Below, in pieces: positions 1-64,000 of a stretch of DNA of 64,000 nt; position 1 is the first letter of the stretch; every line of letters starts with the position of its first letter. Origin of the DNA: Polymorphobacter multimanifer (GTDB lineage: Bacteria > Pseudomonadota > Alphaproteobacteria > Sphingomonadales > Sphingomonadaceae). The translations under genes and the position numbers were made by a program. The notes beneath the pieces are model-generated. The model was given only the letters and a program-made list of their open reading frames with translations. It had not been told where the DNA came from and did no database searches. The stretch is taken from NCBI RefSeq assembly GCF_014205635.1, contig NZ_JACIIV010000008.1, positions 1 to 64,000 of the forward strand. Direction: 5' to 3'.

Positions 1-68
1 CACGCTGTCATCCATGGCAGCATGATCAACCCGGCCAAGCCGGAGATCAAAGCGGCGAGACCGCGAAC
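1..68. other. Unexplained left edge, probable foreign junction
   Basis: The TonB-receptor reading frame stops at 69-71, well before the end expected for its family, and the 68 bases beyond it do not continue the receptor in any frame I can recognise. The change suggests that another element begins here, for example an insertion sequence or a rearrangement end. I cannot name the element from so few bases, and no inverted-repeat partner is visible in the window. Confidence 0.3.
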
Positions 69-2504
69 CTACACCACGCTGTGGGACACGATCGAGCTGC
101 GATTTACGAGGTCGCAGAATTCGGGAGCCAGACTTGGGCCATCGACACATTGCGACACCACAGTGTCCGCATCGAGTGCCCTCACGGCGTTGTTGATGCG
201 GATGTCGTAATAGTTGGCTGACAATCGGAATCCTGGAGCAAAGCCTGGTTCGAATGTGGCACCAGCAGTGATCGAACGTGATCGCTCGGCGCGCAGATCG
301 GGATTGCCGCCGGTGACGCCGCCGATACTCGACACGCTGGGAACAACCGCAACGAACCCTGTCGGTATGCCGAGCGCCCGACAGTTGCCCGGACGCGAGG
401 ATGACCCGCCATTGATGTTTTCTGCCGAGCAGGGATCGCCGTTCGACAAGAAGAACTGCGCTCCTTGAATTGGCGCAAACAGCTCGGCGATATTTGGTGC
501 ACGGACGGCGCGCGAAAAAGCCGCACGGAACGTCAGGTCGCGGACGGGACGGTAGAGACCGCCGACACGCCAACTGTCGACCGTGCCAACACCCCCTTGG
601 CTGTATCGGGCGACGCGATATGACCCCTCAAGCGTTAGGGCATCGACGAAACGGACGTTACGGACCAGCGGCGCGACGACTTCGGCAAAGGCTTCACCCA
701 CATTAAAGCGACCACCCTGGTCGCCGCCGCTGGCATTGAAGACGAGCCCGGCAGACTCGAGCGGATCGGCGGTGAAATCGCTTATTTCGCGGCGATACTC
801 ACCGCCAAGCGCGAACGAAATTGCACCGCCTGGAAGGTTAAAAAAACCACCAGTGTCGCCGCTAAAGAATCCATTTGCGACTTGTTGTTCGAGAACTAAT
901 CGACTGGTGGTCGTCTGTCCTATGAAGGTCGAAGCCGCCTCGATCCCCCGCCTTCCGAACAGATTGACAGGCACACAGGCATCGATGTCAGCATTGCCCG
1001 TTGCGCGGCCACCTGCATCGAGCCGGCTCCGGCAGACAATCGCGCCGCGAGCGCCCAGAACCCCGGTCGCATCGACGACGGCATCGACAGAGTTCTGGAA
1101 GCGCTGGAGATTACGGTTGTTCAGTTTGTCGATAAGAATCCGGCTTCGGCCGTAAGTAAACGACAGATCATAACGGAGATGGTCGGACAGGATGCCACGA
1201 ACGCCTCCGACCCCGCGTGCGACTTCGCGTCGGGTGCGCTCGCGAGCATCGCCAAGCGCTTCCGCATCAAGGTTTAGTGTGAAACTATCCACTAACCCGA
1301 TGGATTGTAGGACACTGCGCGCTTGAGCGGTCAGATACGGATTGGCGGTCGATATAGTGAGCGGCCCGGCAGCACCCGATCCGCAAACATCACAATTAAA
1401 CGCCGGTGCTCCTTGAGATTCCGATTTGATCGAGACGTATTTTCCTTCGCCGTAAATCTCAAAAGCTGGCGATACTTCGAAGCTGGCCAGAGCGAACGCA
1501 CCATAGCGCCGCAGCTTTGGCAACAGATCGAGGCTTTCGCGAATGTTCGTGCCGTCGCCGCCTTCAGTGAAGAAGCCCGAGCCAACAGGCCCACGACCCA
1601 GGTTGGCAGGGTTGAGACTACCGTCCGGGGCAAAGCGCAGAATGCTGTTCGGTTGAATCGTGACGAAATCGAATGCCGGATTGACGACCGTACCCCCGGT
1701 TGAGCTGTCGATAATCCGCGTGTCGTTGACCAGTATCTGGTCCGGGACACCGTTTGAACGCGCGTTGCCGTCGCCGGGGTCTGCGGGGTTGGTGAAATAC
1801 CCGCTGCCAAAGCGGGCGAAAGATCGATCAGCGTTGAACAGTGGCTCGCGATCCTCATAGTCTATAGAGCCAACGATGCGTCCCCGCCCACCGGCGAACA
1901 CCCGACCAAATGTGAGAGCGGCAAGGCGGTTGGAGGCATCGCCTTTGTCCGAGATGCCCGCCTGCGCACGTGCGCGAACGCCGATAAACTTGTCGTCCAG
2001 CACAAAGTTGACGACGCCTGATACCGCGTCCGAGCCATAAATCGCCGAAGCCCCGCCGGTCACCACGTCTACGCGCTTTATGAGATCAAGCGGGATCAGG
2101 TTGATGTCGACGGCGGCAGTCCCCGGCTGGCTGGCGACGTGGCGACGGCCGTTTTCGAGGACGAGGGTGCGCGTGGTGCCAAGGCCACGTAAATCGAGGA
2201 AGTTGGCACCCGTAACGCCGCCACCACCAAATACCCCAGAATTCTGCTGCGTTTCCGTCTCGCGCAGCGCCGGAAGCTCGCTCAGCTGATCGCCAATGCT
2301 CGTTCGGCCGAAGCCGCTGAGTTGCTGCATGTCGACCGTCGTCGTGCTGAGCGAAGTGTCGTCAGCACTGCGATTCACGCGCGATGCTGTAACGACGATG
2401 TCCTGATCGGCGACCTGTTCAGCAGTTTGCGCCGCAACAGATGCTGGAAGGGCTGCGACACCGAGTGTCGATGTGAGAAGCAGCAGCGAGCGGATTCGAA
2501 ACAT
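69..2504 (-). CDS. TonB-dependent outer-membrane receptor, C-terminally truncated
   Basis: This is an outer-membrane receptor for energised uptake of a large substrate (siderophore, glycan or similar; the substrate is not readable). Residues 1-26 form a signal peptide ending in SVAAQ. The plug domain follows at roughly 35-165, with the family motif around IPLDLIKRVDVVTGGASAIY and then YGSDAVSGVVNFV. The beta-barrel then runs to the end. At 811 aa it is shorter than the 950-1000 aa usual for this sphingomonad type. It stops at NRSSIVSHSVV, without the last barrel strands or the usual terminal aromatic residue, so roughly 150 residues appear to be missing and the barrel probably cannot close. 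It lies 6 bp downstream of the SUMF1-like gene and is likely co-transcribed with it. Base composition looks more AT-rich than in the core genes to the right. It may be a decaying gene. Confidence 0.85.
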   Translation of the reverse strand: MFRIRSLLLLTSTLGVAALPASVAAQTAEQVADQDIVVTASRVNRSADDTSLSTTTVDMQQLSGFGRTSIGDQLSELPALRETETQQNSGVFGGGGVTGANFLDLRGLGTTRTLVLENGRRHVASQPGTAAVDINLIPLDLIKRVDVVTGGASAIYGSDAVSGVVNFVLDDKFIGVRARAQAGISDKGDASNRLAALTFGRVFAGGRGRIVGSIDYEDREPLFNADRSFARFGSGYFTNPADPGDGNARSNGVPDQILVNDTRIIDSSTGGTVVNPAFDFVTIQPNSILRFAPDGSLNPANLGRGPVGSGFFTEGGDGTNIRESLDLLPKLRRYGAFALASFEVSPAFEIYGEGKYVSIKSESQGAPAFNCDVCGSGAAGPLTISTANPYLTAQARSVLQSIGLVDSFTLNLDAEALGDARERTRREVARGVGGVRGILSDHLRYDLSFTYGRSRILIDKLNNRNLQRFQNSVDAVVDATGVLGARGAIVCRSRLDAGGRATGNADIDACVPVNLFGRRGIEAASTFIGQTTTSRLVLEQQVANGFFSGDTGGFFNLPGGAISFALGGEYRREISDFTADPLESAGLVFNASGGDQGGRFNVGEAFAEVVAPLVRNVRFVDALTLEGSYRVARYSQGGVGTVDSWRVGGLYRPVRDLTFRAAFSRAVRAPNIAELFAPIQGAQFFLSNGDPCSAENINGGSSSRPGNCRALGIPTGFVAVVPSVSSIGGVTGGNPDLRAERSRSITAGATFEPGFAPGFRLSANYYDIRINNAVRALDADTVVSQCVDGPSLAPEFCDLVNRSSIVSHSVV

Positions 2505-2510
2505 TGGCGA

Positions 2511-3419
2511 CTAACTGCCTTTGGTCAGAGGTTGCGGGTTTGCGTCCCACGCGCAGCGAAACCCAAAAGTGGCGGTCCAGAAATCGAGGCCCGCGATGCC
2601 GCGAAAGGAGACGCGCAGCTGTTCCGGGGGGTAGCCCCAGCCAGCTCCGCGCACGGCCTTTATCTCGCCATTTGGCAGACCACGGGGATCGGTCGCCGGC
2701 CCCGTCGGGTAGGGACCATCGACAATCCAATCAGCGGTCCACTCGTAGGCGTTACCTGCCATGTCGTAGAGGCCGTAGCGGTTAGGCGCGAAGCTCGCGA
2801 CGGGCGCAATGCGCGTATACCCGTCGTTGTAATTCTTGAATGTCGCGAAGGTTGGAAACTCCTTCGCGGTCGCGATGTCAGGGCCGTTGGCATATTTGAC
2901 GCCGCTTACCTCTGGCGTCGAAGCGCTGCCCCAGATGTGGATTTGACCTTCGCGACCGCCGCGAGCGGCGCGTTCCCATTCAGCTTCAGTCGGTAAGCGT
3001 CCCCCTGCCCAATGGCAGTAAGCATTGGCATCGCCCCATGAGACCTGGACGGCGGGCCAGTTGTCGGGCGCAGGCTCGTTAGACGCGAAGGGCGCGCGCC
3101 AGCTTAGGCCGTTGATCCAATCCCATTCGTTCAAATCGAAGCGCCAGAAGCGGCCCTGCCCTCGCTTGTCGGCCTCCGTGCGATAGTTCGTTTGGGCGAC
3201 AAAACGACGGTATTGTCCGACAGTTGTCTCGGTTCGGGCGAGCCAGAACGTGCGAGAAAGCGTGATCTTGCGACGTGGCAACTCGGTAGGCTCACAGCGG
3301 CGATCAGCTGGAACGCATCCCATAAGAAATGCGCCGGCAGGTATCCTCGCTGCGGAGGGAGCCGGTTGCAGCGGCGCTAGTGCAACCGACGACAGGATTG
3401 AAAGAGCGAAATCAAACAT
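2511..3419 (-). CDS. SUMF1/formylglycine-generating-enzyme-fold protein, exported
   Basis: This 302-aa protein has a signal peptide (about residues 1-23) followed by one SUMF1/FGE-sulfatase domain. Recognisable family motifs include IPAGAFLMG near the start, RTETTVGQYRRF, the GRLPTEAEWERAARGG block, YDMAGNAYEWTADW, and a terminal GFRCAWD. True formylglycine-generating enzymes have a redox cysteine pair in the segment after RGGSW; here that segment reads RGAGWGYPPEQLRVSFRG, with no cysteine. I therefore expect a non-oxidase member of the fold, not a sulfatase activator. I chose the ATG at 3419, not one 14 codons upstream, because it gives a clean signal peptide and sits just below a plausible promoter. 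It is the first gene of a two-gene operon with the TonB receptor, which suggests a shared surface or uptake role. Confidence 0.85.
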   Translation of the reverse strand: MFDFALSILSSVALAPLQPAPSAARIPAGAFLMGCVPADRRCEPTELPRRKITLSRTFWLARTETTVGQYRRFVAQTNYRTEADKRGQGRFWRFDLNEWDWINGLSWRAPFASNEPAPDNWPAVQVSWGDANAYCHWAGGRLPTEAEWERAARGGREGQIHIWGSASTPEVSGVKYANGPDIATAKEFPTFATFKNYNDGYTRIAPVASFAPNRYGLYDMAGNAYEWTADWIVDGPYPTGPATDPRGLPNGEIKAVRGAGWGYPPEQLRVSFRGIAGLDFWTATFGFRCAWDANPQPLTKGS

Positions 3420-3841
3420 CGGAAATTTATGGCATGATATACCATACCATGGAAGAGGCAATCGCGCCCAATATGCTTAAAAAGAGTGAGAAGGCGGTGA
3501 GCGTCAAAACCGGTCGGTCCAGGCACCGATACCCACTGCCCGGTTCTCAGGGACTGGCAGGTGTCAAAGCGTGCTCCACAATTTCGATTCCAAGATCGGG
3601 CATGGTTTGCGGCCCTACCGACATAGGTCCGCAAGCGATCAATACTTCCCGGCAACTGAGAGGGTGCCGTTTGGCGGAAGGTTAGGAAGGTCAAGATGTG
3701 ACCGTCACGCGTGCTACGCTGCAACCGCCAGAAGACGTCGTAACCCGGCTTTCGCCCGTATCTGCGCGCTCCATTACGAAGCGTAGCATAGAGTAGACAT
3801 GCGTGGTTCCACATTGCTGCGGCATCGCCGACTCTGGCGCA
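3420..3841. other. Intergenic stretch without recognisable gene
   Basis: Between the SUMF1-like gene and the small gene at 3842 there are about 420 bp with several open frames on both strands. None resembles a protein family or has a convincing ribosome-binding site. The stretch is AT-richer than the core. An 8-bp inverted pair (GCTACGCT at 3713-3720 and AGCGTAGC at 3780-3787) is present but widely spaced. It may hold the left boundary of the recombinase element, but no copy of the tRNA-Ser 3' end is visible. Confidence 0.4.
3434..3461 (-). promoter_or_regulatory. Candidate promoter of the SUMF1/TonB-receptor operon
   Basis: On the minus strand there is a -35-like TTGCCT (3456-3461), a 16-bp spacer and a -10-like TATCAT (3434-3439). 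Transcription would begin only about 8 nt before the ATG at 3419. The same stretch carries the tandem sequence ATACCATACCAT, which could be a regulator site. Confidence 0.35.
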
Positions 3842-4063
3842 ATGCCCCGTCCGTCGCGCGCCCATGGACCCACTGCATCCGAGCAGCTTGAAGCGCTGCT
3901 TGGCGAGCTGTGGCCATTCCCCGGTCGTCCGCCCAAGCATGACGTGGCAAGCTGGCAAGTGACCGACGATTGGCCCGAGCAAGTGCCGGTTACCGACGGC
4001 GAGATCGCCATCTTTGAAGTATGGTTTGGAGACCTCTTCGACGAGTTGTTCGGCCCCGCCTGA
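3842..4063 (+). CDS. Small acidic hypothetical protein
   Basis: This is a 73-aa acidic, tryptophan-rich protein with no signal peptide or membrane segment. It contains LWPFPGRPPKHDVASW in the middle and ends FGDLFDELFGPA. I do not recognise a named domain. The coding look (good third-position GC, no rare start) and its place directly before the toxin-antitoxin-recombinase operon suggest it belongs to the same mobile element. I chose the ATG at 3842 because the frame upstream of it (from 3803) is compositionally poorer. The upstream ribosome-binding site is weak. Confidence 0.55.
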   Translation: MPRPSRAHGPTASEQLEALLGELWPFPGRPPKHDVASWQVTDDWPEQVPVTDGEIAIFEVWFGDLFDELFGPA

Positions 4064-4098
4064 CCGTCCGAAGTTCCTGGCCCAACCACATCACAGGC

Positions 4099-4127
4099 TT
4101 GCACCTAGTCCCTCATTGGAGTATATC
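4099..4127 (+). promoter_or_regulatory. Sigma-70-type promoter of the toxin-antitoxin-recombinase operon
   Basis: TTGCAC (4099-4104), an exact 17-bp spacer and TATATC (4122-4127) form a good promoter. The -10 ends only 5 nt before the toxin ATG at 4133, so the expected transcription start falls on or next to the start codon. The toxin mRNA would be leaderless. Confidence 0.5.
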
Positions 4128-4132
4128 GAGTC

Positions 4133-4492
4133 ATGTCGAAGCCAGCACCCGTCAGCGTCATCGAGACGCCCGAGTTTCTGGCGGCGACCCGGCGCATGAT
4201 GACGGACGAGGAGCGTGGCCTGTTAGTGGATTATCTCGCCTACAACCCGGTCGCCGGTGACTTGATCCCCGGCACGGGCGGCGTGCGCAAGCTGCGCTGG
4301 GGGCTGGACGGACGCGGCAAGCGTGGCGGCGCGCGGGTGGTCTATTTCTACCACAGCGAGGCGATGCCGCTGTTCGCACTGACCGTCTATGCCAAGAGTG
4401 AGCGAGCGGACCTGTCCCAGGCCGACCGCAACGATTTTCGCCGCCTGACTGCGATGCTTGCGGACGCCTATACGAAGGGGAGCAAGCGATGA
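4133..4492 (+). CDS. RelE/HigB-family toxin
   Basis: This 119-aa protein has the pattern of the RelE-type toxins of HTH-partnered modules. It begins VIETPEFLAATRRMMTDEE, has the conserved GTGGVRKLRW strand-turn and the GGARVVYFYH strand, and ends in a helical LSQADRNDFRRLTAML segment. Such toxins cut mRNA on the ribosome and are neutralised by the antitoxin encoded next. Its stop overlaps the antitoxin start by 4 bp (ATGA), so the pair is translationally coupled. The toxin-first order with an HTH antitoxin is the HigBA arrangement. Its promoter abuts the start codon. Confidence 0.85.
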   Translation: MSKPAPVSVIETPEFLAATRRMMTDEERGLLVDYLAYNPVAGDLIPGTGGVRKLRWGLDGRGKRGGARVVYFYHSEAMPLFALTVYAKSERADLSQADRNDFRRLTAMLADAYTKGSKR

Positions 4493-4787
4493 CGAGCAAG
4501 ATCGCCGACAGTATCCGGCGCGGACTGGAAGAGGCCGTCGCCTTCGCCGAAGGCACGGCTGACGTCAGCCGCTTCGGTGTGCATATCCCGGACGTGATCG
4601 ACGTGAAGGCAATCCGGGGCAAGCTGGGGATGACGCAGCAGGAGTTCGCCGGACGGTTCGGCTTCTCGATCAAGACACTCCGGCATTGGGAACAGAAACA
4701 GCGCGCTCCCGAAGGCCCGGCGCGCGCTTACCTTCTCGTCATAGACCGTGATCCTAACGCGGTGCAGCGCGCATTGAGGAAAGCGGC

Positions 4788-4791
<4 letters not shown>
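4489..4791 (+). CDS. HTH (Xre-type) antitoxin
   Basis: This 100-aa protein has a helix-turn-helix at about residues 43-80: the segment IRGKLGMTQQEFAGRFGFS is followed by the recognition helix IKTLRHWEQ. It is the antitoxin partner of the preceding RelE-like toxin and probably represses the operon. It overlaps the toxin gene by 4 bp and the downstream recombinase gene by 4 bp, so the three genes form one translationally coupled unit. The HTH probably belongs to the HigA/NadS group. That assignment rests on pattern, not on a search. Confidence 0.85.
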
Positions 4792-6497
<1,706 letters not shown>

Positions 6498-6667
6498 GCG
6501 AGGGCATGGCATGAACATGATGTCTGCCGGCCGAAGCGGGGCGTCTAGCCGATGCGAGGGGGGCTTGCCAAGCCTTGTTGCGGCAGGGATCTTCACGCTG
6601 GCGAAAGGCTTACTATATCAAGGGTCATGCAGCGCATTCTCCGCAGGAGACGATCGGGACAAGTCGA

Positions 6668-7021
6668 ATGGACATGATGATCAATCCTTCCGCCTCGCCG
6701 ACACCGGCGACCTTCACCATCGGTGATGTGGTGCGGCATCGCCTGTTCCCGTTTCGCGGCGTGATCTTCGATGTCGATCCGGTGTTCAACAACACCGAGG
6801 AATGGTGGGCGTCGATCCCGGAGGAGGTGCGGCCGCGCAAGGACCAGCCCTTCTACCACCTGCTCGCCGAGAATGACGAAGCGTCCTACGTGGCCTATGT
6901 GAGCCAGCAGAACCTGGTGCTCGAGCGCGATGGCGAGCCGGTTCAGCATCCGGCGGTGCCGCAGATGTTCGATGGCTTTGCCGGGGGGCGCTACCGTCTG
7001 CGGCCGGAGATCCGCAACTAG
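6668..7021 (+). CDS. hspQ: HspQ-family heat-shock/hemimethylated-DNA-binding protein
   Basis: This 117-aa protein carries the YccV/HspQ fold. Diagnostic motifs are FTIGDVVRHRLFPFRGVIFD near the start, then EEWWASIPEE, the QPFYHLLAEN strand, and YVAYVSQQNL. HspQ proteins modulate Lon-dependent proteolysis and bind hemimethylated DNA in enterobacteria; the role here is inferred from the family. I chose the ATG at 6668 (MDMMINPS) because the sequence upstream is not conserved in type, and a purine-rich AGGAGA lies at 6644-6649. A weak promoter, TTCACG (6592-6597) with TATATC (6614-6619), could serve it. The stop overlaps the convergent tatC stop by 4 nt. Confidence 0.85.
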   Translation: MDMMINPSASPTPATFTIGDVVRHRLFPFRGVIFDVDPVFNNTEEWWASIPEEVRPRKDQPFYHLLAENDEASYVAYVSQQNLVLERDGEPVQHPAVPQMFDGFAGGRYRLRPEIRN

Positions 7022-7809
7022 GCCGTAGTCGCTGCCAGCTTTGCGCGGCGGCGCTCGGTGAACCAGATGCCGATGATCGAGAGCTCGTAGAGCAGGATCA
7101 GGGGGATCGCGAGGGAGAACTGGCTCCACACATCGGGCGGGGTGATGACCGCCGCGATCGCGAAGGCGGCGACGATGGCGTAGCGGCGCCCCTTCTTGAG
7201 CTGGTCGCGGGTGATGATGCCGGCGCGCTCGAGGAGCATCAGCAGCACGGGCAGCAGGAAGCTTACCCCGAAAGCCAGGATGAGGCTGGTGACGAGATCG
7301 AGATACTCGCCCATCGCCGGCAGTGCTTCCTGGGTGATGCCGTTGGCGGCGCCGTCGGTCTCGAACGACAGGAAGAAGGTGAAAGCGGCCGGCATCACGC
7401 CGAAATAGGCAAGGCTGGCGCCGAGGCTGAACAGGATCGGCGTGGCGAGGAGGAAGGGCAGGAACGCCCGCTTCTCGCGCCGGTAAAGCCCGGGCGCCAC
7501 AAATGCCCACATCTGGTTGGCGATGATGGGGAAGGCGAGGCAGAGGCCGGCAAAGGCCGCCACGCGCACCTTCACGAAAAACGCCTCGTAGAGCTTGGTG
7601 TAGATGAGCTTGCCCTGCACATCGGGACCATAGGCATTCACCAGCGGCTGTACGAGGATGCCGAAGACGATGTCGGCGAGTGCAAAGCCCACGCCGAAGC
7701 AGATGACGAAGGCAATGACGCAGCGGAGCAGGCGGGTGCGCAGCTCGACCAGATGGTCGAGAAGCGGGGCCTTGCTGGCGTCGATCTCGGTCTCGTCTTC
7801 AGCGCTCAT
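7018..7809 (-). CDS. tatC: Sec-independent translocase subunit TatC
   Basis: This 263-aa integral inner-membrane protein has six predicted helices. The family signature lies near the start (LLDHLVELRTRLLRCVIAF), followed by the periplasmic loop FFVKVRVAAFAGLCLAFPII and YEFVAPGLY-like WAFVAPGLYRREKR. TatC recognises twin-arginine signal peptides. The ATG at 7809 overlaps the tatB end by 11 bp. An in-frame ATG much further upstream is inside tatB and was rejected. It is the last gene of tatABC. Confidence 0.95.
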   Translation of the reverse strand: MSAEDETEIDASKAPLLDHLVELRTRLLRCVIAFVICFGVGFALADIVFGILVQPLVNAYGPDVQGKLIYTKLYEAFFVKVRVAAFAGLCLAFPIIANQMWAFVAPGLYRREKRAFLPFLLATPILFSLGASLAYFGVMPAAFTFFLSFETDGAANGITQEALPAMGEYLDLVTSLILAFGVSFLLPVLLMLLERAGIITRDQLKKGRRYAIVAAFAIAAVITPPDVWSQFSLAIPLILLYELSIIGIWFTERRRAKLAATTA

Positions 7810-8302
7810 CCGGAACGCTTTCGGGGGGCATTTGCTCCGGTGCTGCGTGCGCGGCCGGTGTCGTGCGCGGTGTCCGCTTGCGCTTCGGCTTGGCGAGCAT
7901 CGCGGGTTGCGGCTCATCGGGGCCGGCGAGCATCGATGGCTCCGGGGTGTCGGCAAGCGGCACGGTCAGATTGTCCAGCGCCGGCTCGGGCAAGGTGGCC
8001 GGCGGCGTCTCGGGCGGCATGAGGGCCGCATTGGCATTGCCGGGGTCCATGAACGCGGTGGGGTCCATCGCGGTGGCCTTCATGATCGCTTCGTTCTGCT
8101 TGGCCCAGGCCTTCTGCATTTCTTCAAGCTCGGCTTCGCGCACCATCGCATCGAAGCCCGAGCGGACATGGCGTGTCATGGCACGGCCCTTGGCGACCCA
8201 TTGGCCGACCATGCGCATGGCTTGCGGCAGCCGCTGCGGGCCGATGACCAGCAGCGCCACCACGCCGATGACGAACAGCTCTGACGAATCGATGCCGAAC
8301 AT
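7799..8302 (-). CDS. tatB: Sec-independent translocase subunit TatB
   Basis: This 167-aa protein has a short N-terminal membrane helix (FGIDSSELFVIGVVALLVIG), the TatB hinge PQRLPQAMR, an amphipathic helix (about 24-60) and a long proline/alanine-rich cytoplasmic tail. TatB couples substrate recognition by TatC to TatA assembly. It is the middle gene of the tatABC operon, 21 bp after tatA and overlapping tatC. Confidence 0.93.
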   Translation of the reverse strand: MFGIDSSELFVIGVVALLVIGPQRLPQAMRMVGQWVAKGRAMTRHVRSGFDAMVREAELEEMQKAWAKQNEAIMKATAMDPTAFMDPGNANAALMPPETPPATLPEPALDNLTVPLADTPEPSMLAGPDEPQPAMLAKPKRKRTPRTTPAAHAAPEQMPPESVPDER

Positions 8303-8323
8303 GTGCGGCCACCCCGGCCGCGG

Positions 8324-8563
8324 TTAGCGCCGCACGTCTTCGGCGGTGGGGGTGGGCGTCACCGTGCCGGCCTTGGCGTCGGTGAGCTGGGCCGGCGGCG
8401 CCTTGGGAGTGGCCGGCGCGCTGTCATCATCGGCGAGGCCCTTCTTGAAGCTGTTGATACCCTTGGCGAAATCACCCATCAAATCGGAAATCCGGCCACG
8501 ACCGAAGAGCAGGATGACAACGAGGATGAGAACGACCCAGTGAATGAGGCTGAACGAGCCCAT
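8324..8563 (-). CDS. tatA: Sec-independent translocase subunit TatA
   Basis: This 79-aa pore-forming Tat subunit has a membrane helix at about 6-21 ([17 protein letters not shown]), then the hinge [20 protein letters not shown] and a charged amphipathic helix, with an unstructured tail. It heads the tatABC operon. The Tat pathway would export folded cofactor proteins across the inner membrane. Confidence 0.93.
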
Positions 8564-8718
8564 GAGCTTGACCTTTGCCGTGAAAGTACAAAACGAGCCC
8601 CTGTCTACTCGCTTGCGAACGTGCTGGCCATAGCCGCGAACTGCGGATGGTTGCAGCCGCCCGCGCCGCCGTTACAAGCGCCGGCAGACACTTGCCCGTA
8701 ACCGAAGGGACGATTTCC

Positions 8719-9924
8719 ATGCGTGAAGCCGCCATTGTCAGCACCGCCCGCACCCCCATCGGCCGGGCCCACAAGGGGGCCTTCAACGATACCGACGCTC
8801 CCCAGCTGGCGGCGCATGCCATCAACGCGGCCCTTGTTCGCGCCGGCATCGATCCTGGGCGGGTGGATGATCTGTTCATGGGGGCGGCGGCGCAGTTCGG
8901 CACCCAGGGCGCCAATGTCGGGCGCATGTCGATCTTTGCCGCAGGGCTGCCCGATACCATTGCTGCGACCAGCATCGACCGGAAATGCGCTTCGGGGCTT
9001 ACCGCCATCGCCATGGCGGCGCGCGGCATCATCGCCGGCGACATCGATGTTGCAGTGGCGGCCGGGGTCGAATCGGTGAGCCTCACCCGCAACGCCCATG
9101 CGCCGACCTTCCGCAGCCAACCCAAGGTCGTCACCGACCATGTGCCGCATGCTTACATGATGATGATCGAGACCGCCGAGATCGTCGCCGAGCGCTATGG
9201 CGTGAGCCGCGAGGCACAGGACGAATTCGCTGCGATCAGCCACCAGCGCGCCGCTGCGGCGCGCGATGCCGGGCGATTCGATGCCGAGATCGTTCCGATC
9301 ACCGTCACCCGCAACCTGATCGCCAAGGATGGGACCGTGACCGGCACCGAGACGATTGCGCTGGCGGCCGACGAGGGCATCCGTGCCGACACGGCGGCGG
9401 CAGGGCTCGCCGGGCTCAAGCCGGTGTGGCGCGATGGCCAGGTGGTGAAGGAAGGGCGCTTCGTCACCGCCGGCAACGCCAGCCAGCTTTCGGACGGCGC
9501 TTCGGCGCAGGTGGTGATGGACCGGGCGATGGCCGAGGCCGAAGGGCTGGACGTGCTGGGCATATACCGCGGCTTTCAGGTGGCGGGCTGTGCGCCCGAG
9601 GAGATGGGCATCGGCCCGGTGTTCGCCATTCCCAAGCTGCTGGCGCGAGCCGGCCTGAAGGTGAGCGACATCGGATTGTGGGAGATCAACGAAGCTTTTG
9701 CCTCGCAGGCGCTCTACTGCCGCGACCATCTGGGGATCGACCCGGCGCTGCTCAACGTGAACGGCGGCGGCATCGCACTCGGCCATCCGTTCGGGATGAC
9801 CGGCAGCCGCATCGCCGGCCATGCGCTCATCGAGGCGCGGCGTCGCGGGGTGCGCTGGGCGGTGGTGTCGATGTGCGTGGCAGGCGGGATGGGGGCTGCG
9901 GGGCTATTCGAAATCCCGGCTTGA
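8719..9924 (+). CDS. Thiolase (acetyl-CoA C-acyltransferase)
   Basis: This 401-aa thiolase has the acyl-accepting cysteine Cys90 in SIDRKCASG. The C-terminal active-site blocks are NGGGIALGHPFGMTGSR, with the catalytic His, and CVAGGMGAAGLFE, with the second Cys. It condenses or cleaves acyl-CoA/acetyl-CoA in fatty-acid degradation or acetoacetyl-CoA formation. Which direction applies cannot be read because no other beta-oxidation gene is adjacent. I chose the ATG at 8719 over one 24 codons upstream because MREAAIVSTARTPIG is the family start and GAAGGGA lies just before it. It is convergent with ptsH, with a gap of 10 bp. Confidence 0.93.
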   Translation: MREAAIVSTARTPIGRAHKGAFNDTDAPQLAAHAINAALVRAGIDPGRVDDLFMGAAAQFGTQGANVGRMSIFAAGLPDTIAATSIDRKCASGLTAIAMAARGIIAGDIDVAVAAGVESVSLTRNAHAPTFRSQPKVVTDHVPHAYMMMIETAEIVAERYGVSREAQDEFAAISHQRAAAARDAGRFDAEIVPITVTRNLIAKDGTVTGTETIALAADEGIRADTAAAGLAGLKPVWRDGQVVKEGRFVTAGNASQLSDGASAQVVMDRAMAEAEGLDVLGIYRGFQVAGCAPEEMGIGPVFAIPKLLARAGLKVSDIGLWEINEAFASQALYCRDHLGIDPALLNVNGGGIALGHPFGMTGSRIAGHALIEARRRGVRWAVVSMCVAGGMGAAGLFEIPA

Positions 9925-9934
9925 TCCCCCTGCT

Positions 9935-10219
9935 CTAATCCTCGCCGAACTTGTCGCGCACCAGCCCGGCGAGCCGATCGACGGCTTCGGCGGCCTGGGG
10001 GCCGGAGGCGCTGATCTCGATGGTATCCCCGATGGCGGCGGCGAGCATCATCAGCCCCATGATCGAAGTGCCGGGCACGCTGCTGCCGCCATGGCTCACG
10101 CTTACCTGCGCGTCGAAGGTGCTTGCCAGCGTGACGAACTTTGCGCTGGCCCTGGCGTGCAGGCCGCGCTTGTTGACGATTTCGACTTCGACCGGACCGG
10201 CCGCGGCTGCATCCGCCAT
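9935..10219 (-). CDS. ptsH: Phosphocarrier protein HPr
   Basis: This 94-aa HPr carries the phospho-accepting His21 in NKRGLHARASAKF and a regulatory-site serine Ser52 in TSIMGLMML, which is the site used by HPr kinases. With EIIA and HprK encoded upstream in the same operon, it forms the regulatory PTS phosphorelay of alphaproteobacteria. No EI or sugar-specific IIB/IIC gene lies in the window. It starts 8 bp after the EIIA gene and is the last gene of the chvI operon. Confidence 0.93.
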   Translation of the reverse strand: MADAAAAGPVEVEIVNKRGLHARASAKFVTLASTFDAQVSVSHGGSSVPGTSIMGLMMLAAAIGDTIEISASGPQAAEAVDRLAGLVRDKFGED

Positions 10220-10227
10220 GGCGCCGG

Positions 10228-10629
10228 TCAGGCCGCCTCGCCGAGCATCTTGGAGGCCACCGCGATATATTTGCGGCCCGCCTCCTGCGCGGCTTCCACC
10301 GCCTGCGCCACCGACAGGGTCTTGCGCACGCTGGCGAGCTTGATGAGCATCGGCAGGTTGACGCCGGCGATCACCTCGATGCCCGGCCGCAGCAGCGAGA
10401 TGGCGAGGTTGGACGGGGTGCCGCCGAACATGTCGGTGAGCATGATGACACCCTGGCCGGTGTCGACGGTCTCGAGCGCCTTGGCGATGTCTGCGCGCCG
10501 CGCTTCCATATCGTCTTCGGCAGCGATGCAGATGGCGACCATGCCGGTCTGAGCGCCGACGACATGCTCCGTCGCGGCGATGAACTCATCGGCGAGATGG
10601 CCGTGGGTGACGAGGACAAGGCCGATCAT
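10228..10629 (-). CDS. PTS EIIA component, mannose type
   Basis: This 133-aa EIIA domain has the mannose-family fold. The phospho-accepting His9 lies in MIGLVLVTHGHLADEF, and the second conserved block MLTDMFGGTPSNLA lies at mid-protein. Without a cognate IIB or IIC it probably acts as a regulatory phosphoacceptor downstream of HPr. The start overlaps the HprK-RapZ stop by 4 bp (ATGA). Confidence 0.92.
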   Translation of the reverse strand: MIGLVLVTHGHLADEFIAATEHVVGAQTGMVAICIAAEDDMEARRADIAKALETVDTGQGVIMLTDMFGGTPSNLAISLLRPGIEVIAGVNLPMLIKLASVRKTLSVAQAVEAAQEAGRKYIAVASKMLGEAA

Positions 10630-12077
10630 TGGCCAGCGCGTTGGACCGGTGCAGGGGGGGCTGTCAAGGATTCGTCAGCACCCGGTGTGGTGAACGGCTC
10701 TGCAGCGAGGTCGGCAGCGTCGGCGCCAGCCTGTTTCATGTCGCGATGATCGAGTGTCGTGGCATGGCCCAGCGCCGCCAGCCGGGCCTGCAGGTCCCGC
10801 GCCACGGTGACCGAGCGGTGGCGACCGCCGGTGCAGCCGATGGCGATGGTGAGATACGCCTTGCCCTCGCGGCCATAGCCCGGGATCAGCGTGGCGAGCA
10901 GATCGGCAATGCGATCGACCGCCGGGGCATAGGCCGGATCGGCTTTCACATGCGTCGCCACGCGGGCATCCTCCCCGGTCAACGGCCGCAGCGCCATGTC
11001 CCAGTGCGGGTTGGCGAGGAAGCGCATGTCGAACACCAGATCGGCGTTGCGGGGAAGGCCATGGGCGAAGCCGAAGCTCTGCAGCGTGATCGTCAGCCCC
11101 GCACGGTCGGCCTGGCCGAGTTGCTCGGCAATGCGGCGGCGAAGGTCCGACACCGACAGGTCCGACGTGTCGATGACGAGATCGGCCCAGCGCTTGAGCG
11201 GCTCGGTAAGGTGCCGTTCGAGGCCGATGGCATCGGCGGCTGGCCGATCGATGGCGAGCGGGTGGCGGCGGCGCGTTTCCGAGAAGCGGCGGACCAGCTC
11301 GTCATCGGCGCATTCGAGGTAGAGAAGCCGGATATCGGTGCCGGTGTGCTTGAGCGCCCGCAGCCGCACCACCAGCGCCTCGGCATCGAAGGCGCGGGTG
11401 CGGGCATCGATGCCGAAAGCCAGCGGCCGCGGGTCGGTGGATGCGGGGGCCGCAATGAGCGCATCGACGAGTGCGAGCGGCAGATTGTCGACGACTTCAT
11501 AGCCGAGATCCTCCAGCGCCTTGAGCGCGGTCGACTTGCCGGCGCCCGAAAGCCCGCTCACCGCCAGCAACGGCAGCCGGCTCGACGGTGGTTGCGACTC
11601 GGGCTGGCGGGTGGTCGGCATGCGCGCAGCTTCGACGGCAAGGCCATGCCCCTGCAAGGCCCGTTCGACCTTGAGCACCGCCGACGCGGCAAATGGCGCC
11701 AGTGCGAGCAGCGGAATCGGGTGGTGCCGGAGGCCGCTGGCTTGCCATGCGCCCGGCTCGGGAAGCCGCTCGGGTGCTGCAGCCAGATCGAGCACCAGCG
11801 CGATATCGACGGGGCCAGCGACGGCCTTTGCGGGCAGGATGCCGACACCGCGCACTTCGAGCAGCCCTGCGAGCGGCGGCGGTGCTCCAGCCGTCAACCG
11901 GCCGGTTGGCGACGTGGCGAGCACCACCCGGTCATCGGCGACCAGCCGCCAGCCGCGATCGAGCAGCCGCAGCGCCAGATCGGATTTGCCGGCACCCGAT
12001 GCCCCGAGCAGCAGCACGCAGCGCCGGCCATCGGGGGTGGCGACGGCGGTGGCGTGAACCGTCGCGGGCGCCATCAT
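10626..12077 (-). CDS. Fusion of HPr kinase/phosphatase domain and RapZ-type RNase adapter
   Basis: One 483-aa reading frame joins two proteins usually encoded separately. Residues 1 to about 150 are an HprK C-terminal (kinase) domain, with P-loop GASGAGKS at 25-32 and the HprK signature LLEVRGVGIL at 72-81. A proline/serine-rich linker at about 153-167 follows. Residues 168 to about 455 are RapZ (YvcJ), with P-loop GLSGAGKS at 175-182, VVDNLP at 195-200, and the C-terminal GCTGGRHRSV at 414-423. HprK phosphorylates HPr on serine; RapZ guides RNase E or senses metabolites in other bacteria. An in-frame ATG at residue 153 could in principle start a separate RapZ, but no clear ribosome-binding site precedes it. 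The gene overlaps chvG and the EIIA gene by 4 bp each. Confidence 0.93.
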   Translation of the reverse strand: MMAPATVHATAVATPDGRRCVLLLGASGAGKSDLALRLLDRGWRLVADDRVVLATSPTGRLTAGAPPPLAGLLEVRGVGILPAKAVAGPVDIALVLDLAAAPERLPEPGAWQASGLRHHPIPLLALAPFAASAVLKVERALQGHGLAVEAARMPTTRQPESQPPSSRLPLLAVSGLSGAGKSTALKALEDLGYEVVDNLPLALVDALIAAPASTDPRPLAFGIDARTRAFDAEALVVRLRALKHTGTDIRLLYLECADDELVRRFSETRRRHPLAIDRPAADAIGLERHLTEPLKRWADLVIDTSDLSVSDLRRRIAEQLGQADRAGLTITLQSFGFAHGLPRNADLVFDMRFLANPHWDMALRPLTGEDARVATHVKADPAYAPAVDRIADLLATLIPGYGREGKAYLTIAIGCTGGRHRSVTVARDLQARLAALGHATTLDHRDMKQAGADAADLAAEPFTTPGADESLTAPPAPVQRAGQ

Positions 12078-13621
12078 GCTGCCGGCAGCGACACGATGAA
12101 CGCTGCACCCTTGCCGCCGGGTGGATCGGTGACTTCGATGCGTCCCCCGTGCGCCACGACGATGCTGGCGACGATCGACAGTCCCAGTCCGGAATGGCGG
12201 CCATAATCCTCGGCTTCGGGTCGCTGCGAGTAGAAGCGGGTGAAGACGTCACTGCGGTTTTCGGGCGGCACGCCGGGGCCCTGGTCGGTGACGCTCAGCC
12301 GCACCAGCGCGCCATCGGCCTCTGCGGCCAGCTCCACCTTGCCGCCATCGGGGGAGAAGGAGAGCGCATTGTCGATGAGGTTGCGCAAGACCTGCGCCAG
12401 CCGCGCCGGCTCTCCCTCCACCATCGCCGGGCCGCTGGCGGGGGCCATGGCGATCGACACGCCGCGCGGCAGCGGTGCCACGCTATAGGCTTCGACGAGC
12501 CCGGCGGCGAGGGCGGCGGCATCGATGCTCTCGAACCGCGAGCGGGAGAGTTCGGCGTCGAGCCGGCTGGCGTCGGAAATGTCGGTGATCAGCCGGTCGA
12601 TCCGTGCGACATCGTCGAGGATCACGTCCATCAGCCGCGCCCGGAGGTCGGGTGCCTCGATCTGGCCGAGCGTGTCCACCGCCGAGCGCAGCGAGGCCAG
12701 CGGGTTCTTCAACTCATGCGCCACATCGGCGGCAAAGGCCTCGGTGGCGTCGATCTGGCCGCGCAACGCCGTCGACATGTCGGAAAGTGCGCGGGCCAGC
12801 GCGCCGATCTCGTCGCGGCGCTCGGGGAGCCGCGGCACCACGACCTCGCGGGATCGGCCGAGCCGCACGCGGTGGGCGGCGATCGCGAGCATTCGCAGTG
12901 GCCGGACGATGGTGCGCGCCAGATAGGCCGACAGGGTGACGGTGACGATGGTGACGATGATGAGCAGCCAGAAACTCGCCAGCCGCTCGGCGCGGACGAT
13001 TTGCGACAGGTCTTCGGCGCTGTCGGTGAGGTGGATGCTGGCCGCCTTCCCGGGCAGCCTGGCCGCAGCCGCCAGCACCAGGCTGCCATCGGCGGCGCGG
13101 CGCAACCGCGTGGCGGGCTCGGCCGGCGAGGCGGCCGCGATCTCCGGCCAACGGTCGCCGCGGTCCGGCAGCGCCTCGGCATAGCCCGTCGGAGGGTGAA
13201 TGCGCGCCAGCCGCTCGAGCGCACGGTCGATGAACAGCGCAGAGCGGCGACGCCAGCTGCGGTCATCGGGATTGTCGATGACGAAGCGGCTGGTGCCCGG
13301 CCGGCGCCAATTGTCTGCCAGCAAGGCGCCATCGGCCGCGTAGAGGCGGAGCCTCGTGCCACGGGCAAAGCCCTGCGATTCGAGAACCTTGACACGCTCG
13401 GCCGCCGGCAGGCTGGCAGCGAGGCTGGCGATGGTGGCGGCCTCCTGCGCCAGCTCGGCGGTGCGCTCGTCGAGCAGCCGGGCGCGGACGGTGTCGATGT
13501 AGAGGAGCATGATCGCGAAGGCGAGCACGGCGATGATGTTGACCGCGAAGATGCGTGCCCGGAGCGACCCGAACCCAAGCCCGCGCCGCCACTCCTGCAC
13601 TTCGAGCGGCGGACGCTCCAT
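12074..13621 (-). CDS. chvG: Sensor histidine kinase ChvG
   Basis: This 515-aa membrane kinase has a TM helix near the start (IFAVNIIAVLAFAIMLLYI), a periplasmic sensor region of about 230 residues, a second TM helix (ASFWLLIIVTIVTVTLSAYL), a HAMP linker, the phospho-accepting His in AADVAHELKNPLASLRSA, and an HATPase domain with NLIDNALSFSP and GLGLSIVASIV. ChvG/ExoS kinases respond to acid or envelope stress in alphaproteobacteria. The identity is supported by the adjoining ChvI, HprK, EIIA, HPr and pckA genes. The ATG at 13621 lies 1 bp after the chvI stop codon. A longer frame upstream reads antisense-like sequence inside chvI and was rejected. Confidence 0.92.
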   Translation of the reverse strand: MERPPLEVQEWRRGLGFGSLRARIFAVNIIAVLAFAIMLLYIDTVRARLLDERTAELAQEAATIASLAASLPAAERVKVLESQGFARGTRLRLYAADGALLADNWRRPGTSRFVIDNPDDRSWRRRSALFIDRALERLARIHPPTGYAEALPDRGDRWPEIAAASPAEPATRLRRAADGSLVLAAAARLPGKAASIHLTDSAEDLSQIVRAERLASFWLLIIVTIVTVTLSAYLARTIVRPLRMLAIAAHRVRLGRSREVVVPRLPERRDEIGALARALSDMSTALRGQIDATEAFAADVAHELKNPLASLRSAVDTLGQIEAPDLRARLMDVILDDVARIDRLITDISDASRLDAELSRSRFESIDAAALAAGLVEAYSVAPLPRGVSIAMAPASGPAMVEGEPARLAQVLRNLIDNALSFSPDGGKVELAAEADGALVRLSVTDQGPGVPPENRSDVFTRFYSQRPEAEDYGRHSGLGLSIVASIVVAHGGRIEVTDPPGGKGAAFIVSLPAA

Positions 13622-13622
13622 A

Positions 13623-14378
13623 TCAGTCCTCGTTGAAGCGGTAGCCGACACCGTAGAGCGTCTCGATGCCCTTGAACTGGTGGTCGACGGCGCGGAACTT
13701 CTTGCGGAGCCGCTTGATGTGGCTGTCGATGGTGCGATCATCGACATAGACATCATGGCTGTAGGCGGCATCCATCAGCTGCTCGCGCGATTTGACGAAG
13801 CCGGGGCGCGCAGCGAGGGTTTCCAGGATCATGAACTCGGTGACGGTGAGCGCCACATCGCCCGAGCGGCCTTCGCCGGCAGTCCAGGTCACGCGGTGGC
13901 GGGCCGGGTCCATCGTCAGCCGGCCGCGAATGATCGGCTCGGCCTCGGGCTCGGCTGGCGTCGCTTCCGCCGGCGCCCGGCGGTTGGCGGCGCGGCGCAG
14001 CACGGCGCGGATCCGCTCGATGAGCAGGCGCTGGCTGAACGGCTTGCCGATATAATCGTCGGCTCCCATCGCCAGCCCGAGCGCTTCGTCGATCTCGGTG
14101 TCCTTGCTGGTCAGGAATATCACTGGCAGCTCGGACTTTTCGCGAAGCCGGCGCAGCACCTCCATCCCGTCCATCCGCGGCATCTTGATGTCGAGGACTG
14201 CGAGATCGGGCGGGTTTTCGGTAAGCGCCTTCAATGCGGTGTCGCCGTCCGAATAAAGGCGAACGGTGAAACCTTCGGCCTGCAGGGCGATTGAGACCGA
14301 GGTGAGGATGTTGCGATCATCATCGACCAGCGCGATGACGGGGGGGGCTGTGACTTCCGAAGGGGCGGTATCCGACAT
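13623..14378 (-). CDS. chvI: Response regulator ChvI
   Basis: This 251-aa OmpR-type regulator has a receiver domain (residues about 14-130) with phospho-accepting Asp63 in [15 protein letters not shown] and the conserved Lys in [13 protein letters not shown]. The C-terminal winged helix contains [31 protein letters not shown] and [10 protein letters not shown]. It is the partner of ChvG and the first gene of the operon chvI-chvG-hprK/rapZ-EIIA-HPr. A 6-bp inverted repeat, TTGCGC/GCGCAA, lies just upstream of the start (14389-14407). The pckA gene is transcribed away from it. Confidence 0.93.
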
Positions 14379-14450
14379 TGGGCGGTTGTTGCGCGAGTGG
14401 TGCGCAATGGCAAGCATGTCGCGGCAGCGCCACTTCGCATCGCATGCGTT

Positions 14451-14519
14451 TTGACGTGGGAAGATGGGCCGGTTATGCGACGGACAAAATGATGTGCAGC
14501 GGGAGTCGGCTTCCGCTGC
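14451..14519 (+). promoter_or_regulatory. Candidate pckA promoter and leader hairpin
   Basis: TTGACG (14451-14456) and TTATGC (14473-14478) with a 16-bp spacer form a possible promoter. Downstream, GCAGCGG (14496-14502) pairs perfectly with CCGCTGC (14513-14519), and two more inner pairs close on a TCGG loop. The hairpin ends 6 nt before the purine-rich ribosome-binding site (14526-14534), so it could influence pckA translation. Confidence 0.4.
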
Positions 14520-14541
14520 CTGGCTTGGGAAGGATTGGCAC

Positions 14542-16158
<1,617 letters not shown>

Positions 16159-16166
16159 GCGCGGCG

Positions 16167-16189
16167 GGGGAATAGCGGCGCTATTCCCC
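16167..16189 (+). terminator. GC-rich hairpin after pckA
   Basis: A perfect 10-bp stem, GGGGAATAGC/GCTATTCCCC, with a 3-nt loop (GGC) lies 8 bp after the pckA stop. No T-run follows. A second GC hairpin (CGGCGGG/CCCGCCG) lies about 30 bp further on. It is probably a 3'-end stabiliser or a terminator of the T-less type. Confidence 0.5.
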
Positions 16190-16312
16190 GACTCGCGCCA
16201 AGCCGGCCGACGGGGCGGCGGGCCCTCCGCCCGCCGAACCCGTTCGAGGCAAGCGACGTGCAGGACAGCCCCTTGCTTGCGTGCGCTGCCCCAGCCTGGC
16301 ACCAGGTCGGCC

Positions 16313-18292
16313 ATGGGGCGGGCCTATTTCGATGCATCTGCGGAAGCGTTCGCTGCGGCGGACCCGATGGCCATCTTCGGCGCGCTCGCCGCTGCGCTCA
16401 ATTTTCCGGTCGAGGCCGAGCAGAAAAGCGCCTGGCACTTCGAAATCGCCCATCTGCAGGCGATCGCGCGGGCGATGCCGGGGGCGCAAATCTATCTCGA
16501 ATTCGCGATCCCGCGAATGGGCCGGCGCGCCGATGCGGTGATCGTGGCGGGCGGGCTGATCTTCGTGCTCGAATACAAGGTCGGCGAGCGCGACTTCCCG
16601 CGCCATGCCGTGGAGCAGGTGCATGGCTATGCGCTGGATCTCAAGAATTTCCATTTGACCAGCCATGACAAGGCGATCGTGCCGATCCTGATCGCGACCG
16701 AAGCGCCGGCGCAGCAGCTCGACTTCGGCTTTTGGGCGCCGGACCGGGTGCATAGCCCGGTCAACCTCGCCGCCGACGATGTGCTGCCGACGATGCTCCG
16801 GATGCTCGCGGCGGGCAATGCGGCTGCGATCGATGCGGAGCCCTGGGCCGCGGGCAGCTACCGGCCGACGCCGAGCATCATCGAGGCCGCCGAGGCGCTG
16901 TACCGCGGCCATGATGTGGCGGAGATCTCGCGCTCGGAGGCGGGGGCGGAGAATTTGACGCTGACCGCGGCGGCGATCGAGGCGGTCGTGGCCGACATGA
17001 AAGCGCGCGGCGGCAAGGCGATCTGCTTCGTGACCGGGGTGCCGGGAGCGGGCAAGACGCTGGCGGGGCTCGATATCGCTTGTGGCCGGCTGGCGCGCGA
17101 GATCGGCGAGGATGCGACCTTCCTCTCGGGCAACGGGCCGCTTGTGGACGTATTGCGCGAGGCGTTGAAGCGCGATGTGCGGGCGCGCAAGGGGCGGCAG
17201 CGGCCGGGTGATGCGCGGCACCTGGCGGAACGATCGCCCGACAAGTTCGTGCAGAATGTCCATCATTTCCGCGACGAATATTTGTCGCCCGACGAAGTGC
17301 CCTCCGAGCATGTCGTGGTGTTCGACGAGGCGCAGCGCGCCTGGAACGCGGCGATGACCGCCGACTTCATGCGCAAGAAGCGCGGGCAGGTCGGGTTCAG
17401 CCAATCCGAGCCGGCGTTCCTGCTGTCGGTGATGGACCGGCGGCCGGACTGGTGCGTGGTGGTGTGCCTGATCGGCGAGGGGCAGGAAATCAACCGCGGC
17501 GAAGCCGGCATTGCCGAATGGGTGCGCGCGCTGCAGGCCGAGCTGCCGCACTGGCAGGTGCACCTGCCGCCGCACCTGCTGGCCGAAGGTTCGGGACTCG
17601 ATGCAGGGCTGCGCTGGCATCTGCAGCACCGGGTGGCGGCGCCCGACCCGGCGCTGCACCTGGCGGTGAGCGTGCGGTCGTTTCGCGCCGAGATCGTGTC
17701 GGACTATGTGGCGGCACTGCTGGGGCCGAACGCGGAGCAAGCAGCTGCGATCCGGCCGCCTGTGGCAAGCTTCCCCATACTGCGCACTCGCGACCTGTCG
17801 GCAGCACGCGCCTGGTTGCGGCGGAAGCGGCGGGCGGGGGAGCGCGCGGGGATGCTCGCCTCTTCGAATGCGCTCCGCCTCAAGCCCGAGGGGCTGTACG
17901 TCAAGGCCGACATCGATGTGTGCAACTGGTTTCTGAATGCCACCGAGGATGTGCGCTCCTCGAACAGCCTCGAGGATGTGGCGACCGAGTTTGCCGTGCA
18001 GGGGCTGGAGCTCGACTGGACGTGTGTGGCCTGGGATCTCAACCTGCGACGCGGGCCGCAATGGGAGGCGCGCGAGTTCAGGGGCACGCGCTGGAACGCC
18101 ATTCGCGGCGAGACCGATGTGCTGGGCCGCGCCGACTATGTCCGCAACGCCTATCGGGTGCTGCTGACGCGGGCGCGGCAGGGGATGGTGATCTTCGTGC
18201 CGCGCGGTGATGCGCATGACGCGACACGCCCCCCGACGGAGTATGACGCCATCGACGCCTGGCTGGCGGACTGCGGAATTCCGGCCCTCTGA
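16313..18292 (+). CDS. DUF2075-type SF1 helicase/ATPase with N-terminal PD-(D/E)xK-like domain
   Basis: This 659-aa protein is of unknown biological role. Residues 1 to about 110 show the layout of a PD-(D/E)xK nuclease: Glu44 in WHFEIAHLQA, Asp74 in RRADAVIV, then EYK at 87-89 in LIFVLEYKVG, and Gln102 in EQVHGYA. Residues about 220-650 are a helicase-like ATPase with Walker A GVPGAGKT (242-249), Walker B VVVFDEAQRAW (Asp338-Glu339), and a C-terminal GLELDWTCVAWD / YRVLLTRARQGMVIFVP block typical of DUF2075. DNA repair or defence against foreign DNA are both possible; neighbours are housekeeping genes and give no hint. I chose MGRAYFDASAEAF as start because the family usually begins with a similar RAYY segment. 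A 12-codon-longer start at 16277 is possible. Confidence 0.8.
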   Translation: MGRAYFDASAEAFAAADPMAIFGALAAALNFPVEAEQKSAWHFEIAHLQAIARAMPGAQIYLEFAIPRMGRRADAVIVAGGLIFVLEYKVGERDFPRHAVEQVHGYALDLKNFHLTSHDKAIVPILIATEAPAQQLDFGFWAPDRVHSPVNLAADDVLPTMLRMLAAGNAAAIDAEPWAAGSYRPTPSIIEAAEALYRGHDVAEISRSEAGAENLTLTAAAIEAVVADMKARGGKAICFVTGVPGAGKTLAGLDIACGRLAREIGEDATFLSGNGPLVDVLREALKRDVRARKGRQRPGDARHLAERSPDKFVQNVHHFRDEYLSPDEVPSEHVVVFDEAQRAWNAAMTADFMRKKRGQVGFSQSEPAFLLSVMDRRPDWCVVVCLIGEGQEINRGEAGIAEWVRALQAELPHWQVHLPPHLLAEGSGLDAGLRWHLQHRVAAPDPALHLAVSVRSFRAEIVSDYVAALLGPNAEQAAAIRPPVASFPILRTRDLSAARAWLRRKRRAGERAGMLASSNALRLKPEGLYVKADIDVCNWFLNATEDVRSSNSLEDVATEFAVQGLELDWTCVAWDLNLRRGPQWEAREFRGTRWNAIRGETDVLGRADYVRNAYRVLLTRARQGMVIFVPRGDAHDATRPPTEYDAIDAWLADCGIPAL

Positions 18293-18343
18293 GGCGACCA
18301 TCTGTCCGTTGCGCCGGATGAGCGCAAGCGCGACACCGCTCGC

Positions 18344-19861
18344 ATGACGACCGTGATTCCCGTGCTGGGTGACCAGCTTTCGCTCGATCTGGCGAGCTTG
18401 CACGCCGTGCCACAGGCCGAGGCCGTGGTGCTGATGATGGAAGTGGCGGACGAAGCGACGTCGGTGCGGCACCACCAGCAGAAGATCGCCTTTCTGTTCA
18501 GTGCCATGCGCCACCATGCCGAGGCGCTGCGGGCGGCCGGGTGGCGGGTGGATTATGTGACGCTCGATGATCCGGACAACAGCCAGTCGTTTGCCGGCGA
18601 GATTGCACGCGCGGTGGTGCGGCATGCGGCGGCGCGGGTGGTGACGGTGGAAGCGGGCGAGTGGCGGGTGATCGATGCCCAGCCGGACTGGGGGGGCGGC
18701 GTGCCGTGCGAGGTGCTGGCCGATGACCGGTTTCTCGTCGGGCGGGCGCGGTTCGCGCGCTGGGCGGAGGGGCGCAAGCGGCTGCTGATGGAGGATTTCT
18801 ACCGGTTGATGCGGGTGCGCACCGGGCTGCTGATGGAGGGGGATGCCCCCGCCGGCGGGCAGTGGAATTTCGACGCCGAGAATCGCAAGCCGCCGGCGAA
18901 GGGGATGACTTACCCCCCGATGCCGCACTTTACGCCGGATGCGACGACCGAGGCAGTGCTCGACCTGGTCGCGGCGCATTTCGGCGAGCATTTCGGTGAT
19001 CTGCGGCCGTTTGCGCGGGCGGTGACGCGCGAACAGGCGCTGGAATGTCTTGCGGATTTCGTTTCCGTGCGGCTGCCGCGCTTCGGGGATTTCCAGGATG
19101 CGATGGTGGCGGGCGAGGACGGGATGTTCCATTCGCAGCTTTCCGCCCTCATCAACTGCGGGCTGCTGGGGCCGATGGAAGTGTGCAGGGCGGCGGAGGA
19201 TGCCTGGAAGGAAGGGGCCGCTCCGCTCAATGCCGTGGAAGGGTTTATCCGGCAGATCATCGGCTGGCGCGAATATGTGCGCGGCATCCACTGGATCGCC
19301 GGGCGGGATTACAATGCGCGCAACCATCTGGGGGCGACGCGGCCGCTGCCGGAATTCTACTGGACGGGCGAGACCGACATGCGGTGCATGGCCGAGGCGG
19401 TGCGCGCCACCAAGCAGCATGCGCATGCCCACCATATCCAGCGGCTGATGGTGCTCGCCAATTTCGCGCTGCTGGCGGGCATCGACCCGGGCCAGGTGAG
19501 CGAGTGGTTTCTGATCGTCTATGATGATGCCTATGAATGGGTGGAGACACCCAATGTGATCGGCATGGGGCTGTTTGCCGATGGCGGGATGATGGCGTCC
19601 AAACCCTATGCGGCGGGCGGCGCCTATATCAACCGGATGAGCGACTATTGCCGGGGGTGCAAGTTCGACGTGAAGAAGCGGACGGGCGAAGGGGCGTGCC
19701 CGTTCAACAGCCTTTACTGGGATTTTCTGGCGCGCAACCGGGCGCTGCTGGGCAGGAACCATCGGCTGCTGCGCATGTATGACGGGTGGGACCGGTTCGA
19801 CGAGGCCGAGCAGGGGCGGATCAAGGCGCAGGCGGCCGTGTTTCTGGGGGCGTTGGCATAG
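18344..19861 (+). CDS. Iron-sulfur bacterial photolyase/cryptochrome (PhrB/FeS-BCP type)
   Basis: This 505-aa flavoprotein of the FeS-BCP family probably repairs (6-4) photoproducts using light. The N-terminal antenna-type domain (about 1-130) has the family start VIPVLGDQLSLDL. The C-terminal FAD domain contains GWREYVRGIHW, KQHAHAHHIQRLMVLANFAL and YEWVETPNVIGMGLFADGG. Cluster ligands are visible as CRGCKFDVKKRTGEGAC, whose CxxC-x12-C spacing matches known members, with a further cysteine upstream. It follows the helicase gene by 51 bp. Its 3' end overlaps the convergent EamA gene by 41 bp. Confidence 0.93.
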   Translation: MTTVIPVLGDQLSLDLASLHAVPQAEAVVLMMEVADEATSVRHHQQKIAFLFSAMRHHAEALRAAGWRVDYVTLDDPDNSQSFAGEIARAVVRHAAARVVTVEAGEWRVIDAQPDWGGGVPCEVLADDRFLVGRARFARWAEGRKRLLMEDFYRLMRVRTGLLMEGDAPAGGQWNFDAENRKPPAKGMTYPPMPHFTPDATTEAVLDLVAAHFGEHFGDLRPFARAVTREQALECLADFVSVRLPRFGDFQDAMVAGEDGMFHSQLSALINCGLLGPMEVCRAAEDAWKEGAAPLNAVEGFIRQIIGWREYVRGIHWIAGRDYNARNHLGATRPLPEFYWTGETDMRCMAEAVRATKQHAHAHHIQRLMVLANFALLAGIDPGQVSEWFLIVYDDAYEWVETPNVIGMGLFADGGMMASKPYAAGGAYINRMSDYCRGCKFDVKKRTGEGACPFNSLYWDFLARNRALLGRNHRLLRMYDGWDRFDEAEQGRIKAQAAVFLGALA

Positions 19862-20732
19862 GCTTCAGCCGTGCCAGCACCAGCGCACCGGCAATGAGCA
19901 GCGCGCCGGCGAGATCGAGCGGGCCCGGCACTTCGCCGTAGCGAAGCGCCCCCAACGTCGCGCTGATGATCGGCTGGATGAGCAGCGACAGCCCGACGAC
20001 GAGCGGGCGGAGATGGCTGATGGCATAGACGATCAACCCCTGGCCGAAGACCTGGCTGCCGAGCGCCAGCGCTACAACGGGTGTCCAATGGCCGACGGCC
20101 AGCCCGCCTTCGAAAACGAGCGCCGCGGGCAGCAGCATGATCGCAGCGAGTGCGGAGACGATGGCGAGCAGCGGCAGGGCGGCAAGGCTGAAGCGCAGCC
20201 GGTCCACGCTGATCAGATAGCCGGTGTAGAAGACCGCCGCGAGCAGGCAGAGCAGGTCCCCGCGCAGATTGGCGCTGGAAAGCTCGGCGCTGCGGCCGAG
20301 CAGCAGCGCCATGCCGATGGCGGCAAGGACGAGGGCTGCAGCGCCGGGGCGGCCGAGCCGCTGCCCCAGCATCACCACCCCCCAGAGCGGCAGCAGGAAG
20401 GTGGCGCCATTGGCGAGCAGCGTGGCGTTGCCGAGCGTGGTGCCCATGATGCCGAGGTGCCAGGCGGCAAGATCGGCGGCGAAAAAGGCGGCGGCAAGGG
20501 CGGCGAGGCCGAAGCTGGCGGCGGTGAGGCGGATGGGGCCGCCGGTGAGGCGCGCCAGCACGAACAGCGGCACCACGGCGAGCGCCAGCCGCCAGAAGGC
20601 CGAGGTGATGGGCGGGGTTTCCGCCAGCCGCACCAGCCAGGGGCCGAAAGCGAGGGCGGCGCTGCCGACGAGCATTGCCGGCAGGGCAAGGCGCGGGGCG
20701 GGCAGCACGAGACGGGCAGCGGCGGTGGACAC
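19821..20732 (-). CDS. EamA/DMT-family transporter
   Basis: This inner-membrane protein of about 303 aa has ten predicted helices in two EamA repeats, with segments such as PPITSAFWRLALAVVPLFVL and PLVVGLSLLIQPIISATLGA. It is probably a metabolite exporter; the substrate cannot be read. The start is uncertain: a GTG at 20732 gives a full-length N-terminus, an ATG at 20675 would remove about 19 residues. It is divergent from the DUF885 peptidase gene (55 bp apart) and its 3' end overlaps the photolyase gene. Confidence 0.85.
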   Translation of the reverse strand: MSTAAARLVLPAPRLALPAMLVGSAALAFGPWLVRLAETPPITSAFWRLALAVVPLFVLARLTGGPIRLTAASFGLAALAAAFFAADLAAWHLGIMGTTLGNATLLANGATFLLPLWGVVMLGQRLGRPGAAALVLAAIGMALLLGRSAELSSANLRGDLLCLLAAVFYTGYLISVDRLRFSLAALPLLAIVSALAAIMLLPAALVFEGGLAVGHWTPVVALALGSQVFGQGLIVYAISHLRPLVVGLSLLIQPIISATLGALRYGEVPGPLDLAGALLIAGALVLARLKPMPTPPETRPPAP

Positions 20733-20787
20733 GAGAGCGCGCCTAGGGCTAAGCCCGGCCCACATCAATAGACCGAAAGCTCCGACC

Positions 20788-22611
20788 ATGCGCACCAGCC
20801 TCGCCCTTGCCCTCATGCTGCTGGCGCCAGGTGCCGCACTGGCGCAGCCCGCCCCTGCTGCCGCGACTGCCGAAAGCGTCGATGCCCAGCTTGCCGCCTT
20901 CTTCGAGGCATTCGATGCCGCCCAGCTCAAGCGCTCGCCCGAGGGTCAGAGCTACCGCGGCATCCGCACCGATTATGGCAAATGGAGCGACCAGTCCGAC
21001 CGGGCCGCACAGGTGGAGCACGCCGCCAATGGCCGGGCACTGGTGGAGCTGCGCAGCCGCTTCGGCGACGCGAAGCTCAGCCCCGAGTCGCAGCTCTCCT
21101 ACCGGTTGTTCGAGAAGCAGATGGAGCGGCGGATCAAGGCCTTCCCGTTCCGCCACTATAACTATGTGTTCGACCAGAACAGCGGCGCGCAAAGCCGCTA
21201 CACGGCGTTTCTCATCAACATCCACCGGGTGGGCAGCAAGGCCGATGCCGAAGCCTATGTGAGCCGGCTGGAAGGGCTGGGCACCGCCATCGACCAGAAC
21301 ATCGCCGAAAGCGAGCGCCGCGAGACGCTGGGCGTGCTGCCACCGAAATGGGTGTTCCCGTTCGTGATCGGCGACGCCCGCAATGTGATCAGCGGCGCGC
21401 CGTTTGAGGGTGCGGGCGTGTCCCCGCTTCAGGCGGATTTCGCCGCCAAGCTGGCGGCGCTCAAGCTGCCGGAGGCCGAGGCGCAGGCGCTGCAGGCGCG
21501 CGCCGATGCGGCACTGACGTCGGTGGTCGGCCCGGCGTTCACCCGCTTCATCGCCGCCGCCGAGCGCCAGCAGGGCAAGGCCGGCAACGTCGATGGCGTG
21601 TGGCGCTTCAAGGACGGCGCGCAATATTACCAGACCGCGCTCGATGGCTACACCACCACCGCGATGACCGCCGACCAGATCCACGATCTCGGGCTCGCGC
21701 AGGTCAAGCGCATCCATGGCGAGATGGCCGCCGTGCAAGCGCAGCTCGGCTTCAAGGGCAGCTTCGCCGAGTTCCTGGTGCACATGCGCGACAACAAGGC
21801 GTTCGTGCTGCCCGATGGCGACGCCGGCAAGGCCGAGTGGCTCGGCCGCGCCAATGGCTTCCTCGCCGACATCGGCCCGAAACTACCGCAATATTTCAAG
21901 CGGCTGCCGGTCGCACCGGTGGTGGTGAAGGCAGTCGAACCGTTCCGCGAGAAGTCGGCGGGCAAGGCCTTCTACCAGTCGCCGGCGGCGGATGGGTCAC
22001 GGCCCGGCACGGTCTATGTCAATCTGTACCGGATGATCGACATGCCGACGATCGAGATCGAGGCGCTCACCTACCATGAGGGGATGCCGGGGCATCATCT
22101 CGAGCGCGCCAACTCGACCGAACTCAAGAACCTGCCGCCGTTCCGCCGCTTCGGCGGCTTTACCGCCTACACCGAGGGCTGGGGCCTCTATACCGAGCGG
22201 CTGGCGAAGGACATGGGGCAGTATCGCGAGCCGAACAGCGATTTCGGCCGGCTGCAGCTCGAATTGCATCGCGCCATCCGCCTCGTCGTCGATACCGGCA
22301 TCCACCACAAGCGCTGGTCCAAGGACGAGGCGGCGGCCTACACCCGCGCCAACAGCGCCGATCCGCTGGGCGGCATCGACAAGGCGATGGAGCGCTATGC
22401 CGTCAGCCCCGGCCAGGCGACCGCGTACATGATCGGGCGGTTGAAGATTCTCGACCTGCGCGCCCGCGCCGAAAAGGCGCTGGGTACGAAGTTCGATATC
22501 CGCGAGTTCCATGACGTGATCCTGAAGACGGGCGCGGTGCCGCTCGATATCCTCGAGGAGAATGTCGATGCCTGGGTCGCCGGCGTCGGGCAGGGTCGGG
22601 TTGCCGATTGA
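20788..22611 (+). CDS. DUF885-family zinc peptidase, exported
   Basis: This 607-aa protein begins with a signal peptide (MRTSLALALMLLAPGAALAQ) and carries one DUF885 domain. The metal-binding motif is TYHEGMPGHHLE (HExxGHH type) with a downstream glutamate in YTEGWGLYTERLAKDMG. These proteins are metallopeptidase-like periplasmic or surface proteins; the substrate is unknown. A very long upstream in-frame extension is antisense to the EamA gene and was rejected. A candidate small RNA or terminator region follows. Confidence 0.9.
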   Translation: MRTSLALALMLLAPGAALAQPAPAAATAESVDAQLAAFFEAFDAAQLKRSPEGQSYRGIRTDYGKWSDQSDRAAQVEHAANGRALVELRSRFGDAKLSPESQLSYRLFEKQMERRIKAFPFRHYNYVFDQNSGAQSRYTAFLINIHRVGSKADAEAYVSRLEGLGTAIDQNIAESERRETLGVLPPKWVFPFVIGDARNVISGAPFEGAGVSPLQADFAAKLAALKLPEAEAQALQARADAALTSVVGPAFTRFIAAAERQQGKAGNVDGVWRFKDGAQYYQTALDGYTTTAMTADQIHDLGLAQVKRIHGEMAAVQAQLGFKGSFAEFLVHMRDNKAFVLPDGDAGKAEWLGRANGFLADIGPKLPQYFKRLPVAPVVVKAVEPFREKSAGKAFYQSPAADGSRPGTVYVNLYRMIDMPTIEIEALTYHEGMPGHHLERANSTELKNLPPFRRFGGFTAYTEGWGLYTERLAKDMGQYREPNSDFGRLQLELHRAIRLVVDTGIHHKRWSKDEAAAYTRANSADPLGGIDKAMERYAVSPGQATAYMIGRLKILDLRARAEKALGTKFDIREFHDVILKTGAVPLDILEENVDAWVAGVGQGRVAD

Positions 22612-22647
22612 GCGGCCGATTGAAGGGCAGCGTTTCTGTCGGAATTT

Positions 22648-22653
22648 TACAAT
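22648..22653 (+). promoter_or_regulatory. -10-like element of the candidate small RNA
   Basis: TACAAT at 22648-22653 is a good -10 hexamer. A -35 at standard spacing is not clear; TTGAAG at about 22620 is 22 bp away. Transcription would begin near 22660, just before the structured segment. Confidence 0.3.
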
Positions 22654-22658
22654 AGCGG

Positions 22659-22797
22659 AGAATTTGTTGCTGCTATCTCCCCTTTGCGACCCGAGGGGAG
22701 CTGGTTTTCGGCAACTTAGCCGGTCTCCCGCATCTCCTGACTTTTCGGCCCGGTACAGCGCCCTTTCCAAAGGCAACTGTCCCGGGCCGATTTTTTT
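22659..22797 (+). ncRNA. Candidate structured small RNA ending in an intrinsic terminator
   Basis: This stretch of about 140 nt lies in the non-coding gap after the DUF885 gene and has no plausible protein. Hairpin 1 pairs CTCCCCT (22677-22683) with AGGGGAG (22694-22700). The 3' hairpin pairs TCGGCCCGG (22745-22753) with CCGGGCCGA (22782-22790), then inside it ACAG with CTGT, then CCTTT with AAAGG. Seven T residues follow (22791-22797). A -10-like TACAAT sits 6 nt upstream of the presumed start. It could be an independent sRNA or the processed 3' end of the DUF885 mRNA. It does not match 6S, tmRNA or SRP RNA as far as I can tell. Confidence 0.5.
22745..22797 (+). terminator. Rho-independent terminator
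   Basis: The stem has three perfect helices (9, 4 and 5 bp) separated by small internal loops and is followed by TTTTTTT. It serves at least the DUF885 peptidase transcript and gives the candidate small RNA its 3' end. Confidence 0.85.
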
Positions 22798-22914
22798 GCG
22801 GGGCGCTGCGACCGGCGCGACAAGCAATCCGTAAAGCATGTTGTGATAACCTGACGTCAACCGCTGTCTGGTCTGTTAGGCTGCACGTATGAACTGCATG
22901 GCTTCGGGGGAGCA

Positions 22915-23757
22915 ATGCCCAGAATCCGATATTTTTCGCCAACGCCCGCGCTCGCACATTGTGTCTCGTCCTATTTCTGGTTCGAGTTCGAGCGGGCGCA
23001 TTTTGCCGATCTCTCGCGCGCCGAGCTGCCGCAGATCCGCTTCCTGGTGCAGGGTGTCGGCACCAACCATTATGAGGATGGCCGGGTGGTGGCGGGCATG
23101 CGCACGCAGTTGCAAGGCCCCACCAGCGCGCCAGTGCGCTTCACCGGCATCGGCCCCATGGCAATCTTCGGCCTCGGGTTGCTGCCCGAGGGCTGGGCGC
23201 GGCTGATTGGCGAGCCTGCCGACCGATTGGCGGATCGCTGCATCGATCTGTCCGATGTGCTGGGCCCGGATGTGGAGCGCGTGTTCGACCGGCTGCTTCT
23301 GGCGACCGACGATCGCGCGCGCGTGGCGGCTGTCGACGGCTTTCTGCTGGCGCACATGGCGCGTGGGCGCTCACCGCCTGTGTGGTTCACCCGGCTGGCC
23401 GATGACTGGTTGACCGCCTCGCCCAATCCCGAGGTCGACAGGCTTGTCGAAGCATCGGGCATGTCACAGCGATCGGTGGAGCGGCTTTGCAGGCGGTTGT
23501 ACGGCGCCTCACCCAAGCTGCTGGCGCGCAAGTACCGCGCGCTGGGCGCTGCCGTGCGGCTGGGGAACGGCGAATCGCTGGAGGATGGGGATTGTGCCGA
23601 CGGCTTTTACGACCAGGCGCATTTCATTCGCGAGTTCAAGCAGTTCACCGGCATGACGCCGAAGCGGTTCGTGGTCGAGGCCACGCCTGTCACGCGGCTC
23701 ACCATTGCCCGCAAGCGGCTGCTGCCGGGCTTGCCGAAACTGGCGCTCTACAGCTGA
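22915..23757 (+). CDS. AraC-family transcriptional regulator
   Basis: This 280-aa protein has an N-terminal sensory domain (about 1-160, starting RIRYFSPTPALAHCVSSYFW) and a C-terminal AraC DNA-binding domain at about 165-265. There the first helix-turn-helix lies around VDRLVEASGMSQRSVERLCR, followed by RKYRALGAAV and the second-helix block DGFYDQAHFIREFKQFTGMT. The effector and targets are not known. A GGGGGAG ribosome-binding site precedes the ATG at 22915. It stands alone between the small-RNA candidate and the SUF operon. Confidence 0.9.
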   Translation: MPRIRYFSPTPALAHCVSSYFWFEFERAHFADLSRAELPQIRFLVQGVGTNHYEDGRVVAGMRTQLQGPTSAPVRFTGIGPMAIFGLGLLPEGWARLIGEPADRLADRCIDLSDVLGPDVERVFDRLLLATDDRARVAAVDGFLLAHMARGRSPPVWFTRLADDWLTASPNPEVDRLVEASGMSQRSVERLCRRLYGASPKLLARKYRALGAAVRLGNGESLEDGDCADGFYDQAHFIREFKQFTGMTPKRFVVEATPVTRLTIARKRLLPGLPKLALYS

Positions 23758-23762
23758 AGCGG

Positions 23763-23800
23763 TTGACTATCGGGGCTGGCGTTGCCATGTAAGTCGGACT
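23763..23800 (+). promoter_or_regulatory. Possible SUF operon promoter/operator
   Basis: TTGACT (23763-23768) resembles a -35 box. A perfect palindrome, AGTCGGACT (23792-23800), follows between it and the Rrf2 start codon and could be bound by the cluster-sensing regulator. The -10 box is not clear. Confidence 0.3.
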
Positions 23801-23826
23801 GATTTCCTCCACTATGAGGATCGCCG

Positions 23827-24267
23827 ATGATCCGCCTGACCAACCTTGCCGATTATGCCGTTGTGCTGATGACAGCCGTGGCGCGCGAGCCCGAGCAGCG
23901 CTTTTCCTCGGCGCGCGCGGCCGAGGTGACGACGATTCCGGCGCCCACGGTGGCGAAGCTGCTCGGCACGCTGGCGCGCGGCGGACTGCTGCTGGCATCC
24001 CGCGGGGTGGCCGGCGGTTTCGTGCTCGCCCGCCCTGCCGCCGAGATCAGCATCGCGGCGATCGTCGAGACGGTGGACGGACCGATTTCGCTCACCGCCT
24101 GCGTCACCGGCGAAGCGCATGATTGCGTGATCGAGGGCGTGTGCGGCGTCCGCGGCCATTGGGGGCCGATCAATGCTGCGGTAAGGGCAGCGCTCGAAGC
24201 GGTGAGCCTTGCCGACCTGCTCAAGAAGCCGGCGGCAACCGCCTGCACCACCCGCGAGTTGGCTTAA
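23827..24267 (+). CDS. Rrf2-family Fe-S-sensing regulator of the SUF operon
   Basis: This 146-aa winged-helix regulator has the Rrf2 start [15 protein letters not shown], a recognition segment [18 protein letters not shown] and the [12 protein letters not shown] wing. Three cysteines in [17 protein letters not shown] are placed like the cluster ligands of IscR/SufR-type sensors. It probably represses or activates the following suf genes according to Fe-S status. It is the first gene of the operon; sufB starts within 13 bp of its stop. Confidence 0.92.
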
Positions 24268-24271
24268 CGGA

Positions 24272-25773
<1,502 letters not shown>

Positions 25774-25777
<4 letters not shown>

Positions 25778-26190
25778 TCCGCGCGATAATCGCAACCACC
25801 GCCCTGCTGGCGCTCGCCGCCTGCGACGCCCCCACGCCGCGCGTGGACACCGAAGGCCAGGCGGCGCGTGGCGACATGGACGCTGCCACCAGTGCCTTTG
25901 CCGGCTGCATCGACAACCAGGCGCAGACGATCGACGTGGCGGGCGAAGCGGCCGGCACGTTGGCCATCCGCGCGACTTCGGCTTGCGGCAGCGAGCGGGC
26001 GGCACTTGTCGAGACGGTCGCCGCGTTCAACCGCATCGGCTATCCGAGCCGCACGCCCCAGCAGATCGATGCCGTGGCCGAAGCCTCGGTGAAAGTGCTC
26101 GAGGACGAAGCCCGCAATGCCGCCGTGGTCACCATCGTCAAGCGCCAGGGCGAAACCGCGCCCGCCCAAACCCCTGCAGAAGGCCAGTAA
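25774..26190 (+). CDS. Predicted small lipoprotein within the SUF operon
   Basis: This 138-aa protein has a lipoprotein signal ([17 protein letters not shown], lipid-modified Cys17) and then a mature domain with two more cysteines, Cys45 and Cys71, that could form a disulfide. I do not recognise a family. The ATG at 25774 overlaps the sufB stop (ATGA), and the sufC GTG follows 5 bp after its stop, so it is translated within the SUF operon. The lipobox would place it outside the cytoplasm, unlike all other Suf proteins. The function is unknown. Confidence 0.8.
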
Positions 26191-26195
26191 ACTTC

Positions 26196-26968
<773 letters not shown>

Positions 26969-26972
<4 letters not shown>

Positions 26973-27799
26973 CAGCGCTTCCGACCCTGTTGCCCACACG
27001 GCGCGACGAGGCCTGGCGCTATGCCGACCTGAAGACGCTCGGCGCGATCTGGCCGGCGCGCCAGCAGCAGGTGCGTTCGCTCGCCGGTGCGGCGCTGACG
27101 CTCGACGACCGGATCACTGGCAATGGCTGGACCGATGAGCGCATCGAGATCAGCGTCGGCGAAGGCGGCAGCCTGACCGGCACCATCGAGCAGGCGATGG
27201 ACGCAGATGGCGTAACGACCCAGCTCTACGCCATCACCCTCGCGGCCGGTGCGCGCGCCGATCTTACCCTTATCAACAGTGGCGGCCGTTACGGCCGGCT
27301 GGCGCTCGACATTTCGCTCCACGAAGGGGCAACGCTCGATCTCGGCGGCGCCATCGTCGGCGGCAGCGACCAGACGCTCGAAATCGTCACCCATGTCCGC
27401 CACCTCGGCCCGAACGCCACCAGCCGCCAGACCGTCCGCGCCGTGCTCGGCGGCACGGCCGTCGGTAGCTATCTCGGCCAGGTTGCCGTGGCGCGCGCCG
27501 CGCAAAAAACCGATGCCGAGCAGAGCTTCAAGGCACTGCTGCTCGATCGCGGCGCCACCGCCAACGCCAAGCCCGAGCTCGAAATCTTCGCCGATGACGT
27601 CAAGTGCGCGCACGGCGCCAGTGTGGGCGAGCTCGACAAACTGGCACTCTTCTACTTCGAATCGCGCGGCATTCCGCCCAAGCAGGCCGAAGCCCTGCTG
27701 GCACAGGCCTTTGTCGACGATGCCATCACCCGGCTGCCCGAAGGCGATGCCCGCGCCGCCCTGCTGGCACGGCTGGCGTCGCTGGTGAGCGCCCGCTGA
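26969..27799 (+). CDS. sufD: Fe-S cluster assembly protein SufD
   Basis: This 276-aa protein is a SufB paralogue that pairs with SufB and SufC. It begins with the SufD-typical TRRDEAWRYADLKTL and contains GLYLGQVAV-like YLGQVAVARAAQKTDAEQSF and the conserved DDVKCAHGASVGELDKLALF segment near the C-terminus. It is shorter than the enterobacterial homologue, as usual for alphaproteobacteria. It overlaps both neighbours (ATGA with sufC, TGATG with sufS). Confidence 0.95.
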
Positions 27800-29016
27800 T
27801 GGCAACAGCACCGCTCATGCCCCGTTCGCACCGCGATGATTTCCCCGGCCTCGCCGGCAATTGGGCCTATCTCGATACCGCTGCCACGGCGCAGAAGCCG
27901 CAAATGGTCATCGATGCCATCGCGCGCGCCTATGGCACCGATTATGCGACGGTCCACCGCGGCGTCTATGCTCGCTCCGCCGACATGACCGTGGCGTTCG
28001 AAGCGGCGCGCGAAAAGGTGGCGCGCTTCATGGGTGCTGCCAGCCCGAACGAAGTCGTCTTCGTGCGCGGTGCCACCGAGGGCATTAATCTCATTGCGCA
28101 AAGCTGGGGAGAGCGCCTCGAAGCCGGGGATCGTATTCTTATCACCCAGCTCGAACACCACAGCAATATCGTTCCCTGGCAACTACTTGCCGCGCACAAA
28201 AACTTGCATCTCGATGTGGCGCCGATCACCGCCGATGGCCGGATCGACGAGGCCGCCCTCATCGCCATGATAGGCCCGCGCACCCGGCTCGTCAGCATCG
28301 CGCATGTCTCGAACGTGCTCGGCAGCGTGGCTGATGTCCCGCGCATCGCCGCTGCAGCGCATGCCCAGGGCGCGCTGCTGCTCGTCGATGGCTGCCAGGC
28401 TGCTCCGCACATGACGCTCGACATGACGGCATTGGGTGCAGACTTTTACGTCTGGTCGGGCCACAAGCTCTACGGCCCCACCGGAATCGGCGTCCTCTGG
28501 GCGCGCGCCGACATCCTGGAATCGATGCCGCCATGGCAGGGCGGCGGGGCGATGATCGAGACGGTCACCTATGAGCGCTCCACGTTCGCGCCGCCGCCGC
28601 AGCGCTTCGAGGCCGGCACGCCGCACATCGCCGGCGCCATCGGCCTCGCCGCCGCAGTGGACTATGTCGAAAGCATCGGCCTCGATCATATCCAGGCGCA
28701 TGAAGCCGAGCTGGTCGCCGCCACCCGCGCCGCACTCGGCCAACTCAACAGCGTCCGCCTGTTTGGCCCCGACGATTCCGCCGGCATCGTCAGCTTCGCG
28801 ATCGACGGCGTCCACCCGCACGATATAGGCACCATCCTCGATGAGGCCGGTGTGGCGATCCGCGCCGGGCACCATTGTGCCCAACCGCTGATGGGCGTGC
28901 TCGGCGTGCCCGCCACCGCACGCGCCAGCTTCGGCATCTACAACGACCTCTCCGATGTCGCGCGGCTCGCCGCCGGCATCGAGCGCGTCACCCGCATCTT
29001 CGGAGCGCAAGAATGA
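27799..29016 (+). CDS. sufS: Cysteine desulfurase SufS
   Basis: This 405-aa PLP enzyme takes sulfur from cysteine for Fe-S assembly. It has YLDTAATAQKP, the PLP-lysine region FYVWSGHKLYGPTGIGVLW, and the active-site cysteine in IRAGHHCAQPLM. These match group II (SufS) desulfurases. No SufE gene is adjacent, so the sulfur acceptor may be encoded elsewhere. The ATG at 27799 shares one base with the sufD stop. Confidence 0.96.
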   Translation: MATAPLMPRSHRDDFPGLAGNWAYLDTAATAQKPQMVIDAIARAYGTDYATVHRGVYARSADMTVAFEAAREKVARFMGAASPNEVVFVRGATEGINLIAQSWGERLEAGDRILITQLEHHSNIVPWQLLAAHKNLHLDVAPITADGRIDEAALIAMIGPRTRLVSIAHVSNVLGSVADVPRIAAAAHAQGALLLVDGCQAAPHMTLDMTALGADFYVWSGHKLYGPTGIGVLWARADILESMPPWQGGGAMIETVTYERSTFAPPPQRFEAGTPHIAGAIGLAAAVDYVESIGLDHIQAHEAELVAATRAALGQLNSVRLFGPDDSAGIVSFAIDGVHPHDIGTILDEAGVAIRAGHHCAQPLMGVLGVPATARASFGIYNDLSDVARLAAGIERVTRIFGAQE

Positions 29017-29468
29017 ACGAACAGTCCAAATTCGAGATCGAGGAAGTCAGCGAAGCGCGCGCCGTGCCCAAGGCGCCGCCGTTGCGTGCCATGCTCGACC
29101 GCGAGCCCGACTATCTCGACGGCTTTCTCAATGCCAAGCCCGAGGCGGAGGCCGCCGAAAGTTCGGGCGATGTGCTGGTGGACGAGATCGTCGCAGCGCT
29201 CCGTCAGATCTACGATCCCGAAATCCCGGTGAACATCTATGATCTCGGCCTCATCTATAATGTCGAGGTGGCGAGCGGCCATGCCGATGTGACGATGACG
29301 CTGACCACCCCGCACTGCCCGGTCGCCGAGACCATGCCCGGCGAAGTCGAGATGCGCGTCATTTCGGTCCCCGGCGTTGCGAGTGCGGATATCCACCTCG
29401 TCTGGGATCCGCCCTGGGACCCCGGCAAGATGAGCGACGAGGCCAAGCTCGAAATGGGAATGCTCTGA
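29013..29468 (+). CDS. sufT: SUF-associated DUF59/MIP18 protein SufT
   Basis: This 151-aa protein has a variable N-terminal stretch (about 55 aa) and a DUF59 domain with the hallmarks IYDPEIPVNIYDLGLIYNV, TLTTPHCPVAETMPGEV and LVWDPPWDPGKMS. Members act in Fe-S cluster maturation or carriage. It overlaps sufS by ATGA and shares its last base with the sufA start. Confidence 0.93.
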   Translation: MNEQSKFEIEEVSEARAVPKAPPLRAMLDREPDYLDGFLNAKPEAEAAESSGDVLVDEIVAALRQIYDPEIPVNIYDLGLIYNVEVASGHADVTMTLTTPHCPVAETMPGEVEMRVISVPGVASADIHLVWDPPWDPGKMSDEAKLEMGML

Positions 29469-29839
29469 TGGACGCCCCCACCCTCACACAGACCGTGCGC
29501 CGCCCCCGCGCCGCCCCGGTCACCGTCACCCCTGCCGCGTCGGACAGGATTGCCGCGATCCTCGCCAAGGCCCCGGACGATGCGATCGGCGTGCGGCTGA
29601 CGACGCCCAAGCGCGGCTGCTCGGGGCTGGCCTATGATCTGCAATATGTCACCACCGCCAAGCCCGGCGACGAGCCGGTGGAGACGCCGGGTGGCACGCT
29701 CTTCATCGATGGCGGCAGCCTGATGTACCTCATCGGCTCGGTGATGGACTGGCAGGAGGATGATTTCTCCGCCGCCTTCGTCTTCAACAATCCCAATTCA
29801 AAGGGCGCCTGCGGCTGCGGCGAATCCTTCACCGTATAA
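29468..29839 (+). CDS. sufA: A-type Fe-S carrier protein (SufA/IscA/HesB)
   Basis: This 123-aa A-type carrier has the three cluster-binding cysteines: Cys in TPKRGCSGLAYD and the C-terminal CGCGESF pair. It accepts clusters from SufBCD and passes them to client proteins. It is the last gene of the SUF operon; a GC-rich hairpin follows within 10 bp. Confidence 0.95.
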   Translation: MDAPTLTQTVRRPRAAPVTVTPAASDRIAAILAKAPDDAIGVRLTTPKRGCSGLAYDLQYVTTAKPGDEPVETPGGTLFIDGGSLMYLIGSVMDWQEDDFSAAFVFNNPNSKGACGCGESFTV

Positions 29840-29846
29840 ATGGGGT

Positions 29847-29865
29847 CCGGGGCCCGAGGCCCCGG
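29847..29865 (+). terminator. Hairpin at the end of the SUF operon
   Basis: A perfect 8-bp stem CCGGGGCC/GGCCCCGG with a 3-nt loop lies 7 bp after the sufA stop. There is no T-run, and a GTG-started gene follows after 18 bp, so read-through is likely or the hairpin only attenuates. Confidence 0.45.
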
Positions 29866-29883
29866 CCGCCGGAGGCATTCCTT

Positions 29884-31056
29884 GTGTTCCCCGATACGCG
29901 TACCGCTGCCCTTGAGCAGCTCGAAGCCTTCCTGCCTCGCGCCGGCCGCGCCTATGCCTCGAGGCGCAATCACGACACCGGCCCCGGCACTGAGCGCACC
30001 ACCTCGATGCTCTCCCCCGCCATCCGCCGCAAGCTGATCACCGAGGCCGAAGTCTGCGCGCGGGTGATGGCGACGCAGGGGCATGCCGCGGCCGAAAAAT
30101 TCATCCAGGAAATCTGCTGGCGGACCTATTGGGTCGGCTGGCTGCAGCAGCGCCCCGGCGTGTGGGCGCGCTACCGCGAGGAGCTGGCAGCCTCGCAGGA
30201 GCGCGTGGACCTCGACCGTGCCCCGCAGCGCCGCTATGCCGCCGCTCTTGCCGGCGAGACCGGCATCGATGCCTTCGACGGCTGGGCGAAGGAGCTGGTC
30301 GAGGCCGGCTGGCTGCACAACCATGCACGGATGAACTTTGCCAGCATCTGGATCTTCACGCTGCAGCTGCCGTGGCAGCTGGGCGCGGACTTTTTCTACC
30401 GGCATCTGCTCGATGCCTGCCCGGCGTCGAACACGCTGAGCTGGCGCTGGGTGGCGGGGCTGCAGACTGCGGGCAAGACCTATCTCGCCAACCCCGAATC
30501 GATCCGCAAGATGCACCCGCGCTTTCGGCTGGAGGCACCGCTGGCGCGCACGGCGATCGCGCTGCCGGCGGACGATCCCGGGCCCCCGCGCGGCATCCGC
30601 CCGGCGCAGCAGTTCGACGATGGCAAGCGCACCGGGCTGTTCATCACCACCGCCGACCTGTCGCTGGAAACCGAAATCCTGCCGAAGCTGGTGGCCGTTG
30701 CAGCGACGAGCCGGATCGGCGGCGCCCCTTCACCGCTCAAGTGCGCCCATGCCGAAACTGCCCTCGCCGATGGCCTGGCGCGCGCCGCCGCGCATGCGCA
30801 AGTGGAGGGCGAACGCCTCGATGAGGAGAACCCCATCGAAGCGATGAGGGCCTGGGTGGCGCAGCACGGCCTCGAACAGGTGGTGACCGGCGAAGCCCCG
30901 GTGGGGCCGGAAGCCGAGCGGCTGGCAGCACTCGAAGCCGCCGGCATACCCATCGTGCGCGTGCGGCGGCAGTGGGACGATCTCGCCTGGCCCCAGGCCT
31001 CGAAGGGATTTTTCGCCTTCAAGGCCGCCATCCCCAGATTGCTCGCGACTGTGTGA
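29884..31056 (+). CDS. Photolyase-like FAD-binding protein with FAD domain at the N-terminus
   Basis: In this 390-aa protein residues 1 to about 220 match the FAD-binding half of photolyases/cryptochromes: EKFIQEICWRTYWVGWL, then GIDAFDGWAKELVEAGWLHNHARMNFAS, LLDACPASNTLSWRWVAG and NPESIRKMHP. In ordinary photolyases this half follows an alpha/beta antenna domain. Here nothing precedes it; instead a C-terminal alpha/beta region (about 235-390) with HGLEQVVTGEAPVGPEAERL, AAGIPIVRVRRQWD and SKGFFAFKAAIP follows it. The order looks circularly permuted. A light-dependent or redox role is likely but unproven. It starts with GTG at 29884, just after the SUF operon. Confidence 0.8.
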   Translation: MFPDTRTAALEQLEAFLPRAGRAYASRRNHDTGPGTERTTSMLSPAIRRKLITEAEVCARVMATQGHAAAEKFIQEICWRTYWVGWLQQRPGVWARYREELAASQERVDLDRAPQRRYAAALAGETGIDAFDGWAKELVEAGWLHNHARMNFASIWIFTLQLPWQLGADFFYRHLLDACPASNTLSWRWVAGLQTAGKTYLANPESIRKMHPRFRLEAPLARTAIALPADDPGPPRGIRPAQQFDDGKRTGLFITTADLSLETEILPKLVAVAATSRIGGAPSPLKCAHAETALADGLARAAAHAQVEGERLDEENPIEAMRAWVAQHGLEQVVTGEAPVGPEAERLAALEAAGIPIVRVRRQWDDLAWPQASKGFFAFKAAIPRLLATV

Positions 31057-31079
31057 TGAACATCTGCCAAGCTGCTGCC

Positions 31080-31334
31080 ATGCGTATCGTGTTCCTTGCC
31101 CTTCTCCTGACCGGCTGTGTGAGCACGGCAGCGAAGATCGTCACGGCACCGGTGCGGATCGTTGGGGCAGGGATCAACACCGCGGTCGACGCCACCACAA
31201 CGACGCAGCGCGAAGCTGATGAAGACCGCGGCCGTGCCATCCGCAAGCAGGAAGAGCGCGACCGCAAGGCTGTGAAAAAGGCCGAAAAGGAGCGCCGGAA
31301 AGCAGAGCGCGAAGCTACTCGACGATTTGATTGA
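31080..31334 (+). CDS. Small charged lipoprotein
   Basis: This 84-aa protein starts MRIVFLALLLTGCVSTAAK, a clear lipoprotein signal with lipid-accepting Cys13. A short hydrophobic link follows, and then a strongly charged Lys/Arg/Glu-rich helix (about 50-84), probably coiled. The family is unknown to me. I chose the ATG at 31080 over the one at 31056 because it gives a regular signal peptide. The 3' end overlaps the convergent VOC gene by 20 bp. Confidence 0.65.
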   Translation: MRIVFLALLLTGCVSTAAKIVTAPVRIVGAGINTAVDATTTTQREADEDRGRAIRKQEERDRKAVKKAEKERRKAEREATRRFD

Positions 31335-31887
31335 GCTCGACGAGCGTCCCGTCGGGATCGAAGAAGTTGCAGCCGATCACGCGAATGACAGGCCCGCCGT
31401 TCCGCCCCGGATAGCGCTGCTCGCGTGGCTCGGCGGTGAAGGTCACTCCGGGCACTGACTTCGCCATCGCACAGCGCCTGGTCGCATCATCGGTGTTGAG
31501 GATCAGCACATGGCCGCCGGCCTTGAGGCGCTTGGGATATTCGGGATCGGCTTCCAGCGGCGGGTCCGAATATTCCATCAGCCCGATCCAGCCGACGAAC
31601 GGATCATTGCCGTTGAGCAGCACCAGCCGCACCTTGTTGCCGGGCACGCCGGCGGGCAGCGCCACCCCCGACACCGTCAGCGGCTCGTCGTAGTTGACCC
31701 TGAGGCCGATCACGTCGCGGTAGAGCTTGAGGCTGTTCTCCATGCTGCGCACCAGGATGGTGAGGCGGCGCACATCGGTGGGCAGCCGCTCCTTCGGCGC
31801 CTCGACACCCGCCGCAGCCTTGCCGGTCGCCGTCTGTGCCGCCACGGGTGTGGCCAGCAGCAGCGCCATCGCCATCAGGATTCGCAT
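31315..31887 (-). CDS. Exported glyoxalase/VOC-fold protein
   Basis: This 190-aa protein has a signal peptide (MRILMAMALLLATPVAAQ) and one VOC domain from about residue 38. It begins RRLTILVRSMENSLKLYRD and ends FFDPDGTLVELNQ, the usual metal-ligand glutamate region. Export of a VOC protein to the periplasm is less common; the substrate is unknown. It is the last of three minus-strand genes with sixA and the helicase, 10 bp after sixA. Confidence 0.82.
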   Translation of the reverse strand: MRILMAMALLLATPVAAQTATGKAAAGVEAPKERLPTDVRRLTILVRSMENSLKLYRDVIGLRVNYDEPLTVSGVALPAGVPGNKVRLVLLNGNDPFVGWIGLMEYSDPPLEADPEYPKRLKAGGHVLILNTDDATRRCAMAKSVPGVTFTAEPREQRYPGRNGGPVIRVIGCNFFDPDGTLVELNQIVE

Positions 31888-31897
31888 CGCGTCCTCC

Positions 31898-32449
31898 TCA
31901 ATCGTCCGGCCCGAGGCTCGGGTCGAGATCGCGCGGACGAATGAACTGCGTCAATTGCGCGCGGCCACCATCAACCTGCGCCCAGCGTTCGATGTCAAGA
32001 TCGAGCCGCGCCAGCGTCGCGGTCGGATATTTCAGCTCGGCATCGTCGCGCGCCGGGCCGGAGCCGCGCGGCACCAGCTCGAGCAGCAGATCCTCCAGCC
32101 CCGGATTGTGCCCCACCAGCAACGCATGCTGGTGATGCGCCGCGAAACCCGCGACCAGCTCCACGAGCGTCGCCGAGGAGCTGAGATAGATGCGTTTTTC
32201 GTAGATCGGTGCCAGCGGCACGCCCAGCCCTTCCTCCACGCCCTCGATCGTCTGGCGGCAGCGCACGGCGGGCGAGGCTGCGACATGATCGAATTCGGGC
32301 ATCTCCTGCTTGCGCTGGGCGGCGCGCAACCATTGGCCGATGCTCACCGAAGCGCGGCGGCCGCGATCGTTCAATGGCCGGTCGAAATCGCGCAACAACG
32401 GGTCGTCATAGCCCGATTTGGCATGGCGCAGCAGCGTCAGCGTCTTCAC
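31898..32449 (-). CDS. sixA: SixA-type histidine phosphatase
   Basis: This 183-aa phosphatase of the RHG/histidine-phosphatase family has the phospho-accepting His in [16 protein letters not shown], a conserved ASPAVRCRQTIEG block and the second catalytic His in LLVGHNPGLEDLL. SixA enzymes dephosphorylate phosphohistidine proteins, including PTS-type proteins in enterobacteria. A link to the nearby HPr/EIIA relay is possible but not shown. The start overlaps the helicase stop by ATGA. Confidence 0.88.
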   Translation of the reverse strand: MKTLTLLRHAKSGYDDPLLRDFDRPLNDRGRRASVSIGQWLRAAQRKQEMPEFDHVAASPAVRCRQTIEGVEEGLGVPLAPIYEKRIYLSSSATLVELVAGFAAHHQHALLVGHNPGLEDLLLELVPRGSGPARDDAELKYPTATLARLDLDIERWAQVDGGRAQLTQFIRPRDLDPSLGPDD

Positions 32450-35262
32450 TCGGCGTCCCCGATGGAGTCTGGCTCGATGGAGCCTGGATCATCATCATGG
32501 CAGGGCACGGCCCCCTGCGGCAAGCCCGCGATGATCGCCACCGCCTGCGCCAGCGTGACCCTGTCGACCGGCGTCCCGGCGGGGAATGCCGCCTGCAGCC
32601 GCGAGGGGGCTGCCGCCCCGATCAGCACGAAATGCCCGCGATCGTCCGCCCGGCGAATGAGCCGGCCGAACGCCTGCGCCAGCCGCCCCATCACCACCCG
32701 GTCGTCATAGCCCTGCGCGCTGGGGGCGGCGGCGCGCCGTGCACTGTGCAGCACGGTGGGCCTTGCCCAGGGCACCCCCTCCATCACCACCAGCCGCAGC
32801 GATTCGCCGGGCACATCCACCCCGTCGCGGAGCGCATCGGTGCCGATGAGCGAGGCCTTCGGCTCGGCGCGAAAAATGTCGACCAGCGTGCCGGTGTCGA
32901 TCGGATCGACATGCTGGGCATAGAGCGGCAATCCGGCGCGGGCGAGCGGATCGGCGATCCGCGCATGCACCGCGCGCAGCCGCGCAATGGCCGTGAACAA
33001 CCCCAAAGTGCCCCCTCCCGCCGCCTCGATGAGCGCCCGAAAGGCCTGCGCCAGCCCCGAAACATCCCCCTTGCGCACATCGGTGACGATCAGCACCCGC
33101 GCCCGGCCGGCATAATCGAACGGGCTTTCCACCGCGAAATGCCGCGCAGGAGCGGGCAGGTGACGCGCCCCGGTCAGCGCATCGGCTTCCTCCCAATTGT
33201 CGTCCCCGCCCCGCCCCCGCAGCGTCGCGGACGTGATCAACACGCCTTGTGCAGGCGCCAGCACGCCGCGCGCGAAGGGCAGCATCGGATCGAGCCAGTG
33301 CCGGTGCAGGCCGATATCATAATCCCGGCCATCGACGCGCGGGATCGCCAGCCAGTCGACGAACACCGGGTCCGCCGGGCCGCCCAGCCGCGCCAGCAGC
33401 CCCCCCCAGGCCGCCAGCAATTCGCACCGCAATTTCAATCCGTTGGCTGCCCCCTCCACCCGCGCCCGGCCCGAGGTATCGAGCCAATCGGGCGGATCGT
33501 CGAGCGCCGCCTCCAGATGCGCCGCCAATGCCGCCATCGGCCCGCTCAACTTGCCCAGCGCCGCACTGGCCGCAGCACCAGCGTCGACAAGAGACGGCAA
33601 GGGATCGGCAATTTCGGTTTCCAGCCCATAGGCCGCATCGACATCGCGCGCCGCGGCATGGGTAAGCAGTTGCGCCCGCACCGCCGCCAGCAGTGTCTCG
33701 ATCGGCCCTTCGGGCTCGCCGCCCCCGGCGCGCGCCAGCCAGGCATCGGACGGCAGCGCCCTCGCGGCCGATGCGATGCGCTCGACCAATTCGGCCGCAG
33801 CATCGTCATAGCTGGTGATGTCCGCCAGCCGTGCTGCCAGCCCGCGCCGCCGTCCGGTTTTGGCGGTCGGTGGCCCGAGCAGCCAGTTCTTCAGCTCCAC
33901 CGCCTCGCGCCCGGTCAGCGCCACCGAAAATGCGTTGTCGGCCGCGTCGAACAGATGATGGCCTTCATCAAAGACGATCCGGCTCAGCGACTGGCCTTCG
34001 GTGCGTCCTCGCACGGCGTTGATCATCACCAGCGCATGGTTGGCGATGACGAGATCGGCCTGCGCCGAGGCGCGCGTCGCCTTTTCGATGAAGCAGGTGC
34101 GGTAATGCGGGCAGGCGGCATAGATGCACTCGCCGCGTCGGTCGGTGAGCCCGGCAAAGCTGGTGCGGCCGAAAAGCCGCGGCAGCCAGCCGGGGAGGTC
34201 GCCGCCCACCATGTCGCCATCGCGGCTGTACTCGGCCCAGCGCGCCACCAGCTGCGCGAAATGCGCCGCGCGGTTCTGGAAGCCGCCCTGCACGGCATCC
34301 TCGAGGTTGAGCAGGCAGAGGTAATTTTCGCGGCCCTTGCGCACCACCACGCGGCGCGTCTCGGCACCCGCCGGCGTCGCCGGCAAACTCGCCATGCCCG
34401 GCACCACCCGCGCCGCCTCGGCATCGAGCTGGCGCTGCAACGCGCGGGTGTAGGTGCTCAGCCACACCGCACCCCCCGCCGCCTCGGCCCAGCTGATCGC
34501 CGGGGCGAGATAGCCGAGCGTCTTGCCGATGCCGGTGCCGGCTTCGGCGAGCACGACCTGGGGCCGGCCGGGGGCGGTGCGCGGCTGGAAGGCCTGGGTG
34601 ACGGCGGCGGCATAGTCGCGCTGGCCGGGTCGCGGCTCGGCGCGGTCCCCCATGATACTCGCCAACCGCGCCTGCACAGCACTTGCATCGAGCGTCACCG
34701 GGCGGGGCGCCTCGCGCGGTGCGCCTTCCTCCCAGCGCGGCAGGGCGGTGAACAGGCTGCGCTCGGGCGTTTCCGGCGCCTTGAGCAGCGGCCGCACCAG
34801 CCCTGCCCACGGCCAGCGGTGCCGGGCCAGCCCCGCGAACACGCCATGCGCCCCGCGTCGCGCCGTCCAGCCAGGGTCGACCAGCGTACCCAGCAGCGCA
34901 CGCGCGGCGCGCACCAGAAACGCCGTGTCCGCGTCTCCGCCCGGCCCGTCGATACCCAGCGCCTCCGCCAGTCCGCGCGGCGTGGGCACGGCGAAACGCG
35001 CGGGATGCACGAAGGCAAAGAGCTCGAGCAGATCGAGCCCCGAAAGCTCGGGGTAACCCAGCCGGCTCGCGGTGACGGGCGCGTTGATCATCAGGTGCGG
35101 CGTGTCTCCGGCGCGGGCGATCGCCTCGCGGCGCGATACGCCAGACGGCGGCCCGCCCTCGCGCGCCACCCACACCCCGGCATGGGTAGCTATGAGGGCG
35201 TCGGGAACTTGTCCGCGACCCCAATGGGCTTGCGCGCCCGAACCATCACCGCCAGAAGCCAT
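32446..35262 (-). CDS. DinG/XPD-family Fe-S DNA helicase with degenerate N-terminal exonuclease-like region
   Basis: This 938-aa SF2 helicase has Walker [11 protein letters not shown], cluster cysteines in NYLCLLN and then [12 protein letters not shown], the Walker B-type box [15 protein letters not shown], and the C-terminal motifs [18 protein letters not shown] and [17 protein letters not shown]. The N-terminal 200 residues or so ([15 protein letters not shown]…) faintly resemble a DnaQ-type exonuclease without its acidic residues, as seen in other alphaproteobacterial DinG-like proteins. It probably acts in DNA repair or replication restart. It starts only 20 bp from the divergent lysS start. 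I chose the ATG at 35262 because the 13-codon extension would overlap lysS. Confidence 0.88.
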
Positions 35263-35282
35263 GCGACAGGGATAGACGAGAA

Positions 35283-36878
35283 ATGACTGACCAAGAAACA
35301 CTCCGTGCTGCCGCTCTCGAAAACAAGGCCTGGCCGTTCGAGGAGGCGCGCAAGCTGCTGGCGCGCTACAAAAGCGGCTTCCCAGCCGAGGGCGTGTTGT
35401 TCGAGACCGGCTATGGCCCCTCGGGGCTGCCGCACATCGGCACCTTCGGCGAAGTCGTGCGCACCACCATGGTCCGCCGCGCCTTCGAAGCGATGGCGCC
35501 GGGCGTCAAGACGCGGCTCATCGCCTTTTCGGACGATATGGACGGGCTGCGCAAGGTGCCCGAAGGCGTGCCCAACCCCGAGGTGCTGCGCGAAGCCCTG
35601 CACAAGCCGCTGACGCAAGTGCCCGATCCGTTCGGAACCCATTCCAGCTTCGGCGCGCACAACAATGCCCGGCTGCGGGCGTTTCTGGACAGCTTCGGCT
35701 TCGAGTACGAGTTCCTGTCCTCCACCGAATGCTACCAGGCCGGCCGCTTCGACGCGACGCTGTTGAAAATCCTCGCGAATTACGATGCGGTGATCGACGT
35801 CATCCTGCCCACGCTGGGGCCGGAGCGGCGCGCCACCTATGCTCCCTTCCTGCCCATCGACCCGGTGTCGGGCCATGTGCTGCAGGTGCCGCTGGTGGCG
35901 CGCGATGTGGCGGCCGGAACGGTGAGCTATATCCGACCCAATAGCAGCGGGGGCACTGACGAGACCGTCACCGTTCCCGTGACCGGCGGCCATTGCAAGC
36001 TGCAGTGGAAGGTCGATTGGGCGATGCGCTGGGTGGCGCTCGGCGTCGATTACGAGATGGCGGGCAAGGACCTGATCGACTCGGTCACCCTTTCGAGCCG
36101 CATCGCTCGCGTGCTCGGCGCCGAGCCGCCGGCGGGGTTCAATTACGAGCTGTTCCTCGATGCGCAGGGGCAGAAGATCTCCAAGTCCAAGGGCAACGGC
36201 CTCACCATCGAGGAGTGGCTGGTCTATGGCCCGCCCGAGAGCCTGGCGCTCTACATGTACCAGAACCCGCGCAAGGCGAAGCGGCTGCACTTCGATGTGA
36301 TCCCGCGCGCCATCGACGAATATGGGGACTTTCTGGCGCGCTATCCCGAGCAGCCGATCGAGCAGCAGCTCGGCAATCCCGTCCACCATATCCATGAAGG
36401 CACGCCGCCGGCTGCCGCCCTGCCGGTGACGTTCGGGCTATTGCTCAACCTGGCTTCGGTCGCCGCGACGGACGATCCGGCGAAGCTATGGGCCTATGTG
36501 GCACGCCAGGCCCCCGGCACTTCGCCGGAAAGCCATCCGATGCTCGACCGCCTGGTGCAGCATGCTGCGGCCTATGCGCGTGATTTCGTCGTGCCGCATC
36601 TCGCCCGCCGCGCCCCGACGCTGCAGGAGGCGGAAGCGCTGCGCGACCTCGATGCCCGGCTTGCGGCACTCGGTGCGGGAGCGGCAGCCGAAGCCTTTCA
36701 GGAGCAGGTGTACGAGGCTGGCAAGGCGCACGGCTTCGAAAACCTGCGGGACTGGTTCAAGGCGCTCTACGAAACGCTCATCGGCAGTTCACAAGGCCCG
36801 CGTATGGGTAGCTTCATTGCGCTTTACGGGCTCGATGAGACACGCGGCCTCATCGCCGGAGCCCTGGCCCGCGTATAG
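35283..36878 (+). CDS. lysS: Lysyl-tRNA synthetase, class I
   Basis: This 531-aa class I LysRS (the archaeal type found in alphaproteobacteria) charges tRNA-Lys. It has the HIGH-type motif [30 protein letters not shown], the GKDLIDS block and the KMSKS-type [17 protein letters not shown]. It is divergent from the DinG-like helicase with 20 bp between the starts, so its promoter must lie within that gene. The downstream exported protein follows after 6 bp. Confidence 0.96.
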
Positions 36879-36884
36879 GTTGCC

Positions 36885-37643
36885 ATGATGAAATCAGCCC
36901 TGCTCGCCCTTGCCCTTCTGGTCGCCGCTCCCGCCCATGCGGCGGCGGAGGACAGTTTTCGCGAGGGGCGATGGGCCGAAGCCGCGCGCGAGGGCCGCGC
37001 CGAAGCCACGGTGCAGAGCCTGATCTATGCCGGCCGCGCCAACCTCTGGCTTGCCGGCTACGAGACCACCGAAAAGGCGCGCGCCGAAGCGTTGATCGCT
37101 GCCGCCGAGCGGGATTTCGATGCCGCTCTCGCCAAGGCGCCAAGCAATGTCGATGCGCGACTGCAGAAGGCCGTGGCGATCGGCTACCGTGCCAAGCTCG
37201 CCAAATCGCCGGGGCTTGCCAAGGACAGCCGGAATCGCTTCGTCGCCATCCGCGACGCCAACCCCGAAAATCCTCTGGCGTGGTCCGCCGTCGCCGGCTG
37301 GCACGGGGGTGCCGTAGCCTCGCTTGGTGGCTTCATGGCCGGCACCGTGCTCGGCGCCAAGGCGAGCGAGTTCGAGGCCGGCTTTGCGCGTGTTTTCCAG
37401 CTTGCCCCGCGCAACCCGGCCTATCGCACCCTTTACGCAATCGGGCTGCTCGACCTGACGCCCCGGAACGCCGCCAAGGCCAGCACGGCGCTCAAGGGCA
37501 TCGAGACCCTGCCCGCTGCCGACGCTTTCGAGCGATCGCTGCGTGATCAGGGCGCCCGCGTTGCAGCAGCACTGGCCAAGGGTGACGCCAAGGCAGCGCA
37601 GACGCTGGCGCGGCGGCTGTCGGCCTTCGGGACGCTGGCCTGA
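36885..37643 (+). CDS. Exported TPR-like hypothetical protein
   Basis: This 252-aa protein has a signal peptide (MMKSALLALALLVAAPAHAA) and a helical repeat body resembling degenerate tetratricopeptides, for example REGRWAEAAREGRAEATVQS and FDAALAKAPSNVDARLQKAV. No enzyme motif is visible. It lies 6 bp after lysS and may be co-transcribed, and it is convergent with rnr with only 3 bp between stops. It is probably a periplasmic scaffold-type protein. Confidence 0.75.
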   Translation: MMKSALLALALLVAAPAHAAAEDSFREGRWAEAAREGRAEATVQSLIYAGRANLWLAGYETTEKARAEALIAAAERDFDAALAKAPSNVDARLQKAVAIGYRAKLAKSPGLAKDSRNRFVAIRDANPENPLAWSAVAGWHGGAVASLGGFMAGTVLGAKASEFEAGFARVFQLAPRNPAYRTLYAIGLLDLTPRNAAKASTALKGIETLPAADAFERSLRDQGARVAAALAKGDAKAAQTLARRLSAFGTLA

Positions 37644-37646
37644 GGT

Positions 37647-39839
37647 CTAGCGCCGACCGCGCTTGATGCCGCGCGGGACGCGGGACTGGCCGACGCGGCG
37701 GCCGGTCCGGACGCGGTCCACCCGCGGGCGGGGCGTTTCTGAGCCGCCTTCGCCGAACGGCAGCTCGAAGCGCAGCGACCCGGTGATCGGGTTGGCCTCG
37801 ACCAGCCGCAAATCGAGCCGCTGGCCGGCCACATAGCGCGTGCCGGTCTCGATGCCCTCGAGCACCCGGGCATCCTCGTCATAGACGAAGCGCTCGTCGC
37901 CGAGCGTGCTCACCGGCACCAGCCCATCCCCGCCCAGCCCGTCGACCTGGGCGAAGAAACCGAACTTGGCGACCCCGGTGATGCGGGTGCGCATCACTTC
38001 ACCAACCTTCTCCGAAAGATAGGCCGCCACATAGCGATCGAGCGTGTCGCGCTCGGCCTCCATCGCCCGGCGCTCAGTGAGCGACACATGCTCGGCGGTG
38101 CGCCCCATTGCCGCCTGGCCGGCATCGTCGATGCCGCCCTCGCCAAGGCCCCAGGCGCTGACCAGCGAGCGATGCACGATCAGATCGGCATAGCGGCGGA
38201 TCGGCGAGGTGAAATGCGCATAGGAACCGAGCGACAGGCCGAAATGGCCTTTGTTTTCGGGTGAATAATAGGCCTGGGTCTGGCTGCGCAGCACCTGCTC
38301 CATCACCTGGGTGGCATGGTCCTCGTCTTTCGTGCGCGTCAGGATGCGATTGAACGTGGCGGGCTTGATGACCTGACCAAGCGCGAATGGGATGTCGAAG
38401 GTCTCCAGCCAGTCCTTGAGCGCCACCAGCTTCTCGCGGCTCGGGGACTCATGGTCGCGGTACATGCAGGCGGCTTTTTTCGCCTCCAGCGCCTTGGCGG
38501 CCGCGACATTGGCGGCGATCATGAAATCCTCGATCAGCTGGTTGGCGGGGATGGTTTCCCGCAGCGCAATCGAGGCGATGCGGCCCTTCTCGTCGAGCAC
38601 CACCCGGCGCTCGGGCATGTTGATTGCCAATGGCTCGCGCTTGTCTCGGGCGGCCTTGAGCAGCGCCCAGCATTCCCACAGCGGCTTGAGTGTGGCGAAA
38701 TGCTCCCCGGACCCGGCATCATGCGACGCCTGTGCCTCCTCATACGCGATGTTCACCGTGCAGCGGATGACCGAGCGGGCAAAACGCTGGCGCAGCACCT
38801 TGCCTTGCGCGTCGATGTGCAAATGGCAGGCAAGCACGCCGCGGTCCTCGCCCGCCACCAGCGAGCAGACATCGGCAGAAAGCCGCTCGGGGAGCATCGG
38901 CACCACGCGATCGGGGAAATAGACCGAATTGCCGCGCGCCCGTGCTTCACGGTCGAGGCTGCCGCCGGGGCGGACAAACCAGCTCACATCGGCAATGGCA
39001 ACAATGGCGTTGAAGTACCCAGGATTTTCGTCATCGGGTGCTGCCCATACAGCATCGTCATGGTCGCGCGCATCGGCTGGGTCGATGGTGAGAAACGGCA
39101 GGTGCCGCAGATCCTCGCGTGGCCCCAACCCACGCTCGGCATTGGCATCGGCCTCTTCCAGCGTCTCGGCTGAAAACACATGGGGAATGCCCTTGGCATG
39201 AATGGCGATGAGCGAAAAGGCGCGCGGGGCGAACGGGTCTCCCAGCACTTCGACCACGCGGCCGTGCATCGCCGAGCCGCGGCCGTGCGGCTCGGCGAGC
39301 ACCAGGTCTCCCAGTTGCGCATCGCCGAGTTCGCTCAGCGCCAGGTCGAAGCGCGCCTTCTTGTCGACGGGCACCAGCCGGTGCGAAAGCCCGTCCTTGC
39401 GGACAATGCCGAGCACGAATTCGGCCGACTTGGGGAGCAGCTTCATTGGAAAGCCGGTGTAGCCGCCGCCAGCCTCCTCGATCCGCGCCAGCACCCGATC
39501 TCCGATGGCCAGCACCGCACGCTTGCCGCGCTCCAGCACGCGCACCCGCGGGGGCGGGCCGGCACCGTCCCAGCGATCCGGCACTGCGAACAGCCCGGCA
39601 TCGCTCGAATCGACGATCCGCAGCACGGTGACCTTGGGCAATCCGCCCCCCTTGTGGAGGGTGCGACCGGGTCCGAGATCGAGCTGGCCATCGTCCTGCA
39701 TCCGCTTGAGCAGGCTTTTCAGCGCGATCTTGTCGGCGCCGTGCAGCCCGAAGGCGCGCGCGATCTCGCGCTTGCCGACCGCCGCTGGCTGCGTCTTGAT
39801 CCAGTCGAGGATTGCTTGCGGTGTGGGGAGGTCGGCCAT
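37647..39839 (-). CDS. rnr: Ribonuclease R
   Basis: This 730-aa 3'-5' exoribonuclease degrades structured RNA. Domain order is an N-terminal helix-turn-helix (about 5-65), cold-shock domains, an RNB catalytic domain with the metal-binding aspartates in TIDPADARDHDDAVWA, then SPIRRYADLIVHR, a C-terminal S1 domain (GVAKFGFFAQVDGLGGDGLV) and a basic tail (RRVGQSRVPRGIKRGRR). I chose the ATG at 39839; two in-frame ATGs 3-4 codons upstream are possible. A much longer frame upstream is antisense to the ABC exporter and was rejected. Confidence 0.95.
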   Translation of the reverse strand: MADLPTPQAILDWIKTQPAAVGKREIARAFGLHGADKIALKSLLKRMQDDGQLDLGPGRTLHKGGGLPKVTVLRIVDSSDAGLFAVPDRWDGAGPPPRVRVLERGKRAVLAIGDRVLARIEEAGGGYTGFPMKLLPKSAEFVLGIVRKDGLSHRLVPVDKKARFDLALSELGDAQLGDLVLAEPHGRGSAMHGRVVEVLGDPFAPRAFSLIAIHAKGIPHVFSAETLEEADANAERGLGPREDLRHLPFLTIDPADARDHDDAVWAAPDDENPGYFNAIVAIADVSWFVRPGGSLDREARARGNSVYFPDRVVPMLPERLSADVCSLVAGEDRGVLACHLHIDAQGKVLRQRFARSVIRCTVNIAYEEAQASHDAGSGEHFATLKPLWECWALLKAARDKREPLAINMPERRVVLDEKGRIASIALRETIPANQLIEDFMIAANVAAAKALEAKKAACMYRDHESPSREKLVALKDWLETFDIPFALGQVIKPATFNRILTRTKDEDHATQVMEQVLRSQTQAYYSPENKGHFGLSLGSYAHFTSPIRRYADLIVHRSLVSAWGLGEGGIDDAGQAAMGRTAEHVSLTERRAMEAERDTLDRYVAAYLSEKVGEVMRTRITGVAKFGFFAQVDGLGGDGLVPVSTLGDERFVYDEDARVLEGIETGTRYVAGQRLDLRLVEANPITGSLRFELPFGEGGSETPRPRVDRVRTGRRVGQSRVPRGIKRGRR

Positions 39840-39905
39840 CGCAGCCATCATGCCCCACTTGCCGCCGCCGCCACCAGCCCCCATTAGCAGGCGGAGATGC
39901 AGCAC

Positions 39906-41708
39906 ATGTCCGCCCCTCCTGCAGGAAAAGCCGATTTCGCGATCCTGAAGCGCTTCCTGCCCTATCTCTGGCCTGCTGGCCGGCCGGGGCTGAAGGCGCG
40001 CGTCGTCGTGGCGATGCTGTTCGTGCTGCTCGCCAAATCGACGCTGCTGGTGATGCCCTTCGCCTTCAAGGGCATCATCGACCGGATGGCGCCGGGGCTG
40101 GAGGCCGGCATCGATATCGCGGTGGCGCTGGTGATGGCCTATTCGCTGGCACGCTTCGGCGGTGTACTGTTCGACAATATTCGCAATGCCGTGTTCGAGA
40201 AGGTCGGGCAGGATGCGGCGCGGCGGCTGGCGCTCGATGTGTTCAGCCATATCCACAATCTCAGCCTGCGCTTCCACCTGACGCGCCGCACGGGTGCGCT
40301 CACCCGCATCATCGAGCGCGGCACCAAGAGCATCGACACAATGCTCTACTTCCTGCTGTTCAACATCGTGCCGACCGCCTTCGAGCTGACGGCAGTATCG
40401 GTCATCTTCTGGTTCAAGCTCGGGCCGCCGATGATGCTGGCGGTGCTGGGCATGATGCTCGCCTATATCGGCTTCACCCAGAAGGTCACCGAATGGCGCG
40501 CCGCCCTTCGCCGCGAGATGGTCGATACCGACAACAGGGCCGCCGCGCGCGCCGTGGACAGCCTGCTTAACTACGAGACGGTGAAATATTTCAACGCCGA
40601 GTCGCTCGAGCGCCACAATTATGGCGCCGCCATCCAGCGCTACGCCCGGGCAGCCACCCGCTCCGAAACCTCGCTTGCCTGGCTAAATATCGGCCAGTCG
40701 CTCATCACCAACCTGATGCTGGCGGCCGCGATGGCCTTCACCGTGCAGGGCTGGGCGAGCGGCCGCTTCACGCCCGGCGATGTGGTGCTCATCAACACGT
40801 TGCTCATCCAGCTGTTCCGGCCGCTCGACATGCTCGGCATGGTCTATCGCGAGATCAAGCAGGGGCTGATCGACATGGAATCGATGTTCGCGCTTATCGA
40901 CACCCCTGCCGAAATCGCCGACGCTCCCGGTGCGCCCGACCTGGCGGTGCGCGGCGGCGAGGTGCGCTTCGACGATGTGCGCTTCGCCTATGAGGCCGAC
41001 CGCGAGATCCTCCACGGCATCGGCTTCCACATCCCTGCCGGCCGCACCACGGCGGTCGTGGGGCATACGGGGGCGGGCAAGAGCACGCTCAGCCGCATCC
41101 TCTACCGTTTCTACGACATCAGCAGCGGCAGTGTGACAATCGACGGGCAGGACATCCGCAGCGTGACGCAAGCCAGCCTGCGCGCGCAGATCGGGATCGT
41201 TCCGCAGGACACCGTGCTGTTCAACGAGAGCATCGCCTACAACATCGCCTATGGAAAACCCGGCGCCACCCAGGCTGAAATCGAGGCGGCCGCGCGGGGG
41301 GCGAGCATCCACAGCTTCATCGAGCGGCTGCCGCAGGGGTATGATACGCCCGTTGGCGAACGCGGGCTCAAGCTTTCGGGCGGCGAGAAGCAGCGCGTTG
41401 CCATCGCCCGCACGCTGCTCAAGAACCCGCCGATCCTCATCCTCGACGAAGCGACGAGTGCGCTGGACAGCACCACCGAGGCGGAAATCCAGGCTGCGCT
41501 GGGTGCGGTGGCGCAAGACCGCACCACGCTCGTCATCGCCCACCGCCTGAGCACCATCACCTCCGCCGACGAGATCCTGGTGATGGACCAGGGCCGGATC
41601 ATCGAGCGCGGGACGCACGAAGCGCTGCTTGCGCGCAGTGGCCGCTATGCCGAAATGTGGGCGCTGCAAGCGGCCGAATCGCGTGCCGAGGCGATGGCTG
41701 CGGAGTAG
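39906..41708 (+). CDS. Atm1/HMT1-type ABC exporter (heavy-metal/glutathione-linked)
   Basis: This 600-aa half-transporter has six N-terminal membrane helices (about 25-310) and an ATPase domain with Walker A GHTGAGKST, signature LSGGEKQRVAIARTLLKNP and Walker B ILILDEATSALD. The membrane part carries the Atm1-like segments RRTGALTRIIERGTKSIDTM and NYETVKYFNAESLE. Bacterial Atm1 proteins export glutathione conjugates or heavy metals and relate to Fe-S supply. It is divergent from rnr (66 bp). Confidence 0.9.
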   Translation: MSAPPAGKADFAILKRFLPYLWPAGRPGLKARVVVAMLFVLLAKSTLLVMPFAFKGIIDRMAPGLEAGIDIAVALVMAYSLARFGGVLFDNIRNAVFEKVGQDAARRLALDVFSHIHNLSLRFHLTRRTGALTRIIERGTKSIDTMLYFLLFNIVPTAFELTAVSVIFWFKLGPPMMLAVLGMMLAYIGFTQKVTEWRAALRREMVDTDNRAAARAVDSLLNYETVKYFNAESLERHNYGAAIQRYARAATRSETSLAWLNIGQSLITNLMLAAAMAFTVQGWASGRFTPGDVVLINTLLIQLFRPLDMLGMVYREIKQGLIDMESMFALIDTPAEIADAPGAPDLAVRGGEVRFDDVRFAYEADREILHGIGFHIPAGRTTAVVGHTGAGKSTLSRILYRFYDISSGSVTIDGQDIRSVTQASLRAQIGIVPQDTVLFNESIAYNIAYGKPGATQAEIEAAARGASIHSFIERLPQGYDTPVGERGLKLSGGEKQRVAIARTLLKNPPILILDEATSALDSTTEAEIQAALGAVAQDRTTLVIAHRLSTITSADEILVMDQGRIIERGTHEALLARSGRYAEMWALQAAESRAEAMAAE

Positions 41709-41715
41709 ACGGCGC

Positions 41716-43332
41716 TCAGGTTCGTTGCCACTCGCGGCGCGTCATGCCCACGAAGCCGCTGCCCAGCCCTTGCGAATTGCGCAGCAGCACATCGCGCAGG
41801 TTTCGCGTCGCATCGATTGCAGCCAGCCCCATGTCTGTGAACGCCAGCCGGCGGTTGTTGGGGTTGCCCCAGACATGCTCGCTGAGCAGCGGATTGGTGA
41901 GCGCTTGCGAAAACGCATCCATCGCCACCATTGCCGAGACGAGTTCGGGCAATGGCCCGTTCTTCTCCACCCGCTCGGCGAACAGCCCCACATAGAATTC
42001 GACATTGTCGACATCGCCGTAAAGGCCTTGCAGCCGGGCTGCGAGTGCTGCCAGCCGTGCGGCTTCGGCCGGCTCGTCGCTGGTGCCCACAATCGCTGCA
42101 AAGTTGCGTGCCGGCTCCATGCCGAGCGCAATGCGATAATCATTGTAGCCGGCGACATTGTTCTGCCGCGCCTGCGCGATGGCCTTGACCTCGGCATCGA
42201 GCAGGAAGGAGGCCGAGTTTTCCAGCCCGAGTGCCGAGGTGCGGTTGGCGGATACCTGGACGAACGCCTCGGCGAGCCCGGCACCCAGCAGCGGGCGGTT
42301 GTCGAGCAGCATCGCCCGACCGGGGACAGTCGCGCCGCGCCATTCCACCGTCTCCTTGACCAGCCCATGCCAGCGGTAGAGCAGGCTGAACTCCACGGTC
42401 ATCCAGTTCGGCCGGTTCCACGGCGCTTTCCACGCGCCGCTGGGGTCCGACTGCAGCGGAAACTGCGTGGTGTTGATGTGGTTGATATATTCCTCGACCA
42501 CGATCTTGATGAACATCACGATGACGATGTTGCGCGCGGTTTCGAACACGCGCTCATCGTCCCAGTCCGGATGATCGGCTTCGAGCCGTGCGGACAGGCG
42601 GTTGTGTTCGCGCAGCCAGAGCGTGTTCATCATCGCGGTCTGCGGGGCGGCATTCACCCGGTCCCCGCCCACAGCGAACATCGTGGCGCGTCCCGCCGGC
42701 TGCGCCTTGTCCAGCCCCAGCGGCATGTCGAGGAGCGGTTTGCCTTCGGCATCGGCAAAGGGTGCTGCGATCGTGCCATCGGCCGCGAACAGAAACGGTG
42801 GATATTCCTCGCCGCCGATCATCTGGCTTTTCAGCCGCCCGCGCGCACCCCGGGTTTCGCTCATCGTGCGAAGCAGCCGCGTTTGTGCGGGGGTGCGCCC
42901 GTAAAGCGGGCTCATGTCGATCTCGTGGTTCGAGGTGGTGCGCCGCCGGTCGGTCAGCGCATCGTCATTGCTGAGCTGGGTTCGGATAAACCCATCGGTC
43001 AGATATTGCGCAAACGCCGGAAAAAGCCCGGTCGATTTTGCGCAGAGCCGCTGCGGCTGGGTGTCCGGCCGCGCGAACAATGCCGCCGCGTCCGCCAGCG
43101 GTGGCCGCCGCGTGCCGAGTGCTTCCACATCCGGATAGGGTTTCGCCGGCAGCAATCGCGCGTTCCAGCTGCGGTCGGTCAGCCCGGTCCAGGAGATATA
43201 ATCATGCTTGGTTGTCCAGGGATGGGGGCGACCCCTTGCCACCTTCACGGCACGATCGATGACAAAGCGGTTCACATCATCATCGAGATCGAGCGCATCC
43301 AGCGCCCGCACCAGAAATGACAGCAACGACAT
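41716..43332 (-). CDS. Animal-type haem peroxidase, cyclooxygenase/dioxygenase-like
   Basis: This 538-aa protein of the animal haem peroxidase superfamily has no signal peptide. Family landmarks are SNHEIDMSPLYGRTP, the WLREHNRLSARL motif (residues 239-250), and the proximal-haem segment EFSLLYRWHGLV. In that segment His322 corresponds to the proximal ligand and Tyr319 to the catalytic tyrosine of cyclooxygenases. At the expected distal-His position the sequence reads FAQYLTDGF, giving Asp113 instead of His. Fatty-acid oxygenation is a reasonable guess because the Tyr is kept; peroxidase activity is doubtful. It is convergent with the Atm1 gene and divergent from gltX. Confidence 0.85.
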   Translation of the reverse strand: MSLLSFLVRALDALDLDDDVNRFVIDRAVKVARGRPHPWTTKHDYISWTGLTDRSWNARLLPAKPYPDVEALGTRRPPLADAAALFARPDTQPQRLCAKSTGLFPAFAQYLTDGFIRTQLSNDDALTDRRRTTSNHEIDMSPLYGRTPAQTRLLRTMSETRGARGRLKSQMIGGEEYPPFLFAADGTIAAPFADAEGKPLLDMPLGLDKAQPAGRATMFAVGGDRVNAAPQTAMMNTLWLREHNRLSARLEADHPDWDDERVFETARNIVIVMFIKIVVEEYINHINTTQFPLQSDPSGAWKAPWNRPNWMTVEFSLLYRWHGLVKETVEWRGATVPGRAMLLDNRPLLGAGLAEAFVQVSANRTSALGLENSASFLLDAEVKAIAQARQNNVAGYNDYRIALGMEPARNFAAIVGTSDEPAEAARLAALAARLQGLYGDVDNVEFYVGLFAERVEKNGPLPELVSAMVAMDAFSQALTNPLLSEHVWGNPNNRRLAFTDMGLAAIDATRNLRDVLLRNSQGLGSGFVGMTRREWQRT

Positions 43333-43423
43333 CCTGACCTCCCCCCATTGCGTGTGCGACTCGCGCCACTTCGAAATGGTCTCATATCTTCCCCCGCAGC
43401 ACCAACGCGCCTACACCGCCGCC

Positions 43424-44755
43424 ATGGTCATCACCCGCTTCGCCCCCAGCCCCACCGGGCGCCTGCACGCCGGCAACATCCGTACAGCACTCGTCAACTG
43501 GCTGCTGGCGCGGTCGCACGGCGGGCGATTCCTGCTGCGCCTCGACGATACCGACGCGGCGCGCTCGACCGATGCTGCGGCCGCCGGCATCCGCGAGGAT
43601 CTGGACTGGCTGGGATTGGCTCCCGACGATGAGGTGCGCCAGTCGGACCGGTTCGCGCTCTATGACGCGGCGCTGGAGACGCTGGCGGCGGCAGGGCGGG
43701 TTTACCGCGCCTATGAGACGCCCGAAGAGCTGGAGCTGAAGCGCCGCGTCCAGCAGGGTCGCGGGCTACCGCCGATCTACGACCGCGCAGCCCTGGCGCT
43801 CAGCGATGCCGATCATGCGCGCATGGCCACTGAAGGCCGCGCCCCCCACTGGCGCTTCCGACTCGATCATGCTGCTCCCATCCAATGGACCGATGGCGTG
43901 CGCGGCCCCTGCCAGTTCGATCCGGCCATGCTGTCGGACCCTGTGATCCGCCGTGCCGATTGCAGCTGGCTCTATCTGCTGCCCTCGGTGGTCGACGATA
44001 TCGACATGCGGATCAGCCATGTCGTGCGCGGCGAGGACCATGTGTCGAACAGTGCGGTGCAGCTGCAGATGTTCGCGGCCCTGGGCGCCGAGCCGCCGGC
44101 ACTCGCGCATCTGGCGCTGCTTACCGGCGCCGATGCCGCCCTGTCCAAGCGCATCGGCAGTGCCGGCGTTGGGGAGTGGCAGGCGGACGGCATCGAGGCA
44201 CTGGCGGTGGTGGCGCTGCTGGCGCGGCTCGGCACCAGCCAGCCGGTGGAGCCGATCGCCAGCCTCGATGCGCTGGTGGAAGGTTTCAGCCTCGCACATT
44301 TCGGCCGAGCGCCGGCGCGCTTCGATCCCGCCGACCTTGCAGCGTTGAGCGCACGCATTCTGCATGGGTTGCCTTTCGAAACGGTCGCGGCGCGCCTTCC
44401 GGGCCTGACCGAACCGCTTTGGCTGGCCGTTCGTGGCAATCTGGAGCGGCTGGAGGACGCCGCACGCTGGCAGGCAGTGATCGATGGACCGGTCCGGACC
44501 GACATCGACGTGGCCGAGCGTGAGTATCTTGGCCTCGCTGCCGACACGCTCGGGCAGCTGCCATGGCGCGATGAAATCTGGGCCGATCTGATCGCCGAAC
44601 TCAAGGGCACGAGCGGCCGCAAGGGCAAGGCGCTGTTCCTGCCGCTGCGGCTCGCCCTTACTGGCGAAGCGCATGGCCCCGAGATGGCGGCGCTGCTGCC
44701 GCTCATCGGCCAGACGGCAGCGACCGAGCGACTACGGGCCGCCGCGAGCGGCTGA
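43424..44755 (+). CDS. gltX: Glutamyl-tRNA synthetase (short, second-type)
   Basis: This 443-aa class I synthetase begins VITRFAPSPTGRLHAGNIRT (HIGH-type motif), then LLRLDDTDAARS, and has a KMSKS-type ALSKRIGSAGVGEW. It is about 30 residues shorter than the main bacterial GluRS. Alphaproteobacteria often have two GluRS genes, one acting mainly on tRNA-Gln for the amidotransferase route; which one this is cannot be told from the window. The start ATG at 43424 gives the family N-terminus; the longer frame is antisense to the haem peroxidase gene. It heads a run toward the riboflavin genes. Confidence 0.92.
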   Translation: MVITRFAPSPTGRLHAGNIRTALVNWLLARSHGGRFLLRLDDTDAARSTDAAAAGIREDLDWLGLAPDDEVRQSDRFALYDAALETLAAAGRVYRAYETPEELELKRRVQQGRGLPPIYDRAALALSDADHARMATEGRAPHWRFRLDHAAPIQWTDGVRGPCQFDPAMLSDPVIRRADCSWLYLLPSVVDDIDMRISHVVRGEDHVSNSAVQLQMFAALGAEPPALAHLALLTGADAALSKRIGSAGVGEWQADGIEALAVVALLARLGTSQPVEPIASLDALVEGFSLAHFGRAPARFDPADLAALSARILHGLPFETVAARLPGLTEPLWLAVRGNLERLEDAARWQAVIDGPVRTDIDVAEREYLGLAADTLGQLPWRDEIWADLIAELKGTSGRKGKALFLPLRLALTGEAHGPEMAALLPLIGQTAATERLRAAASG

Positions 44756-44812
44756 GCCAGCCGCTTCGCCGCACCGCTGGCGCTGCGGTGAATGGCGCAT
44801 TATGTTGGCGCC

Positions 44813-45187
44813 ATGTCGTTCCTCAATCCCTCGGCCGCCGATCGGCGCAAGCGCTTCCTCATCGTCGGGGGTGCGTCGGTGGCGATCACCGCGCTCGTCA
44901 TGTTCGCCTTTCTGATCGAGAACCGCTCGGGCTACATGAAGCCCGATCCGAAGATCATCTATGCGGAAAGCTGGTCCGCCGATCGCACGCGCGAGGACGC
45001 GATTGCCGATCAGGTCGCCACAACCCAGGCCCGCGAAGCCAAGCTGGCCGAGGCACGCGACTATATCGACACGCTGAGCGGCCCCGCGCGGCAGGCGGCG
45101 CAGGAGCAATATGATGCCTATGTGGCCGGTGGTGCCATCCGCAAGGATGTGCCTTATGTTCCCGCGTCCGAACCGCCGGTGATGTGA
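44813..45187 (+). CDS. Small single-pass membrane protein
   Basis: This 124-aa protein has a short basic N-terminus, one TM helix (about 18-38: IVGGASVAITALVMFAFLI) and a charged helical C-terminal part (about 60-105). No family is known to me. The GTG start of ribD overlaps its stop (GTGA), so it is translated together with the riboflavin genes. It lies 57 bp after gltX. Confidence 0.75.
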   Translation: MSFLNPSAADRRKRFLIVGGASVAITALVMFAFLIENRSGYMKPDPKIIYAESWSADRTREDAIADQVATTQAREAKLAEARDYIDTLSGPARQAAQEQYDAYVAGGAIRKDVPYVPASEPPVM

Positions 45188-46137
45188 CCATTTACGACGA
45201 CCGCTGGATGGGCGCCGCTCTGGCGCTCGCCAGCCGCGGTATCGGTACGACCTGGCCGAACCCTGGCGTGGGGTGCATCGTGGTACGCGGCGGGGTGGTG
45301 CTGGGGCGTGGATGGACGCAGCCGGGGGGTCGGCCGCATGCCGAAGCCATGGCGCTGGGCGGGATTGATGCCCGTGGCGCCACCGCCTATGTGACGCTCG
45401 AACCCTGTGCGCACGAGAGTGCCCGCGGACCGGCATGTGCCGATGGGCTGGTGGCGGCCGGCGTGGCGCGGGTGGTGGTCGCGGCACAGGATCCGGACCC
45501 GCGCACCAATGGTGTCGGCATCGCGCGGCTCCGCGGCGCAGGCATCGACGTAGCGACCGGCGTGCGCGCGGGGGAGGCCGCGGCATCGATGGCCGGCTTC
45601 TTCAGCCAGCAGCAGCGGCGCCGGCCGCACATCACGCTCAAGCTCGCGCTCAGCCTCGATGGCTCGCTGGCGCTGGCGGACGGCACCAGTCGCTGGATCA
45701 CCGGGCCATGCGCGCGTGCCCATGCGCATCTGCAGCGCGCCCGCGCCGACCTGATGCTGGTTGGCAGCGGCACGTTGCGCGCCGATGCGCCGAAGCTCGA
45801 TGTGCGGGTGCCGGGGCTGGAGGGCCGCACGCCTGGCCGCGCGGTGCTTGGGCGAGGGCCTGCACCCGCAGGCTGGCAGCATTTCAACTCGCTGGAAGCG
45901 CTTTGCCAATCCGCGGCGCATCATGTGCTGGTGGAGGGCGGTGCCGGCGTCGCTGCCAGCCTGCTCCGCGCCGATCTGGTTGATCGGCTGCTCATTTACC
46001 GCGCTCCCATCCTGCTCGGCGGCCGGCCCGGCATAGCCGACCTCGGCCTGGCCCAGATCGCGCACGATCGCTGGCGGGCCGAGCCTGTCGTCGCACTTGG
46101 GCCCGACCGGCTTGAGCCGTTTACCCGCATCCGTTAG
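45184..46137 (+). CDS. ribD: Riboflavin biosynthesis deaminase/reductase RibD
   Basis: This 317-aa bifunctional enzyme carries out the second and third steps of riboflavin synthesis. The N-terminal deaminase domain has the zinc motif PHAEAMALGG with VTLEPCAHESARGPACADGL. The C-terminal reductase domain starts near RPHITLKLALSLDGSLALADG and includes VEGGAGVAASLLRADLVDRL. It starts with GTG at 45184, overlapping the upstream gene. The reductase domain is somewhat short but complete in its motifs. Confidence 0.94.
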   Translation: MTIYDDRWMGAALALASRGIGTTWPNPGVGCIVVRGGVVLGRGWTQPGGRPHAEAMALGGIDARGATAYVTLEPCAHESARGPACADGLVAAGVARVVVAAQDPDPRTNGVGIARLRGAGIDVATGVRAGEAAASMAGFFSQQQRRRPHITLKLALSLDGSLALADGTSRWITGPCARAHAHLQRARADLMLVGSGTLRADAPKLDVRVPGLEGRTPGRAVLGRGPAPAGWQHFNSLEALCQSAAHHVLVEGGAGVAASLLRADLVDRLLIYRAPILLGGRPGIADLGLAQIAHDRWRAEPVVALGPDRLEPFTRIR

Positions 46138-46146
46138 GGCACAGCC

Positions 46147-46749
46147 ATGTTTACCGGGATCATCACCGACATCGGCACCATCGCAGCGGTCGAGGACCGT
46201 GGCGACCTGCGCATCGAGGTCGCCACCAGCTACGACACTTCAGGCGTGGCGCTTGGTGCCAGCATCAGTTGCTCGGGCGTGTGCCTTACCGTCGTCGCCA
46301 AGGCACCCGGCCGGTTCAGCGTCGATGTCTCGGGCGAAACGCGCAGCCGCACCGCAGACGGGCAATGGGTGGCGGGCCGCCGCCTCAACCTCGAACGCGC
46401 GCTCAAGGTGGGGGACGAGCTTGGCGGCCATATCGTCACCGGCCATGTCGATGCCATCGGCACTATCCTCACCCGCACGGCCGAGGGCGGCAGCACGCGA
46501 TTCGAAATTGCCGTGCCGGCGGAAATCGCCCCCTTCATCGCCCCAAAGGGCTCGGTGGCGCTCGATGGCGTTTCGCTGACCGTGAATGCCGTGGAAGACC
46601 GGGCGGAGGGTACGGTTTTCGGTATCAACATCATTCCGCACACCGCTGAATGGACAACCTTCGCCGGCGCGAAGCCCGGCGACGAGATCAATATCGAGAT
46701 CGATGTGCTTGCCCGCTATCTTGCCCGGATGCGCCAACTCGTCGATTGA
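46147..46749 (+). CDS. ribE: Riboflavin synthase alpha subunit
   Basis: This 200-aa enzyme makes riboflavin from two lumazine molecules. Two homologous lumazine-binding repeats are visible: MFTGIITDIGTIAAVEDRG with SISCSGVCLTVVA, and GGHIVTGHVDAIGTI with GSVALDGVSLTVNAV. It starts 9 bp after ribD. Its stop codon (46747-46749) lies inside the first palindrome of the ribB operator candidate. Confidence 0.95.
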   Translation: MFTGIITDIGTIAAVEDRGDLRIEVATSYDTSGVALGASISCSGVCLTVVAKAPGRFSVDVSGETRSRTADGQWVAGRRLNLERALKVGDELGGHIVTGHVDAIGTILTRTAEGGSTRFEIAVPAEIAPFIAPKGSVALDGVSLTVNAVEDRAEGTVFGINIIPHTAEWTTFAGAKPGDEINIEIDVLARYLARMRQLVD

Positions 46750-46794
46750 CATTGAAATGTGATACGAGCAAGTCATTGTCACATTTTAATGTGA
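46746..46794 (+). promoter_or_regulatory. Twin palindromic operator candidate upstream of HTH-ribB
   Basis: Two 16-bp palindromes share the consensus TCACATTnnAATGTGA. Site 1 is TGACATTGAAATGTGA (46747-46762, one mismatch between arms). Site 2 is TCACATTTTAATGTGA (46779-46794, perfect). Their centres are 32 bp apart, about three helical turns, so a dimer on each would face the same side. A -35-like TTGACA (46746-46751) overlaps site 1. Site 2 ends 10 bp before the ATG of the HTH-RibB gene at 46805. Confidence 0.6.
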
Positions 46795-46804
46795 GGCACT
46801 GCAC

Positions 46805-48094
46805 ATGTCGCTGATCAGCCGGGTTCGCAATCTTGTCGCTGCTGGTGAGGAAACCCGCTCCGGGCTGGCGCGCGCTGCGGGGCTCCACGCCAATTCGCTC
46901 CGCAACCTTGAAGATGATGACTGGAATCCGACGACCGAAACGCTGCGCAAGCTCGAGGACTATCTCGGCAAGCGCGAGCAGGGGCCTGCCCTCTCGCCGA
47001 TCGAGGAGATCATCAACGAAGCGCGCAACGGCCGCATGTTCATCCTTGTCGACGATGAGGACCGCGAGAATGAGGGCGATCTCGTGATTCCCGGCCAGAT
47101 GGCGACGCCGGATGCCATCAACTTCATGGCGCGCCACGGCCGCGGTCTCATCTGCCTCTCGCTGTCGGCGACACGCGTCCGCCAGCTCGGGCTGCCGCTG
47201 ATGGCGCAGCACAATGGCACCCACCACAGCACCGCCTTCACCGTCTCGATCGAAGCCCGAGACGGCGTCACCACCGGCATTTCCGCCGCCGATCGTGCCC
47301 GCACCATCGCGGTGGCCATCGATGGCAGCAAGGGGCCCGAGCATATCGTCCACCCCGGCCATGTCTTTCCGCTGGTGGCGCGCGATGGCGGCGTGCTGGT
47401 GCGCGCCGGCCATACCGAAGCCGCCGTCGATGTGTCGCGGCTCGCCGGGCTCAACCCGTCGGGGGTCATCTGCGAGATCATGAACGACGATGGCAGCATG
47501 GCGCGGCTGCCCGATCTCATCCCCTTCGCCCGCCGCCACGGCCTCAAGATCGGAACGATTCGCGATCTCATCGCCTATCGCCACCGCCATGACCGGCTGG
47601 TGGCCTGTGTGGCTGAGACCGAGATCGACAGCCATTTCGGCGGTCGCTGGCGGCTGAGCACCTATGCCAACACCGCCGATTATGCCGAGCACATGGTGCT
47701 GCAGAAGGGCCGGATCGAGCCGGGCAAGCCGACGCTTGTCCGCGTCCACACCATGTCGATGTTCACCGACCTGTTCCACGAAGCCAATGACCGTGCCGGC
47801 CAGCTGCAGCGCGCCATGCAGGCGATCGCCGACGAAGGGGCGGGCATCCTCGTCATCATCCGCGATGCCACCCCCACTGCCATCTCGTCGCAGATGCGCG
47901 CCAAGGGCCAGGGCGAGCCGATAGACCTGCGCGATTACGGCATCGGCGCGCAGATCCTCGTCGATCTCGGGGTGTCGGACATGGTGCTGCTGACCAACAA
48001 GCATCGCAATATCGTCGGCCTCACCGGCTATGGCCTCAACGTCGTCGGCGAGCGCGCGCTCCCGCCGCATCCGCTCGAAGGACAAGCAGCATGA
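46805..48094 (+). CDS. ribB: DHBP synthase with N-terminal HTH and degenerate GTP cyclohydrolase II domain (RibBX type)
   Basis: This 429-aa three-part protein starts with residues 1-55 forming a lambda/Xre-type helix-turn-helix ([20 protein letters not shown], then [14 protein letters not shown]). Residues about 65-265 are 3,4-dihydroxy-2-butanone-4-phosphate synthase, with [36 protein letters not shown] and [11 protein letters not shown]. Residues about 270-425 match GTP cyclohydrolase II in fold, but the zinc-binding cysteines are absent: the segment reads [20 protein letters not shown] where active enzymes have the Cys motif. The last domain is probably inactive, as in RibBX variants, so step one must come from another gene. 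The HTH and the twin palindromes just upstream suggest self-regulation. It overlaps ribH by ATGA. Confidence 0.9.
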
Positions 48095-48510
48095 CGCATA
48101 TCCTCATTGTCGAGGCCCGTTTCTATGACGCCATTGCCGATGCCGAATTGGCCGGCGCCGTGGCCGTGCTCGACGCTGCGGGCGCTACGCATGAGCGCAT
48201 CACTGTGCCCGGTGCGCTCGAAATCCCCGGCGCCATCGCCCTTGCCGAAGCCACCGGTCGCTTCGATGGCTATGTGGCGCTGGGCTGCGTGATCCGCGGC
48301 GAAACTTTCCACTTCGAAGTGGTGGCGGGCGAAAGTGCGCGCGGGATCATGGCGCTCACGCTCGATGGCATGGCGATCGGCAACGGCATCCTCACCGTGG
48401 AAAATGAAGCGCAGGCCTGGGCACGGGCGCGAGCGAGCGAAAAGGACAAGGGGGGCGAGGCTGCCAAGGCGGCGCTGGCGATGGTGGCGCTGCGCGGGTC
48501 GCTGGGCTGA
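48091..48510 (+). CDS. ribH: 6,7-dimethyl-8-ribityllumazine synthase
   Basis: This 139-aa lumazine synthase makes the penultimate riboflavin precursor. Family motifs are [56 protein letters not shown] and [16 protein letters not shown], with the catalytic His in the third. It is the last gene of the riboflavin operon. Confidence 0.95.
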
Positions 48511-48531
48511 GAGGCCCTAAGCTGCATTCAC

Positions 48532-48562
48532 GAAAAAAGCCCCGTGGCAAAGCCACGGGGCT
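48532..48562 (-). terminator. Rho-independent terminator of the fasciclin gene
   Basis: A perfect 11-bp stem, AGCCCCGTGGC/GCCACGGGGCT (48538-48562), with a 3-nt AAA loop is flanked on the left by AAAAAA (48532-48537), i.e. a T-run on the minus strand. This suits termination of the minus-strand fasciclin transcript. It may also end the ribH transcript from the other side. Confidence 0.8.
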
Positions 48563-48660
48563 CGTCGGACGGGTTCGGCTGGCATAGGGCCAGCCGCCCC
48601 GCCGTCCGGGCGCTGCGCCGTCTCGAGCAATAGCTTCGCTATCGCGCGGCGGCTTGGCCT

Positions 48661-49212
48661 TTACGGCTGCACAACGCCATCAACCACGTGAATCACGCCG
48701 TTCGACTGGTTCACATCGGCAATCGTCACATGCGCCATACCACCCTTGGCGTCGCTCAGCATCACGCGGTCACCCATCATCGAGGCGGTCAGCTTGCCGC
48801 CCTGCACGGTGGTAAGTTCGGCCTTGCCGCCACCATCCTTGATCGCCTTGACGACATCGGCGGCCGAAACTTTGCCGGCGACGACATGATAGGTGAGGAT
48901 CGAGGTGAGCGTCGCCTTGTTCTCGGGCTTGACCAGCGTCTCCACCGTGCCGGCGGGCAGCTTTGCGAAGGCGGCATCGGTCGGGGCGAACACGGTGAAC
49001 GGACCGGGGCCCTTGAGGGTGTCGACCAAGCCGGCAGCCTTGACCGCGGCGACCAGCGTGGTGTGATCGTTCGAGTTGAAGGCGTTGTCGATGATGTCCT
49101 TGGTCGGCGACATGGCAGCACCACCGACCATCACGGTCTGGGCGAGCACGGGGACGGCGAGGCCAAGGGCCAGGGCGGCAATGCCGGCGCGAGCAAAGCT
49201 CTTCGAGATCAT
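48661..49212 (-). CDS. Exported fasciclin (FAS1)-domain protein
   Basis: This 183-aa protein has a signal peptide (about 1-25, …GLAVPVLAQ) and one FAS1 domain. The domain shows LVAAVKAAGLVDTLKGPGPF, TVFAPTDAAFAKLPAGTVETL, LTYHVVAGKVSAADVV and NGVIHVVDGVVQP. FAS1 proteins act in adhesion or the envelope. It lies beyond the ECF sigma/anti-sigma genes, which recalls sigma-regulated fasciclin proteins. A strong AGGAG site precedes the ATG at 49212, and a terminator follows. Confidence 0.92.
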   Translation of the reverse strand: MISKSFARAGIAALALGLAVPVLAQTVMVGGAAMSPTKDIIDNAFNSNDHTTLVAAVKAAGLVDTLKGPGPFTVFAPTDAAFAKLPAGTVETLVKPENKATLTSILTYHVVAGKVSAADVVKAIKDGGGKAELTTVQGGKLTASMMGDRVMLSDAKGGMAHVTIADVNQSNGVIHVVDGVVQP

Positions 49213-49411
49213 GATGTAAACTCCTGAACTATAGACATACAGCCACACCCGATCGGGCAGGTGCTGCCTTTTACGTACAGAAGTCGTTCTGCGATGTTAC
49301 AGCAGCGCCGCATGGCGCTTTTGCCGCAGGCGACTGGCCATGTCCGCCAATATGCCAGCTTCCACTCCGATACTCGCGACAACTGCGGCGGTTTCGGAAG
49401 CAGTTCGGCTA

Positions 49412-49457
49412 TCGGCTCTGGGCAGCCAGACTGGAATCACGCGCTGCCCAGAGCCGA
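49412..49457. terminator. Perfect 15-bp inverted repeat between fasciclin and anti-sigma genes
   Basis: TCGGCTCTGGGCAGC (49412-49426) pairs with GCTGCCCAGAGCCGA (49443-49457) without mismatch around a 16-nt loop. It lies 35 bp after the anti-sigma stop on the minus strand and could end that operon, though no T-run follows. The remaining 49213-49492 gap holds the fasciclin leader and possibly its promoter. Confidence 0.5.
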
Positions 49458-49492
49458 CGCCGATTCCACCAAGCACACATCCGATTGCGTGA

Positions 49493-50248
49493 TCAGACGG
49501 CGCTCAGCTTACCCGTGGCAACCACCGGCCCGGTCGGAAGGCCGGTGGGGCTGCCACCGATCGGTTCAATGGAGATGGCGAGCACTGACCCCGGTTGCAA
49601 CCCCGATACGACCTGCGACGAAATGGCATGCGCATTCGGTGTGGCAATTTCGATGATCCCGAGCGAGCGCGGCGGCTTGTCGCCTTCGATCACCCAGAGC
49701 TCCACGTCCCGGTCCGGATCGTCGCGTTCTGCGACCGGCGTCAACACCACGGTGCCCCGCAGCGGATCCCAGGTGGCAGCGAGAAGCGGTGCGCCATCGG
49801 CCCCCGCCAGCGAGGTCGACAGCTGTGCAGGGGCCGCTGCAGCCAGCTGGTCATCGGACGGTGCGGTCACCACCGGGGGAGCAGTGGGGTTCACCGCCAC
49901 GAGCGCCACTGCAGCGAGCGCCGGTCCAGCGATGCCGAGACCGCGCCAGAAGGCCAGATTGTGCCAGAGGCCCTTCGTTTCCGATTGCGTCGTCGGCCCC
50001 GGCGACGACAGGCGTTGCGGCTCGATCTCGTCCAGCACGCCGGCCCAGACACTGCCGGGCGGCAGCACCGTCTCCGTCTCGGCGTCGAGCGGCGCCAGCA
50101 GCGCCTGCCAGCCCTCGACCCGGGCACGGAATGCCGGATCGCTGCGCAGCCGCGCCTCGGCAGACTTGCGCGCCGGCCGATCGAGTGCGCCCAATGCGAA
50201 ATCCATCGCCAGCATGTCGTCAGGCTGCATGTCGGTGGGGTCGCTCAT
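49493..50248 (-). CDS. RskA-type anti-sigma factor
   Basis: This 251-aa membrane anti-sigma protein has an N-terminal cytoplasmic sigma-binding helix region (MQPDDMLAMDFALGALDRPA, AEARLRSDPAFRARVEGWQ), one TM helix (about 104-122: GLGIAGPALAAVALVAV) and a periplasmic RskA C-terminal domain (DVELWVIEGDKPPRSLGIIE, GSVLAISIEPIGGSPTGLPT). No zinc-binding Cys/His motif is present. It presumably holds the ECF sigma factor encoded just before it until a signal causes proteolysis. ATGA overlap with the sigma gene. Confidence 0.9.
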   Translation of the reverse strand: MSDPTDMQPDDMLAMDFALGALDRPARKSAEARLRSDPAFRARVEGWQALLAPLDAETETVLPPGSVWAGVLDEIEPQRLSSPGPTTQSETKGLWHNLAFWRGLGIAGPALAAVALVAVNPTAPPVVTAPSDDQLAAAAPAQLSTSLAGADGAPLLAATWDPLRGTVVLTPVAERDDPDRDVELWVIEGDKPPRSLGIIEIATPNAHAISSQVVSGLQPGSVLAISIEPIGGSPTGLPTGPVVATGKLSAV

Positions 50249-50814
50249 GCGTGCTCCCCATGGCCTTCGGCCGCGCCCATGGCGGCGCGCATGCGCATGA
50301 TGCCGCGCCGCACCCAACTCTTCAGCGTGCCCACCGGCACGCCTTCGCGCGCCGCCAGCTCCTCATAGGTCAGCCCTTCGAAATAGCAGCTGCGGATGGC
50401 GGCCGCCTGGCGCGGGTCGAGCATCGCCAGGGCGGCATGCACGCTGGCCGCACCCCGGGCCGTGTCTATCTGCACATCGGCAAGCGGGGCGCAATCTTCC
50501 ACAAGCCCGGCGTCCTCGAGCGGCGAGGTGGGGCGGGAGCCCTTGGCGCGCAGCCGGTCGATCGCGCGATTGCGTGCGATCGTCGCTGTCCAGGTGATCG
50601 GGCTGGCACGGCTGGAGTCGAACTCCGCCGCCTTTCGCCAAATCGTCACATAAACATCCTGCAGCACGTCTTCAGCCTCTCCGCGTTCGGGCAGTATACG
50701 CAGGATGACGCCAAACAGCTTCGCGGAGGTACGGTCGTAAAAGTCGCGGAAGGCCGCAGTGTCCCCTTCCGACGCCTTGGCCAACAGCCTGGCAAGCTCG
50801 GCAGCGCTGCTCAA
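50245..50814 (-). CDS. ECF RNA polymerase sigma factor (SigK-like)
   Basis: This 189-aa extracytoplasmic-function sigma factor has region 2 (FGVILRILPERGEAEDVLQD, then VYVTIWRKAAEFDSSRASPI, TWTATIARNRAIDRLRA) and region 4 (LEALL-like AALAMLDPRQAAAIRSCYFE, TYEELAAREGVPVGTLKSWV). Pairing with an RskA-type anti-sigma factor and a nearby fasciclin gene resembles the SigK group. Its start overlaps the mlaF stop by ATGA, so it is transcribed from the alr-mla operon. Any ECF promoter of its own is not evident. Confidence 0.92.
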   Translation of the reverse strand: MSSAAELARLLAKASEGDTAAFRDFYDRTSAKLFGVILRILPERGEAEDVLQDVYVTIWRKAAEFDSSRASPITWTATIARNRAIDRLRAKGSRPTSPLEDAGLVEDCAPLADVQIDTARGAASVHAALAMLDPRQAAAIRSCYFEGLTYEELAAREGVPVGTLKSWVRRGIMRMRAAMGAAEGHGEHA

Positions 50815-51572
50815 AGCCGCCTCAGCTGCATCTGGATCGGCCCTTCGGCCCGGCCGTGAACAAATTGATCAACAAAGGGATTTTCCGCGCTGTCGATAGC
50901 ATTTCGTTCACCCTGCCAGATGATCCGGCCCTGGTAAAGCATCGCTACCCGGTCGGCGATCCGGCGCACGCTCGCCATGTCGTGCGTGATGGTTAACGCG
51001 GTGATTCCCAGCTCCGACACCAGCTGGCGGATGAGCGCATTGATGACATCGGCCATGATCGGGTCGAGCCCGGTGGTCGGCTCGTCGAAGAAAATGATCT
51101 CCGGCCGCGGGGCAATGGCGCGTGCCAGCGCCACGCGCTTCTGCATGCCGCCCGAAAGCTCGGAGGGCTTGAGGTCGGCCACTTCCGGCCCCAGTCCCAC
51201 CCGCGCCAGATTGTCGAGCGCAGCCGCCCGTCGCTCGCGCGCCGGGCCGGAAAGTGCAAAGCTCACATTGCGCCACACAGGCAGCGAATCGAACAGCGCA
51301 CCGCCCTGGAACAGCATGCCGAAGCGCGCCTGGTGCGCCGCCAGCGCCCGGCCCTTGAGGCCGCTTACCTCCTGCCCATCGATGCGGATCGACCCGGCGT
51401 CGGGGCGCAGCAGCCCCAGGATGCACTTCATCGTCACCGATTTGCCGGTGCCCGAGCCGCCGATGATCACCATCGATTCGCCCGGCATCACCGTCAGATC
51501 CACGCCCGCCAGCACCACCTTGCCGGAAAAGGCCTTCGTCACACCCGCCAGTTCGATCTTGGGAACACTCAT
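50811..51572 (-). CDS. mlaF: MlaF-type phospholipid-transport ABC ATPase
   Basis: This 253-aa ATPase partner of the MlaE permease works in lipid exchange with the outer membrane. It has Walker A IGGSGTGKSVTMK, the signature LSGGMQKRVALARAIAPRP and Walker B IIFFDEPTTGLDPIMADVI. MlaD-type substrate-binding genes are not adjacent. It overlaps mlaE and the sigma gene by 4 bp each. Confidence 0.93.
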   Translation of the reverse strand: MSVPKIELAGVTKAFSGKVVLAGVDLTVMPGESMVIIGGSGTGKSVTMKCILGLLRPDAGSIRIDGQEVSGLKGRALAAHQARFGMLFQGGALFDSLPVWRNVSFALSGPARERRAAALDNLARVGLGPEVADLKPSELSGGMQKRVALARAIAPRPEIIFFDEPTTGLDPIMADVINALIRQLVSELGITALTITHDMASVRRIADRVAMLYQGRIIWQGERNAIDSAENPFVDQFVHGRAEGPIQMQLRRL

Positions 51573-52366
51573 CGGCCGAACACGATCACGGTGATGATGA
51601 GGTTGGAGAGCAGGATCAGGATGAAGGCCGACACCACGGCGTTGGTGGTGGCACGCCCCACACCCGCCGCTCCGCCCGAGCTGTTGTAGCCATGGAAACA
51701 GCCCATGAGTGCTATGAAGAAGCCGAAGACCGCTGCCTTGACCATCGACGAGATGACGTCATCAGCCTTCAGGAATTGGGCGGTGGTGTTGAGATAGGCC
51801 GCCGAATTGAAGCCGAGCCGGGTGGTGGCGAGCAGCCAGCCGCCCATCACGCCGAGCACGTTCGACACCAGCACGAGGAGCGGCATCACCAGAATCGCCG
51901 CCAGCACGCGCGGCACGACCAGATAGCGCATCGGATCTGTGCGCAACGTCGTGAGCGCGTCGATCTGCTCGGTGACGCGCATCGTGCCCAGTTCGGCCGC
52001 CATGGCGCTCGCCACCCGCCCTGCCACCATCAGCCCGCCGAGCACCGGCCCCAGCTCGCGCACGATGCCGATGACGGTGACGGCAGGCACGGTGCTCGAC
52101 GCGTTGAAGCGGCTGCCGCCGATATAGATCTGCTGCGCCAGCGCCGAGCCGGTGAACAGCGCCGTCAGCCCCACCACCGGCAACGAGAACCAGCCGATGA
52201 CGAGGATCTGCTCGAGAAGCTGTGCCGGATACCAGGGCGGGCGCACCGCGCGGCCGAGCACGGTGACGGCAAAACGCGTCAGCCTGCCGATGCTCGCCAG
52301 CAGGCCGAGCACGACGGAACCCAGGGCAATCAGGGCATGGACAAAGGTTTCAAGCGCGCCGGTCAT
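51569..52366 (-). CDS. mlaE: MlaE-type ABC transporter permease
   Basis: This 265-aa inner-membrane permease of the MlaE/Ttg2B family has five or six helices and the family blocks LEQILVIGWFSLPVVGLTAL, FTGSALAQQIYIGG, ELGPVLGGLMVAGRVASAMA, AELGTMRVTEQIDAL and NVLGVMGGWLL. It pairs with MlaF downstream. It overlaps alr upstream by ATGA. Confidence 0.93.
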   Translation of the reverse strand: MTGALETFVHALIALGSVVLGLLASIGRLTRFAVTVLGRAVRPPWYPAQLLEQILVIGWFSLPVVGLTALFTGSALAQQIYIGGSRFNASSTVPAVTVIGIVRELGPVLGGLMVAGRVASAMAAELGTMRVTEQIDALTTLRTDPMRYLVVPRVLAAILVMPLLVLVSNVLGVMGGWLLATTRLGFNSAAYLNTTAQFLKADDVISSMVKAAVFGFFIALMGCFHGYNSSGGAAGVGRATTNAVVSAFILILLSNLIITVIVFGR

Positions 52367-53382
52367 GTATAGACACGGGCATAGCGACGCCCGAGGCCTG
52401 TCAGCAACTCATATTCGGCGCGGTTGCACTGTGCCGCTGCTGCGCCCACGTCGAAATCCACGGAAAGCCAGTCCCCTTCCGCCAGTGGCGGGGCATCGGT
52501 GACGTCGAACGCGGTCAGGTCCATCGACACCCGGCCGATGAGCGGGCAGGCCACGCCGGCGACCCGCGCGCTCCCGAACGTCGCCATCGCGCGCGGATAG
52601 CCATCGGCATAGCCGAGTGCCGTGATTGCCACCCGCGTCGGCCGGGCCGCGATGAAGCTGGCGCCATAACCGACGCTGGCCCCTGCCGGCACATCGCGCA
52701 GCTGCAGGATCGGCGCTTCGATCGCCACAACCGGCAGCAGCCGGTCACGCATGGCGGAAGGGCCGCCGCCATACAGGCCGATGCCGGGGCGGGTGAGATC
52801 GAAATGCCAGTCCGGCCCCAGTGCAATGCCGGCGGAATTCGCCAGCGCGCGCCGCCGGGCGGGGTTTGGCACGGCGTGGAAGGCGGCGAGCTGTGCCCGG
52901 TTCATGGCATGCGCTGGCGTTTCCGCACAGGCGAGATGGCTGTGCAGCGTGTCGATGGTCATGCCTTGCAGCAGCGCGGTGTCCGCCAGTCCGAGCCGGT
53001 TAATGCCGGTGTCGATCATCACGTCTGCCGGCCGTCCGGTTTGCCGCCACAGGGCGACTTGTGCGGGTGTGTTGAGCACCGGCCGCACATCGGGCCCGAG
53101 GGCCTGTGCCGTTGCCATTTCTGCGGGTGTGATGCCGTGCAGCACCGCGAGCCGGGCGCCCGCGGGCATCGCCCCGAGCGCTGCCGCCTCCGCCCAGCTT
53201 GCCACGAAGAAATCGCGTGCGCCTGCCTTGGCCAGCGTATCGAGCATCGGCCGTGCGCCGAGCCCATAGCCATCGGCCTTGATCGCGGCCCCGGTGGTGG
53301 CGCGGCCACTGGCGGCCGCGAGCAGCCTCCAGTTGGCGGCCACCGCTTCGAGACTGATCAGCAATCGTGCCGCAAACGCCAT
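52363..53382 (-). CDS. alr: Alanine racemase
   Basis: This 339-aa PLP enzyme makes D-alanine for peptidoglycan. The PLP lysine lies in TTGAAIKADGYGLGARP (Lys35), with VMIDTGINRLGL, RPGIGLYGGGPS, the second catalytic Tyr in ASVGYGASFIAA, and PLIGRVSMDLTAFDV. It is the first gene of the five-gene chain alr-mlaE-mlaF-sigma-anti-sigma, all linked by ATGA overlaps. It is divergent from a small exported protein gene. Confidence 0.94.
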   Translation of the reverse strand: MAFAARLLISLEAVAANWRLLAAASGRATTGAAIKADGYGLGARPMLDTLAKAGARDFFVASWAEAAALGAMPAGARLAVLHGITPAEMATAQALGPDVRPVLNTPAQVALWRQTGRPADVMIDTGINRLGLADTALLQGMTIDTLHSHLACAETPAHAMNRAQLAAFHAVPNPARRRALANSAGIALGPDWHFDLTRPGIGLYGGGPSAMRDRLLPVVAIEAPILQLRDVPAGASVGYGASFIAARPTRVAITALGYADGYPRAMATFGSARVAGVACPLIGRVSMDLTAFDVTDAPPLAEGDWLSVDFDVGAAAAQCNRAEYELLTGLGRRYARVYT

Positions 53383-53479
53383 GCTTCGCTGTTAGCCTCG
53401 CGCGGACCCCAACACAAATTCATGGGCGCGAAAGCCCAAAGGCGCTAGACGCTGCGACATGTTGAACAGGGACTGTGCC

Positions 53480-53713
53480 ATGAAATCGATCACCAAAACC
53501 GCCATTGCCGCGCTTGCGTCCACTTTCGTGCTGGGTGGTATCGGTATTGCGGTGGCAGTCGCCCAGCCACAGCCGCGCCCGGACACCGAGTTCTGCGCCA
53601 AGATTCGCGCGCAGAATCCCGGCGGGATCTGCACGCCCAAGGGCGAGTATGTGACTGCGGACAAGGTGTACCTGCCCGATGGCCGCGTCATCAACCGCAC
53701 CACCGGCAGCTGA
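53480..53713 (+). CDS. Small exported hypothetical protein
   Basis: This 77-aa protein has a signal peptide (about 1-28, MKSITKTAIAALASTFVLGG…VAVAQ) and a mature part with two cysteines (EFCAKIRAQNPGGICTPKGE) likely forming a disulfide. No family is recognised. I chose the ATG at 53480 because the 7-codon extension adds charged residues before the signal. It is convergent with the FKBP gene (2 bp between stops). Confidence 0.7.
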   Translation: MKSITKTAIAALASTFVLGGIGIAVAVAQPQPRPDTEFCAKIRAQNPGGICTPKGEYVTADKVYLPDGRVINRTTGS

Positions 53714-53715
53714 GG

Positions 53716-54243
53716 CTATTCGTTGGGGCGGATCGCCAGCAGCTCGATATCGAATTCGAGTACGGCCCCGGGCGGGATCACGCCGCCGGCACCGCGGGCG
53801 CCATAGGCAAGGCCGGGCGGCACGACGAAGTGATATTTGGAGCCGGTCGGCATGAGCTGCACGCCTTCGGTCCAGCCGGGGATCACCTGGTCGAGCGGGA
53901 AGGCCGCAGGCTGGCCGCGCTGATAGCTTGAATCGAACACCGTGCCATCGACGAGCTTGCCCTCGTAATGGACGAGGACAACGTCGGATGCGGCGGGCTT
54001 GGGGCCCTTGCCTTCGGTGATGACCTGATATTGCAGGCCCGTGCTGGTGGTGATCACGCCCGGCTTGTCCTTGTTTGCGTCCAGATACTGCATGTCTGCG
54101 GTGCGCACCGCGGCGACCTGTGTCTGTGTGCCGGCCCAGGTAGCCAGGCCGGCAATGAACAGCACGACGACTCCGCCGATGATCCAGCGACCGGCGCCGG
54201 GTGACGCTGCACCCGGCCTGGCATTCGATTCGGGAGTGGCCAT
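53716..54243 (-). CDS. FKBP-type peptidyl-prolyl isomerase, membrane-anchored
   Basis: This protein of about 175 aa has one N-terminal TM helix (about 20-38, WIIGGVVVLFIAGLATWAG) and a periplasmic FKBP domain from about residue 68. The domain shows GLQYQVITEGKGPKPAASDV, VHYEGKLVDGTVFDSSYQRG, VIPGWTEGVQLMPTGSKYHF and YGARGAGGVIPPGAVLEFDI. It catalyses proline isomerisation during envelope protein folding. The ATG at 54243 is preferred; the one two codons upstream is possible. Confidence 0.92.
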   Translation of the reverse strand: MATPESNARPGAASPGAGRWIIGGVVVLFIAGLATWAGTQTQVAAVRTADMQYLDANKDKPGVITTSTGLQYQVITEGKGPKPAASDVVLVHYEGKLVDGTVFDSSYQRGQPAAFPLDQVIPGWTEGVQLMPTGSKYHFVVPPGLAYGARGAGGVIPPGAVLEFDIELLAIRPNE

Positions 54244-54307
54244 CGGCACGATATCCTTGTCAGCGCGGGGTCAGCCGGTGCTTGGGGCCAGCCGAAGCAG
54301 CCGGCGC

Positions 54308-54514
54308 TTACTTCACGCCGTCGCGTTCCATGCGCTTGCGCTCGAGCTTGCGAGCCCGGCGCACAGCGGCAGCCTTTTCGCGTGCACGCTTTTCAGACGG
54401 CTTTTCATAGTGACGGCGCAGCTTCATCTCGCGGTAAACGCCTTCGCGCTGCAGCTTCTTCTTGAGGGCGCGCAGCGCCTGATCGACATTGTTGTCGCGA
54501 ACCATGATTTGCAT
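54308..54514 (-). CDS. rpsU: 30S ribosomal protein S21
   Basis: This 68-aa basic protein has the S21 pattern [40 protein letters not shown] and a strongly basic tail ending [15 protein letters not shown] took the start at 54514 on family length; a longer frame upstream is not S21-like. It is transcribed singly, divergent from coq9 (216 bp). Confidence 0.93.
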
Positions 54515-54730
54515 GCAGCCGTACTCTCCATTCACGTCGGGGGGGCTGGCACAGCACCCACGCTTGTCAAAGACTCGATGATTCCGGAAAGCGGGCCTGC
54601 CGGAGCGAACGGGGCGCATAGCAGACGGCCAGCGCCGAAACAAGAGAGCCGGCCGTTCGTGAACTGCACTGGCGTAGCCGCGGCGTCCTGCGCGCTGGCG
54701 GCGGCGGGGCTTCGGGGGTATGGATGTGCC

Positions 54731-55432
54731 ATGACCGACGCAGCCCATGCCCCCGAAGTCTCTGGCTCATCGATTGCCGACAATGACGTGCCCCTCGATG
54801 CGCTGCGGCCGCGGCTGATCGAGGCGATGCTGCCGCATGTGCCGTTTGAGGGATGGTCGGCGGCGGCGCGTGATGGCGGCGCCGATGATGCGGGAATCGA
54901 CCGCGATATTGCCGCCCTTGCCCTGCCCGATGCCGTGGCGATGACCGACGCCTATACCGCGCGCGCCGATGCGACGATGACGCAAGCGATGGTGGCGGCG
55001 GGCGTGGAGACGATGAAGATCCGGGCGCGAATCCGCCTGGCGCTGGTAACACGGCTCGAACAGGCGGCGCACGACAAGGAAGCGGTTCGGCGCGCGCTTG
55101 CGGTGATGGCGATGCCGCAGAATGCCGGCCTCGGGCTGCGCACGCTGTGGCGTACCGCCGATGCCATGTGGCGTGCCGCCGGGGACACAGCGACCGACTT
55201 CAACCATTATTCCAAACGCGTGATCCTGGGATCGGTCTATTCCGCCACCCTGCTTTATTGGCTCGATGACGACAGCGAGGGCATGGTGGACACGCTGGCC
55301 TTCATCGATCGCCGGATCGATGACGTGATGAAGATCGAGAAGAGCAAGGCACAATTCCGGAGCGCGTTCGAATGGGTGCCCAATCCAGCACGCTTCCTCG
55401 GCCGACTGCGTTATCCGGTTTCCTCGCTCTGA
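54731..55432 (+). CDS. COQ9-family ubiquinone biosynthesis protein
   Basis: This 233-aa protein matches COQ9, a lipid-binding TetR-fold protein that assists ubiquinone hydroxylation. Motifs include [80 protein letters not shown] and [17 protein letters not shown]. It is typical of alphaproteobacteria and mitochondria. I took the ATG at 54731; the longer frame upstream is antisense to rpsU. Confidence 0.93.
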
Positions 55433-55498
55433 ACGCTGGCGCTCGCCACCTGCACATGATAACGCCTCGCAACAATCTGTGAGGTTTCCGTCGCCGCC

Positions 55499-55747
55499 AT
55501 GGCCATTCCGCTGATTATCGACGCGCTGCCGCCGCACACACGCGCGCTGATCTCCGCGATCGATCGCGCCGGGATAGACCCCGATACGGCGCGCCGGCTG
55601 CACGAGCTGGGGTTCGACGAGGGGGTGGATGTGGAAGTGCTGCACCGCGCGCCCTTTGGTGGTGACCCGCTGGCGGTACGGGTCGGCAATATGGTGGTGG
55701 CGCTGCGGCGCGCCATGGCAGCGCTCATCGAAGTCGAACTCGCATGA
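55499..55747 (+). CDS. feoA: Ferrous iron transport protein FeoA
   Basis: This 82-aa SH3-like FeoA domain contains TARRLHELGFDEGVDVEVLH, APFGGDPLAVRVGNMVVALR and RAMAALIEVE. It supports FeoB in Fe(II) uptake. Its stop overlaps the feoB start by ATGA. The 66-bp gap after coq9 may carry its promoter; no clear Fur or Irr box was recognised. Confidence 0.92.
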   Translation: MAIPLIIDALPPHTRALISAIDRAGIDPDTARRLHELGFDEGVDVEVLHRAPFGGDPLAVRVGNMVVALRRAMAALIEVELA

Positions 55748-57597
55748 ACGTCGTGCTCGCAAGCCCGGTGGTGGCGCTGGTCGGCAATCCCAATGCCGGC
55801 AAGACCAGTCTTTTCAATGCGCTCACCGGATCGCGGCAGAAGGTGGGCAATTATCCGGGGGTGACCGTCGAGCGCAAGGCCGGGCGGCTGCCACTCGCCG
55901 ATGGCCGCAGCGCCGAATTGATCGACCTGCCGGGCACTTACAGCCTGGAACCGCGCAGCCCCGATGAAGCGGTGACGCGCGATGCCGTGCTCGGCCGGTT
56001 GGTGGGCGAACGGCCGATCGACGCGATCATTGCGGTGGTGGATGCCACCAATCTGCGCAACCACCTGCGATTCGCGCTTGAGCTGAAAGCACTCGGCAAG
56101 CCGATGGTGGTGGCGCTCAACATGATCGACCTTGCAGACCGCGATGGCATCGAGATCGATGTGGCGGCGCTCGAGGAACTTTTGGGGCTGCCGGTGGTGC
56201 CGACGGTGGCTGTCCGCCGCCGTGGGCTGGAGGCGCTCGCTGCCGCGGTGTCCAGCCGGCTGGCCACGCCCGCGACCGAGGCCCTGGTTCCGGATGGCGA
56301 CATCGCGCCGTTGCAGCGCGAAGCCCGGCGCATTGCCACGGCTGCCGTGCGCAGCGTCGGCGCCCCGAAGCGTTGGTCCGAGCGGATCGACGGCGTGGCG
56401 CTGCACCCGGTGGCGGGGCCGTTGCTGCTCGCCGGGTTGCTGTTCTTCATCTTCCAGGCGGTCTTTGCCTGGGCCGAGGCGCCGATGGGCTGGATAGAAG
56501 CGTTGATCGGCGCCGGGCAGGATCTGGTCAACGCCACCCTCGATGATGGTCCGCTCCGCTCGATGCTCGTCAACGGCGTGCTTGCCGGTGTTGGCGCGGT
56601 CATCATCTTCCTGCCGCAGATCCTTATCCTGTTCTTCTTCATCCTGCTGCTCGAGCAATCGGGCTATATGGTCCGGGCCGCCTTCATTATGGACCGGCTG
56701 ATGGCCGGTGTAGGCCTCAATGGCCGTGCCTTCATTCCCCTGCTCTCCAGCTTCGCCTGCGCCATCCCGGGCATCATGGCGGCGCGGACGATTGATTCGC
56801 CCAAGGACCGGCTGACCACCATCCTCATCGCACCGTTGATGACCTGCTCGGCGCGGCTGCCGGTCTATGCCGTGATCATCGCCGCCTTCATTCCCGCCAC
56901 TCAGGTCGGCGGGCTGTTCAACCTGCAGGGGCTGGTGCTGACGGGGCTCTACCTGTTCGGCGTGATCGGCGCGCTGGTGGCGGCGGCTGCCCTGCGCCGC
57001 ACCGTGACGCGAGGGCCGAGCCCGAGCTTCCTCATGGAGATGCCGAAGTATCAGTGGCCGGCACCGCGCGACGTCGGGATCGGCCTGTACCAGCGCGCGA
57101 CGGCGTTTCTGGTACGCGCTGGCACCATCATCCTCGTGTCCACCATCGTGCTCTGGGGCCTGGCCAGCTATCCCAAGCCGCCGGCAAATTGGGAGGGGAC
57201 CGCGCTCGACTACAGCCTCGCCGGGCGAATCGGCGATGCGATAGAGCCGATCTTCGCGCCGATCGGCTTCAATCGCGAGATCGCCATTGCGCTGGTGCCG
57301 GGCATGGCAGCACGTGAGGTGGCGGTGAGCGCGCTTGCCACCGTTTATGCGCTCGAGGGCGTCGATGAGGAAAATACCGATTCGCTGGTGGAGACGCTGC
57401 GCGGCCGCTGGGAGCTGCCCACCGCACTCGCCTTTCTCGCCTGGTTCGTTTTCGCACCGCAGTGCATCTCTACACTGGCGGTGACGAAGCGCGAGACAGG
57501 GGGCTGGCGCTGGCCGATCTTCATGTTCAGCTATCTGTTTGCTGCCGCCTGGCTTGCGGCAGGCTTCACCTACTGGACGGCTCGCGCACTGCTCTGA
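55744..57597 (+). CDS. feoB: Ferrous iron transporter FeoB
   Basis: This 617-aa inner-membrane Fe(II) transporter has an N-terminal G-domain: P-loop LVGNPNAGKTSLFNALTGSR, switch-type GNYPGVTVERK, IDLPGTYSLEPRSPDE and NMIDLADRDG. A membrane domain follows with LSSFACAIPGIMAARTIDSP, MTCSARLPVYAVIIAAF and IALVPGMAAREVAVSALATV. It is somewhat shorter than enterobacterial FeoB, as usual for this group, and has no FeoC. It overlaps feoA by ATGA. Confidence 0.95.
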   Translation: MNVVLASPVVALVGNPNAGKTSLFNALTGSRQKVGNYPGVTVERKAGRLPLADGRSAELIDLPGTYSLEPRSPDEAVTRDAVLGRLVGERPIDAIIAVVDATNLRNHLRFALELKALGKPMVVALNMIDLADRDGIEIDVAALEELLGLPVVPTVAVRRRGLEALAAAVSSRLATPATEALVPDGDIAPLQREARRIATAAVRSVGAPKRWSERIDGVALHPVAGPLLLAGLLFFIFQAVFAWAEAPMGWIEALIGAGQDLVNATLDDGPLRSMLVNGVLAGVGAVIIFLPQILILFFFILLLEQSGYMVRAAFIMDRLMAGVGLNGRAFIPLLSSFACAIPGIMAARTIDSPKDRLTTILIAPLMTCSARLPVYAVIIAAFIPATQVGGLFNLQGLVLTGLYLFGVIGALVAAAALRRTVTRGPSPSFLMEMPKYQWPAPRDVGIGLYQRATAFLVRAGTIILVSTIVLWGLASYPKPPANWEGTALDYSLAGRIGDAIEPIFAPIGFNREIAIALVPGMAAREVAVSALATVYALEGVDEENTDSLVETLRGRWELPTALAFLAWFVFAPQCISTLAVTKRETGGWRWPIFMFSYLFAAAWLAAGFTYWTARALL

Positions 57598-57607
57598 CAG
57601 ACACTAT

Positions 57608-57622
57608 CGGCGCAATGCGCCG
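57608..57622. terminator. Small GC hairpin between feoB and esterase
   Basis: A perfect 6-bp stem CGGCGC/GCGCCG with an AAT loop lies between the convergent stops. It could act from both sides but has no T-run. Confidence 0.35.
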
Positions 57623-57627
57623 GCGCT

Positions 57628-58374
57628 TCAGTGCAGGCCGAAGAAATGCGCGATCTCGCTGGTGGAATCGCCAAGGCCACGCACGAAATGCTGCCCCGGC
57701 GTGCCATCCGGGCCGATCGGCTGGGCGTGGCCGAGGCCGGGGATGAGGTGCGACTCCACCGTGCCACCAGCGAGCGCCCAGGCTATGGCCAGATGCTCGG
57801 CGTTGCGCGGATGCACCCTGTCGTCGGCGAGCCCATGCCACAGGCTGAGCGGCGGCGGGGACTGCGGGACATGGCGGGCCAGTTGCGCCGCTGCAGGCAC
57901 CCCGCCCGCCATGGCATTGAGGCCCGAAGCGACATCGAGCGCCGCCCCTGCCGGCACGCCGGCCAAGGGTGCTGCCGCGGCAAAGCGCCCCGGATGCGCT
58001 TCGAGGAGCGCCAGCAGCATCGCCGCACCCGCCGAAAGGCCGGTGATATAGCAGCGACTCGGGTCGAGGCCGTGCGCGGCGGACACGGTGTCGACCATCC
58101 TCAAGATGGCGGCACCCTCGCCGTGGCGGACGGCATTGGGGTCGAACCAGCTGAAGCACAGGCTCTGGTTGTTGCGCTTCGTTTGCTCGGGGAGCAGCAG
58201 CGCGAAATCGTGGCGGGCGGCAAGTGCCTGCCAGCCCGATGCGCGGGCATAAAGGGCTGCGGTCTGGGTGCATCCATGCAGCGCCACAACCAGCGGCGCG
58301 CTGGGGCGCGTGGAGGCCTGGAACCAGCCGTTCAGCCCCGCCCAGTCCCCGTCGAGTCGGAGCAGACCCGTCAG
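57628..58374 (-). CDS. PHB-depolymerase-like esterase (possible CTG start)
   Basis: This alpha/beta-hydrolase of the LpqC/PHB-depolymerase family has about 248 aa if translation begins at CTG 58374. Landmarks are PLVVALHGCTQTAALYARAS, FALLLPEQTKRNNQSLCFSW, the nucleophile elbow in YITGLSAGAAML, and the His in IPGLGHAQP. No ATG, GTG or TTG lies in frame before a GTG at 58287, which falls inside the first core strand and would cut it. The CTG at 58372-58374 overlaps the ccmI stop as CTGA, mimicking the ATGA overlaps common here. I therefore take CTG as the likely start. Its substrate may be a short-chain ester. Confidence 0.7.
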   Translation of the reverse strand: MTGLLRLDGDWAGLNGWFQASTRPSAPLVVALHGCTQTAALYARASGWQALAARHDFALLLPEQTKRNNQSLCFSWFDPNAVRHGEGAAILRMVDTVSAAHGLDPSRCYITGLSAGAAMLLALLEAHPGRFAAAAPLAGVPAGAALDVASGLNAMAGGVPAAAQLARHVPQSPPPLSLWHGLADDRVHPRNAEHLAIAWALAGGTVESHLIPGLGHAQPIGPDGTPGQHFVRGLGDSTSEIAHFFGLH

Positions 58375-59633
58375 CTGATGCCCATTTCCTGTGCGGCGGC
58401 GCGGATGCGGCCCTGTGCGGAAGCATCGCCAGTGAAGGCCGCAAGTGCTGCGTCGCGCGCAGCCCGCGCCTCCACGCCTTCGCGCAGCACGGTGCGGGCC
58501 CGCATCAACCGCAGCCAGCCGGCTTCGTCCTTCGGATTGGCCTCGAGGCGCTCGGCAAGGCCATCGACCATGCCGCGGATCATCGCCTGCTGCTGCCCCG
58601 GCGGCAGCGCCTGCACCGCAGCGGCCTGATCGGCGCTCGGGCCGGGCAGAACGCCGGCGGGTGCGCCCACCGCTGCCGCTGCCACTGCGGGCGGTGCCGG
58701 CGAGGCGACGCTGGCGCCGCCGGTGGCAGGCGGGCGGAGCGCTGCGAGCCTTGCCGATACATCGACTCCGGCCTCCTTGGCGGTGCCATCGATGATGCTG
58801 CGCAGCTGGGGCACCCAGGGAGCATCGGGCGCGCTGTCTCCAAGCAGGCGGATCCAGTCTTCCAACGCGCCGGTCAGATTGCCGCCCTGGGCTTTCTGGA
58901 TGCCGAGGAAGTAGCGCGCGCGGGCATCCTGCGTGTCGAGCGCGGCCGCCTTGGCGAAGGCTGCCGTGGCTGCCGGTGTCACCTGTCCATCGGCCGCCTG
59001 GACCATCGCTTCGCCATAGGCGGACTGGTAGCCCTCGCCATTGGGGTTGAGCTCGACGGCCTTGCCATAGGCACGCACCGCATCGTCGAAACGGCGAAGA
59101 TTATAGTAGCTCCAGCCGAGCATCCGCCAGCCTTCTGCATCGCCCGGGCTTGCCGCCAGCTTCGTTTCCAGGCCGGTGACGAGCCGGGTGATCTCGGCAT
59201 CGGCTTCGGCCTGCTCGGGTAGCGGCGGCGCGCCCTGAGGGCCTGCGGCGGCCGTTGCCGGGCCGGCAGGCGTGCTGCCCAATTGGGGCTGGCCCATCGT
59301 CGAATAAAGCGCTGCGGCTGCAAGAGCGACCATGGCTGCCAGTCCGACCGCAACGCCCGAAAGTGCGCGCGATGCGAACGGCCGCGCGACATCCTCGGAC
59401 AGATGGCCTGCGGAAAGCATCCGGCGCTTGATCTCGGTGCGCAGCCCCTCGGCATCGCCCGGGGGGATGGTGCCGGCGGCGAGTTGCACATCGACATCGG
59501 CAAGCTGGTCCTTGAGGACGGCCAGCGTGGCAGCACGGGCATCGGCACGCGCCTCCTGCCGGCGCACCAGCGGCACGGTGATGAGTGCGGCGACGAGCGC
59601 CGCCATGGCGGTGAGGATGATCCACAGGGTCAT
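58371..59633 (-). CDS. ccmI: Cytochrome c biogenesis protein CcmI
   Basis: This 420-aa inner-membrane apocytochrome c chaperone has two N-terminal TM helices (MTLWIILTAMAALVAALITV and GVAVGLAAMVALAAAALYST), a leucine/charged region between them, and a periplasmic TPR domain (about 155-290: GWRMLGWSYYNLRRFDDAVR, ARYFLGIQKAQGGNLTGALE). It is the last gene of ccmF-G-H-I, 13 bp after ccmH. Confidence 0.9.
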   Translation of the reverse strand: MTLWIILTAMAALVAALITVPLVRRQEARADARAATLAVLKDQLADVDVQLAAGTIPPGDAEGLRTEIKRRMLSAGHLSEDVARPFASRALSGVAVGLAAMVALAAAALYSTMGQPQLGSTPAGPATAAAGPQGAPPLPEQAEADAEITRLVTGLETKLAASPGDAEGWRMLGWSYYNLRRFDDAVRAYGKAVELNPNGEGYQSAYGEAMVQAADGQVTPAATAAFAKAAALDTQDARARYFLGIQKAQGGNLTGALEDWIRLLGDSAPDAPWVPQLRSIIDGTAKEAGVDVSARLAALRPPATGGASVASPAPPAVAAAAVGAPAGVLPGPSADQAAAVQALPPGQQQAMIRGMVDGLAERLEANPKDEAGWLRLMRARTVLREGVEARAARDAALAAFTGDASAQGRIRAAAQEMGIS

Positions 59634-59646
59634 TTGGAAGTCCGGT

Positions 59647-60111
59647 TCAGGATTTGGGATCGCCGAGGGCGGCAACCGCCTTGGCTTCCTCCGCCGAAAG
59701 CGGGGCATCGAGCGGGGCGACCGGCGAAGAGGAGGAGCGGGGCCGGCGCCAGGCGATCAAGCCGCCGGCACCCGCCAGCAAAAGGATGAACGGTCCGGCC
59801 CAGAGGAGCCATGTGCTGGGCTTCACCGGCGGCCGCAGCAGCACGAAATCGCCGTAGCGATCGGAGACATAGGCGATGATCTCGGGGTTGGTGCGGCCCA
59901 TGCTGATCTGCTCGCGCACCACCACGCGCAGATCCTTGGCGAGCGGTGCATCCGAATCGTCGATCGACTGGTTCTGGCAGACGACGCAGCGAAGCTCCTT
60001 GCTGATTTCGCGAGCGCGGGCCTCTTGCGCCGGGTCGGGCAGCATCTCGTCGGGCAGCACGGCAAGCGCAGGCGATGCGAGCAACAGGGCCGCGATGAGA
60101 AGTGCTCTCAT
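59647..60111 (-). CDS. ccmH: Cytochrome c haem lyase subunit CcmH
   Basis: This 154-aa periplasmic thiol protein has a signal peptide (…LLLASPALAV), the redox motif in ELRCVVCQNQSIDDSDAPLA, then a TM anchor near STWLLWAGPFILLLAGAGG. It reduces apocytochrome c for haem attachment. It starts 10 bp after ccmG. Confidence 0.94.
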   Translation of the reverse strand: MRALLIAALLLASPALAVLPDEMLPDPAQEARAREISKELRCVVCQNQSIDDSDAPLAKDLRVVVREQISMGRTNPEIIAYVSDRYGDFVLLRPPVKPSTWLLWAGPFILLLAGAGGLIAWRRPRSSSSPVAPLDAPLSAEEAKAVAALGDPKS

Positions 60112-60121
60112 ACGTCTGCCT

Positions 60122-60664
60122 TCAAGCTTCGGCTCTTAGCTGGGCGAGCAGCGGCTTCAGCGTGTCGGTCCATTGCTCGGGCGAGATGGGGCCTATCTGC
60201 TTGTAGCGAACCCGGCCGCGCTTATCGACGATGAAGGTCTCGGGGACGCCGGTGACACCGAGATCGATCGCCGTGCGCCCCGCCTCGTCGGCGGCCACCT
60301 TGACGTAAGGGTTTCCCCATTTCTCCAGCCAGCCGCGCGAATCGGCCGGCACGTCCTTCCAGGCGAGGCCATAGACCGGCACGCCTTCCTCGGCGATGCG
60401 CGTGAGCACCGGATGCTCCTGCGGGCACGCCGCGCACCAGCTGGCGAAGACGTTGAGAAGGGCGGGCTCGCCGCGGATGCTGGCCGACGCAAAGCCGGGG
60501 CCGCCGCCGGGGGCTTCGGCGATGCCTGGCAGTTCGAATTCAGGCAGCGGCCGGTCGATGAGCTGCGAAGGCAGCAGCTTGGGATCGTGCGTCAGCCCCA
60601 CGCCGAACACCGCGAACAGGCCGACAAAGGCCAGGATCGGCAGGAGGAACAACAAACGCTTCAT
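60122..60664 (-). CDS. ccmG: Thiol:disulfide interchange protein CcmG/DsbE
   Basis: This 180-aa membrane-anchored thioredoxin has an N-terminal helix (LLFLLPILAFVGLFAVFGVG), then the active site VFASWCAACPQEHPVL (CxxC type) and the cis-proline GVTGVPETFIVDKRGRV. It keeps apocytochrome c thiols reduced. The ATG at 60664 is used; the frame upstream is inside ccmF. Confidence 0.94.
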   Translation of the reverse strand: MKRLLFLLPILAFVGLFAVFGVGLTHDPKLLPSQLIDRPLPEFELPGIAEAPGGGPGFASASIRGEPALLNVFASWCAACPQEHPVLTRIAEEGVPVYGLAWKDVPADSRGWLEKWGNPYVKVAADEAGRTAIDLGVTGVPETFIVDKRGRVRYKQIGPISPEQWTDTLKPLLAQLRAEA

Positions 60665-60674
60665 GGGCCGTTGA

Positions 60675-62669
60675 TTACTCCGCCGGGACCGTGGCTGCAA
60701 CCGGACCGGCTTTCGGCACCGGCGGCAGCTTGGTGGCAGCGCCGATACGGTACCGGCGATCGGCAAGCGAGGCGGCGCCGCCCAGCGCCATCATCAGCCC
60801 GCCGAACCAGATCCAGCCCACCAGCGGATGCCAGTAGCTGCGCACCACCAGCCCGTCGCCAGCCGGCCCCTGCTGCTGGTCGCCGATGGCGATATAGCTG
60901 TTGCCCAGGAAGCCCGCATCGATGCCGGCCTCGGTCGTCTGGTTGCGGCTGTTGGGATAGATGCGCCGCTCCGAGACGAGTGTGCGCACCCGGCCGCCAC
61001 GCGTCACCTCGAACTGCGCCTGCATGGCGCGGTAATTGGCCCCCTGCACTTCCGCCAGGCTGAGGAACTTGACCGCGATCGCGCCGACCTCGACGGTCTG
61101 GCCCGGGCGCATGACGAGGATCCTTTCGGCCGAGAGCGCGCTCATGGCACTGATGCCCGCCACCAGCACGCCAAGTCCGGCATGCGCCAGCGCCATGCCA
61201 AGGACCGCCGGCGGCGTGGTGCGCACAAGCCGGACATTGAAGCCGGCAGCCCCGCGCCAGCGCTTTGCGAGCGCCATCACGCCACCGGCAATGAGCCAGA
61301 GCGCCAGTGCGAAGCCGAAGGCGGCGCCGACCTCGGACCAGCCGAGCAGGAATCCCGCGGCCACGAAGCTAGCCAGCGTGGCGAGACCGACCCATTTGAG
61401 CTTGGGGGCCAGCGTGGACAGGCTGTCCCGCTTCCAGGCGAGCATCGGACCGACGGTGACAAGGATGAGCAGAGGCACCGAAAGTGGAGCGAAGACCATG
61501 TTGTAATAGGGGGGCCCGACCGAAACCTTCTGGTCGAACGCCTCCATCACCACCGGGTAAAAGGTGCCGAAGAACACCACCGAAGTGACCGCCATCAGGA
61601 ACAGGTTGTTGAGCGTGAGCCCCGCCTCGCGGCTGACGCCCGAAAACAGTGCACCTGAGCGCAGCATGGGAGCCCGCAGCGCGAAGAGCGCGAGCGCACC
61701 GCCGGTGGCGACGCCGATCATGCCGAGGATGAACACGCCCCGCTCGGGATCGACGGCAAAGGCGTGGACCGAAGTGAGGATGCCCGAGCGGACCAGGAAA
61801 GTGCCGATGAGGCTCAGGGAAAAGGCGAGGATGGCGAGCAGGATTGTCCAGCCGGCAAGCGCCTGGCGTTTCTCGGTGACGATCGCCGAGTGGAGCAATG
61901 CGGTGCCCAGAAGCCAGGGCATGAGCGAGGCGTTCTCGACAGGATCCCAGAACCACCAGCCGCCCCAGCCCAGCTCGTAATAGGCCCAGAAGGAGCCGAG
62001 GGCGATGCCCAGCGTGAGCGGCACCCAGGCTGCAAGCACCCAGGGCCGCATCCAGCGCGCCCAGGCGGCGTCGGCCCTGCCTTCGAGCAAAGCGGCGACG
62101 GCGAAGCTGAAGGTGACCGAAAAGCCGACATAGCCGAGGTAGAGCAGCGGCGGGTGGAAGACGAGGCCGGGGTCCTGCAGCAGCGGGTTGAGTTCGGAGC
62201 CATCAAGGGGTGCGGGGTCGAGCCGCGCGAAGGGGTTGGAGGTGAAGATCGAAAAGGCGAGGAAGGCAGTGGTGATCATCGCCTGGATGCTGAGCGTGCG
62301 CGCTTGCAGGCTGGCGCGCAGATTGTCTCCGAAAGCGGCAATGCCGGCGCCGAACAGCGCCAGGATGAGCACCCAGAGCAGCATCGAGCCTTCATGGTTG
62401 CCCCATGTTGCAGCGAGGCGATAGGCGAGCGGCTGATCGAGCGCCGAATGCTGCGCCACCAGCGCCACCGAGAAATCGGCGCGCGCGAAGCTCGCCATCA
62501 GAATGGCGAAGGCCAGCGCCAGAAGGGCGGCCTGCAGCTGCGCCGTGGTGCGGCCGAAATTCATCAGTGCGCTGTCTCCGCGGATGGCACCGACCATCGG
62601 CAAAACCGCCTGTGCGGCGGCCACCAGAAACGCCAGAATAAGGGCAAACTGCCCGATTTCAGCCAGCAT
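60675..62669 (-). CDS. ccmF: Haem lyase subunit CcmF
   Basis: This 664-aa polytopic haem-handling protein has the WWD motif WGGWWFWDPVENASLMPWLL and conserved ATWGNHEGSMLLWVLILAL, GTFLVRSGILTSVHAFAVDP and the periplasmic C-terminal domain. It joins haem to apocytochrome c with CcmH/I. The start MLAEIGQFALIL is the family start; an ATG 7 codons upstream is possible. No ccmE or ccmABCD lies upstream here; a divergent flavoprotein gene follows instead. Confidence 0.94.
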   Translation of the reverse strand: MLAEIGQFALILAFLVAAAQAVLPMVGAIRGDSALMNFGRTTAQLQAALLALAFAILMASFARADFSVALVAQHSALDQPLAYRLAATWGNHEGSMLLWVLILALFGAGIAAFGDNLRASLQARTLSIQAMITTAFLAFSIFTSNPFARLDPAPLDGSELNPLLQDPGLVFHPPLLYLGYVGFSVTFSFAVAALLEGRADAAWARWMRPWVLAAWVPLTLGIALGSFWAYYELGWGGWWFWDPVENASLMPWLLGTALLHSAIVTEKRQALAGWTILLAILAFSLSLIGTFLVRSGILTSVHAFAVDPERGVFILGMIGVATGGALALFALRAPMLRSGALFSGVSREAGLTLNNLFLMAVTSVVFFGTFYPVVMEAFDQKVSVGPPYYNMVFAPLSVPLLILVTVGPMLAWKRDSLSTLAPKLKWVGLATLASFVAAGFLLGWSEVGAAFGFALALWLIAGGVMALAKRWRGAAGFNVRLVRTTPPAVLGMALAHAGLGVLVAGISAMSALSAERILVMRPGQTVEVGAIAVKFLSLAEVQGANYRAMQAQFEVTRGGRVRTLVSERRIYPNSRNQTTEAGIDAGFLGNSYIAIGDQQQGPAGDGLVVRSYWHPLVGWIWFGGLMMALGGAASLADRRYRIGAATKLPPVPKAGPVAATVPAE

Positions 62670-62861
62670 CGTGTGCCAGACCCTTCCCATTCTGCGGCGG
62701 CTGCTTGAAACGGCGGCCGCGCTGCGTGCGTATGTGCCGCAAATCCTGTTGCCACTCTAGCCTGTCTGGCGCACGATGACAGCGGCGTGATTGGTCGCAG
62801 CTTTTGTCCGTGCCCGAGCAGGGGGGCAGGGTAAAGGGGGAGCAGTGAGGGGCGGCGCACG

Positions 62862-64000
62862 ATGAGCGATTGCTACCGGATCGCCATCATTGGCTCCGGG
62901 CCCGCGGGGCTGAGTGCAGCCGCGCGGGCCGCGGCGCTCGGGCTCAGCCATGTGCTGCTCGAGAAGACGGATCATCTCTCCGACACGATCTACAAGTACC
63001 AGAAGGGCAAGCATGTGATGGCGACGCCATCACAACTGGTGCTCCGCTCCGATCTCGCTTTCGACGCCGGCAAGCGCGAGACGGTGCTCGGACTGTGGGA
63101 CAACCAGACCGCCGACCACAAGGTGAATGTGCGGCGCCATGCCGAGATCAAGTCGATCGTGGGCACCGGCGACCCGATTCCCGGCTCGATCATGAAGACC
63201 GTGACGCGCAAGCGCGATGGCACCAGCGAAATTAAGGAGATGCAGCGCCTGGCGCCTCCCTACAAGCTTACACTGGCCGATGGCAGCGAAGTGATGGCCG
63301 AGACGGTGGTGCTGGCGATCGGCACCCAGGGCAATCCCAATCTCATGGGGTGCCCGGGGGGCAACCTGCCGCATGTGCAATATCAGCTCGACGATCCGGC
63401 GATGTACAATGACGAGCATATCTTCGTCATCGGCGGCGGCGACGCCGGGATCGAGAATGCGCTCGGGCTGGCCGGCGATGCGGCACAGGGCAATGTCGTC
63501 ACGCTCGTCAACCGTGGCGGCGAGTTCTCCACGGCCAAGGATGCCAATGTGAAGGCGCTGATGGCAGCACGCGACGCCGGGCGCATCTCGATCATGCTGG
63601 GCACCACGACGAGAAGCATAGAGCCCGGTTGGATCGTGCTCGAAACCGCCGATGGCGAGGTGCGCGCTCGCTGCGACCGGATCATCGCGCGCATGGGGTC
63701 GGCGCCGCCGCGCGGCTTTGTCGAAGCCTGTGGGGTGGAGTTTGCCTCGAACGACCGGCTGGCGTTTCCCAAGCTGTCGGCAGTGTTCGAATCGACAGCC
63801 CCCGGCATTTTCGTCATCGGGGCGCTCGCCGGCTATCCGCTCATCAAGCATTGCATGAACCAGGGGCATGATGTCGTCGAGTTCATCAACGGCAACACCA
63901 GCCTCAAGCCCGCCGACGAGCCGATTCTCGAAGCCAAGTTCGCCGGGCTGCCGGGCGGACGTTCCGTGGCGGACTGGCTCGAGCTGTTGCGGAGCAATGT
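62862..64000 (+). CDS. FAD/NAD(P)-dependent oxidoreductase, continues past the right edge
   Basis: The open frame from the ATG at 62862 is still open at 64000 (379 codons). It starts SDCYRIAIIGSGPAGLSAAA, an FAD-binding Rossmann motif, and contains a second dinucleotide motif FVIGGGDAGIENALGLAGDA and the flavoprotein end block PGIFVIGALAGYPLIKHCMN. After the two-domain core it reads on with GGRSVADWLELLRSN. This resembles large alphaproteobacterial flavoproteins in which a cyclic-nucleotide-binding domain follows, but that part is outside the window. The substrate is unknown. The 192-bp gap to ccmF shows no clear promoter. Confidence 0.8.
   Translation, partial: MSDCYRIAIIGSGPAGLSAAARAAALGLSHVLLEKTDHLSDTIYKYQKGKHVMATPSQLVLRSDLAFDAGKRETVLGLWDNQTADHKVNVRRHAEIKSIVGTGDPIPGSIMKTVTRKRDGTSEIKEMQRLAPPYKLTLADGSEVMAETVVLAIGTQGNPNLMGCPGGNLPHVQYQLDDPAMYNDEHIFVIGGGDAGIENALGLAGDAAQGNVVTLVNRGGEFSTAKDANVKALMAARDAGRISIMLGTTTRSIEPGWIVLETADGEVRARCDRIIARMGSAPPRGFVEACGVEFASNDRLAFPKLSAVFESTAPGIFVIGALAGYPLIKHCMNQGHDVVEFINGNTSLKPADEPILEAKFAGLPGGRSVADWLELLRSN

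Follow-up and report, generated by a model that had tools for sequence, protein, structure and literature searches.

A putative trigger enzyme built on RibBX and its candidate operator in Sphingomonadaceae

How bacteria that lack FMN riboswitches control riboflavin synthesis is little understood. The FMN riboswitch (RF00050) takes the same place upstream of rib genes as the candidate operator described here, but is an RNA. Archaeal RbkR is an HTH domain fused to riboflavin kinase, a flavin-pathway enzyme; it carries riboflavin kinase and not RibB, is archaeal, and represents a different fusion. RbkR is named as a predicted regulator of rib operons (PMC10746257). In Wolbachia, an alphaproteobacterium, wBmxR1 and wBmxR2 bind upstream of a riboflavin gene, and the available text describes them as separate regulators, reported to activate ribA and secretion genes, with no mention there of a fusion (PMC3518464). 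For bacteria, riboswitches and RibR are mentioned in the accessible sections of a 2025 review (PMC12542839). The main text of a survey of Proteobacteria regulons does not contain riboflavin (PMC5343134).

A different set of relatives is found among trigger enzymes. PutA, BirA, NadR and PepA likewise hold an enzyme and a DNA-binding regulator in one polypeptide, but they are other enzymes of other pathways, and DNA binding, established for them, is inferred for the protein described here. PutA and BirA serve as a comparison of kind. In the part of the literature consulted, the term trigger enzyme is used for PutA, BirA and NadR, and PutA is reported to bind solely its own putA-putP spacer (PMC8249747).

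The closest proteins by layout are the RibBX proteins of Shewanella, Aeromonas and Bradyrhizobium and of Acinetobacter baumannii (structure 6mnz), which share the same two enzyme-derived domains, have lost the Zn cysteines and occur in genomes with a separate RibA gene. In Shewanella RibBX the X domain modulates RibB by a mechanism that is unknown, and the available part of that report mentions neither an HTH nor an operator of its own, unlike what is seen here (PMC10012899). No paper on an HTH-RibB fusion was found in the literature searched, whose coverage leaves out many journals. The RibBX layout and trigger enzymes are already known; a trigger enzyme built on RibBX is proposed here.

The locus and the HTH-RibBX protein

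The stretch of DNA analysed, hereafter the window, is 64 kb long. Its plus strand carries, in order, ribD (deaminase/reductase; 45184-46137, from its ORF and profile matches), ribE (riboflavin synthase; 46147-46749), the HTH-RibBX gene and ribH (lumazine synthase; 48091-48510). The HTH-RibBX gene is an open frame at 46805-48094 that encodes 429 aa from the frame's first ATG, and the start of ribH overlaps its end by 4 bases. Among 81 loci, 80 from named genomes and one not, 64 had full flanks, and in these ribH lies near HTH-ribBX in 64 and ribE in 43. In a single locus of the 81 (G025), a flavin reductase-like gene (L291:4916-5434) is divergent from HTH-ribBX with a common operator region. 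On the minus strand of the window, translations suggest a fasciclin-like secreted protein gene (48661-49248) and an apparent extracytoplasmic-function sigma factor with its anti-sigma factor (49493-50814); a terminator-like hairpin at 48537-48563, between the fasciclin-like gene and ribH, is on the strand of the former.

The window protein joins an HTH, an intact 3,4-dihydroxy-2-butanone 4-phosphate (DHBP) synthase and a GTP-cyclohydrolase-II-like domain. The RibB domain (47003-47578, plus strand; residues 67-258) matches its Pfam profile at E 2.6e-83 and scores above the TIGR00506 cut-off. Residues R87, E88, D92, H203, T204 and E224, which we take to be the catalytic residues, are invariant in 64 aligned orthologues. 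The X domain (47609-48052, plus strand; residues 269-416; E 6.4e-37) reaches 64.5 bits against TIGR00505, for a cut-off of 205.85; it has none of the three Zn cysteines and lacks part of the active-site segment. Across 86 HTH-bearing proteins, cysteine occupies the three Zn positions in 0, 0 and 2 cases, and none has all three. A separate RibA with C-x10-C-x-C Zn cysteines is predicted elsewhere in the window's genome (G000:C2:121948-122433). Supporting the RibBX assignment, structure 6mnz was the third match in a fold search with the full-length model, itself of moderate quality (mean pLDDT 72.5). Profile matches were to RibB and the GTP-cyclohydrolase-II-like domain only, with no riboflavin kinase domain in the window protein. 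Comparison of HTH-bearing with HTH-less proteins revealed no extra conservation of the X domain, and a comparison of constraint on RibB was likewise uninformative. Two other genomes of the window's family, G157 and G243 (genus g3; rated 100% complete), have no PF00926 match, although a genus mate has one; they are possible riboflavin auxotrophs.

The N-terminal part of the protein is a predicted Cro/CI-like HTH domain (46805-46978, plus strand; residues 1-58), recognised from profile, alignment and predicted fold. The profile match is to Pfam HTH_3, at E 0.0063 with 17 bits and at 17-21 bits across searches, under the 23-bit cut-off, and 16 of 50 family members match HTH_3 at E <= 0.01. Alignment of these 50 members gives two invariant blocks, G26 L27 H28 N30 L32 R33 (GLHxNxLR) and W40 N41 P42 T43 (WNPT). 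The AlphaFold model of residues 1-66 (pLDDT 83) resembles Cro/CI-type DNA-binding structures in Foldseek. HigA, HipB, C.Esp1396I, DdrO and SinR are among the 50 matches listed, at a probability of 0.87-0.99 and E >= 0.1; none of the 50 listed has E <= 0.001, and the best is the N-terminal domain of MuB, which is not a repressor (E 0.056). Helices are modelled at 3-12, 18-25 and 44-58, and both models assign none at 26-43, the expected recognition-helix region. No solved structure was matched in a profile search with the HTH. Among 385 genomes of the class, 14 matched in a search for this HTH outside the family: 4 of these belong to the family, and the loci of the other 10 lack a RibB motif, so the search gave no RibB with this HTH beyond the family.

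By sequence and predicted fold, one chain thus combines an enzyme with a DNA-binding domain. An earlier note on this DNA had described it as an HTH-RibB fusion. Its N-terminal HTH is supported by the Cro/CI-like predicted fold, next to an HTH_3 match below threshold, and RibB is present as described, but the X domain had been missed, and the enzyme is HTH-RibBX.

Palindromes upstream of HTH-RibBX genes

Two candidate operators, to which no strand is assigned, precede the gene in the window. Palindrome 2, TCACATTTTAATGTGA (46779-46794), the candidate main operator, is exact and overlaps the GAGG ribosome-binding sequence at 46793-46796. Palindrome 1, TGACATTGAAATGTGA (46747-46762), a candidate second copy, has one mismatch, TGACATT for TCACATT, and the two centres are 32 bp apart. 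Counted at <=3 mismatches in the window alone, the two matches are weak evidence (0.75 expected; 16 of 100 shuffles reach 2). Strong evidence comes from the whole genome (3.92 Mb), where palindromes 1 and 2 are the only matches at <=2 mismatches and the reversed pattern has 0. The whole-genome count, together with shuffled and coding controls, rules out chance palindromes. The CRP/FNR consensus is TGTGA-n6-TCACA. CRP/FNR-like sites were also ruled out, the half-sites here, TCACA-n6-TGTGA, being the inverse arrangement.

Orthologous loci were then compared. A query with the N-terminal part matches 287 of 296 genomes of the order. Tallied by hand from the match listing, the 213 genomes of the window's family divide into 182 that are HTH-bearing by E-value alone, 29 with RibB but without the HTH, and 2 without a RibB match. 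From these searches, 90 HTH-bearing loci were assembled: the 30 best matches to the N-terminal query, the window's own included, and 60 hand-picked over genera. The palindrome is present at <=2 mismatches within 250 bp upstream in 88 of the 90, window included. In 86 of them, again with the window, the best match to TCACATnnnnATGTGA has 0, 1, 2 or 3 mismatches at 49, 25, 10 and 2 loci, respectively; L138 and L148 have sites with 3 mismatches only. The four further loci, initially dropped by the motif pattern, all carry the palindrome at 0 or 1 mismatch. The same holds for HTH loci from named genomes, the best 80 of 579 and partly from the same assemblies as the 90: the palindrome occurs at <=2 mismatches in 79 of 79, one more locus being too short.

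At the same threshold, none of the 30 HTH-less family loci with ribBX has the palindrome upstream; these were drawn from all 29 HTH-less genomes, with start codons assigned by a rule that is crude for HTH-less genes. It was likewise found upstream of 0 of 21 ribBX loci in other families (from 20 of 76 matching genomes), in 0 of 86 coding regions and in 0 of 86 shuffled upstream regions. The earlier note had named a missing palindrome upstream of HTH-bearing orthologues as a ground against self-regulation; the palindrome is instead present at nearly all of those compared, and was not found at the loci without the HTH.

The motif by itself is unspecific. A bare 12-base pattern at <=1 mismatch occurs in 269 of the 296 genomes of the order, including HTH-less ones, up to 14 times (9-14 times in some genomes of family f8), so it is the place of the motif that goes with the HTH. 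Matches to a strict pattern were counted in 32 genomes, chosen mostly for many matches: 24 of 34 lie upstream of HTH-ribBX, and the reversed control gave 2. A wide regulon was rejected, none being evident beyond ribBX-ribH: the 10 of 34 strict matches elsewhere comprise 2 located 3' of ribBX-ribH and 8 without a rib gene (all 10 were checked for rib genes; neighbours were read from ORF lists for 4). A further strict-pattern palindrome lies downstream of ribBX-ribH at L297:3956-3971 (G138) and at L291:2030-2045 (G025). Genome G152, represented only by locus L290, has 12 palindrome matches at <=1 mismatch and 1 at the strict pattern.

The association was also followed along a RibBX tree of 137 rows, a quick build with long branches. 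On the best tree, HTH presence changes 10 times, and at least two changes are forced by well-supported branches. In both supported contrasts the operator goes with the HTH in nearly all pairings, but a sign test on so few contrasts cannot reach significance. Where ribE was recognised upstream of an HTH-less family gene (28 loci), its frame runs open as far as the rule-set ribB start in 23, so HTH and operator could have been lost together in one deletion at the ribE-ribB junction. Joint absence is therefore weaker evidence than joint conservation.

These patterns bear on what binds the palindromes. A separate, unlinked transcription factor might control ribBX-ribH through them, leaving the RibBX HTH otherwise used or functionless. 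The comparative data cannot name the binder, and the window HTH falls under Pfam cut-offs, both of which leave room for such a factor. Nevertheless, we consider it unlikely: as the palindrome at <=2 mismatches occurs nowhere else in the window's genome, such a factor would need to serve this gene alone, and none of the 30 HTH-less loci of the family has the site. In addition, a functionless HTH would not be expected to retain a recognition segment that is invariant in 50 aligned members.

Half-site columns hold 1.15-2.0 bits and flanks mostly <0.3, a difference that is partly an effect of aligning on the best match. A second site (<=4 mismatches) is present in 63 of 86 loci, compared with 8 of 86 when the flanks are shuffled; in 41 of the 63 it is offset by -32, -31 or +32 from the best palindrome; 23 of the 86 HTH-bearing loci lack a good second site. 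The earlier note had reported two copies of one palindrome 32 bp apart on the same helix face. The spacing and the exactness of palindrome 2 stand and palindrome 1 proves to be an imperfect copy, while the shared face is reinforced by the recurrence of the second site at 31-32 bp, or three turns.

A leftover of the ribE end was ruled out as the origin of the site, as ribE is recognised just upstream in only 25 of the 86 loci; all of these have the site, and so do 59 of the remaining 61. More broadly, the palindrome could act without protein, as an RNA hairpin at the start codon, or could be a vestige of the ribE-ribB junction. Inverted repeats are able to form hairpins and the palindrome overlaps the ribosome-binding sequence of the window, but neither origin would readily explain why one fixed sequence, TCACAT/ATGTGA around a free centre, is conserved, why the site is retained away from ribE and at variable distance to the start, or why a second copy recurs in phase, 31-32 bp away. 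Either is highly improbable.

Promoter setting and proposed autorepression

A candidate -35 element, TTGACA (46746-46751, plus strand), is held by the 3' end of ribE, where it overlaps both the stop codon of that gene and palindrome 1; no convincing -10 follows, and a consensus sigma-70 scan found no plus-strand promoter in this region of the window. In the window's genus, all 5 loci, the window among them, have TTGACA 33 bp ahead of the main palindrome. Exact TTGACA lies near the main site in 13 of 86 loci, against 0 with shuffled flanks, while a -35 hexamer with 0-1 mismatches (43 of 86) is hardly commoner than with shuffled flanks (36 of 86). In 58 of 86 loci, the main site itself is 7-15 bp 5' of the start codon. 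Repression is favoured by this placement of the sites, over the promoter or the start.

The same position bears on the sign of control. Bound HTH-RibBX could be an activator or dual regulator instead of a simple repressor, and two sites three turns apart would suit either sign. The lack of a recognisable -10 in the window is also as expected at activator-dependent promoters. The main site, however, is downstream of the classical activator position in those 58 loci, and we judge activation or dual control very unlikely.

Regulation by RNA was also considered. An FMN riboswitch was ruled out as the control here: RF00050 gave no match at the Rfam gathering score in the window, and under stricter filters none of the 213 family genomes had it, versus 16 of 83 other genomes of the order. 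This agrees with the earlier note, which had seen no such riboswitch. In two genomes of family f5 (G004:C1:1016607-1017534 and G038:C10:49354-50301), FMN riboswitches are located just 5' of a short additional ribB gene and not of ribBX.

Since ribD and ribE precede the sites, the unit that the operator would control is ribBX-ribH, whose products make and use DHBP. The self-repression of an own operon proposed in the earlier note gains support from the tie between operator and HTH and from the position of the sites, though for a unit without ribD and ribE. Given a built-in DNA-binding domain and matching conserved palindromes, the enzyme very probably represses the gene that encodes it, and we consider it likely that HTH-RibBX is a dedicated autorepressor, i.e. 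a trigger enzyme, of ribBX-ribH that acts via TCACATnnnnATGTGA palindromes.

RibB is usually a dimer. In the proposed autorepression, the RibB part would make DHBP while the dimer offers two N-terminal Cro/CI-like HTH domains, which would bind the palindrome at the protein's own promoter. A second dimer may occupy the site three helical turns (31-32 bp) away. The bound protein would then cover the promoter or ribosome-binding region and repress ribBX-ribH, providing local protein feedback in place of the FMN riboswitches used elsewhere. Binding may be gated by a ligand, either ribulose 5-phosphate in the RibB site or, in the X domain, a flavin or a pathway metabolite; alternatively, the amount of protein may suffice. 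We infer operator binding by this HTH, repression and the pairing of dimers on two sites from patterns in aligned sequences.

A more far-reaching and tentative proposal is that Sphingomonadaceae in the broad sense, which are bacteria of soil and water, have swapped the FMN riboswitch for HTH-RibBX as an enzyme, metabolite sensor and single-target repressor in one; we regard it as possible, though somewhat doubtful. The state of the pathway would be read via the RibB active site (ribulose 5-phosphate) or the X domain (flavin, GTP or an intermediate) and coupled to DNA binding. The X domain is a tempting sensor, as the available text on Shewanella reports that its X domain modulates RibB (PMC10012899), but in HTH-bearing proteins this domain shows no added conservation.

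Meaning for riboflavin control in sphingomonads

The tie between a conserved operator and an HTH that a pathway enzyme carries makes for a simple and testable circuit. If HTH-RibBX is indeed an autorepressor, it would be a new entry on the short list of trigger enzymes, and its operator would offer a near single-target element for gene control in sphingomonads. It would also suggest a reason why the inactive X domain is kept. Should the sensor proposal hold as well, HTH-RibBX would be to bacteria what RbkR is to archaea, and the X domain would have a role.
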